DNA of 45,762 bases from an uncultured Bacilli bacterium (GTDB lineage Bacteria; Bacillota_I; Bacilli_A; RF39; UBA660): contig CANRKL010000003.1 in NCBI GenBank assembly GCA_947631205.1, positions 1 to 45,762 on the forward strand, given 5' to 3'. Under the pieces are notes generated by a model that ran no database searches, was not told the DNA's origin, and saw only the letters and a list, made by a program, of their open reading frames with translations. How positions within the stretch are numbered: the stretch's first letter is position 1; each line of letters begins with the position of its first letter. The translations under genes and the position numbers were made by a program. Of this stretch, positions 1 to 45,762 are shown one piece after another.

Positions 1-175
1 ATAATTATATTACACACCTTTACTATAATTAGTATAACACTCGATGTGTTTTACCTGCGAAAAAAATTTACACCCTTTAATTTTTTGAGTTTGATTTTAT
101 ATACTTAAGATTTTTGATAGTTATTTCTAGCATATTTTTTCTTTTAGTTTCCATAATAATTTTAGGTGGAAGTTT

Positions 176-2098
176 ATGAAAAAATTGAAATTTTTGTTAA
201 GACTTTTTTCTTTTATGGTTTTATCTTTGGTTGTTTGTTTGTTAGGAATTTATGTTTATGCTTTTTTTTCACCAAAGTTAGAATTAAAGAATATGGGAAA
301 GATTTTTATTTATGACTCTAATGAAAGTTTAATTTATCAAGGTTCTGGGTCTAATGATTGGATTAGTTTAGATGATATTTCGGATAATTTAAAGAATGCC
401 GTTATTAGTGTGGAAGATAAAAATTTTTATAAACATCATGGGTTTGATTTTTTAAGAATTATTAAGGCTTTTTATTTATTAGTTAAGAATAAGAGTATTA
501 CAGGGGGGGCTTCGACTATTAGTCAGCAGTATATTAAAAATATGTATCTTTCTTTTGACCAAACTTGGGGGAGAAAGTTAGAGGAGGCACTTCTTACGGT
601 GGAGTTGGAGGTTCATTATAGTAAGGATAATATTTTAGAGGGTTATTTAAATACGATTAATTATGGTGAAGGTAATTATGGTATTGAGGATGCTAGTCAG
701 TTTTATTTTAATAAAAGTAGTAAGGATTTGTCTTTAGAAGAGGCAATTATGTTAGCTGGTATTCCAAAGAATCCTAGTAATTTTAATCCTGTTAGTAATT
801 ATGATTTATGTGTTGAAAGAGCTAAAATTGTAGCTTTAACGATGGTAAAAAATGGATATATTTCTCAGGAAGAATATGATGGCCTTTTTCAAGATGTTAT
901 TCCAATTTATGGAAAAAGGGAACAAAATAATAGTCAAATGATTATGTATTATCAAGATGCGGTTTTAAATGAATTAAGTGAAATAAAAGAGGTTCCTAAG
1001 AGTTTATTGGAGTCTGGTGGTTTGAAGATTTATACGGCTTTTGATATGAATGCAATGCAAAAGTTGGAGGAGTCTATTTTAAATGTTATGGGTAAACAAG
1101 ATGATTTACAGGTAGCAAGTTTAATGGTTGACCCAAAAACAGGTGGGGTTTTAGCTTTATCAGGTGGTCTTAATTATGCGGTTAGTCAATATAATCGAGC
1201 AATTATGGCTAAAAGACAGGTTGGTAGTACAATGAAGCCTTTCCTTTATTATGGGGCTTTAGAAAATGGACTGGTTTCTTCTTCGACTTTTAGAAGTGAA
1301 TATACAACTTTTAATTTTGCTAATAATAAGACTTATTCTCCTAATAATTATAATAAACTTTATGCGAATAAGGATATAACGATGGCCGCGGCGATTGCTT
1401 TTTCGGATAATGTTTATGCGGTTAAGACTCATTTGTTTTTGGGAACGGATGTTTTAACTAATGTAGCTAAGAGGTGTGGTATTAAGGAAGATTTGGATAG
1501 TATTCCTAGTTTGGCTTTAGGTACTGATGAGATTTCGATGATTGATTTTGCTCAGGGTTATCAAACTTTAGCTAATGGTGGTGATGAGATGGATTTGTTT
1601 TTTATTTCAAGGGTTGAGGATATGTTTGGAAATGTTTTGTTTGAAAGAAAGTTAAAGCATGATTTTGTTTTAAATAGTAATGATGTTTATATTTTAAATG
1701 AGATGTTATCTAATACTACTAATGCCGCATTTAATGATTATACTGTTCCAACAGCTCTTTCTTTAGCTAATAGAATGAGTAGGAAGTATGCTTTGAAAAC
1801 TGGGACGACAAATACTGATTCATGGGCAGTTGGTTATACTCCAGATTTACTTACTATGGTGTGGATTGGTAATGATGAAGCGTTGGAAACGGATTATACG
1901 GCTAGTTATTATTCTAAGGAGATTTGGCTTAATACAATGGAAAAGTATTTAGATGGGACGGGAGATAATTGGTATGTAAGGCCTAAGAATATTGTAGGTG
2001 TAGTAAGGAATAGTATTACTGGTGATAGTAGTGTTGTTGATAATCATAGTACAATGTTTTATTATGTTCGGGGAACCGAAGTTTCGGTAGGTAGTTAG
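176..2098 (+). CDS. Bifunctional penicillin-binding protein (PBP1A-like, GT51 transglycosylase + transpeptidase)
   Basis: ORF 640 aa; N-terminal TM helix; GT51 motifs (SVEDKNFYKHHGFD, TGGASTISQQ); transpeptidase motifs STMK, SDN, KTGT. Confidence 0.93.
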   Translation: MKKLKFLLRLFSFMVLSLVVCLLGIYVYAFFSPKLELKNMGKIFIYDSNESLIYQGSGSNDWISLDDISDNLKNAVISVEDKNFYKHHGFDFLRIIKAFYLLVKNKSITGGASTISQQYIKNMYLSFDQTWGRKLEEALLTVELEVHYSKDNILEGYLNTINYGEGNYGIEDASQFYFNKSSKDLSLEEAIMLAGIPKNPSNFNPVSNYDLCVERAKIVALTMVKNGYISQEEYDGLFQDVIPIYGKREQNNSQMIMYYQDAVLNELSEIKEVPKSLLESGGLKIYTAFDMNAMQKLEESILNVMGKQDDLQVASLMVDPKTGGVLALSGGLNYAVSQYNRAIMAKRQVGSTMKPFLYYGALENGLVSSSTFRSEYTTFNFANNKTYSPNNYNKLYANKDITMAAAIAFSDNVYAVKTHLFLGTDVLTNVAKRCGIKEDLDSIPSLALGTDEISMIDFAQGYQTLANGGDEMDLFFISRVEDMFGNVLFERKLKHDFVLNSNDVYILNEMLSNTTNAAFNDYTVPTALSLANRMSRKYALKTGTTNTDSWAVGYTPDLLTMVWIGNDEALETDYTASYYSKEIWLNTMEKYLDGTGDNWYVRPKNIVGVVRNSITGDSSVVDNHSTMFYYVRGTEVSVGS

Positions 2099-2105
2099 GC
2101 ATATA

Positions 2106-2167
2106 AAAAAAAGTAAATTTAATTAATGAAATACTTTTAGGTAGTTGGCATTAATAATTTACTTTTT
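2106..2167. terminator. Bidirectional terminator between convergent pbp and noc
   Basis: Inverted repeat AAAAAGTAAATTtAATTAATG ... CATTAATaATTTACTTTTT, A-tract on one side and T-tract on the other. Confidence 0.65.
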
Positions 2168-3446
2168 ATTTTTGAATGTTAATATTTATTTGATAGGTGT
2201 TTTCTAAATCAACTTCTTCTAAATTGATGGTAAATCCTCGTTCTTCTAGGTTTTTAACGAAGTCTCGAACATCATTAATAGCGGTTTTTAAATCCATATG
2301 TTGTTCTTCTTTTTGTTTGGCTTCGTATTCTGGGTCTAATTTTATTACTGAATCAATCGGATCTATTATAGGTTCGCTGTTTCTTGCTGTTATTTCTTCT
2401 ATTTTGTTGTTTGGTTCTATTGATGATTGTTCTTTATTTAGGAAAAATGGGAAGATTGGGTCGGTTGTTTCTTTTTGGGGTTCAGAATTTAATATTTCCC
2501 CTATTTTGCTTTCTTCAACTATTGGTGGGGTATCAAAGTCTTCTAATACTTCAATGGTATCAATAGTTTCTGGTTCTTTGTTTAATGAATCTAATGATAA
2601 TTCTGGTTGTTCTTTTATTTCCATATTCATATTGGCCGCCTCATCTTCTAAAAAGTTAAAGAATTTATTTGGTGTTATTGTTGCACCTCCACTTTCTTCG
2701 TTATTATCATTTTCTTGTGGTACTGCCTCGGGAATTATATTTTCTATAATATTAGTTGGTGGAGTTATGTCTACGGCATTTTGCATGATTTCTTCAACGT
2801 TTGGTTCTAAGATGTTAGCATTTCCACTTTGGTCTTGTTCTCCTCCATCTTTATATTTTTTGATTTCCATATCTAATTGTCTTACTGTCATTCTTTTGTT
2901 GATGATTTTTTTAAGCCATTCATTTTGTTCTTCTTTTGGTATTGCTAAGAGACTTCTTGCATGTCTTTCACTTATTTTTTCTTCTAATAAGGCATCTTGA
3001 ACTTCAGGCGCTAAATTTAGAAGGCGAAGTTTATTGGCTATAGTGCTTTGGCTTACTCCCATTTTTTCAGCTAGTTGTTCTTGAGTCATATATCCCCTAT
3101 CTAAAAGGTTTTTATAGGATTTAGCTTCTTCAATAGATGTTAGGTTTCTTCTTTGAATATTTTCAACTAATGCTATTTCGGCACTTTTGTTATCATCGAT
3201 ATTAGATACTATAGCTGGAACTTTTTTTAGTCCGGCCATTTGGGATGCTTTGTATCTTCTTTCGCCAGCGATTATTTCGTATTTGTTCCCTAGTTTTCTT
3301 AATACTAAAGGTTGGATTATTCCATGTTGTTTGATAGAATTTGATAGTTCTTTTAGGCCTTCTTCATCAAACGCTAATCGTGGTTGGAATCGATTGGGTA
3401 TTATATCTTCTATTGCTATTTGTTCTACTTTTTGTTCTGTATTCAC
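2166..3446 (-). CDS. noc: ParB/Noc family chromosome-binding protein, Noc type (nucleoid occlusion)
   Basis: ParB N-domain (PNRFQPR, GIIQPLVLR, IAGERRYKA, ALVENIQRR) and HTH QSTIANKLRLLNL...ISERHARSLL as in Noc; next to rsmG. Start set at GTG 3446 (AAGGGG RBS 9 nt upstream); the track's TTG start at 3512 has no RBS. Confidence 0.85.
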   Translation of the reverse strand: MNTEQKVEQIAIEDIIPNRFQPRLAFDEEGLKELSNSIKQHGIIQPLVLRKLGNKYEIIAGERRYKASQMAGLKKVPAIVSNIDDNKSAEIALVENIQRRNLTSIEEAKSYKNLLDRGYMTQEQLAEKMGVSQSTIANKLRLLNLAPEVQDALLEEKISERHARSLLAIPKEEQNEWLKKIINKRMTVRQLDMEIKKYKDGGEQDQSGNANILEPNVEEIMQNAVDITPPTNIIENIIPEAVPQENDNNEESGGATITPNKFFNFLEDEAANMNMEIKEQPELSLDSLNKEPETIDTIEVLEDFDTPPIVEESKIGEILNSEPQKETTDPIFPFFLNKEQSSIEPNNKIEEITARNSEPIIDPIDSVIKLDPEYEAKQKEEQHMDLKTAINDVRDFVKNLEERGFTINLEEVDLENTYQININIQK

Positions 3447-3521
3447 TAAAATCAGCCCCTTACCGCTTATTTTATATATTTTTATTTTATCAATTTTTTT
3501 TGATTTAGGCAATCATATTTG

Positions 3522-4220
3522 TTATATTTTTTTCTTTATTTTATCATATGTTCTTGGATAGATTGGATTAGTTGGTTTTGTTTTTGTAATTTTTATTAGG
3601 GTTCTATGTCCTTTTTCTTGTGGAAGTTCTAGTTCTTTTATTTCGATTATTTTGGCATTTAATTTAGTTAAGGCTATTTGGCTTTGGTTGATTTCTTCTT
3701 TAATGTTTCCTTTCATTACTAGATAGGAGCCATTGATTTTTAAAGCTGGTATTCCAAGTTCTAAGAGTATTCTTAGTTCGGCAACAGCTCGTGATGTTAT
3801 GTAATCGTATTTTTCTCGATTTTCTTTGGTATATTCTTCTGCTCTTTTTTGGACGATTGTTACATTTTTTAGGTTTAATTTTTGAACACAGTCAGTTAAA
3901 AATTTTATTTTTTTGTTATTGGAGTCGAGAAGTGTTACTTGAAGATGTGGAAAAACGATAGCAAGTACTAATCCAGGGAATCCTGCTCCGGAACCGATGT
4001 CTAATAGACTTCCTTCTTTTAAATCAGCTATTTTAGTTAAAGTTAGGGAATCATAGAAATGTTTTATGTAAACTTCTTCAAGATTTTTTATAGCTGTTAG
4101 GTTGGTATGTTTGTTGTATTCTAAAAGGAAGTTTGCATATTCTTCTAATTGTTGTTTGGATTTTTCTGGAATGTTTAAGTTTAATTGATTTAAGTAGTTC
4201 ATTTTTCTTTTTATAATCAA
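3522..4220 (-). CDS. rsmG: 16S rRNA (guanine-527-N7)-methyltransferase RsmG
   Basis: ORF 232 aa, LLDIGSGAGFPGLVLAI SAM motif, synteny with mnmG; true start may be ATG 4202. Confidence 0.92.
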   Translation of the reverse strand: MIIKRKMNYLNQLNLNIPEKSKQQLEEYANFLLEYNKHTNLTAIKNLEEVYIKHFYDSLTLTKIADLKEGSLLDIGSGAGFPGLVLAIVFPHLQVTLLDSNNKKIKFLTDCVQKLNLKNVTIVQKRAEEYTKENREKYDYITSRAVAELRILLELGIPALKINGSYLVMKGNIKEEINQSQIALTKLNAKIIEIKELELPQEKGHRTLIKITKTKPTNPIYPRTYDKIKKKI

Positions 4221-4239
4221 TTTTATAGAAATGTTTTAA

Positions 4240-6117
4240 TTAATTCTGTAATTGATTCTCTCCTTTCTCCTTATTATATTCTTTTTTTAAGTAGATATTT
4301 AAGACGGCTAAATCATTAGGATTTACTCCACTTATTCTTGATGCTTGTCCTAGGGATATTGGTCTTATTTGTTCTAGTTTTTGACGAGCTTCGGATGCTA
4401 AGTTTTTGATTTTTTGATAATCGATGTCTTTAGGAATTTGTTTGGATTCTAATTTACTCATTTTTTCGACTTCTTTATAGGTTTTATTTATGTATCCCTC
4501 GTATTTTATTTGTATTTCTACTTCTTCTTTAATGTTTTTAGGATATGGTATTGGTTTTATTTGTTCTAGTAAAGAGATTGTTATTTCTGGTCTTTTTAAG
4601 AGATTGTTATAACTTGTTGATTTGGGAATGTCTATATGATTTTGGGATAAGATTTCTTTTCCTTCTTTAGTTAGTTTTTGAGTTTGGAAGTATTTTTGAC
4701 ATTCTTCTATTTGTTTTTTCTTTTCTAAGTAATTTAAGTACTCTTTTTCTTCAATGCTTCCTACTTCTTTGGCATATTCTCTTAGTCTTAAATCGGCGTT
4801 GTCATGACGAAGGATTAGGCGGTATTCAGCTCTTGAGGTAAGCATTCGGTATGGTTCTTTGGTTCCTTTGGTTACTAAATCATCTATTAAAACACCGATG
4901 TAAGCATCACTTCTTTTTAAGATTAGTGGTGGATGGTTTTCTAAACTTAGACTGGCATTTATTCCCGCGATTAACCCTTGACCAGCTGCTTCTTCATAGC
5001 CACTTGTTCCATTTATTTGGCCCGCTGTATAAAGATTTTTTATGATTTTGGATTCTAGGGATGGTTGCATTTGGATGGGGTCAATTGCATCATATTCGAT
5101 AGCATAAGCATATTTGGATATTTCAGCGTGTTCTAATCCTTTTAGGCTATGAACCATTTGTTCTTGAATATCTTTAGGCATTGATGTAGAAAATCCTTGA
5201 AGATACCATTCATCATAGTAAAGGCTTTCTGGTTCTAAAAAAAGTTGATGTCTTTCTTTGTCTTTGAATCTAACTAATTTATCTTCAATACTTGGACAGT
5301 ATCTTGGCCCTACTCCTGTTACATATCCCCCATACATAGCTGATTTTTCTAAGTTGTCTAATATGATTTTATGAGTTTTTTCATTAGTATATAGAAGATA
5401 GCATTTTTGTTGGTCATTAGGATTGTAGCTTGCTTCATCAAGGCAGGAGAATGTCCAAAGTTCGTCGTCTCCTTTTTCTTCTTGCATTTGGGTAAAGTCT
5501 ATAGTTTTTGCTTTGATTCTTTGGGGGGTTCCGGTTTTTAGTCTTTGAATTTTTATTCCATAGGTTTTTAATTTTTCACTTAGATAGTTGCTTCGGTCTT
5601 CACCATGGGGGCCACCTTTAGTGTTTTCATCTCCTATTAAGATATTGGCATTTAAGTATGTTCCTGTGGTAAGGATTACTTTTTCACTTGTGATTTTTGT
5701 TTGGTCTTCTAAAATTACTCCTTTTACTTCATTGTTTTCGATTATTAAGTCTTCTACTTTACCTTCTAAGATTGTTAAATTGGGAGTTTGATTTAGAATT
5801 TCTAACATTTTTTTAGGATAAGTTATTTTGTCAACTTGGGCTCTTAGTGAACGGACAGCTGGACCTTTGGAGTTATTTAACATTTTGATTTGAAAATGAG
5901 ATTGGTCAGTTACTTTACCCATTAGGCCTCCTAAGGCATCTATTTCTCTTACGATTATTCCTTTAGCTCTTCCTCCGATTGAGGGATTGCAAGGCATATC
6001 TCCTATATTTTTTTTATTCATAGTAATTAATAGGGTTTTATGGCCTTTTTTGGCAGAGATGTGGCTGGCTTCGATTCCGGCATGACCTCCTCCGACTACT
6101 ATTATTTCATATTTCAT
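4240..6117 (-). CDS. mnmG: tRNA uridine 5-carboxymethylaminomethyl modification enzyme MnmG (GidA)
   Basis: ORF 625 aa; VVGGGHAGIEAS, CNPSIGGRAKGIIVREIDALGG, GTSGYEEAAGQGLIAGINA. Confidence 0.97.
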   Translation of the reverse strand: MKYEIIVVGGGHAGIEASHISAKKGHKTLLITMNKKNIGDMPCNPSIGGRAKGIIVREIDALGGLMGKVTDQSHFQIKMLNNSKGPAVRSLRAQVDKITYPKKMLEILNQTPNLTILEGKVEDLIIENNEVKGVILEDQTKITSEKVILTTGTYLNANILIGDENTKGGPHGEDRSNYLSEKLKTYGIKIQRLKTGTPQRIKAKTIDFTQMQEEKGDDELWTFSCLDEASYNPNDQQKCYLLYTNEKTHKIILDNLEKSAMYGGYVTGVGPRYCPSIEDKLVRFKDKERHQLFLEPESLYYDEWYLQGFSTSMPKDIQEQMVHSLKGLEHAEISKYAYAIEYDAIDPIQMQPSLESKIIKNLYTAGQINGTSGYEEAAGQGLIAGINASLSLENHPPLILKRSDAYIGVLIDDLVTKGTKEPYRMLTSRAEYRLILRHDNADLRLREYAKEVGSIEEKEYLNYLEKKKQIEECQKYFQTQKLTKEGKEILSQNHIDIPKSTSYNNLLKRPEITISLLEQIKPIPYPKNIKEEVEIQIKYEGYINKTYKEVEKMSKLESKQIPKDIDYQKIKNLASEARQKLEQIRPISLGQASRISGVNPNDLAVLNIYLKKEYNKEKGENQLQN

Positions 6118-6135
6118 TTTTTATCACTCTCTCAT

Positions 6136-7488
6136 TTATTTTCCTAGGCAAAATCTTTTAAAGATGTTGTCTATTAGTTCTTCTTCATAGTATTCACCGA
6201 TTATTTTTCCTAGTTTTTCCCAAACTTCTCTTATTTCGATAGCTAAGATGTCAACAGGAACATTTTTTTGATTTTCTTCAATTATGTGTTTTAAATGTTT
6301 TTGGGCTTCTTTAGCAAGGCTTATTTGTCTTGTGTTGGTTAGGTAGGCTAGGTTTTTATTTTCAATGTCGTTTAGTTTAAATTCTCTAATGATTTGCTCT
6401 TTTAGTTCTTCGATTCCTTCTTTGGTTTTGGTGCTTCCTTTTATTGCTTTTAAATTTTCGTCTATCTTTATTTTAGTTGGTAAATCTGTTTTATTGATAA
6501 AGATTAGATGTTTTTGGTTTTGTAGTTTTTCTAGTAGTTGTTTTTCTTCGTTGGTAATTGGTTCGTTGTTGTTTAAAACTAAGATTGTTATATCAGCATT
6601 TTGCATGGTTTGTTCACTTTTTTTGACACCTATTTGTTCTATGGTATCGGTTGTTTTTCTAATTCCTGCTGTGTCTAAAAATTGAAAGAGGATTCCTTTA
6701 TAGATAATTGTTCCTTCAACTATGTCTCTTGTTGTGCCACTTTGGTTGGACACTATTGCTTTTTCTTCTTCTAGTAAGGTATTTAGTAAGGAACTTTTGC
6801 CGACGTTTGGTTTTCCAACAATGGCTATTTTTAAGCCGTTTTTGATTAGTTTTCCATTTTGTGATTCATTGACTATTTTGGTTAGTTTTTGATTTATTTC
6901 AGTTAGTATTGGTTCAATGTTTTGTTTGGTTATAACTAATTCATCAGTGTATTCGGGATAGTCTATGTTTACTTCGATGTTAGCAAGAAGTCCTACTATT
7001 TGTTCTCTTAATTCTGTTATTAGTTTAGTTGTTTTTCCTGTTAAATTATTGATGGCTAGGTTTCGTTGTGTTGTTGTGTTTGATTCTAATATGTCTTCTA
7101 CGGATTCAGCTTCTAAAAGATTTATGCGACCATTTAAGAAAGCTCTTTTGGTAAATTCTCCAGGTTCGGCTAGGCGAGCTCCATTGGTTATAATTAGTTC
7201 AAGGATTTTTTGGGTTACAGCATAACCGCCATGGCAGTTTATTTCAACAATGTCTTCTTTCGTATATGTTTTAGGTGATTTCATTATTGTAACTAATACT
7301 TCGTCTATTATTTGGTCTTGGTCTTTGATGTAGCCATAGTGAATTGTATGTGATGGTGAGTCAATTATTTTGGGATTGGAAAAAATTTTTTGAATGATTG
7401 GGAATGATTCTTCGCCACTTATTCTAATAATATTAATTGCCCCTATTCCTATGTTATTGGTAGCAATTGCGGTAATTGTGTCTAACAT
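6136..7488 (-). CDS. mnmE: tRNA modification GTPase MnmE (TrmE)
   Basis: ORF 450 aa; GKPNVGKSSLLN, DTAGIR, NKTD, C-terminal FCLGK. Confidence 0.97.
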   Translation of the reverse strand: MLDTITAIATNNIGIGAINIIRISGEESFPIIQKIFSNPKIIDSPSHTIHYGYIKDQDQIIDEVLVTIMKSPKTYTKEDIVEINCHGGYAVTQKILELIITNGARLAEPGEFTKRAFLNGRINLLEAESVEDILESNTTTQRNLAINNLTGKTTKLITELREQIVGLLANIEVNIDYPEYTDELVITKQNIEPILTEINQKLTKIVNESQNGKLIKNGLKIAIVGKPNVGKSSLLNTLLEEEKAIVSNQSGTTRDIVEGTIIYKGILFQFLDTAGIRKTTDTIEQIGVKKSEQTMQNADITILVLNNNEPITNEEKQLLEKLQNQKHLIFINKTDLPTKIKIDENLKAIKGSTKTKEGIEELKEQIIREFKLNDIENKNLAYLTNTRQISLAKEAQKHLKHIIEENQKNVPVDILAIEIREVWEKLGKIIGEYYEEELIDNIFKRFCLGK

Positions 7489-7634
7489 ATAAATCCTCCT
7501 AACTGTTTTGGTATTATAGCAAATTTGTTTTCTGTTGTCTAATTTTATTTTGATAAATTGCTAAATACCATTATACTATGGATAATTTTAGTTGTAAATT
7601 AAAGCATAAGTAAAAAAAGTTATGGGGTAAAAAT

Positions 7635-7648
7635 ATTTCCCGGGAAAT
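7635..7648. promoter_or_regulatory. Noc-binding palindrome (NBS) ATTTCCCGGGAAAT
   Basis: Exact 14-bp palindrome identical to the described Bacillus Noc-binding sequence; intergenic. Confidence 0.75.
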
Positions 7649-7663
7649 AAAATTATAAAAATA

Positions 7664-7693
7664 AAAAGACTTTTTCGGTAAAAATAAAAGTCC
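7664..7693 (-). terminator. Terminator of the cysE-like gene
   Basis: Minus strand GACTTTT...AAAAGTC followed by TTTTTATTTTT just after the stop codon. Confidence 0.55.
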
Positions 7694-8272
7694 TTAATCT
7701 TTAGAGGATTGATGGAATTTTCCATCTTCATAGTAAAGTTCACTTTGATTGTCTTCACTTAAAACATAAAAACGATTGTCCATTTTTTCTTGTTTCTTTT
7801 TGATAATTGTTGGACTACAGTAGGCAACTGAATTATCTTCCATATCTTTTGTTACTACGGCATTGGCTCCAATTCGGCAGTTGTTTCCAATTGTTATGTT
7901 TCCAAGTATTTTGGCTCCGGCTCCAATATAGCAATTGTCCCCTATTTTAGGATTACCAATATTTTTGCTTCCTTTTGTTCTGATGGCTCCAATGGTAACT
8001 TGTTGAAATATTACAGCATTTTTGCCTATTTCAGTTAAATCAGAAATAAATATTCCTAACATTCCATGAGGAAAATAAGGTTTATTTTGAAATTTGGCGG
8101 GTATTCCAATATAACTTCCTTTTTTGTCTAGGTATTGTGAATATATAGAAGCCAATATGCCACTTTCTTTATGATGTGATTCTAAATACTCTTTCAATTC
8201 CCAAATGTCTTTAAACTTTAGGAATACAAAAAAACTTAGAATGCTTTTTAACCAATTTTTTAAATATATCAT
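7694..8272 (-). CDS. Serine O-acetyltransferase-like (left-handed beta-helix acyltransferase)
   Basis: ORF 192 aa; hexapeptide repeats IGDNCYIGAGAKILGNITIGNNCRIGANAVVTKD. Confidence 0.8.
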   Translation of the reverse strand: MIYLKNWLKSILSFFVFLKFKDIWELKEYLESHHKESGILASIYSQYLDKKGSYIGIPAKFQNKPYFPHGMLGIFISDLTEIGKNAVIFQQVTIGAIRTKGSKNIGNPKIGDNCYIGAGAKILGNITIGNNCRIGANAVVTKDMEDNSVAYCSPTIIKKKQEKMDNRFYVLSEDNQSELYYEDGKFHQSSKD

Positions 8273-8419
8273 AGTAATTCACCAATCATATTATAAAAAA
8301 ATATTTCTTTCTGTTCAAGATAGAATGATAAGTTTTATTAGTGATTTTTAGATAACTTTTTGATAATCATTAAAAAACAAATAAGTAATTTTTACCTATT
8401 TGCTCTTTGGTTAGCTATT

Positions 8420-9001
8420 TTATTTTTCAACGTATTTGATAACGACGTGGCGAGTTGGTTCTTCTCCTGTACTTTCTGTAGCTACTCCTTTAAAGTTTGT
8501 TAGTTTGTTATGAATAATTCTTCTTTCGTAAGAGTTCATATTTTCAAGCTCGGCATCTACTTTTGTATCTCTTACTTCTTTGGCAATTCTGATTGCTAAT
8601 TTTTCAAGGGCAACTACTCTTTTTTCTTTGTAATTTGCTACGTCTAATATTATTTTGATATTAATCCCCCACTCTTTTTTGATATGAGTTTTAACTAGGT
8701 TTTCTAAGGCTTTTAAATTTTGGCCATTCTTTCCTATTAATAAAGGATTATTGTTTGAATACATTGTTAAGTAAATTGTTTCTTCACGGACACTTGATTC
8801 AAAATTAACTAAAATATCTAATTTTTCAATTATTTCTGCTAAGTAGTCTTCGATATTTTCAATAAGTTGTTGATATGATATAGCTTTGATTTTGATTTTA
8901 TCTTCTTTGTTTTCTTTAGTATATATTATTTTTTCAGTTCCTAAAATATTTTTAGCTTCTTCTACAGCACTTAATAAGTTTGTTCCTTCTGTTTCAACCA
9001 T
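8420..9001 (-). CDS. jag: RNA-binding protein KhpB/Jag
   Basis: ORF 193 aa; Jag N-domain, KH (LIGKNGQNLKALE), R3H (SYERRIIHNKL...GEEPTRHVVI); downstream of yidC. Confidence 0.93.
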   Translation of the reverse strand: MVETEGTNLLSAVEEAKNILGTEKIIYTKENKEDKIKIKAISYQQLIENIEDYLAEIIEKLDILVNFESSVREETIYLTMYSNNNPLLIGKNGQNLKALENLVKTHIKKEWGINIKIILDVANYKEKRVVALEKLAIRIAKEVRDTKVDAELENMNSYERRIIHNKLTNFKGVATESTGEEPTRHVVIKYVEK

Positions 9002-9002
9002 T

Positions 9003-10022
9003 TTACTTCACTCCTTTTTTAGATGGCTTTTTGGGTTTTATTTTTATTATTTTATTTTTATCATTTTTTTCTTTATCTAAAACTTTTTTAATTATATAAT
9101 TTTGAATTACCGCAAATCCGTTGGTAACTATCCAGTAAAAGGCAATGGCGGTTGGTAGATTGAATGAAGCTATAGAGATACTAATTATCATAAATTTAAA
9201 CATAAAATTCATTTGTTGCATCATTTCATTGTTTTCTGTATTTCCTTGATTCATGGATTTTTTAAATGAGATGTAAGTTGTGATGATAATTAAGAATATT
9301 AAGATTATATAAATATATTCTCCTTGGGCAATTCCTTTCCATGGTGTTGTTCCTAGTTGCATTCCTAATAGTGAGCCTTCAAATATAGCTGGAACTTTAT
9401 TGATGGCATCTAAGAAGGCAAAGAACAATGGAATTTGGATTAAAGCTACAAGACAGCCGGATACAGGATTTATTTTATATTTTTGATAGACCATCATCAT
9501 TTCTTGACTCTTAGCCATCATGGAAGCATTATCGGTTTTGTTGGCATATTTTCTTTCAATTTTGGCTAACTCTGGTTGAGCTTTTTGCATATTATTGGTT
9601 TGTTTCACACTTTTTAATGATAATGGCAACATGATTAGTCTTATTAATAACCCTACTACCATAACTGAAATACCAAAGTTATTGAATAAGTATCCTAATT
9701 TTAATACTACTAAGGCAATTGGTCTTACTAAGATGGCTTGCCATAGTCCTTTATATTTATTTGTTGTTAGATTAAAGTCTTCACATTTAGGAAGTTCTTC
9801 TAGCTTAATATCTAACTGGTCATTGTAGGTTTCATATATTCTATATAGTTCACTATTTTCTTGTGGTTTACATAATATATCTTTTTGAACACTTTGGCCT
9901 GTTTCACTGTTGGTGACAATTTTATTTTCTGAATCTATTATGTAATCTTTTTTACCACAGCCTCCTGCTAATAGTAATGTGACTACTAAAATTGTTATTA
10001 ATATTTTTTTATTATTTTTCAT
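9003..10022 (-). CDS. yidC: Membrane protein insertase YidC/SpoIIIJ (lipoprotein form)
   Basis: ORF 339 aa; lipobox LLAGGC; YidC core; between jag and rnpA. Confidence 0.93.
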   Translation of the reverse strand: MKNNKKILITILVVTLLLAGGCGKKDYIIDSENKIVTNSETGQSVQKDILCKPQENSELYRIYETYNDQLDIKLEELPKCEDFNLTTNKYKGLWQAILVRPIALVVLKLGYLFNNFGISVMVVGLLIRLIMLPLSLKSVKQTNNMQKAQPELAKIERKYANKTDNASMMAKSQEMMMVYQKYKINPVSGCLVALIQIPLFFAFLDAINKVPAIFEGSLLGMQLGTTPWKGIAQGEYIYIILIFLIIITTYISFKKSMNQGNTENNEMMQQMNFMFKFMIISISIASFNLPTAIAFYWIVTNGFAVIQNYIIKKVLDKEKNDKNKIIKIKPKKPSKKGVK

Positions 10023-10347
10023 ATTTTATCCTTTCTATTAAATTTAAATATTTTTTTTCTAATTCTTGAAAACTATACTTATTGCAGTTTTCTTTCATTA
10101 TTATAATATAATCAAAATTAGTTCTCAACAAGTTTTTATATTTATCCATTATAACGCGCATTCTTCTTTTATTTTTGTTTCTTGTAACAGCATTGCCAAT
10201 TTTTTTAGTTATTGCAATTCCATAATGGTTAAATCTATATTTTGTAGGTCTAAAATATATGGATAAGCAATCATTTTTTTGATATTGGTTACGATGAATA
10301 ATTTCACTAAATTCTTGATGAGATTTAATCATTTCTATTTTTTTCAT
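10012..10347 (-). CDS. rnpA: Ribonuclease P protein component
   Basis: ORF 111 aa; GNAVTRNKNKRRMR motif; synteny. Confidence 0.93.
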   Translation of the reverse strand: MKKIEMIKSHQEFSEIIHRNQYQKNDCLSIYFRPTKYRFNHYGIAITKKIGNAVTRNKNKRRMRVIMDKYKNLLRTNFDYIIIMKENCNKYSFQELEKKYLNLIERIKYEK

Positions 10348-10373
10348 AGATAATTATCACCTTTTTCTAATTA

Positions 10374-10403
10374 ATAAAAAAAATTTCCACATTAAAAATG
10401 TGG
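10374..10403 (-). terminator. Hairpin + U-tract between rpmH and rnpA
   Basis: Minus strand directly after the rpmH stop: CCACATTTTTAATGTGG AAATTTTTTT. Confidence 0.55.
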
Positions 10404-10526
10404 CTATTTACATAATCTTTTGCGTCCTTTTTTTCTTCTATTTTTTAAAATATTAGTTTCTTTGCGTGCAAAAAATCCATGTTTTTTCTTACATTTCCTT
10501 TTATTAGGTTGATAAGTTCCTATCAT
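10404..10526 (-). CDS. rpmH: 50S ribosomal protein L34
   Basis: 40-aa ORF below the track cutoff: MIGTYQPNKRKCKKKHGFFARKETNILKNRRKKGRKRLCK; TYQPNKRK and GRKRL hallmarks. Confidence 0.95.
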   Translation of the reverse strand: MIGTYQPNKRKCKKKHGFFARKETNILKNRRKKGRKRLCK

Positions 10527-10619
10527 AAAGTTTTCCCTCCTTTTTTTAAAATCTTCATTATTATAATATTATTTTTTTTGAAAAGTCAACTTAAAATACA
10601 TATTTTCTTTGGGGAATTG

Positions 10620-10765
10620 ATTTTATTAACATATTAACAGCGATGTTGATAAAATTATTAACATAAATAACTTATTAACTTTTTATTAACACATGAAAAA
10701 ATATTGAATGTTGATAACTCAATTTTATCCCATAACTAAAGGAAAAGTGATGTGGATAACTTGTG
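10620..10765. promoter_or_regulatory. oriC upstream DnaA-box cluster
   Basis: TGTTGATAA 10644, TTATTAACA 10655, TTATTAACA 10683, TGTTGATAA 10709, consensus TGTGGATAA 10751, between divergent rpmH and dnaA. Confidence 0.85.
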
Positions 10766-10793
10766 AATTTTTTGTGAATTGTAAAAATTATCT

Positions 10794-10821
10794 TTGAAAA
10801 AATAGAAAATTGAGTTAAGAT
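10794..10821 (+). promoter_or_regulatory. Putative dnaA promoter
   Basis: TTGAAA - 16 nt - TAAGAT upstream of dnaA. Confidence 0.4.
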
Positions 10822-10860
10822 ATTGTTGAAAAATTTTATTAGACAGTGGGGTGGGATTTG

Positions 10861-12237
10861 ATGAACGAAAAATTATGGAATGCTTTCTTAGAAAAAATAT
10901 ATTCAGAAGTCAATTCTGCCTCTTATCATGCGTGGTTTAAGGATTTAAAATTAATATCGATAAATAACGATAAAATACAAATTCAAGTACCTATGGAAAT
11001 ACATAAGAGAATTTTAAATGAAAATTATTATAATTTGATTGATGATGTATTTTTTAAATTGACTAATGTAAATTATACTTTTGAATTTTTATTAAAAGAA
11101 GAGATTACTGACACTTTAGAAGTCAATGTGGATAATGTGGATAAATTAAATATTACAGATGAGGAATTAGAACCTAAGACTAAGGCTGATGATAATTTTA
11201 AGAGTAATTTAATTCCGAAAATGAACTTTGATAATTATATAGTAGGGGATTCTAATCGACTCGCTAAAGTGGCTGGAATGGAAGTAGCTGAACAACCGGG
11301 AAAAATTTATAATCCTTTGTTTATTTATGGTAAAAGTGGGTTAGGGAAGACACACTTAATGCACGCGATTGGCAATTATATTGTAAGTCACTCAAATAAG
11401 AAAGTTTTATACACAACAAGTGAAATGTTTAAAGATGATTATGTAAATATTACAAATAATGCTGGTAATAATATTGAAGTTGCGGCAGATTTTAAAAAGA
11501 AATATCGTGATATTGATGTTTTAATTATTGATGATATTCAGTATTTAGTGGGTGCAGATAAGACTCAACAAGAGTTTTTCCATACGTTTAATGCCTTACA
11601 TCAAGCCAAAAAACAAATTATCATTAGTTCTGATAGAAGTCCTGAGGATTTAAAGTTATTAGAAGAGAGACTTAGAAGTCGATTTATGTGGGGACTTCCT
11701 GTTGATATTTATCCACCAGATTATGAACTTCGATGTAAAATTATTAGACAAAAATTAAAAAATATGACTATTTCTACAAAAATTGATGAAAATGTTATTG
11801 AATATATTGCTAATAATTGTCAGAATGATATTAGATTTTTAGAGGGAACTATTAATAGACTAATGGCTTACACAGCTATGATTGTTCCTGAAAAAGTGGA
11901 TTTAAATTTTGCAGTTGAGGCTTTAGCTGATTATGTTAATCACAATATTTATTCTACTAGTAGCATTGAAGAAATTCAAAGAGCTGTGGCTAAGTATTTT
12001 AAAATTACCGTTGAGGATTTAAAAGGAAAAAGAAAGAGTGCTAATATAGCTTATCCAAGAATGATGGGGATGTATTTAGCAAGGACGCTGACTGGTGAAA
12101 ATTTAAATCGAATTGGCCTGGAATTTGGTGGTAGGGACCATTCGACAGTAATTCATGCTTGTGATAAGATTGAAAAAGATTTAAAAACTAATATAAAATT
12201 AGAACAACAATTAAAAGAAATTAGGAATTTGATGTAA
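10861..12237 (+). CDS. dnaA: Chromosomal replication initiator DnaA
   Basis: AAA+ (YGKSGLGKTHLMHAIGN), signature helix; C-terminal GGRDHSTVIHACDKI. Start ATG 10861 after GGGGTGGG RBS (track starts at GTG 10846). Confidence 0.98.
   Translation: MNEKLWNAFLEKIYSEVNSASYHAWFKDLKLISINNDKIQIQVPMEIHKRILNENYYNLIDDVFFKLTNVNYTFEFLLKEEITDTLEVNVDNVDKLNITDEELEPKTKADDNFKSNLIPKMNFDNYIVGDSNRLAKVAGMEVAEQPGKIYNPLFIYGKSGLGKTHLMHAIGNYIVSHSNKKVLYTTSEMFKDDYVNITNNAGNNIEVAADFKKKYRDIDVLIIDDIQYLVGADKTQQEFFHTFNALHQAKKQIIISSDRSPEDLKLLEERLRSRFMWGLPVDIYPPDYELRCKIIRQKLKNMTISTKIDENVIEYIANNCQNDIRFLEGTINRLMAYTAMIVPEKVDLNFAVEALADYVNHNIYSTSSIEEIQRAVAKYFKITVEDLKGKRKSANIAYPRMMGMYLARTLTGENLNRIGLEFGGRDHSTVIHACDKIEKDLKTNIKLEQQLKEIRNLM
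11127..11144 (+). promoter_or_regulatory. Two abutting consensus DnaA boxes inside dnaA
   Basis: TGTGGATAA|TGTGGATAA, zero spacing. Confidence 0.7.
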
Positions 12238-12391
12238 GATGTTGATAGATTTTAGAAAATGTGAAAAGTTATCGACATAATTTTCATTAATTTTGATTAG
12301 TTTTTAAGGTCAATTTTTAATGTTATTAACATTATCCACCGTATTATTAATAATATGATATATTTATATAAATAAGAAAGAAGGAAAAAAT
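12238..12391. promoter_or_regulatory. oriC downstream DnaA boxes and AT-rich unwinding region (dnaA-dnaN spacer)
   Basis: TTATCGACA (~12274), tandem TTATTAACA (12323) and TTATCCACC (12332), followed by GTATTATTAATAATATGATATATTTATATAAATAAG. Confidence 0.75.
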
Positions 12392-13510
12392 ATGAAATTT
12401 GCAATTGAAAAAAGTATATTATTAGAAAATTTAAATAATGTTATTAGAGGTATTTCTACTAAGAATGTAATTCCAGTGTTAAACGGAATAAAGTTTGAAC
12501 TTACTGATAAGGGGCTTACTTTACTTGCTAGTGATAGTGAACTTTCAGTAGAAACTTTTATTGAAAGTAAGTTGATTACTAACATTTCTCAAACTGGAAC
12601 TTTAATTATAAACAGTAAATATATTTTAGAAATTATTAGAAAGATGCCTAGTGATATTATTAATTTTGAAAGTGATGGAAATTTAAAAGTTAAGATTTTT
12701 TCTGATTTTAATGAATATAATTTAAATTGCTTAGACCCTAATGATTATCCAAATATTAAGTTGATAAGTCAAAAAGACCCAGTTATTATTAAGGCTGATT
12801 TGTTAAAAATGGTTATTAATCAAACATCATTTGCTATTTCTAATCAAGAATTAAGACCTATTTTAACGGGAATAAACTTTAAAATTACAGGAGATATTTT
12901 TGAATGTGTAGCAACAGATTCTTATCGTCTTTCTAAAAAAAATGTTAAACTAGATGACCCAGTTTTAAATGATATTAATATTGTTATTGCTGGAAGAAAT
13001 ATTATTGAATTAGAGAAAATATTAGTTGATGATGAGATTGTTACAATGAATGTTTTTAATAATAGAGTATTATTTGAGTATAAAAATATTAAGTTTCAAA
13101 CAACTATTTTAGCAGGAAGTTATCCTAATACTACTAATTTAATACCTACAGATTTTGAAATATTTGTTAAATTAAATCGTAATGATTTTGCAGATGCAGT
13201 TGATAGGGCGGCTTTACTTACTCAAGGAAAAGAAAAAAATATTATTAAAATGAAGATTGAAAATAAGAAGATGATTATTAATTCATATGCTTCAGAGATT
13301 GGAAAGACTGAAGAAACTTTAGCTGTGGATACTGATGAGAATTCTAATATTGATATTTCCTTTAGTGCTAGGTATATGTTAGAAGCTTTAAAGACTATTA
13401 AAGATGATGATATTTTAATATTATTAAATAATGATGTTAAGCCGATAATTATTAAACCTTTATCTGATGAGTCTTTAGTAGAACTTATTTTACCTATTAA
13501 AACTTATTAA
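12392..13510 (+). CDS. dnaN: DNA polymerase III beta sliding clamp
   Basis: ORF 372 aa; clamp features (VPVLNGIK-like, ATDSYRLS, C-terminal LILPIKTY); synteny. Confidence 0.97.
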   Translation: MKFAIEKSILLENLNNVIRGISTKNVIPVLNGIKFELTDKGLTLLASDSELSVETFIESKLITNISQTGTLIINSKYILEIIRKMPSDIINFESDGNLKVKIFSDFNEYNLNCLDPNDYPNIKLISQKDPVIIKADLLKMVINQTSFAISNQELRPILTGINFKITGDIFECVATDSYRLSKKNVKLDDPVLNDINIVIAGRNIIELEKILVDDEIVTMNVFNNRVLFEYKNIKFQTTILAGSYPNTTNLIPTDFEIFVKLNRNDFADAVDRAALLTQGKEKNIIKMKIENKKMIINSYASEIGKTEETLAVDTDENSNIDISFSARYMLEALKTIKDDDILILLNNDVKPIIIKPLSDESLVELILPIKTY

Positions 13511-13514
13511 TTAG

Positions 13515-13539
13515 CTTTCATTTTTTGAAAGTTTTTTTT
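13515..13539 (+). terminator. dnaN intrinsic terminator
   Basis: CTTTCA-TTTTT-TGAAAG then T-tract. Confidence 0.75.
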
Positions 13540-13610
13540 ATTTCGACAAATTTTTTGATATTTTGGTGATAATGTATGTTTAATTTCATAAATTGAGGGG
13601 AGTGATTTTG

Positions 13611-14078
13611 ATGAACAATTATGAAATTAATGAAAAAACTTTGGCTATTGTAGCTTGCCATGAAAATTTATCAAAAGTCTATGAAGAAGAAAAAACTATA
13701 TATGTTCATTGTAACGCTAATAAGATAATGGAGTATAGTTGTGAATATTTCGGAAGTAGCTTAGAGGGGAGGAAAAAAGGAACTTTATCGATGATTGGGG
13801 TTAATTATAAGCCACCAGTAATTGTTGAAGAAACAAAAGAATTGATATTTTTTCCAACTTCTTCGGACCGCAATAAGTTAAATTCGTGGATAAGTTTGCA
13901 ACATATTGCTAGGTATTATCATGATAATAGAAGAATGGTTATTTTATTTAAAAATGGAACTAAAATAAAATTAAATTTGTCTTATGGAATTATTGATAAT
14001 CAAATACTTAGGTCAACAAAGTTAGAAAGTGCTTTAAGGGGGCGTAAAAATAAAAAAAGTGATTTATTAAAGAATTAA
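13611..14078 (+). CDS. ComK-family competence transcription factor homologue
   Basis: YEINEKTLAIV, CEYFGSSLEGRKKGT, YKPPVIV, FFPTSS, WISLQHI, NGTKIKLNLSYGIIDNQILRSTKLE align with remembered B. subtilis ComK motifs. RBS GAGGGGAG before ATG 13611. Confidence 0.85.
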   Translation: MNNYEINEKTLAIVACHENLSKVYEEEKTIYVHCNANKIMEYSCEYFGSSLEGRKKGTLSMIGVNYKPPVIVEETKELIFFPTSSDRNKLNSWISLQHIARYYHDNRRMVILFKNGTKIKLNLSYGIIDNQILRSTKLESALRGRKNKKSDLLKN

Positions 14079-14096
14079 TTTGTGATATAATGATAG

Positions 14097-14130
14097 TAGG
14101 TATAGGAGTATTAGGATACCTATTATTTTT
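14097..14130 (+). terminator. Weak terminator/hairpin between comK-like gene and recF
   Basis: TAGGTAT...ATACCTA then TTATTTTT. Confidence 0.35.
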
Positions 14131-14158
14131 CTATATTTCAAAATTAAGGGGCATATTT

Positions 14159-15265
14159 ATGAAATTACAAGTTTTAAAGTTACATCATTTTCGAAATTAT
14201 GACCAATTAAGTATTATGTTTAATCCTCATCTTAATATTATTTATGGAAAAAATGGAGTAGGTAAAACAAATTTAATTGAATCAATTTATGTTTTAGCAA
14301 TAACGAGAACATTTCGGAATGTTAATGAAAAAGTTTTAATTTCTATAAATTCTTCACTAGCTAAGGTTGAAGGCAAGATTTTGAATGAGAAAAGGCAGGA
14401 AGATACTTATAGTATTTATTTAACTAAAGAAGGAAAAAAAGTTAAAATAAATAACAATAAAGTAATTAAAATTAGTGATTATATTACAAAAATTCCCATA
14501 GTTCTTTTTAATCCGGATGATTTAAAAATGATTAAAGATACTCCAAATACCAGAAGAAAGCAATTAAATATTGCTATTTCACAGTATAATGTTAATTATC
14601 TAAAAGATTTAACTATTTATAAAAAAATAATGAAACAAAGAAATTCATATTTGAAAAAATTAGTAGTTAATTCTAATCAATCTTTTGATTATTTAGATAT
14701 TTTAACTGACAAATTAATAAATTATGGCTTAAAAATTTTTGAAGAAAGAAAGAAATTTGTCGATTTTATTAATGAAAATTTAGAAAATCTTTATGAGAAT
14801 ATTACTAATTTATCGGGACTTAAAATTGTTTATAAGTCAGATTATGATAATTGTGATGTTACTAAATTAAAGAAAAATTATCAAAAAATGCTTCAAAAAG
14901 ATTTAACTTTTGGAAAAACTAATATAGGTATACATACTGATGATTTAGAATTTTTAATTGATGATAATAATTTAAAAGATTATGGTAGTGAAGGTCAACA
15001 AAAAAATGCAGTAGTTGCCTTTAAATTATGTGAATTACTTTTTTTAAAAACTAAATTAAATTTTGCCCCAATTTTAATTTTAGATGATATATTTAGTGAG
15101 TTAGATAAAGAAAAAATTCAAAATATTTTTAAATTATTAACTTCTGATATGCAAATTTTTATTACAACTACTGAATTAGATTTTTTAAATGATATTAATT
15201 TAAAAAATTACAAAACTATTGAAATATCTTCAGGGAAAGTAGAAAAGGAGAGAGATTATGAATAA
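14159..15265 (+). CDS. recF: DNA replication/repair protein RecF
   Basis: [54 protein letters not shown]. Start ATG 14159 after AAGGGG RBS. Confidence 0.96.
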
Positions 15266-17174
15266 TAATGAACATTATAATGATAATGATATTCAGGTAT
15301 TAGAAGGCTTAGAAGCTGTTAGAAAAAGACCGGGAATGTACATTGGTAATACTAATGAAGCAGGATTACATCATTTAGTATGGGAAATTGTTGATAATGC
15401 TGTTGATGAAGCTTTAGCTGGATATTGTGATGATATTGAAGTTGAAATAGGAAAAGGAAATGTTATCACAGTTAAAGATGATGGTCGTGGAATGCCTACA
15501 GGAATGAACGCTAAAACAGGATTATCGACAATTGAAACGATTTTTACTGTGCTTCATGCTGGTGGAAAATTTGGGGGCGGAGGATATAAAGTTTCTGGAG
15601 GACTTCATGGAGTTGGAGCCTCTGTTGTTAATGCCTTGTCCGATTGGCTTGAAGTAAGAGTTTACCGTGATGGTAAAGTATATTATCAAAGATTTGAAAA
15701 TGGAGGACACCCAGTTGAACCTTTAAAAGTAATTGATAAGTGTAGTGAAGAGAGGACAGGAACAACTGTATCTTTTCATGCTGATGCTTCGATGTTTGAA
15801 ACAACTGTTTATAATTGGGATATTCTTTATAAAAGATTACAAGAAATGGCTTTTTTAAATAAAGGTATAAGAATTACTTTGATTGATCAGCGTGAAGATG
15901 AAAAACATGAAATTTTTCACTATAATGGGGGAATTATTGAATATGTACAAATGTTAAATAAAAATAAACAACCTTTATTTAATAACATAGTTTACGTTGA
16001 GGGAAGAGAAGATGACATTGCTTTAGAAGTTGCATTGCAATACAATGATTCTTATAATCCAGCAATTTATTCTTTTACAAATAATATTCATACTCCAGAG
16101 GGAGGAACTCATGAAGATGGTGTTAAACAAGCCCTTACTAGAGTTATTAATAATTATGCTAAAAATGCTAAGCTATTAAAAGAAAATGATGATAGTTTGA
16201 CAGGTGAGGATGTTAGAGAAGGAGTGACAATGATTATTTCTTGTAAGCATCCTAATCCACAATTTGAAGGACAAACTAAAACTAAGTTAGGAAATAGTGA
16301 GGTAAAAAAGATTGCTTCTGATATTTTTACGAATGGATTTGAAAGATTTTTAATGGAAAATCCTGATGCAGCAAGAGCTATTGTGGATAAGTGTATAACT
16401 GCTTCAAGAGCCAGATTAGCTGCTAAGAAAGCAAGAGAAATTACAAGAAGAAAAACAGCTTTAGATGGTTTTAATACTATTGGTAAATTGGCTGATTGTA
16501 CTAGTAAAGACGCTAGTATTTCCGAAATTTTTATAGTCGAGGGAGATAGTGCGAGTGGAACGGCTAAAGACGCTAGAATACCAAAAACACAAGCTATTTT
16601 ACCTTTAAGAGGTAAGGTTTTAAATGTTGAGAAAGCAAGATTGGATAAAGCGTTAGCTAATGAAGAAATTAGAACTATTATTACGGCCTTTGGGACTGGA
16701 ATAGGTGATGATTTTGATTTATCTAAGTTACGTTATAATAAGATTGTTATTATGACCGATGCTGATGTCGATGGGGACCATATTAGAATCTTGTTATTGA
16801 CCTTATTTTATCGCTTTTTTAGACCGATTGTAGAAGCGGGACACGTTTATGCGGCACTTCCTCCTTTATATAAAGTAACGTACGGAAAAAACATAAAATA
16901 CGTACAATCTGATGAAGAATTGGAGGTTTATCGTCAAACTTTACCAGCTAATGCTAAGCCTTTAGTCCAAAGATTTAAAGGGTTAGGGGAAATGGACGCG
17001 ATTGATTTAAGAGAAACAACTATGCACATTGAAAATCGTATTTTAAAAAGAATTACAGTTGAAGATACGATTGCAGCTGATAAAGTTTTCTCTGATTTAA
17101 TGGGAGAAGAAGTTCAACCTAGAAAGGATTATATAGAACAATATGGGCAATTTGCTCAAAATATTGACGCATAG
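15258..17174 (+). CDS. gyrB: DNA gyrase subunit B
   Basis: ORF 638 aa; [52 protein letters not shown]. Confidence 0.98.
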
Positions 17175-17177
17175 GGG

Positions 17178-19655
17178 GTGTTAGTTATGGATAAAATAGT
17201 TGAAAATAATATTGAAAAAGAAGTAAAAGATAGTTTTTTAAACTATTCAATGAGTGTTATAGTTGCAAGAGCTTTACCAGATTTACGTGATGGTTTAAAG
17301 CCTGTTCATCGAAGAATTTTATATTCAATGTATGATGCTGGTTATACTCCAGATAAGCCACACCGAAAAAGTGCAAGAATTGTTGGAGATGTAATGGGAA
17401 AATATCACCCACATGGTGATTCTTCAATTTATGATGCAATGGTGAGAATGGCTCAACCTTTTAGTTTTAGACATATGTTGGTTGATGGACATGGTAATTT
17501 TGGAAACTTAGATGGTGATGGGGCAGCAGCTATGCGTTATACAGAAGCTAGGTTGTCTCGGTTATCACTAGAAATGGTTAGAGATATTAATAAAAATACA
17601 GTTGATTTTGTTCCAAATTTTGAAGAAACTGAACAAGAACCGGTGATTTTACCTAGTAGATTCCCTAATATTTTAGTTAATGGAACTATGGGGATTGCCG
17701 TTGGAATGGCTACTAATATTCCTCCTCATAATTTAGGTGAAGTTATAGATGGTTGTGTAGCATATATAGATAATCCGTTAATTGATACAGATGGTCTTAT
17801 GCAGTATGTTAAAGGACCAGATTTTCCGACTGGTGCTTCTATTTTAGGTAATTCAGGAATTAGAAAAGCATATGAAACAGGTCGTGGAACAATTACTATA
17901 AGAGGAAAAGTGGAAATTGAAGAAGAAGATAATGGTAAATCAAAGATAATTGTTACTGAGTTACCTTATCAAGTAAATAAAGCTGAGTTTTTATCAAGAA
18001 TTGGTCAATTAGTAAGAGATAAAATTATTGATGGGATTACAGATTTACATGAAGAATCTAATTTAGAAAATCCAGTAAGAGTAGTTATTTACTTAAGACG
18101 TGATGCGAATGCAAATGTTGTTTTAAATAATCTTTATAAGCATACACAATTACAAGTTTCTTATGGTATTAATTTTTTAATGTTAGACCATAATAGACCA
18201 GTTGTTTTGCCTTTAAAAGACATTATTGTTAAGTATATAGAGTATCAAAAGGAAATAATTATTAGAAGAACGCAATTTGATTTAAAGAAAGCTGAAGATA
18301 GAGTCCATATTTTAGAGGGATTTAAGATTGCTTTAGATAACATTGATGAAGTTATCAACATTATTAGAAATAGTGAGACTGATGTTATAGCTAAAGAAAC
18401 TTTAATTAGTAAATTTGCTTTAGATGATATTCAAGCTGAAGCTATTTTAGAGATGAGACTAAGACGTTTAACTGGCTTAGAACGTGAAAAAATTGAAAAT
18501 GAACTAGCAGAATTGTTGAAATTAATTGATGAATTGAGAGCTATTTTAGCTAGTGATGAAAAGGTTTTAGCAATTATCCGTGAAGAATTATTAGAAATTA
18601 AGAAGAAGTATGCTGATGAACGACGTACTAATATTGATATGACAGCTATTGAATATATTGAAGATGAGTCTTTAATTCCAGAAGAAAATATTATGATTGC
18701 TTTAACTAATAAAGGATATATTAAAAGAACGATTGTTGATACTTTTAAATCACAAAATCGTGGCGGTGTTGGTGTTAAAGGAATGGGAACTAATGAAGAT
18801 GATTTTGTTGAACATTTACTTAACTTATCAACACATGATTATGTTTTATTCTTTACTAATAAGGGTAAGGTTTATCGTTTAAAAGGTTATGAAATTCCAG
18901 AGTTTAGCCGTCAATCTAAGGGATTACCTGTTATTAATTTGTTACAAATTGAAAAGGATGAGGCTATTAATTCTATTATTAGAATTAGTAAAGATGAAGA
19001 AAGTAAGTACTTATTATTTACAACTAAGAAAGGTATTATTAAGAAAACAAGTATTAGTGAATTTGATTCTATTAGAACAAATGGTAAAATTTGTATTAGC
19101 TTGAGGGATAGTGATGAACTTATTAGTGTTAGAAAGACTTCTGGTAACGATGTGGTTTTAATTGGTTCTAGTTCTGGTAGAATGTTAAAGATAAATGAGA
19201 GCGATATTAGGGTTTTAGGTAGAACTGCTAGTGGCGTTAAAGGTATGAATTTGGATGGTAATATTTGTATTGGAGCTGAGATTGCTACTGATGATGATAA
19301 AATTTTGATAGTTACTGAGAAGGGTTATGGAAAGCAAACAAATGTTCGTGATTATCGTTTGACTAATCGTGGTGGTAAGGGAGTAAAGGCTTTAAATATT
19401 ACTGATAAGAATGGTTCTATTGCATCATTTAGATTAGTAAGTGAAAATTCTGATGTTGTTATTATTACTGATGCGGGTACTTTAATTAGATTACCTTTAT
19501 CTCAAATATCTACATTGGGAAGAGTTACCCAAGGTGTTAGATTGATTAGTTTAAGAGATAATCAGAAAGTTTCAACTATAAGTATTGTAGCTCATGAAGA
19601 TAACGATAACATAGAGGTTGATGAGAATTTTGAAGATAATGAAAAAGAAGAATAG
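17178..19655 (+). CDS. gyrA: DNA gyrase subunit A
   Basis: ORF 825 aa; [36 protein letters not shown], GyrA-box QNRGGVG. Confidence 0.98.
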
Positions 19656-19672
19656 TGATGTTCTTCTTTTTT
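19642..19672 (+). terminator. gyrA terminator overlapping the stop codon
   Basis: AAAAAGAAGAA-TAGTGATG-TTCTTCTTTTTT. Confidence 0.7.
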
Positions 19673-19673
19673 A

Positions 19674-19689
19674 TGTTTCACGTGAAACA
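19674..19689. promoter_or_regulatory. parS: parS site 1 (TGTTTCACGTGAAACA)
   Basis: Perfect 16-bp palindrome matching the parS consensus TGTTNCACGTGAAACA. Confidence 0.9.
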
Positions 19690-19834
19690 TATATAAAATA
19701 TTTTTCTAAATTTATATATGTTTTTTATATGCTATATATAATAATTGAAATTAAAATAGTATGTATGTTTACTAATAGAAATATTTAAATTAAAAATAAT
19801 TTGTAGTTATAAGAAAAATAACTTAAAGAGACAA

Positions 19835-19850
19835 TGTTCCACGTGGAACA
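19835..19850. promoter_or_regulatory. parS: parS site 2 (TGTTCCACGTGGAACA)
   Basis: Perfect palindrome, parS-like. Confidence 0.88.
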
Positions 19851-20006
19851 TAAGTTAATAAGTAAACAAGATAATTTAAAAATAAAATTAAAACTAATAA
19901 ATAACTAATTATAAATTATGATTAATAAATAATAAAACGATTTACTTAAAACAAAAAATGAATTTAAAAAAGTTAGAAAGAAAAAAACTATAAAAAAATA
20001 AAACAA

Positions 20007-20022
20007 TGTTCCACGTGAAACA
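20007..20022. promoter_or_regulatory. parS: parS site 3 (TGTTCCACGTGAAACA)
   Basis: Exact match to B. subtilis-type parS. Confidence 0.92.
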
Positions 20023-20218
20023 TAAAAGTGGATAACTAAAAAATAAATTTAAATTCAAAGCAAAGCAAAGTTAATTAAAATAAAATATTTTATATAAATA
20101 AAAATAAGAAAAAATTATAATTATACTTTATAAATATGAAAGCATAACAAATTAAAAGTCAAGTATAAATATAAGTAAATAATAAAATAAAATAAAAAAC
20201 AATATAAAACATAAAATA

Positions 20219-20234
20219 TGTTCCACGTGGAACA
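20219..20234. promoter_or_regulatory. parS: parS site 4 (TGTTCCACGTGGAACA)
   Basis: Perfect palindrome. Confidence 0.88.
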
Positions 20235-20415
20235 TAATGTTCATAAGTTAAAAAATTATAACCATAATTCAAAAAAATTATAACAAAAAAATATAAAAAA
20301 TTTATCAATGATAAAATTAAACTTAATAATAAAATTTAAAAATAAAGTTTTATAAAATTAAAAAAATAAAAATAATTAAATATGATAAATGAAAAAACCA
20401 AAAAATAAAATCCAA

Positions 20416-20431
20416 TGTTCCACGTGGAACA
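20416..20431. promoter_or_regulatory. parS: parS site 5 (TGTTCCACGTGGAACA)
   Basis: Perfect palindrome. Confidence 0.88.
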
Positions 20432-20455
20432 TAACGTTCATAAGTCAAAAAACAA

Positions 20456-20471
20456 TGTTCCACGTGGAACA
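20456..20471. promoter_or_regulatory. parS: parS site 6 (TGTTCCACGTGGAACA)
   Basis: Perfect palindrome, 40 bp after site 5. Confidence 0.88.
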
Positions 20472-20529
20472 TTAAATATAAAAATTATAATATTTCTAAT
20501 AGTAAACAATATAGTTATGAACATTGTTG

Positions 20530-20558
20530 TTGATTTCTAAGAGTGAATGTGTTATAAT
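20530..20558 (+). promoter_or_regulatory. SRP RNA promoter
   Basis: TTGATT - 17 nt - TATAAT. Confidence 0.65.
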
Positions 20559-20563
20559 TAGGT

Positions 20564-20643
20564 TCGTGCAACAAATATATTGTAACCTGGTCAGAATCGG
20601 AAGATAGCAGCCACGTCAGTCCCTGTTTGTGTGCACTTTTTTT
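20564..20643 (+). ncRNA. ffs: Small bacterial SRP RNA (4.5S-like) with terminal stem and poly-T
   Basis: Core CCTGGTCAGAATCGGAAGATAGCAGCC; outer GTGCAACAAA.../...TTTGTGTGCAC pairing; T7 at 3' end; between tadA and the parS cluster. Confidence 0.9.
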
Positions 20644-20662
20644 ATGAAAGGATTTTTATGTT

Positions 20663-21073
20663 ATGGATAGAATATGGGATATTTGTATTGATGAAGCTTG
20701 TAAGTCATTGCCTTTTGATGTTCCTATTGGGGCAATTTTAGTTAAGGATAATAAAGTTATTGCTAAGGCTCATAATAATAGGGAAGCTTATTGTGATATT
20801 ATTGGTCATGCAGAGGTTAATGTAATAAGAAAAGTTGGAAAGTTAAGTGGTAGTTGGAATTTAGGGGGTTATGAACTTTATGTTACTTTAAAACCTTGTA
20901 AAATGTGTGAAAATATTATTAAACAAGCTAGAATTTCTAAAGTATATTATTTATTAGATAAGTTGGATTTTAAAAAGGATTATGATAAAACAATTTTTGA
21001 AAAGGTTAGTGTTTTTGAAAGCGAACAAACGTATGCTAATATTTTGAAGAATTTTTTTAAAGACAAGAGATAA
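20663..21073 (+). CDS. tadA: tRNA-specific adenosine deaminase TadA
   Basis: ORF 136 aa; HAEVNVI and PCKMCENII zinc motifs; adjacent to SRP RNA and dnaX. Confidence 0.9.
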   Translation: MDRIWDICIDEACKSLPFDVPIGAILVKDNKVIAKAHNNREAYCDIIGHAEVNVIRKVGKLSGSWNLGGYELYVTLKPCKMCENIIKQARISKVYYLLDKLDFKKDYDKTIFEKVSVFESEQTYANILKNFFKDKR

Positions 21074-21111
21074 TTTTTTTGCTATAATATTTTTTGTGTA
21101 TGGAGGTGATA

Positions 21112-22737
21112 ATGGTGGATTATAAAGTTTTTTATAGAAAGTATCGACCTCAAAATTTTTCTTCAGTAGTCGGTCAGGAATATACTATTAATATGTTAAA
21201 AAATGCAATTATGAATAATAAGATATCTCATGCTTATTTATTTACGGGACCGAGAGGTACTGGTAAAACTAGTACTGCTAAAATATTTGCTAAGACAATT
21301 AATTGTGAGAATTTAGTTAATGGAGAAGCTTGTGGTAAGTGTCAAAGTTGCTTATCTTTTTCAAATAGTCCTGATATTATAGAAATAGATGCTGCTTCTA
21401 ATAATGGTGTTGATGATGTTAGGGAGTTAATTAATAACGTAAAAATAGCTCCTACAGAAAGTAAATATAAGATTTATATTATTGATGAAGTTCATATGTT
21501 AAGTCAAAGTGCCTTTAATGCTTTATTGTTGACTTTAGAGGAACCACCATCACATGCAATTTTTATTATGGCAACAACTAATGTTGAGAGTGTTCCAATT
21601 ACTATTTTATCTAGGTGTCAAAGATTTAATTTTAAAAAAATTACTTTGCAAGAAATATGTGACCACTTGAAGTACATATGTAATCTTGAACAGATTAAAA
21701 TAACAGATGATGCTTTACAAGAGATTGCTTATTTATCTGAAGGTGGGTTAAGGGATGCTTTATCACTTTTAGACCAGTTATCTAGTAATTATGAAGAAAT
21801 AACTTTGGATTCAATTTTAACTAATTATGGCTCTATTTCTTCTTTAACGATTAATAAATTAGTAGAAGCAATATTAGATGGTAATATTAATGATATCGTA
21901 GGGATTATTACAGATTTAGAAAATAATGCAAGTGATTATAAAGTATTTATTAAAAAACTGATTCAACAATTAAACAAAAAAGCAATTCTTTCAAAACAAA
22001 ATCCTTTGGCAGTAAAGATTAGTTATGAACAAATTAAAGATATGATTTTTGAACTTAATAATTGTTTAAATCAAATAACTATTCATGTCAATCCTTACTT
22101 ATTAATTCAATTAGCAATTTTAAATTATATAAAAATAGATAATACTTATCAACAAAATGTGGATAATAATACTGTAAAAAATACTGTTGATAACTCAAAA
22201 TTAATGGAAAAAGAACCTTATCAAGAAAAAGTTTTAGACAAAGTAGTAAAAACTGATGATTTTGATGGAGATTTAGAATATATAGAAGAACTAAAAAAAA
22301 TAAGAACTAATAATTGTTTTGCTAGTGCGTCAAAGACTGATTTAATTAATTATCAAAACTTATTAAAAAGTATTCAAGGAGAAAAGGATAGTTTATTAGC
22401 AATGTTAGTTGATGTATCTTTAGTTGCAGCTAGTAAAGATAATTTAATATTAACAAGTAATTTAAGTAGTACTGTATTATTAATTAATAGTAAATTATCA
22501 GAAATAGAGAATATTTTATGGGAAAAATATAATGTTAAGTTAAAGATTATTGTTTTAAGTGAAGATGAATGGAAAAATTTGAAGCAAGAGTATATTCAAA
22601 ATTTAAAAAATGGTGTAAAATATAAATTAATTGATGAGTCTAGTTTAGAAAAGAAAAATTCTAAAGAAAATTCTCAATTAGAAAAACTAGCAAATGAATT
22701 GTTTGATAGTAATAAAATAGAAATTATAGGAGAGTGA
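21112..22737 (+). CDS. dnaX: DNA polymerase III subunit gamma/tau
   Basis: FYRKYRPQNFSSVVGQE, GPRGTGKTSTAKIFAK, DEVHMLS. Start ATG 21112 after GGAGGTG. Confidence 0.97.
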   Translation: MVDYKVFYRKYRPQNFSSVVGQEYTINMLKNAIMNNKISHAYLFTGPRGTGKTSTAKIFAKTINCENLVNGEACGKCQSCLSFSNSPDIIEIDAASNNGVDDVRELINNVKIAPTESKYKIYIIDEVHMLSQSAFNALLLTLEEPPSHAIFIMATTNVESVPITILSRCQRFNFKKITLQEICDHLKYICNLEQIKITDDALQEIAYLSEGGLRDALSLLDQLSSNYEEITLDSILTNYGSISSLTINKLVEAILDGNINDIVGIITDLENNASDYKVFIKKLIQQLNKKAILSKQNPLAVKISYEQIKDMIFELNNCLNQITIHVNPYLLIQLAILNYIKIDNTYQQNVDNNTVKNTVDNSKLMEKEPYQEKVLDKVVKTDDFDGDLEYIEELKKIRTNNCFASASKTDLINYQNLLKSIQGEKDSLLAMLVDVSLVAASKDNLILTSNLSSTVLLINSKLSEIENILWEKYNVKLKIIVLSEDEWKNLKQEYIQNLKNGVKYKLIDESSLEKKNSKENSQLEKLANELFDSNKIEIIGE

Positions 22738-22743
22738 AAAAAG

Positions 22744-23040
22744 ATGAATATGCAAAAGATTATGCAACAAGCCCAAAAAATGCAAAGAGATTTACAAAAC
22801 AAAAAGGATGAAATTGTTAAAGAAACGTTTGAAGGTCATTATGAATGGGTTACTGTTGTTTTAAATGGTTCAAAGGAAATGATTAGTTGTAAAATATCTA
22901 AAGATGAGATAAGTGCTGAAGATAAAGAAGTTTTAGAAGATTTTATAGTTTTAGCTGTTAAAGATGCTCTTAAGAAAGTAGAAGATGAATATCAATCTAA
23001 AATGGGGCAATATGCAGGAATGCTTGATGGTTTAATGTAA
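22744..23040 (+). CDS. Nucleoid-associated protein YbaB/EbfC
   Basis: ORF 98 aa; MQKIMQQAQKMQRDLQ; between dnaX and recR. Confidence 0.93.
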   Translation: MNMQKIMQQAQKMQRDLQNKKDEIVKETFEGHYEWVTVVLNGSKEMISCKISKDEISAEDKEVLEDFIVLAVKDALKKVEDEYQSKMGQYAGMLDGLM

Positions 23041-23041
23041 C

Positions 23042-23650
23042 ATGAATTTTTATCCTACAGAATTAGAAAATTTAATAGATTTTTTTAAAAAGTTACCAGG
23101 TGTTGGTGAAAAAAGTGCTGAACGCCATGCTTTAGCGGTGTTGGATATGCCATTAAATTACTTAGAAGAAGTTTCAAAAAACTTTATAAATGCCAAAAAA
23201 AATCTTCATCCATGTACTATATGTGGACAACTAACAAATCATGATGTATGTGAAATATGTGAAAGTAGTACAAGAGATAAAAATTTAATTTGTGTTATAG
23301 AAGATTGTAAGAGTGTTTTTGCTTTTGAAAAAGCTGGTAATTATCATGGGGTATACCATGTATTAAATGGCTTAATATCACCAGTTGAAGATATTGGAGT
23401 TGAAGATATTAATTTAAATTCATTAGTAAAAAGAGTAAGTGAGCTAGAAAATCCAGAATTAATATTAGCTTTAAAATCATCAATAGAGGGACAAACAACA
23501 ACATTGTATATTAAAAAAATTTTTGAAAATAAAAATGTAAAAATATCTAGGCTTTCTTATGGATTACCAATTGGAGCAGAAATAGATTATTTAGATATGA
23601 CGACATTAGATAAGGCTTTAGAAGACCGAAAGACAATATCTAATGAATAA
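23042..23650 (+). CDS. recR: Recombination protein RecR
   Basis: ORF 202 aa; LPGVGEKSAERHA, zinc finger CTICGQLTNHDVCEIC, Toprim. Confidence 0.96.
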   Translation: MNFYPTELENLIDFFKKLPGVGEKSAERHALAVLDMPLNYLEEVSKNFINAKKNLHPCTICGQLTNHDVCEICESSTRDKNLICVIEDCKSVFAFEKAGNYHGVYHVLNGLISPVEDIGVEDINLNSLVKRVSELENPELILALKSSIEGQTTTLYIKKIFENKNVKISRLSYGLPIGAEIDYLDMTTLDKALEDRKTISNE

Positions 23651-23691
23651 ATATCTTTTTTTTTCATATTCTTTTTTAGAGGGATATATAA

Positions 23692-23880
23692 ATGATAAAG
23701 AAAATTAGCAAATTATTTAAAAATATTGTTTTAGCATTTTTGTTATTATATGGACTTAATTATTTAATAAGTTCTTTGCATATTTATATTCCAATTAATT
23801 TTGTAACAGTTGGATTAGTAACTTTTTTAGGACTTCCAGGGTTAGCCTCTTTAATTATTATGTTTTTTATTGTAAAATAG
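23692..23880 (+). CDS. bofA: BofA-like protein (pro-sigmaK processing inhibitor family)
   Basis: 62 aa, two TM segments, IPINFVTVGLVTFLGLPGLASLII; directly after recR as in Bacillus. Confidence 0.75.
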   Translation: MIKKISKLFKNIVLAFLLLYGLNYLISSLHIYIPINFVTVGLVTFLGLPGLASLIIMFFIVK

Positions 23881-23897
23881 TACCTAGGTGAGGTTCT

Positions 23898-24737
23898 ATG
23901 CCAAACGAAAATAAGATATTTAAAAATTTAGTGAAAAGTTTTCATGACAACAAGCTAGGTCATGCTTTTTTGCTGGAAACAAATAATCAAGAACAAACGT
24001 TAAAGGAATTATTACAATTTTTAAAAGAAATAAATTGTGAAGAAGAATATCATAGTGATTGTCATAAATGTAACTTGTGTAATTTAATTAGTAAACAAGA
24101 AATTACTAGTTTAAAAATCATAAGACCAGAAGGACAAACAATAAAAAAAGAACAAATACTAGAATTAAAAAATAACTTTTTATCAAGACCAGTTTTTTCG
24201 AAATATAATATGTATATTATACTAAATGCCGAATGTTTAAATTCATCATCCGCAAATGTAATGCTAAAATTTTTAGAAGAACCAGAGGAAAATATAATTG
24301 GATTTTTTATTACAAATAATAAAGAAAATATAATTGATACTATTAAAAGTCGTTGCCAAATATATGTTAATAACTATAAAATAGAGGAAAAAAGTTTAAA
24401 TGATTTAGAAAATATCAGTTTAGAATATGTAAAAGAATTAGAAGTTGGAGGATTAGAGACCATACTGTATAATAAAGATAAAATATTACCTCAAATAAGT
24501 GAAAGAGAAGATTTGATAAAATTTTTAAAAGAAATCCTAAATATATATAACAAATTATTTTTAATAAAAATAGGAGAATATAAAGTGGATAACTTTGAAA
24601 ATTTACAATTTTTGTTAAAAATAGATATTAAATATTTTATAAATAAATTAAATTTAGTTAAAAATTTATTAATAGAAGCTCAATATAATGTAAATAGTCA
24701 ATTAATATTAGATAGATTAGTTTTAGAAAGTAGGTGA
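23898..24737 (+). CDS. holB: DNA polymerase III delta' subunit
   Basis: ORF 279 aa; GHAFLLE, NVMLKFLEEPEENIIGFFITNN, SRCQ; synteny. Confidence 0.88.
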   Translation: MPNENKIFKNLVKSFHDNKLGHAFLLETNNQEQTLKELLQFLKEINCEEEYHSDCHKCNLCNLISKQEITSLKIIRPEGQTIKKEQILELKNNFLSRPVFSKYNMYIILNAECLNSSSANVMLKFLEEPEENIIGFFITNNKENIIDTIKSRCQIYVNNYKIEEKSLNDLENISLEYVKELEVGGLETILYNKDKILPQISEREDLIKFLKEILNIYNKLFLIKIGEYKVDNFENLQFLLKIDIKYFINKLNLVKNLLIEAQYNVNSQLILDRLVLESR

Positions 24738-25534
24738 TAGAAATGAATATATATGGAGTAATTTATCAAGATAAAGGGAAAGTATATTATTTTAATGGAA
24801 AGGATTTAGATATAGCAAATGATGTAACGGTAATTGTAGATACTAATAGAGGAGAACAATTTGGAAAAGTTGTATCAAAATTATCACCGGAAAAATTACC
24901 AAAAATGGAAGAAGAATTAAAAGAGATAATTAGGGTTGCAACTAAAAAAGATTATGACCAATATTTAAAAAATTGTAAAGATGCTTCTTTAGCTTTAAAA
25001 AAAGCTGAAGAGTTTAGTAAAGAGTTAAATTTAGATATGCGATTTGTTAAGAGTAGTTTTACGTTTGATAGAAAACAATTAATATTAAATTTTTATGCTG
25101 ATGATAGAGTAGATTTTCGAGAATTAGCTAAGAAGTTAGCAGGAGTTTATCGAACAAGAATTGAATTAAGACAAATAGGTGCTAGGGATAAGGCAACAAT
25201 TGTTGGTGGAGTAGGAATGTGTGGAAGACAACTATGTTGTTCATCAATATTAGAACATATGGATAGTGTTTCAATTAATATGGCAAAAGATCAAAATCTT
25301 TCATTAAATCCTTCTAAAATAAATGGGTGCTGTGGAAGATTAATGTGTTGTTTAGCTTATGAAGAAGAAATGTATTTAGAATGCAGTAAGGGAATGCCTT
25401 TAATAGGTGATAAAGTAAAAATAAATGGAACTTTGGGAGAAGTAATTAGTGTAGATATATTACAAAGAAAATACAAAGTTTTAGTAAATGATGAAGTAAA
25501 GGAAATTAATTTGAAAGATGAAAAAGTCGCTTAA
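24734..25534 (+). CDS. PSP1-domain protein YaaT (RicT)
   Basis: ORF 266 aa; GARDKATIVGGVGMCGRQLCCS...GCCGRLMCCLAYE. Confidence 0.92.
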   Translation: MIEMNIYGVIYQDKGKVYYFNGKDLDIANDVTVIVDTNRGEQFGKVVSKLSPEKLPKMEEELKEIIRVATKKDYDQYLKNCKDASLALKKAEEFSKELNLDMRFVKSSFTFDRKQLILNFYADDRVDFRELAKKLAGVYRTRIELRQIGARDKATIVGGVGMCGRQLCCSSILEHMDSVSINMAKDQNLSLNPSKINGCCGRLMCCLAYEEEMYLECSKGMPLIGDKVKINGTLGEVISVDILQRKYKVLVNDEVKEINLKDEKVA

Positions 25535-26234
25535 TTGGCTATTTGATTATCCTGATTTGCAATTATATCAATATGAAGAAGGATTTAAATTTTCTTTAGA
25601 TTCAATTTTATTGGCTGAATTTGCTGAAATAAGAAAAAAAGATAACAATATTATTGATTTATGTACAGGAAATGGAGTTATTCCAACGATTTTAAATTAT
25701 AAATATCAAAAAAAGATAATTGGAATTGAAAAACAAGAAGAAATTTATAATTTAGCTAAGTTATCAGCAGAGAAAAATAATATGAAAGAAAAAATAGAAT
25801 TAATTTGCGATGATGTAAATAATGTTTTTAACTATTTTTCAAAAGAAAGTTTTGATGTCGTATTATGTAATCCACCTTATTTTCCATACCATAATCTAAA
25901 ATATGTTAATGATAATGAATTTAAAAAAATTGCAAGACATGAAATATATGTAAATTTAAAAGGGATAATTAAAATAGCCGGAGAATTATTGAGGGAAAAA
26001 GGAAGATTTTATCTAGTCCATTTACCAGAGAGAATAGAAGAAATTGCAGTTTATGCTCATGAAAATCAATTAGCAATTAAAGAATTACAATTTATTTATG
26101 CTAAAGATGATAGACTTGCCACAATAGTTTTAGTAACTTTAATGAAAAAAGGAAAATTTGGAACAAAAGTTTATCCACCAATTGACATAAGTAAAGCAAA
26201 AACGTATCAAAATTTATTTAAAAGAGGTGATTAG
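25518..26234 (+). CDS. tRNA1(Val) (adenine37-N6)-methyltransferase-like (TrmN6/YabB)
   Basis: ORF 238 aa; DLCTGNGVIPTIL, NPPYFPY methyltransferase motif. Confidence 0.88.
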   Translation: MKKSLNWLFDYPDLQLYQYEEGFKFSLDSILLAEFAEIRKKDNNIIDLCTGNGVIPTILNYKYQKKIIGIEKQEEIYNLAKLSAEKNNMKEKIELICDDVNNVFNYFSKESFDVVLCNPPYFPYHNLKYVNDNEFKKIARHEIYVNLKGIIKIAGELLREKGRFYLVHLPERIEEIAVYAHENQLAIKELQFIYAKDDRLATIVLVTLMKKGKFGTKVYPPIDISKAKTYQNLFKRGD

Positions 26235-26237
26235 AAA

Positions 26238-26780
26238 ATGAAATTAATAGTAGCTTTAGGAAACATTGGAAAAGAATATGAAAATACAAGACATAATGTA
26301 GGATTTATGGTTGCAGATTCAATGTTTTCTAATTTTCAGTTAGAAAAAAAATTTATCGCAGATTGTTATCAAGGAATAATAAATGATGAAAAATTTATAG
26401 TTATTAAGCCTATAACATTTATGAATAATTCAGGTGATAGTGTAATTCAAGTAGTTAATTATTATCATATTAAAATAGAAGATATATTAGTTATTCAAGA
26501 TGATATGGACTTACCTTTAGGCACTTTTAAACTAAAAAGAAATAGTAGTGCAGGTGGTCATAATGGAATAAAATCAATTATTGAAGTATTACATAGTGAT
26601 AAATTTTTAAGATTAAAAGTGGGAATAGGTCGTAGTTCATTTATGGATACAATATCATATGTTTTAGGAAAATTTTCTAAAGAAGAAATAAAAATATTGA
26701 AAGAAAACTTTTCTAAATATCAAGAAATTATAGAAACATTTATAAAAAGCAATGGAGACGAAACTTTTAAAATTAAATAG
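26238..26780 (+). CDS. pth: Peptidyl-tRNA hydrolase
   Basis: ORF 180 aa; LGNIGKEYENTRHNVGFM, DDMDLPLG, GGHNGIKSI. Confidence 0.96.
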   Translation: MKLIVALGNIGKEYENTRHNVGFMVADSMFSNFQLEKKFIADCYQGIINDEKFIVIKPITFMNNSGDSVIQVVNYYHIKIEDILVIQDDMDLPLGTFKLKRNSSAGGHNGIKSIIEVLHSDKFLRLKVGIGRSSFMDTISYVLGKFSKEEIKILKENFSKYQEIIETFIKSNGDETFKIK

Positions 26781-26788
26781 GTGATGAC

Positions 26789-29700
26789 ATGAAACAATAT
26801 TTTTTAAATGAAGAATTTTTAGATGGAACAATAATTGAAGGGTTAACTAAAGAGTTAACAAATTTTTATGTGCTTGACTTTTTTAATACCAAAAAAGATG
26901 ACGTTATAGTTTTAGTTAATACACTTTATGAAGCTAACCAAATCTATAAATCATTAAGTACTTACACAGAAGATATATTATTTTTTCCTATGGATGATTT
27001 TTTAACAAGTGTAGCAGTGGCCGTTTCACCAGAACTAAAATTAAAGAGACTTGAAACACTAGAAAACTTAAAAAAGAAAAAACATATTATAGTGACAAAT
27101 CTCATGGGATACTTAAAATACAACGCATATGTCAAAGAACAAGAAGAGTTCCAACTAAAAATACAAAGGGGAAAAAATATTTCCCGGGAAATAATAATTG
27201 CTAAATTAGAAGATTTAGGATATAAAAAAGATTCATTAGTAACGGCAACAGGAGAATATGCAGTAAGAGGATTTATAATAGATGTGTTTCCAACTTTTAT
27301 GGAGCACCCAGTTAGAATTGAATTTTTTGGAAGTACAATAGAATCAATAAGATTTTTTGATGAAGATAGTCAAAGGTCATTAGAAAAAATAAATGAAGTA
27401 GACATTTTGGCTATTGATGAAATGGTGACTGATAGATATAGTTCACTCTTAGATTATGTACCAACGGCAAATGTTGTGATATTTAATAAACAACAATTAA
27501 TGGTAGGTTTACAAAAGTTGAGCGAAGAAGTTTTAACATATAATGAAAAAGAAAATACGATAGGAAAAAAATATTTTTTTGATTTTGATGAAATAAGACC
27601 AAAATGTGAAATTCAAATTAATACTATAGAAAGTAGTGATTTTAAAAAAGAAATAAAAAAATATGAAAGCAAAGAAGTTGTTAAGTATCATGGTAATTTA
27701 GAAAAATTGAAATTAGATGTTTTAAATTATATTAAAATGGAAAAAACTGTAGTAATTGCTTTATCTAATGCGAGACAAGTTAAAGAATTGACAGAGTTAT
27801 TTGATGCCAATGTTCATCTTGTGAAAAATGATAAAATTGAAAATAATGTAATTAATATTATTTCTAAAAAAATTAATCAAGGATTTATGATTCATAACTA
27901 TGTGGTAATTAGTGAGAATGATATAGATGAAGTTAGAGAGGAAGTAGTATATAAAAACAATTATAAGATGGGGAGAAAAATTCATTCTTTAGATTCTTTA
28001 AATATTGGAGATTATGTCGTTCATGTTGCGCATGGAATTGGGATATATAATGGAGTTGTTGCTTTAAGTAGTGGAGGTATAACAAAAGATTATTTACAAA
28101 TATCTTATCAGGATAATGATAAAGTGTATATACCAGTAGAAAAGATAGCTAACATATATAAATACAGTGATAAAGATGGAATGAAGCCTCAAATAAATAA
28201 GTTAGGTTCAACTTCATGGGTTAAGAAAAAGAATAGTATAGTAAAAAGAATTAAAGATATATCTCAAGATTTATTAAAATTATATGCAGCAAGACAAAGT
28301 GTTAAGGGAGATGCTTATAAAAAGTATCCAGAAGAAGATGTGTTTGCAAATGAATTTATGTATGAAGAAACAAAAGACCAATTAAGAGCAATTGATGATA
28401 TTATAAATGATTTACACAAAAAAGAACCAATGGATAGATTATTGTGTGGTGATGTAGGGTTTGGTAAGACAGAAGTAGCATTTAGAGCAATTTTTGAAAC
28501 AGTTTTAAATAATAAGCAAGTTTTTTATTTGTGTCCTACTACAATTTTATCTAAACAACAATATGAATCAGCCCTTGAAAGATTTAAAAATTATCCAATT
28601 GAGATAGCTTTATTAAATAGATTTACATCTGCAAAAGAGACCAAAAGAATTATTGATGATTTGAGTACGGGAAAAATAGATATAGTGTTTGGAACACATC
28701 GTTTATTAAGTGATGATGTTAAATTTAAAAAATTAGGGTTGTTAATAGTTGATGAGGAGCAAAGATTTGGAGTAACTCATAAGGAAAAAATAAAAAAATA
28801 TAAAAATGATGTAAATGTTTTAACTTTATCGGCGACACCTATACCAAGAACTTTGAAGATGGCTTTATCAGGATTACGAGATTTATCAATAATTGATACT
28901 CCACCAGTTAATCGTTATCCTGTTCAAACTTATGTAATAGCTGAGAATGACTTAGTTATTAAAGACGCTATATATAAAGAATTAGCAAGAGAAGGACAAA
29001 TATTTATTTTATATAATCGAGTTGAGAAGATAGAAGAAAAAATGGCTTATTTACAAAAACTAATACCAGAAGCAAGAATAAGATTTGCCCATGGAAGAAT
29101 GAATAAAAATGAGCTAGAAAATATTATGAATGATTTTATATTACATAAATTTGATATATTATTAAGTACGACGATTATAGAAACGGGAATAGATATACCA
29201 AATGCTAATACATTAATAATTTATGATGCTGACCATTTTGGATTAAGTCAATTATATCAGTTAAGAGGGCGAGTAGGAAGAAGTAATAAAATTGCTTATG
29301 CTTACTTTATGTACCGAAAAGATAAAATGTTAAATGAAATAGCTGTAAAAAGATTAAATGCTATAAGAGATTTTACAGAACTTGGTAGTGGATATAAAAT
29401 TGCTATGAGAGATTTATCTATTAGAGGAGCAGGAGATTTACTTGGAAGTGAGCAAGCGGGATTTGTAGATAGTATTGGAATAAATCTATATATGAAAATG
29501 GTAGAAGAAGAAATGAAAAAGTTAAAGGGTGAAGAAATAAGTGATGATTTAGAAGATACTAGTAATCCTTTAATTAAAGTTGAGACACACATTGATGATA
29601 GTTATGTAGCTGATGAAGATATAAAAATAATTATTCATCAAAAGATAAGCGAAATTGATAGTTATCAGAAAATGCAAGAAATAAAAAATGAATTAAATGA

Positions 29701-30016
29701 TAGATTTGGAAAAATTACAAAAGAAATGGAAATTTATATGTATGAAGAATGGTTTGAAAAAATAGCAAAATCTTTAAAAATAGATACAATTATTCAAAAT
29801 AGTAGAGAAATATCAATTTATTTACCAGAAGATATATCTAGTCAAATTAAAGGAGATAAGTTATTTTTAGAAGCTTATAATATAAATCCAAAGTTTATAA
29901 TAAAATATCAAAATAAAAAAATAAATATAATTTTGCCTATAATAAATTTAGAAAATCATTTTTTGTATTATATAGTAAATTTATTTGTTAAAATTAAAGA
30001 TGATTTAGGAGTATAA
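26789..30016 (+). CDS. mfd: Transcription-repair coupling factor
   Basis: ORF 1075 aa; UvrB-like N-domain, CarD/RID, helicase motifs CGDVGFGKTEVAFRA, DEEQRFGV. Confidence 0.97.
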   Translation: MKQYFLNEEFLDGTIIEGLTKELTNFYVLDFFNTKKDDVIVLVNTLYEANQIYKSLSTYTEDILFFPMDDFLTSVAVAVSPELKLKRLETLENLKKKKHIIVTNLMGYLKYNAYVKEQEEFQLKIQRGKNISREIIIAKLEDLGYKKDSLVTATGEYAVRGFIIDVFPTFMEHPVRIEFFGSTIESIRFFDEDSQRSLEKINEVDILAIDEMVTDRYSSLLDYVPTANVVIFNKQQLMVGLQKLSEEVLTYNEKENTIGKKYFFDFDEIRPKCEIQINTIESSDFKKEIKKYESKEVVKYHGNLEKLKLDVLNYIKMEKTVVIALSNARQVKELTELFDANVHLVKNDKIENNVINIISKKINQGFMIHNYVVISENDIDEVREEVVYKNNYKMGRKIHSLDSLNIGDYVVHVAHGIGIYNGVVALSSGGITKDYLQISYQDNDKVYIPVEKIANIYKYSDKDGMKPQINKLGSTSWVKKKNSIVKRIKDISQDLLKLYAARQSVKGDAYKKYPEEDVFANEFMYEETKDQLRAIDDIINDLHKKEPMDRLLCGDVGFGKTEVAFRAIFETVLNNKQVFYLCPTTILSKQQYESALERFKNYPIEIALLNRFTSAKETKRIIDDLSTGKIDIVFGTHRLLSDDVKFKKLGLLIVDEEQRFGVTHKEKIKKYKNDVNVLTLSATPIPRTLKMALSGLRDLSIIDTPPVNRYPVQTYVIAENDLVIKDAIYKELAREGQIFILYNRVEKIEEKMAYLQKLIPEARIRFAHGRMNKNELENIMNDFILHKFDILLSTTIIETGIDIPNANTLIIYDADHFGLSQLYQLRGRVGRSNKIAYAYFMYRKDKMLNEIAVKRLNAIRDFTELGSGYKIAMRDLSIRGAGDLLGSEQAGFVDSIGINLYMKMVEEEMKKLKGEEISDDLEDTSNPLIKVETHIDDSYVADEDIKIIIHQKISEIDSYQKMQEIKNELNDRFGKITKEMEIYMYEEWFEKIAKSLKIDTIIQNSREISIYLPEDISSQIKGDKLFLEAYNINPKFIIKYQNKKINIILPIINLENHFLYYIVNLFVKIKDDLGV
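27179..27192. promoter_or_regulatory. Noc-binding palindrome (NBS) ATTTCCCGGGAAAT inside mfd
   Basis: Exact 14-bp palindrome; flanks similar to the copy at 7635. Confidence 0.75.
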
Positions 30017-30067
30017 AAAGAGAAGTTTTGCTCAGAATATAAAAAGAAATGGAGTGAAACTTTTTTT

Positions 30068-30577
30068 ATGAAACAAACTGGTGTAGTAAGAAAGATTGAT
30101 GAATTGGGAAGAATTGTTTTACCAAAAGAAATAAGAAGAAATTTGGGAATTAAAGATGGAGAAAGTTTAGAAATATTTGTTGATGAAAAAGGAATTTATT
30201 TACAAAAGTTTTCTAAGATATATGATTTAAAAGAATTAGGTAATAATATATGTCAAGATATTAAAGATATAATGAATATTAATTTAATAATTACAGATAG
30301 AGATAAAATTGTTAGTGCGTTTAATGAGCAATTAATCGGTGATAAAATAACAAATGAATTAGAAAATTTGATGGTAAATAGAGAATATTATCAATCTAAG
30401 TTTGTGGAGAAAAAGTTAGAAAAATTAAAAGAGGGATATTTTATAATAAAGCCAATTATTGTTTCAACTGATTGTATGGGAATGGTTATTATGTATAAAG
30501 ATATAGAATTTTTGGATTGGGAGAAAAAATTTGTTGATTTTATATGTCAATTTTTTATAAAAACGATTGAAATATAG
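30068..30577 (+). CDS. spoVT: Stage V sporulation protein T-like AbrB-family regulator
   Basis: ORF 169 aa; GVVRKIDELGRIVLPKEIRRNLGIKDGESLEIF + GAF-like C-domain; follows mfd. Confidence 0.85.
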   Translation: MKQTGVVRKIDELGRIVLPKEIRRNLGIKDGESLEIFVDEKGIYLQKFSKIYDLKELGNNICQDIKDIMNINLIITDRDKIVSAFNEQLIGDKITNELENLMVNREYYQSKFVEKKLEKLKEGYFIIKPIIVSTDCMGMVIMYKDIEFLDWEKKFVDFICQFFIKTIEI

Positions 30578-30693
30578 ATTAATTTATTGATTATTTGAAT
30601 GTTTTTTTAAAGAGAATGTAGACTTTATGGGAACTTTTTGGTAAACTAGCGTTGTAATAAAAACTTAGTTTAGTTAATAGTTAGGAGAAGATT

Positions 30694-32235
30694 ATGAAAA
30701 AGTTTTATATATCTACAGCAATAGCTTATGCGTCAGCTAAGCCACATATAGGAAATACATATGAGATAGTATTAGCAGATGCTATCGCACGTTTTAAAAG
30801 AAGTAAGGGATATGATGTATATTTTCAAACAGGGACTGATGAACATGGAGAAAAGGTAGAAATTAAGGCTTTAGAAAGTGGAATAAGTCCTCAAGAATAT
30901 GTAGATAATATTAGTAAAGAAATTAAAAGAATTTGGGATATAATGAATACAAGTTATGATAAATTTGTAAGAACTACTGATAAAAAACATGAAGAATGTG
31001 TTCAAAAAATATTTACAAAATTATATAATCAGGGTGATATATATTTAGGAAACTATGAAGGATTATATTGTACTCCATGTGAATCATTTTGGACAGAATC
31101 TCAATTAGTAGATGGAAAATGTCCGGATTGTGGAAGAGAAGTTAATTTGAAAAAAGAAGAAGCATATTTTTTTAAGTTATCTAAATATCAAGATAGATTA
31201 AAGAAATACATTGAAGATAATCCAGAATTTATTGAACCAGTATCAAGAAAAAATGAAATGGTCCATAATTTTTTAGAACCAGGATTACAAGATTTATGTG
31301 TCTCAAGAACAGCTTTTGACTGGGGAATAAAAGTTCCGTTCAATGATAAACATGTAATATATGTATGGATTGATGCTTTATCAAATTATATAACTAATAT
31401 TGGATATGATGTAGATAGGGAAGATGACTTTTTTAAGAAATGGTGGCCAGCTGATTTACATTTAATAGGAAAAGATATAGTGAGATTCCATTCAATATAT
31501 TGGCCTATAATATTAATGGCTCTTGATTTACCATTGCCGAAAAAAATATTTGGACATCCTTGGTTATTGATGGGTAATGATAAAATGAGTAAAAGTAAAG
31601 GGAACATTATGTATGCCGATTTTTTAGTTAATCTATTTGGTGTTGATGCAGTCAGATATTATTTACTTCATGAAATACCTTTTGCAAACGATGGAACAAT
31701 TACTTATGAATTATTAATGGAAAGAATTAATGGCGATTTAGTAAATATTTTGGGTAATTTAGTCAATAGAACATTATCAATGGTTAAGAAATATTTTGAT
31801 GGTAAGATTAAAAATAAGAAAATCAGTGAAGATATAGATGAAAATTTAATAAATTCTGTTCAAGAATTAAGTCAAAAAGTTGAGAATAGAATGGATAAGT
31901 ATGAAGTTGGACTAGCTTTAGATGAAGTATTTGAAGTTTTAAGAAAATGCAATAAATATATTGATGATACAATGCCTTGGAAGTTAGCTAAGGAAGAAGA
32001 TAGTAAGGAAAGATTAGAGACTGTTTTATTTAATTTGTTAGAGGCAATTAGAGTTTGTGCTTGTCAATTGTTACCATTTTTGCCAGAGACAGGGGAAGAA
32101 ATACTAAGACAACTAAATCAAAATAAAAAAGATGAACAATTTTTAGAAAATAATGAATATGAAGTTTTGGAGCCATCTATATTATTTGAAAGAATTGATA
32201 TATCAGAAAAATTAAAAGAAATAGAGGGTAACTAA
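30694..32235 (+). CDS. metG: Methionyl-tRNA synthetase
   Basis: ORF 513 aa; AKPHIGNTYE, CxxC zinc motif, KMSKSKGN. Confidence 0.97.
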   Translation: MKKFYISTAIAYASAKPHIGNTYEIVLADAIARFKRSKGYDVYFQTGTDEHGEKVEIKALESGISPQEYVDNISKEIKRIWDIMNTSYDKFVRTTDKKHEECVQKIFTKLYNQGDIYLGNYEGLYCTPCESFWTESQLVDGKCPDCGREVNLKKEEAYFFKLSKYQDRLKKYIEDNPEFIEPVSRKNEMVHNFLEPGLQDLCVSRTAFDWGIKVPFNDKHVIYVWIDALSNYITNIGYDVDREDDFFKKWWPADLHLIGKDIVRFHSIYWPIILMALDLPLPKKIFGHPWLLMGNDKMSKSKGNIMYADFLVNLFGVDAVRYYLLHEIPFANDGTITYELLMERINGDLVNILGNLVNRTLSMVKKYFDGKIKNKKISEDIDENLINSVQELSQKVENRMDKYEVGLALDEVFEVLRKCNKYIDDTMPWKLAKEEDSKERLETVLFNLLEAIRVCACQLLPFLPETGEEILRQLNQNKKDEQFLENNEYEVLEPSILFERIDISEKLKEIEGN

Positions 32236-32982
32236 ATGTTTACAGATAGTCATTGTCATTTATTTAATGAATATTATGATGATATTTTGGAAGTAATAGA
32301 TAATGCCCATATGAAAGGGATAGATAGATTAATAGTAAGTGGGTGTGACCAGAAAAGTAATGAAGAGATAATTCATTCATTAAAAAAATATGATAATTTT
32401 TATGGTTGTTTAGGTATTCACCCAGAAGAAGGAAAAATTGATGAAGATGAATTACGTTTTATAGAAGAACATATAAAAGATAATAAAATAATTGCAATTG
32501 GAGAAATTGGACTTGATTATTACTATAGTGATATAAATAAAGATGTGCAAAAAGAATTATTTATTCGGCAAATGGAAATAGCTTCTAAATATAATATGCC
32601 AGTAGTTATTCATTCTAGGGAAGCAACATTAGATACTATTGAGATTTTAAAAATGTTTCCGCAAGTAAAAGGGGTTATTCATTCATTTTCCTTATCTTTG
32701 GAAGTAGCTAATATATATAGAAAATTAGGTTATAAATTAGGGATAAATGGAGTTGTAACTTTTAAAAATTGTCATTTAAAAGAAATTTTGCCTGATATTT
32801 TACCAGATATTATTTTGGAAACGGATAGTCCTTATTTAACGCCTCATCCTTATAGAGGAAAGAGAAATGAACCTAAATACATTTATAACATTGCCCAGTT
32901 TATATGTGATGAAGTAGGGATAGAATTAGAAGAATTAAGCAAAATAACTAATCAGAATATTAGAAATATATTTAATATATGA
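32236..32982 (+). CDS. TatD family hydrolase
   Basis: ORF 248 aa; FTDSHCHL, AIGEIGLDYY, ETDSPYLTPHPYRGKRNEP. Confidence 0.95.
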   Translation: MFTDSHCHLFNEYYDDILEVIDNAHMKGIDRLIVSGCDQKSNEEIIHSLKKYDNFYGCLGIHPEEGKIDEDELRFIEEHIKDNKIIAIGEIGLDYYYSDINKDVQKELFIRQMEIASKYNMPVVIHSREATLDTIEILKMFPQVKGVIHSFSLSLEVANIYRKLGYKLGINGVVTFKNCHLKEILPDILPDIILETDSPYLTPHPYRGKRNEPKYIYNIAQFICDEVGIELEELSKITNQNIRNIFNI

Positions 32983-32992
32983 TGTAAAATAT

Positions 32993-33028
32993 AAAAAATT
33001 GGCTTTTTTTATCAACCAATTTTTTTTA
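32993..33028 (+). terminator. tatD terminator
   Basis: AAAAAATTGG...CCAATTTTTTTT. Confidence 0.75.
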
Positions 33029-33047
33029 TAATAAGAATGGTGAGGCT

Positions 33048-33260
33048 ATGAATAATTATAATAATAAATCTTTAAAAAGGTTACAATATGAAAAGAAAAT
33101 TTTAGAAGAAAAGATAAAATCTAATCAGGAAAATACTAAAGAAGATGAAATTAATTTGGAAAGAATAGAAGAATTAATAGATAGTCGAGGAAAAATGCTT
33201 AGATTTTCTCTAGTTGTTTTTATAGTTGTTATAATAATAATTTTTTTACTGGCTTTATAA
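33048..33260 (+). CDS. Small single-TM protein of unknown function
   Basis: ORF 70 aa, coiled-coil-like charged N-region, C-terminal TM helix; GGTGAGG RBS. Confidence 0.65.
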   Translation: MNNYNNKSLKRLQYEKKILEEKIKSNQENTKEDEINLERIEELIDSRGKMLRFSLVVFIVVIIIIFLLAL

Positions 33261-33800
33261 TTATTTATCTAAAATTTTTATAATGTTATTTACTAAAGCA
33301 TTCATTTTGTCAGTTTGATTTAGAATATCCGTGGCAACTAGGCAATCATTAAATTCTTCTTTTAATGCGATATTCATTTTGGCACTTTCGGAAAAACTAA
33401 CTAGAGAATCTAAGGCAGCTGCACTGCTATAGAGCTCTTTACCTTTGGAAGCAATTGATACTAAAATAACATTTTTTCCTTTTAAAGCATCTTTACTATA
33501 CAAAGGATTTAGACGGTCAATAAAAATTTTTAAATCACCTGATAATAAATTCCATCTAGTTGGAGTGATAAACATAATAGTTTTTTCATTAATAATTTTA
33601 TCTATATTTTGTTTCATATCATCATTAAAATCACAAACACCATTTTTATCACAATCCATACAACCAGTGCAAAGATGAATATTCTGATTACCGGGTGTAA
33701 TAATATCACAATAAATTCTTTTAGATTCTAAATTTTCTTTAATATATTTTGCTAAATTATAAGAGTTTCCCTCTCTTCTTGAACCAACGATTAATAACAT
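33261..33800 (-). CDS. NADPH-dependent FMN reductase / flavodoxin-like protein
   Basis: ORF 179 aa; LLIVGSRREGNSYNLAKYI, CTGCMDCDKNGVC, TPTRWNLLSGDLKIFIDRL. Confidence 0.88.
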   Translation of the reverse strand: MLLIVGSRREGNSYNLAKYIKENLESKRIYCDIITPGNQNIHLCTGCMDCDKNGVCDFNDDMKQNIDKIINEKTIMFITPTRWNLLSGDLKIFIDRLNPLYSKDALKGKNVILVSIASKGKELYSSAAALDSLVSFSESAKMNIALKEEFNDCLVATDILNQTDKMNALVNNIIKILDK

Positions 33801-33943
33801 AATGACCTCCTTTAATGTTATTATGGGAAAATTTTAAAAAAAATATAAGTAGATATAAAAAATTGGTTATAAAAGTTCGACAAATTTTGACATATCTTTT
33901 TTCTTATGATATGATTTTGAATAGTTAATAGAGGTGAATTATA

Positions 33944-34483
33944 TTGAAAAAAATATATACTTTATTAAATTATAGTATAAAAATTGTTTGTTTAATTATT
34001 TTTATATTACTTGTTAATATGGAAATTGATTCAAGTACGGCAACAGTTTTTAATAATTCAAGTAATCGAATAACTGATTTGTCATTAATGGCTTTAAGAT
34101 TAGAAGAAGAACAAAAAAATGATATATATAGTCCCCTTGCTGTTTATTCGGGAGATTTAACAGGATATGGTGCGAATTGTCCATTATGTAATGGAACTTT
34201 ATCATGTATGCCAAGTTATTATGTTAAAGATGGAACAGATAGTTATGTAGATGCTTCATATGGGAAAGTAAGAATAGTAGCGTCAAGTAAAAATATGCCA
34301 TGTGGTTCCATAGTAAGATTTAATTCCAAGTTAGCAGAAGAACCTATAATAGCTATAGTTTTAGATAGAGGAGTTACAGGTTATGATTTAGATTTACTAG
34401 CGCCTAGTGAAGATTATGCAAGTAGATATATTGGAAGAAGTACAATAACCTATGAAGTATTACGAAATGGTTGGACAAGATAA
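33944..34483 (+). CDS. Secreted 3D-domain-like (YabE/RlpA-type) protein
   Basis: ORF 179 aa; signal/TM N-terminus; LTGYGANC..., MPCGSIVRF, VLDRGVTGYDLDLL; yabE position before ksgA. Confidence 0.65.
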   Translation: MKKIYTLLNYSIKIVCLIIFILLVNMEIDSSTATVFNNSSNRITDLSLMALRLEEEQKNDIYSPLAVYSGDLTGYGANCPLCNGTLSCMPSYYVKDGTDSYVDASYGKVRIVASSKNMPCGSIVRFNSKLAEEPIIAIVLDRGVTGYDLDLLAPSEDYASRYIGRSTITYEVLRNGWTR

Positions 34484-34484
34484 A

Positions 34485-35258
34485 ATGATAAAAGCAAAGA
34501 AAAGTTTAGGACAAAATTTTTTAAAAGATAAAAATGTGTTAGAGAAAATATCTAACTCTTTTTCAGTTCAAGAAAATGATTTAATTATAGAAATAGGTCC
34601 GGGAATGGGGGCTTTAACTGAGTATTTAACTAAGAAAAGTGCTTTAGTTATTGCTTATGAAATAGATAGAAGAATGAAAGAGTATTTAGATAAAATAAAT
34701 AATTTGCAGGTTATTTATGAAGATTTTTTAAAATGTGATTTTAAAGATTTACCAAAATATGAAAACCTTTATATAATTGCTAACATTCCATATTACATAA
34801 CAACTCCCATAATTGAACATATAATTAATAAAAATATAATTCCAAAAGAAATGGTCTTACTAGTTCAAGAAGAAGTAGCTAATCGTTTTAGTGCTCTTCC
34901 AAAATCCAAGGAAAATGGGTATTTTACAATTTATTTAAATCACTATTTTCAAATAGAGAAGTTATTTAAAGTACCAGCAGAGGCTTTTGTTCCAGCTCCC
35001 AAAGTTAATAGTGCAGTAATAAAATTTACAAAAAAAGAAAAAGTAGATATAAATGATAAAGAATTTTTAAATTTTGTTAAAGAATCTTTTGGATTAAAAA
35101 GAAAAACTTTAAAAAACAATTTGCAAGAAAAATGGGATATGGTAAAAGATGTTATATATGCTTATGGATTTAATGATAACGTTAGAGCGGAAGAGTTAAG
35201 TTATGAGCTTTTTGTAGAAATGTTTAAAAAATTAGAAGAAATAAAAGATATAAAGTAA
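34485..35258 (+). CDS. ksgA: 16S rRNA dimethyladenosine transferase KsgA
   Basis: KKSLGQNFLKDKNVLEKI, EIGPGMGALTEYL, NIPYYITTPI; start set at ATG 34485. Confidence 0.96.
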   Translation: MIKAKKSLGQNFLKDKNVLEKISNSFSVQENDLIIEIGPGMGALTEYLTKKSALVIAYEIDRRMKEYLDKINNLQVIYEDFLKCDFKDLPKYENLYIIANIPYYITTPIIEHIINKNIIPKEMVLLVQEEVANRFSALPKSKENGYFTIYLNHYFQIEKLFKVPAEAFVPAPKVNSAVIKFTKKEKVDINDKEFLNFVKESFGLKRKTLKNNLQEKWDMVKDVIYAYGFNDNVRAEELSYELFVEMFKKLEEIKDIK

Positions 35259-35292
35259 TAAAAAAAGTCATATATTTCATTAGGGGGATAGC

Positions 35293-36066
35293 ATGACATT
35301 TGAAGTCGGTAATAAAGTAACAAGATATAGTTATAAACATGATACGGTCTTTAAAATACTTAGAATAAAAGGACAAATGGCGTATCTAAAAGGAAATCAA
35401 GTAAGATTATATGCTGATTCACCGTTAGAAGATTTAAAATTATATGAAGAAGAAGAAGAAAAAGAAGAAGAAATCGATTTAAATTTAAATAGATTGGAAG
35501 ATAGAGGAGATTTTTTTTATTTACCAGGAAAAGTATTACATATTGATGCTGATGAAGAATATTTAAAAAGGTGCTTAGATTTTTATAAAAAAAATAAGGT
35601 TATGGTAGTAGGAAAAAGAATAGATGAAGAAAATATTTATAAAGAAATAAGAGGTCTTTTAGAAGAATATCAACCAGATATAGTCATAATAACAGGACAT
35701 GACGCATATTATGCCAAGAAGGGTAATCCTACTGACAATAAAAATTATCGAAACACCAACAACTTTATAAAAGCCGTAAAAGAAGCAAGAAAATACGAAA
35801 AAAGCCATGAAAAATTAGTAATCATTGCAGGAGCTTGCCAAAGTAACTACGAAGAATTAATAAAAGCAGGAGCCAATTTTGCATCAAGTCCCAAAAGAAT
35901 AAATATCCACTGTTTAGACCCAGCCGTTATAGCAACAACCATATCAATGAGTGAAAGAAATAGAGAAATAGACTTAGTAAACTTACTTAGCAAGACAAAA
36001 TATGGTCCAAATGGTATGGGAGGCATAAAAAGTAATGGAATGATGTATGTAGGATTCCCTAGATAG
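35293..36066 (+). CDS. yabG: Sporulation-specific protease YabG
   Basis: ORF 257 aa; GKVLHIDADEEYLKRCL, ITGHDAYYAKKG, AGACQSNYEELIKAGANFASSPKRINIHCLDPA. Confidence 0.95.
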   Translation: MTFEVGNKVTRYSYKHDTVFKILRIKGQMAYLKGNQVRLYADSPLEDLKLYEEEEEKEEEIDLNLNRLEDRGDFFYLPGKVLHIDADEEYLKRCLDFYKKNKVMVVGKRIDEENIYKEIRGLLEEYQPDIVIITGHDAYYAKKGNPTDNKNYRNTNNFIKAVKEARKYEKSHEKLVIIAGACQSNYEELIKAGANFASSPKRINIHCLDPAVIATTISMSERNREIDLVNLLSKTKYGPNGMGGIKSNGMMYVGFPR

Positions 36067-36074
36067 GGGGATAT

Positions 36075-36287
36075 ATGAATTTAGATATTGTAAGAGAAGA
36101 AATAAAACAATATTTGAATAAAAAAGTAGAAGTAAAAGTATATGGAATGAGAAATAAAAACTATAACTATGAAGGAATATTATCAGCAGTTTATCCTTAT
36201 GTATTTACAGTATTTATCCAAGGAAGTGAAAAAAGTTTTAACTATTCTGACGTAATAATTGGAGATGTTGTTGTAAAACCTTTGTAA
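36075..36287 (+). CDS. veg: Veg protein
   Basis: ORF 70 aa; YEGILSAVYPYVFTV, SFNYSDVIIGDV; after yabG. Confidence 0.88.
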   Translation: MNLDIVREEIKQYLNKKVEVKVYGMRNKNYNYEGILSAVYPYVFTVFIQGSEKSFNYSDVIIGDVVVKPL

Positions 36288-36353
36288 AATACTTGAAAAA
36301 ATAAAAAGTTTGTTCTAAAATAAAGTTAGAAACGTGTAATAGGAGGAGTTTAA

Positions 36354-36617
36354 ATGAAAATTACATCTGTGAATGTTCGTAAAATTGCGAAAGAAAATTC
36401 AAGATTGAAAGGAATTGCTTCAGTTCTAATAGATGATGCATTTGCAATTCATGATATTAGAATCATTGAGGGAGACAATGGACTATTTATAGCCATGCCA
36501 AGTAGAAAAACATCAAGTGGAGATTATAGAGATGTTTGTCATCCAGTAAATCAAGAAGTAAGAAAAACATTTGAAGAAGCAATTTTTACAGAATATAACA
36601 AAGAAGAAAAAGAATAA
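36354..36617 (+). CDS. spoVG: Septation regulator SpoVG
   Basis: ORF 87 aa; ASVLIDDAFAIHDIRIIEGDNGLFIAMPSRK. Confidence 0.97.
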   Translation: MKITSVNVRKIAKENSRLKGIASVLIDDAFAIHDIRIIEGDNGLFIAMPSRKTSSGDYRDVCHPVNQEVRKTFEEAIFTEYNKEEKE

Positions 36618-36642
36618 TTCTAGGAAACTAGAATTTTTTTTA
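36616..36642 (+). terminator. spoVG terminator with GAAA loop
   Basis: AATTCTAG-GAAA-CTAGAATT then T-tract. Confidence 0.85.
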
Positions 36643-36675
36643 ATAAAAGTGCATATAAATACTTAGGTGAAGAAA

Positions 36676-36966
36676 ATGGAACAAAATATTGATTTAAATA
36701 CAAGCAGTCATGAAATAAATGTAATAGGAAGAAAAGAAATATATATAGGAGGAGTAAAAAAAATCAGTAGTTTTGACCATGAAGAATTTTTATTAGAAAC
36801 AACAATGGGGATGCTCTTATTAAAAGGAAGTGGGTTAGAAATATTAAAATTAGATACACAAGATGGGAAAGTAAGAATAAAAGGAAGAATAAATAGTTTA
36901 AGTTATATAGAAAATGGAAAAAGTAAAGGAAAAGAAGAAAGCTTTATGGCTAAATTATTTAAATAA
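36676..36966 (+). CDS. yabP: Sporulation protein YabP
   Basis: SxEINVIGRKEIYIGGVKKISSFDHEEFLLETTMGMLLLKGSGLEI; start ATG 36676 after GGTGAAG. Confidence 0.9.
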   Translation: MEQNIDLNTSSHEINVIGRKEIYIGGVKKISSFDHEEFLLETTMGMLLLKGSGLEILKLDTQDGKVRIKGRINSLSYIENGKSKGKEESFMAKLFK

Positions 36967-37281
36967 ATGAGTGAAAAAATACAAATTATTTCTTTTATAT
37001 TTTCCTATATGTATGGTATCTTATTTGGACTATTAACTATAAAACATTTTAAAATAATAGAAAAATATCATGTAATATTTAAATACATAATAACATTAGT
37101 ATTTATATTAGATATAATGTTAGGATATATGCTTGGAATGTATAAAATAAATCAAGGAATATTTCATATATATTTTATAATAGTATGTTTTTTAGGATTT
37201 TGGTGTAGTTATTATTTACACAAATATGTCAAGAAAATAAAAAATAATTTTATAAAAAAGATAAATCAAAAAAGAATATGA
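36967..37281 (+). CDS. yabQ: YabQ-like spore cortex membrane protein
   Basis: 104 aa, multiple TM helices, directly after yabP. Confidence 0.7.
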   Translation: MSEKIQIISFIFSYMYGILFGLLTIKHFKIIEKYHVIFKYIITLVFILDIMLGYMLGMYKINQGIFHIYFIIVCFLGFWCSYYLHKYVKKIKNNFIKKINQKRI

Positions 37282-37312
37282 TATAATAGTGGTTAGAATT
37301 GGAGAATGTAAT

Positions 37313-37612
37313 ATGCGAAAGGGACTTTATAAAGCAAAAAGAAGATTTGTAATGCTAAGTGTATTTTTTATAGGGATACTTTCTTTGTTTGTTGGAACAA
37401 TTTTTCAAGATTGGATGACCATAATGAGCAATAAACAAGATATGAAGTCTTTAAGCAATTATTATACTCAATTATTAGAAGAAGAAGAATCACTAACAAG
37501 TGAAGTTACAAAATTACATGATAATGACTATGTAGCAAGATATGCAAGAGAAAAATATATGTATTCACTACCGGGTGAAATAATTATAAAAATACCAGAA
37601 GAAGAAAATTAG
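37313..37612 (+). CDS. divIC: Septum formation initiator (DivIC/FtsB-like)
   Basis: TM helix, coiled coil, DNDYVARYAREKYMYSLPGEIIIKIP; start ATG 37313. Confidence 0.85.
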   Translation: MRKGLYKAKRRFVMLSVFFIGILSLFVGTIFQDWMTIMSNKQDMKSLSNYYTQLLEEEESLTSEVTKLHDNDYVARYAREKYMYSLPGEIIIKIPEEEN

Positions 37613-37632
37613 ACTAGGAAATTTTCTTTTTT
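37603..37632 (+). terminator. divIC terminator
   Basis: AGAAAATT-loop-AATTTTCT then T-tract. Confidence 0.65.
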
Positions 37633-37659
37633 TTAGTTACAATATTAATGTGATGAGTA

Positions 37660-38331
37660 ATGGACAAACAAATTTTAGAAATCAGAAATTTAAATATTAC
37701 AAAAAATAAAAGAATAATACTAAAAAAAATAGATTTAGATATTTATAGTAATAATTTTTATTGTGTTTTAGGAGAAAGTGGAACAGGGAAAACTTTATTA
37801 ATAAAGAATATTATGAAGTTAAAAAATAAAAATATTGATTATTATATAGATGAAGAAATAAAAAATAAAGATTGGAATAAAGAATTAAAAATAGAAGAAA
37901 AATCTAAAACAGTTAAAAATTATATTAAGAAAATTTTTAATAATGGAAAATATGAGAGTTATAAGTTAGCTTTATTAAAAAAAATTATGAATAATCAAAC
38001 ACTGGTGATTATAGATGATATAAGTAAATATTTTAATGAAGAAGAAAAAAAAGTGTTGTGGAAGTTATGTAGAAATAGAAAAATTGCTGTATTATATATG
38101 ACTAAAAATATTGAAGATGTTTTAGATTTTGATTATTTATTAATTTTAAAAAATAATCAAGTAGCAATTGAAGGGAAAACGAAGCAAGTTTTAAAAGAAG
38201 AAAAGCTTCTTAAGTTACTGGGATATAACTTACCTTTTTATTTAAATATGTCTTTGCAATTGGAGTTATATGGAATGATTGATAAAATAGGTTATAATAA
38301 AGAAGAATTGGAGAAGATGATATGGTCTTAA
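37660..38331 (+). CDS. Divergent ABC ATPase (EcfA1-like)
   Basis: Walker A GESGTGKT; Walker B LVIIDD; no LSGGQ signature; position before truA. Confidence 0.7.
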   Translation: MDKQILEIRNLNITKNKRIILKKIDLDIYSNNFYCVLGESGTGKTLLIKNIMKLKNKNIDYYIDEEIKNKDWNKELKIEEKSKTVKNYIKKIFNNGKYESYKLALLKKIMNNQTLVIIDDISKYFNEEEKKVLWKLCRNRKIAVLYMTKNIEDVLDFDYLLILKNNQVAIEGKTKQVLKEEKLLKLLGYNLPFYLNMSLQLELYGMIDKIGYNKEELEKMIWS

Positions 38332-38963
38332 GATTGTGTAATTTTGTAAAAGAAAATGGAATAAATGTTTTAGTAAATTTTCCAGCTTCGATTGATAAAA
38401 TGGAATCTAATGAAAAATTTGGATATGTTCATCATAGACGGGAAAAGAAGAAAGAAACATTGTTAGATTTTTTGAAATTGAGTAATCAAACAGAAGAAAA
38501 AATTTTTAAATCTTTAAAATTAGTTAAATTAAATAATGAATTACTAAAAGAAAAATTAGATAATTTAACATTAGTTGAAAGACAGAAAAGTGAGTTTGCC
38601 TATGCTTTATTAATTAAATCAAATGTTATAGTAATTGATAGGTTTTTTGAAAATTTGATATGGGGAGAACAACAGTATTTTAAAAGATTGTTAAGAAATT
38701 TGGTTGAAAAACAAAAAAAGAGTATTATTTTACTGGAGAATGATATGAATTTTATTTGTGAATTTGTAAGAAAAATTATATTGTTTGATAATAAAGGTAA
38801 TTATGAAGAAATTAGTGATTTTTATGATGAGAGAATTTATAAAAATATAAGAATGCCTAAAACTGTAGAATTAATTAAATATTTTGAAAAAAAGGGTCAT
38901 CAAGTAGACCATGAAATAACTTTTAATGAAACATTGAAGGCAATTTATCGAGGTAGAGCATGA
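38322..38963 (+). CDS. Degenerate ABC ATPase-like protein (EcfA2-like, no P-loop)
   Basis: EcfA-like C-terminal region (MPKTVELIKYFEKKGHQVDHEITFNETL); degenerate signature LDNLTLVERQK and Walker B NVIVIDR; overlaps truA by ATGA. Confidence 0.6.
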   Translation: MVLRLCNFVKENGINVLVNFPASIDKMESNEKFGYVHHRREKKKETLLDFLKLSNQTEEKIFKSLKLVKLNNELLKEKLDNLTLVERQKSEFAYALLIKSNVIVIDRFFENLIWGEQQYFKRLLRNLVEKQKKSIILLENDMNFICEFVRKIILFDNKGNYEEISDFYDERIYKNIRMPKTVELIKYFEKKGHQVDHEITFNETLKAIYRGRA

Positions 38964-39682
38964 GATATTTAGCTAAGATAAGTTATGATGGAAGTAAATA
39001 TAATGGTTTTCAGAGATTAAATGATTTGAAATCAATTCAAAAGACTTTAGAAGATACTTTGATGATAATGTTTAAGAAGAAAATAGTAGTAAAAGGGGCG
39101 GGGAGAACGGATGCTTTAGTGCACGCTTATATGCAATGTATCCATTTTGATTTAGATAACAATATTAGTCCTCAAAAATTAAAATATGCCTTAAATAGAC
39201 TTCTTCCTGGGTCAATAGCTGTTAATGATATTACTTTGGTTGATGATAATTTTCATGCAAGATATTCAGTAAAAGAAAAATGTTATGAATATAAGATATA
39301 TATGGGAGAAAAAAATGCTTTTTTAGAAAATTATGCTTATTTTTTACCTCAAAAATTAGATATTAAAAAAATGAGAAAAGCGGGAAATTTGTTTGTAGGA
39401 AGACATGATTTTCGAAATTTTGTTTCAGGAAAAAGAGGAAATTATGAAAGTATAATAAGTAGTTTAAAAATAAAAAAAGATGGGAATTTTTTAGATATTG
39501 AAATTAAGGGAAAAAGTTTTTATAAATATATGGTGAGAAAAATTGTGGGAGCTTTAATTGATGTAGGAGTAGGAAGATGTGACATTTTAGATATAAAAAA
39601 AGCCTTAGATGATTATGAAAAAAAATCACAGTTTTTTGTAGCGCCACCCATGGGACTTTATTTAGTTTGGATAAAATACTAA
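38960..39682 (+). CDS. truA: tRNA pseudouridine synthase A
   Basis: ORF 240 aa; YDGSKYNGFQR, GAGRTDALVHA, NFVSGKRG. Confidence 0.96.
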   Translation: MRYLAKISYDGSKYNGFQRLNDLKSIQKTLEDTLMIMFKKKIVVKGAGRTDALVHAYMQCIHFDLDNNISPQKLKYALNRLLPGSIAVNDITLVDDNFHARYSVKEKCYEYKIYMGEKNAFLENYAYFLPQKLDIKKMRKAGNLFVGRHDFRNFVSGKRGNYESIISSLKIKKDGNFLDIEIKGKSFYKYMVRKIVGALIDVGVGRCDILDIKKALDDYEKKSQFFVAPPMGLYLVWIKY

Positions 39683-39749
39683 AAGGATAATAATTGACTT
39701 TTGATGTTAATTGAGATAGGATAAAATGCGATTAAGGGAGGTTTTTTAG

Positions 39750-40538
39750 ATGTTTGATTTTTATTTAGGTCCTGTTTATGATGTCTTAAGTGAAAAAATC
39801 AATAATATGACAGATAAAAAAATTATAAAAGATAAGTGGAATATGGTTTTTAAATTAATGATGTATACTTCATTAGAAAAAGAGCTTTTTACAAAAGATG
39901 AATTGGCGATGTTTTGTTATATTTATGAAAATGAAAATTATTTTGCAACAAATTCAAAGATTTATCAAAAATTACTAGACAGTTATAATTGGTGTCAAAA
40001 ATTTGTTACTCATGTATTAACAGAAGAAAAATTAGATAATAAATACATAAGTGAAGAAAATATAAAAAAACTAAAATCAATGAAGATGTTTTTAAGATGT
40101 GTTATTTATGATACTCCATGGGATTATGAAGTACCAGATATAACATTAACAAATGCCAATTATGAATTAATAAAAAATTATAAAAATGTATCTGAAATAA
40201 TAATAGAAGGTTTAAAAAATAATTATCCTTATTCTTTAGTAATCAATAAAATTAATTTATATTTGGGATTTAAAAAAGAAAGTGAACAAGCTATGTCATA
40301 TATGAGAATAGCAAATAGAAAAAGAACGTTAGGTCAAAATGAAACTATGAGAAAATATATTATAGATGATTTAATGAAAAATCCTGAAAATGTAAAAAAT
40401 TATTCTAAAGAATATTTGTTAAATACAAAAGAGGAGTTAATTGAATTATCAATGATAAATGAAAATATTGATGAACAAATAAAAGAATTAGAAACTATAA
40501 ATGTAATCAATAAAAATTTATTAGAAAGAAAAAAGTAG
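39750..40538 (+). CDS. Hypothetical protein, 262 aa
   Basis: Intact ORF with GGGAGG RBS; no family recognised. Confidence 0.6.
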   Translation: MFDFYLGPVYDVLSEKINNMTDKKIIKDKWNMVFKLMMYTSLEKELFTKDELAMFCYIYENENYFATNSKIYQKLLDSYNWCQKFVTHVLTEEKLDNKYISEENIKKLKSMKMFLRCVIYDTPWDYEVPDITLTNANYELIKNYKNVSEIIIEGLKNNYPYSLVINKINLYLGFKKESEQAMSYMRIANRKRTLGQNETMRKYIIDDLMKNPENVKNYSKEYLLNTKEELIELSMINENIDEQIKELETINVINKNLLERKK

Positions 40539-40555
40539 TAAATTATGAAAATGTC

Positions 40556-40600
40556 AGAAGTAATTTTAATAATTGATTAAATTTACTTCTTTTTGTTTTT
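40556..40600 (+). terminator. Terminator downstream of the 262-aa ORF
   Basis: AGAAGTAATTTTAAT-loop-ATTAAATTTACTTCT then TTTTGTTTTT. Confidence 0.75.
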
Positions 40601-40604
40601 CTGC

Positions 40605-40610
40605 TATAAT
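40605..40610 (+). promoter_or_regulatory. -10 element of the 40636 gene
   Basis: TATAAT with a weak -35 (TTTACT) about 17 nt upstream, inside the terminator stem. Confidence 0.45.
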
Positions 40611-40635
40611 AAATGACATTTAGATGGTGATTATT

Positions 40636-43600
40636 ATGGATTTTGAAAAATTTTTTGAGATTTTACCTGTAGAAACAAAAATATTTATTTTATCAGTTTT
40701 GCCATATTTAAATTATTATTCATTTGATAAAATAGATATGATAATTAATGAAAAATCATATTTTGATTATGATTCTAAAATGTTATTTGTACTTTTAAGT
40801 GGCTTATTAAAAGATGATGAATGTGTAGGTTTATTAAATGAGTATAATATTTCATTTTCATTTGAATATGAACATATTAATAAAGAAAAAAAAGAATTTA
40901 AATATATAACAAATTATATTCCTAAATATAATGATAAAGCAAAGTATTTTTTATTAAGTCCTTTAGATATAGTTCTTGAATCTTTAAAGTTTTGTACAGT
41001 TCATACTAGAGCATATGCAGATATTATTATGGTGCACGATGAAAGAGATAATAACTCTAATGAATTTAAAAATAAAATAACTAAAATAAATAATAGAAGA
41101 AAAGAAGAACAAAGACAAAAAATAGAAAAAGATTTATATAAAAATCTATCTTTTTCTCTAGTATCTTTTTTAGAAGAGGCTAGTAAAATAAGACAGATAT
41201 TACTTAATAATTTAAAAAATAATGATATATGTAGAAAAATGAACGAAGATATTACACCAATTTCTTTCTTACTAGCGTCATTTTATTATCAAGATATTCC
41301 AATATTAAACAATATTAGTGAAAAACAAGCTATAATGTCTTTATTTAAGGATAAAAAAATTACCAAAAATAAAATAATCAACTTATTAGATATTGAGATT
41401 GATAAAAGGTTAAAAAACATAAAGAAAGAAGTTTTATTTATAAAAGAATATTTCTATAGATATATTAATGATTTAGGAAAAGAAGGTATAAAAAAAGAAA
41501 ATATAACAGTATCAGATATTTTAAATAAAGCATTAAATCATAAATATACAAATAGTTACACAGTTGATACATTATTTTCTTTGATGGATGTTAATATTAA
41601 GGAATTTGATAATTTAAAAGAATTGGTAAATAGGCGATTAAAAGAATTAAATTGCAAAGAAGAAAATCAAAAAATACAAAATTTATATAATCTTTTAGAA
41701 AATGATACAAAAGATTTAATAGAAGATAGTTGTAAAATATATAAATTAATAACAAAAGAGATGGCTAAAAATAATTATAATAAAAAAGTTTTACAAACTT
41801 TAGAGGATGTGGAAAGTATATCTTTATTTATTGCTATATGTTATTTTGATGAAGATATAAATTATTTCTTTTTAAAAGAACAAATAGATTTAGATAAAAT
41901 ATTAGATTTTTTAAAGATTAATGTATCTAAAGAAGATATGGAAAGAGAGAAAGTAGATAGAAAAATATTAAGAGAAAGATTTATAAAATTTGTAGATATA
42001 AAAGAAGGAAAAAAGATAAAAGTTAAAGATATTATTGACAATTATTGTGATAAAACAATTAATAAAAGTATGATAATGGAAAATATAATAGATGTACTTA
42101 CAATGAATGATAGTATTAATTTTTTTAGTCAATTAAAAGAATATGTGGCAAATAAAGAAAGTAGAAAAGAACAAATATTACAAGAAAAAATTTTTCATAA
42201 TATGCAAATAGATGTTGTTAAATATTTGGAAAGAACATCAGGTTTTTATAGTTTTTTGAAATATAGAATAAAACAAGCAAGTAATAACGATTTATTTTCA
42301 ATTGCACTTATTTTAAGTGCTGTAAACGATAATTATTATCTTGAAAAATTTATGAAAAATTTAGGATTTAATAACACAAGTATTTTATATTATTTATCTC
42401 TTAATGAAATAAAATATGATTCTAATATTTTGGTTTTACAAGACTTTGAAGAATTTATACTAGTAAAAGAAAAGAGAGAAGATATAACAATAAATGACAT
42501 ATTAAAAAAGGCTTTTGATGAAAAGTTAGTTGGAAGTGTATACTATGCTAAATTTTTAAAATATTTTGGATATACTTTTAAGGATTTTAAAGATTTTGAT
42601 TTAATATTTAAAAATAATTTAGAAAAAATTAAAAGAGAAAATGAAATAAGTAATATGGAAAATAAAATAAATCATTACAATAAAGAAACAAAAGATTTTA
42701 TAATTGTTTCTTCAAAAATTTATCAAAAACTTCAAAATAATATATATAATAAAACTTTAATTGATACAGATAATGATGTAGTAGTATTGTCAATAATATT
42801 AGCTTTAGGATATTTAAATAATAAGGATTTTCAATTTTTTAAAAATTATAATTTAGATTTAAATGAAATATTAAATCAATTTGAATTAAATGAAGATTTT
42901 TTTAAAGAATTTGATGAGGTAGACTATAACATAATTATAGATAAATATGGAAAATATTTAGAAAAAGAAAAGTTAAGTGTTCATGAAATTATTTTATTAG
43001 TGCTTAATAATATAAATGACAATTCATTTTTGAAAAAATTAGTAAATAAAAATTATGAAAAACTAAAAAAAGAAATAATGGTAGGTAAGCCATATGAAAT
43101 GACTTTAACATTTGATGAGAGAATAAAAATATTAGAAGATATGAAAGTTGATAACTTAAATTTTAAGGATTATAGTTCTCTTATATCTTTTGGAGATAAT
43201 TTAGTAATTCACTCAAAATATTTAAATCAAATTTTTACAAAAGTTTTATTAAGTGATTCAAATGAAGCATCAATTATTAAAATAAATGAAATGCTTAATA
43301 ATATATATTTAAAGAAAGAAGAAAAAGACAAGGAAAAGAAAAGTATTTTTAAAAGATTTTTTGCGATTGATGTAACAGATAATGATGAGAAAGTTACTTT
43401 AAATGAAGAAGCTATCCAAGAATTAGGTAAATCAATAGAAGAAACATTAAAAAATCTAAAACAAGAATACCGACAATATAAAGAATTATTAATGTATTCT
43501 CAAATATATCAACAAAAAAATTATATGTATTATGAAAAATCTTTAGAAATAATAAAATTAATGGAAGATGATACCCTTAAAAAAGAAGATTATAACTTAA

Positions 43601-44025
43601 TGACTAACTTAGATTATTTACAACAAAAAGCTCAAAGATTTAAAACAACAGATTTATTAATTAAACAAAATTTGATTAGCGTTATGGAAGCTATAAAAAC
43701 GCACAATATGACAATTAATGCTTTAGAATTAGCAAGAGATGTTTTAATACCTTTAGTTACTTTACAACTATCAATTACTAAAGGAAGAGAAAATGAAAGA
43801 AAAGGAATAGAACTTTCTCAAGATGTTTTTTCTTTATTTCAAACATTGTTAAACAATAATGCAGTTGGGACTCAAGAAAATATGGAGAAATTAAAAAATT
43901 CTACTATGTTAAATGATGAAACGATTAATTTATTAAATAATAATATAATTAGTTATTTACAAGTATTAAATGAAAATAAAGATGATAATAAATTAGTATT
44001 AGAAAGAAAGATAAAAGAAGAATAG
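40636..44025 (+). CDS. Large repeat-containing protein, possible TelA/YaaN-like C-terminus and ClpN-like helical repeats
   Basis: Intact 1133-codon ORF (ATG 40636); about four internal degenerate repeats; C-terminal helical region resembling the TelA pattern. Confidence 0.55.
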   Translation: MDFEKFFEILPVETKIFILSVLPYLNYYSFDKIDMIINEKSYFDYDSKMLFVLLSGLLKDDECVGLLNEYNISFSFEYEHINKEKKEFKYITNYIPKYNDKAKYFLLSPLDIVLESLKFCTVHTRAYADIIMVHDERDNNSNEFKNKITKINNRRKEEQRQKIEKDLYKNLSFSLVSFLEEASKIRQILLNNLKNNDICRKMNEDITPISFLLASFYYQDIPILNNISEKQAIMSLFKDKKITKNKIINLLDIEIDKRLKNIKKEVLFIKEYFYRYINDLGKEGIKKENITVSDILNKALNHKYTNSYTVDTLFSLMDVNIKEFDNLKELVNRRLKELNCKEENQKIQNLYNLLENDTKDLIEDSCKIYKLITKEMAKNNYNKKVLQTLEDVESISLFIAICYFDEDINYFFLKEQIDLDKILDFLKINVSKEDMEREKVDRKILRERFIKFVDIKEGKKIKVKDIIDNYCDKTINKSMIMENIIDVLTMNDSINFFSQLKEYVANKESRKEQILQEKIFHNMQIDVVKYLERTSGFYSFLKYRIKQASNNDLFSIALILSAVNDNYYLEKFMKNLGFNNTSILYYLSLNEIKYDSNILVLQDFEEFILVKEKREDITINDILKKAFDEKLVGSVYYAKFLKYFGYTFKDFKDFDLIFKNNLEKIKRENEISNMENKINHYNKETKDFIIVSSKIYQKLQNNIYNKTLIDTDNDVVVLSIILALGYLNNKDFQFFKNYNLDLNEILNQFELNEDFFKEFDEVDYNIIIDKYGKYLEKEKLSVHEIILLVLNNINDNSFLKKLVNKNYEKLKKEIMVGKPYEMTLTFDERIKILEDMKVDNLNFKDYSSLISFGDNLVIHSKYLNQIFTKVLLSDSNEASIIKINEMLNNIYLKKEEKDKEKKSIFKRFFAIDVTDNDEKVTLNEEAIQELGKSIEETLKNLKQEYRQYKELLMYSQIYQQKNYMYYEKSLEIIKLMEDDTLKKEDYNLMTNLDYLQQKAQRFKTTDLLIKQNLISVMEAIKTHNMTINALELARDVLIPLVTLQLSITKGRENERKGIELSQDVFSLFQTLLNNNAVGTQENMEKLKNSTMLNDETINLLNNNIISYLQVLNENKDDNKLVLERKIKEE

Positions 44026-44118
44026 AAAAATTTTAGGTTTAAATAACAAATTTATTTTAAATGTATTAGATTGTCCAAATACTAAAATAACTAAGTGATA
44101 TAAAAGAAATAAATAATT

Positions 44119-44160
44119 GAAGTGTAGCAATGAAAAAATGTTATACTTCTTTTTTATTTT
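44119..44160 (+). terminator. Terminator downstream of the 1133-codon ORF
   Basis: GAAGTGTAGCA-loop-TGTTATACTTC (two G-U pairs) then TTTTTTATTTT. Confidence 0.75.
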
Positions 44161-44194
44161 GTGTTAAGATGGATATAGAAAGTAGGAATGAAAA

Positions 44195-45762
44195 ATGAAA
44201 GATAAAAAGACAATTGGGGGGGGGGTTATTAAATAAGAAGATAGTAATCATACTACTAATTCTTACAATAACCATAACAATAGGAGGAAGTTATGCTTTT
44301 TGGCAAATAACGAAAACTCAAACAGGAGATAACGTTATAACTTCAGGGTGTGTAGACTTAACTATAGATAATCAAAAAAATAATATACAACTTAATAATG
44401 CTTATCCAACAGAAGATAGTGAAGGGCAAAATTTAGAACCATTTACATTTACAGTAACCAATCATTGTAATGTTAAAATGGATTATGAGATAGGATTAGA
44501 AATGTTAAGTGATACAAATTTAGAAAGTAAATATGTTAAAGTATTAATAAATGAAAAAGGAATAAGTGGTAGTTCTAAATTACTAAATAGCTATGATAAT
44601 GAAGATGTAACAATTATAAAAGACGCTAAAGAAGGAAGAATACTATTAAAAGGTAAACTAGAAGCAACAACAGATAATAATAATCCTAGTAAAAAAGAAT
44701 ATGAACTAAGATTATGGTTAGATAATGAAGCTGGAAATGAAACAATGAATAAAACATTTAAAAGTAAGATAGTACTAAGTGGAACAATGGGAAGTGAACC
44801 AACAGTAGTAGATTATGTAAAAAGTTTAGCAGAAGAAGATACAACAACCTTAGCATATGATGATACAAGTGAGCAAAATTTAAGGTATATAGGAAAAGAA
44901 GTAAATAATTATATCGATATAGGAGATAGAGATTCTAGTGGTGGAAAAATCTTATGGCGAATAATAGGAGTCATGAATAACATGACAGTTATAAATGATG
45001 ATAGAAGTGCAAGTTCAGGACAAAGTTTAGTAAAGATAATTAGAGCCGATAGTATAGGGTTATGGAGCTGGGACACATCAGCAAGTGATGTAAATAAAGG
45101 TTATGGAGTCAATGAATGGAGTCAAGCTGATTTAATGATTACTTTAAACTCTGGAATATATTGGAACAAAACAAGTGGTCAATGCTATAATAATTACAAT
45201 GATGCTAAAACAACATGTGATTTTAGTAGTACGGGACTGACAGAAAGTGTCAAAGGCAAACTAGTGAAAGTAAGATGGAATACGGGAACCATGCCTGATG
45301 AATATTCAAGTAATACGAGTAAAATAACAGCAAGCTATATGTATCAGGGAGAGCGAAGTACTCATAATGGAAAAGAGCAATGTAGTGGAGGAAGCTATTG
45401 TAATGATAAAGTAGATAGAACAACAACCTGGGATGGATATATAGGACTAATGTATCTATCTGACTATGGATATGCGGTAGGAGGAGACGTTCGAAGTAGT
45501 TGCTTAGCAAAAACAATGTATAACTGGAATGAAAGTACTCCAGATTGTAAAGGAAACGATTGGTTATATGATAGTAGCAATTATCAATGGACCATAACCC
45601 CTGTCCCTCTTTCGTCGCGTGCTCTCAGTGTGTTCTATGTGTATTCTGGCGGGTACGTGGACAGCAACGATGCCCACTATGCTCGTGCCGTTCGCCCTAC
45701 AGCCTATTTAGATAGCAATATTAGAATTCAAGAAAAAGCTGATAGCGATTATGGAAGTGATA
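44195..45762 (+). CDS. Exported surface protein with SipW/TasA-type N-terminus and variable C-terminal domain; frame interrupted at a poly-G tract; 3' end outside window
   Basis: ATG 44195 MKDKKTIGGG, then out of frame (stop after VIK); continuous frame 44226-45762 LLNKKIVIILLILTITITIGGSYAFWQIT...ITSGCVDLTI...AVRPTAYLDSNIRIQ has no stop to the window end. Confidence 0.75.
44216..44225 (+). repeat. 10-G homopolymer tract (candidate contingency tract)
   Basis: Ten consecutive G; 9 or 12 G joins the ATG frame to the downstream ORF. Confidence 0.9.
45592..45713 (+). other. Candidate hypervariable/DGR-type variable region
   Basis: About 55% GC over 45601-45710 inside an AT-rich gene; encodes TPVPLSSRALSVFYVYSGGYVDSNDAHYARAVRPTAYL with many NNY codons. 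Confidence 0.45.

Follow-up and report, generated by a model that had tools for sequence, protein, structure and literature searches.

The window gene and its GC-rich cassette

The window (the whole stretch of 45,762 nucleotides that was analysed) ends within a gene that is cut by the contig end. The features of this gene, together with those of the template locus elsewhere in the assembly, are as follows.

44195..45762, + strand: DGR target gene, truncated at the contig end
44216..44225, + strand: poly-G tract (G10) within the signal-peptide-coding start
44880..45713, + strand: C-terminal target domain, 278 aa, C-type-lectin-like (predicted) / DUF6273-like
45602..45698, + strand: DGR variable region (VR), 97 bp, as interpreted below
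45687..45698, + strand: GC-rich 3' end common to the template repeat and the VRs, IMH-like, GCCGTTCGCCCT
C46:1703-1800 (L010:1703-1800): template repeat (TR), non-coding, AAY array
C63 (L011:1317-1414): second TR copy

The GC content rose near position 45600, from 0.32 immediately upstream to 0.52-0.58 in 60-bp windows across 45590-45709. A sequence-only reading had already described a GC-rich patch at the C-terminus of this gene; the patch and the quoted translation held, and its extent held in part, the exact cassette (45602-45698) being slightly narrower. That reading had also considered the free positions to be almost all NNY codons in a fixed scaffold. Indeed, the free codons of the window VR were 14 NNY codons and one GGC (GAC in the template), starting at 45609, 45618, 45624, 45627, 45636, 45642, 45648 (GGC), 45654, 45660, 45663, 45666, 45669, 45675, 45678, and 45684; only GCT, which had been listed as free, proved to be scaffold. 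When 25 near-intact copies from the genome were aligned, 29 columns varied strongly and 68 were nearly fixed. Compared with the template inferred from the VRs, the window VR was changed at 18 of 29 adenines and at none of 68 non-adenines. By arithmetic, the 14 AAY codons and one GAC of the inferred template correspond to approximately 15^14 x 4 sequences, all stop-free because NNY never encodes a stop.

The AlphaFold model of the target domain (44880-45713) had a pLDDT of 91 and a pTM of 0.90. The sole strong structural match in the PDB was part of the IgA peptidase of Thomasclavelia ramosa (9qa6; E 3e-6, TM 0.49 on the query), and the weak Foldseek matches (E 0.4 or higher) included many C-type-lectin domains, PvdO, Lcl, and the DGR protein TaqVP. 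The fold is likely to be C-type-lectin-like as predicted by the model, but this is not proven and the Foldseek link is weak. A sequence search of the PDB with the target domain gave nothing, and no family match was obtained for the window protein in Pfam and NCBIfam. DUF6273 (PF19789) matched 5 of 39 family members weakly (best E 0.034), and membership is not claimed on matches of this strength.

The template repeat, the retroelement, and the target family

The sequence-only reading predicted a near-identical template of about 100 bp with AAY codons beside a reverse transcriptase (RT), and would have been refuted had the genome contained no template or RT. Such a template was found on contig C46, and a second copy on C63. 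The TR and VR are near-identical; the VR lies within a gene, whereas the TR is non-coding and is located upstream of MutS_I-like, Avd, and RT genes. The MutS_I-like protein following the TR (120 aa) matched PF01624 with 21.5 bits (cut-off 20.6), and the Avd-like protein (109 aa) matched bAvd PF22296 with 44.7 bits (cut-off 40), its score of 47.3 bits against NF033474 being below the cut-off of 80. RT fragments with GLPIGNLTSQ and YMDD were observed approximately 1.3-2 kb downstream of the TR; DGR-type RTs are defined by the motifs (L/I/V)GxxxSQ and YxDD (PMC3521204), and the best-scoring family models for this RT were generic RT models. The window VR sits on a different contig from the RT and TR, and is accordingly a remote (in trans) target.

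The RT gene of this genome is interrupted by two frameshifts and an internal stop, and the assembly, which is 88% complete (1.15 Mb in 68 contigs), yielded no second RT. The TR copies were also altered. Relative to the inferred template, the two carried changes at ten distinct positions in total, all of them template adenines (P = 1.6e-6 under random placement); these changes fall in five AAY codons and thus represent fewer independent events than ten. Four positions were T in both TRs though the VRs vary there, and a few more were non-A in one TR only. Furthermore, a 1-nt insertion common to both TR copies was present in no VR; the VRs as they now stand were therefore not written from the TR in its current form. 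Adenine mutagenesis of the TR itself, VR-to-TR conversion, and assembly mixing are each possible origins of these scars. On C63 (L011) and on a contig of the congener G002 (L181:2705-2900), both without MSL, Avd, or RT, the TR 5' flank runs into the 3' end of a VR gene, a junction that could have arisen by recombination or as an assembly chimera. A 100-aa ORF with no confident family match lies between the cis target and the TR (L010:1399-1701, L011:1416-1718).

Intact templates were found in four congeneric species and intact RTs of 359-362 aa in three congeners (G004, G005, and G008); in the congener G001, the RT and Avd are frameshifted. The GTDB relatives are uncultured Bacilli MAGs, mostly labelled 'Lapin', which probably indicates rabbit gut, and others come from roe deer caecum and other sources. 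A prophage origin was rejected: the target domain had no match in 50,697 phage records, the phage RT matches were below 60% identity, and the neighbours of the RT locus are chromosomal.

Copy numbers were counted from retrieved stretches together with genome searches. A DNA search of the assembly with the last 263 bp of the window hit 40 places, and the cassette 3' end, GCNGTTCGCCCT, occurred 25 times in the genome (reversed control pattern, 0). When the translated target domain was used, 66 copies were found, so that this domain alone occupies about 5% of the genome (66 x ~0.83 kb); 36 of 37 genomes of the genus were positive, with up to 64 copies in one relative. This scale had escaped the sequence-only reading, as had the poly-G tracts described below. 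Among 54 copies with a readable C-terminus, 21 agreed with the inferred template at no fewer than 90% of the non-A sites, 19 were intermediate, and 14 were largely without cassette similarity; a few further copies were fresh apart from a codon-sized indel. Tandem target pairs were also observed (L019, L026, L037, and L039); their second genes lack poly-G and differ in the N-terminus.

Every A of both assembled TRs corresponded to a variable column, and no fixed column was an A. The difference between A and non-A mismatches was extreme (Fisher P 8e-108 for the C46 TR and 3e-128 for the C63 TR); the cells are not fully independent, and chance is nevertheless excluded as the source of the variable/fixed pattern. 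Four-fold synonymous sites were 98.5% identical inside the cassettes and 75.3% identical in the 40 codons upstream. As the silent scaffold sites are near-identical, the scaffold is held at the DNA level and not by protein selection, and protein-level purifying selection was thus ruled out as the cause of its conservation. Pairwise identity between VRs was 0.96 at template non-A sites, 0.34 at template A sites, and 0.74 in the 60 nt upstream. In a longest-run test, the haplotype stretches common to pairs of VRs did not exceed chance (P = 0.23), and we regard the VRs as independent draws and not copied haplotypes, insofar as a non-significant test allows. The template deduced from the VRs matched 27-28 of 29 adenines in the TRs of the four congeneric species, and in G008 (CANQSO), where TR and RT are intact, 107 of 203 A cells in the VRs of that genome were changed as against 10 of 476 non-A cells. 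Taken together, one TR upstream of MSL-Avd-RT matches at least 25 genome-wide VRs that differ at template adenines and are identical at silent scaffold sites.

In several species (L011, L074, L070, L072, L073, L181, and L209), a covarying hairpin composed of 6 bp, a 2-nt bulge, a further 7 bp, and a short loop was found approximately 80 nt beyond the cis VR, with a GAAA loop in G001. It follows the TR-adjacent target and is missing after most remote VRs. In BPP-1, a hairpin after the VR is needed for efficient retrohoming (PMC3240598); the hairpin-less remote VRs therefore count against writing of these targets by the DGR.

Poly-G tracts at the target starts

A poly-G tract was present in the signal-peptide region near the start of nearly every target with an assembled start. 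In the window gene, the ATG at 44195, with AGGA upstream, is out of the main-ORF frame at the assembled G10, and its product is MKDKKTIGGGVIK followed by a stop. The main frame reads GGGLLNKKIVIILL... and has no ATG of its own. Since G9 or G12 would restore the frame, the tract at 44216..44225 is a putative phase-variation switch, the assembled state of which is inferred to be OFF.

In the 39 targets with both an assembled start and a tract, the length was G10 in 35, G11 in two, and G9 in two. Nine further G10 tracts with the same flank were found at contig edges and that of contig C50 was G9, giving about 48 tracts in total (44 G10, 2 G11, and 2-3 G9). At G10 or G11, the ATG frame meets a stop a few codons beyond the tract, whereas at G9 it reads into the protein. 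In-frame targets (2/39) were rarer than the expected one third (P = 3e-5, ignoring the non-independence of paralogues). Thus, poly-G is carried by nearly all start-assembled targets, most of which have their upstream ATG in the wrong frame. It should be noted that the tract lengths are the consensus of a MAG assembly and that variation (G9, G10, G11) was seen between copies only.

The same design was found in G001, in which the ATG lies 81 nt before a G10. Summed over 37 genomes of the genus, there were 494 G10 and 119 G9 tracts, G10 being the mode. Other members of the genus have the tract in the spacer that separates a -35-like from a -10-like box. Such promoter-spacer tracts of 9-10 G (TTGACA-like box, G tract, TAATAT/TATAAT-like box) precede target and other genes, at L177 2673, L187 1725, L196 5491, L197 4526, L199 2428, and L208 977, and on L289, L296, and others (G001). 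In the own genome, poly-G of 8-11 was observed in or before non-target genes (L254, L253, and L286). The switching device may possibly serve genes beyond the DGR targets. Tract length would set the reading frame or the promoter spacing, as in SSR phase variation; the switching is inferred from assemblies, not from reads. The tract lengths would be accounted for if mutation kept them at an equilibrium near G10 and if the reading frames were set to make that length the OFF state, although this too is an inference.

Interpretation and relation to known systems

We consider it likely (probability roughly 0.85) that 45602-45698 is a remote VR of a DGR, in a mostly silent, phase-varied repertoire of C-type-lectin-like surface proteins. 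The DGR reading made from the sequence alone is supported, as the mismatches fall on template adenines, with the qualification that the broken RT and altered TR copies make current activity in this genome doubtful. In the proposed mechanism, an adenine-mutagenic reverse transcriptase would have copied the TR, and the mutated copies would have been written into the 3' ends of many paralogous C-type-lectin-like surface-protein genes. With G10 as OFF and G9 as ON, tract slippage would allow only a few targets to be made at once, and the cell would thereby keep a large, mostly silent, pre-diversified repertoire. Given a pseudogenic RT and a scarred TR in the strain consensus, VR writing may have ceased recently or may be carried out by an RT/TR copy absent from the 88%-complete assembly.

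The most serious rival is a fossil system, in which the DGR of an ancestor wrote the VRs, the RT and TR have since decayed, and the genes only duplicate, drift, and phase-vary. The frameshifts and internal stop of the RT, the scarred TR with an insertion found in no VR, and the 14 of 54 readable copies that lost most cassette similarity (19 being intermediate) all favour it. Against it, 21 copies retain at least 90% of the non-A sites, and identity at silent sites is 98.5%, as compared with 75% in the flanks; since template match and silent-site identity stayed high while the flanks drifted, writing must have been recent. In addition, RT and TR are intact in congeners and 12% of the own genome is missing. 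We lean slightly away from the fossil explanation without being able to dismiss it. Gene conversion between paralogues, moving the cassette without reverse transcription, corresponds to the recombining cassette that the sequence-only reading had kept as an alternative. Upstream homology is common to the family members, and three VR pairs, including the window VR with the C46 cis VR, share identical adenine-site runs of length 8 or more, against 0.8 expected. However, the longest-run test was not significant (P = 0.23), adenine-site identity between pairs was near random (0.34, with 0.96 at non-A sites), the cassette edges are the TR edges, and the variation tracks the TR adenines. This alternative is therefore disfavoured and appears highly improbable.

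Two further rivals concern the tracts. G10 could be a conserved slippage element causing a polymerase or ribosome frame shift, with all genes expressed at a low level and no phase switch. The uniform length (35 of 39 targets at G10, and G10 the mode across the genus) suits this view, which remains possible, but G9 and G11 alleles exist and congeners carry the same tract in promoter spacers (TTGACA..G10..TATAAT-like), where frame slippage is irrelevant and length switching is relevant. Alternatively, the tract lengths could be assembly artefacts and the genes really in frame. MAGs are generally weak at homopolymers, and several contigs end at tracts; nevertheless, the same mode was obtained from different genomes and contexts, two targets were assembled as G9 in frame, and the congener MAG contigs carry SPAdes NODE names and so are probably Illumina-derived, with G9-G10 usually resolved. 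We regard an artefact as unlikely.

The system resembles BPP-1-type DGRs and the cellular DGRs of Legionella and Treponema in its TR/VR of about 100 bp with adenine-only variation at AAY codons. As in BPP-1-type DGRs, the target, here probably C-type-lectin-like, carries the VR at its 3' end, Avd is present, a hairpin follows the cis target, and the RT has GLPIGNLTSQ and YMDD (intact in congeners). It differs from them in having about 25 fresh VRs per template and 66 paralogues in 1.15 Mb, in its damaged RT and TR, in the absence of a hairpin from most remote VRs, and in the poly-G at the target starts. In Thiohalocapsa PB-PSB1, 9 DGR loci with 15 targets and 21 VRs in 7.95 Mb were reported as an expansion (PMC10907252). 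The system shares with that organism and with cyanobacteria (PMC7517822) its remote, paralogous targets that are diversified in trans, their expansion by duplication, and the occurrence of degenerate DGR loci beside complete ones. Unlike in PB-PSB1, there is one template family here, and a genome one seventh the size holds no fewer VRs; unlike in these multi-target DGRs, no immune-signalling domains were seen and the targets carry a putative homopolymer switch. DiGReF listed at most four VRs per DGR element (PMC3521204), the VRs per element or per megabase in PMC3521204, PMC10907252, and PMC7517822 were far fewer than here, and the relevant sections of Roux 2021 (PMC8144416) gave no per-genome VR maximum. 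The tracts in turn resemble those of poly-G/poly-C phase-variable surface genes of Campylobacter, Neisseria, and Treponema, in which a G-tract lies in the coding start or promoter spacer and one base switches between OFF and ON. To our knowledge, none of those switched genes is diversified by a reverse transcriptase. No case of a DGR combined with homopolymeric (poly-G) phase variation was found in the open-access literature searched, which does not by itself establish that the combination is new.

A DGR typically has only one or a few targets. In the present case, approximately 5% of a host-associated genome of about 1.1 Mb is taken up by one DGR-diversified domain family, which is conserved in the genus and, by inference, homopolymer-gated. 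The system makes it possible to test hypermutation and switching in one bacterium, and whether silent copies are diversified. It also raises the question of why a gut bacterium with a reduced genome needs many surface lectins, with phage escape and host glycans or IgA as candidate answers. In a bolder reading, diversity would be generated in two layers and in anticipation of need: in dozens of lectin genes per genome, silenced at G10, the ligand-binding loops would be rewritten by the retroelement, and slippage to G9 would expose a few variants per cell. The odds are, in our judgement, a little against this reading; if true, a genus of gut Bacilli would have conserved a bacterial counterpart to those receptor repertoires that are made in advance and expressed in a near-exclusive manner.
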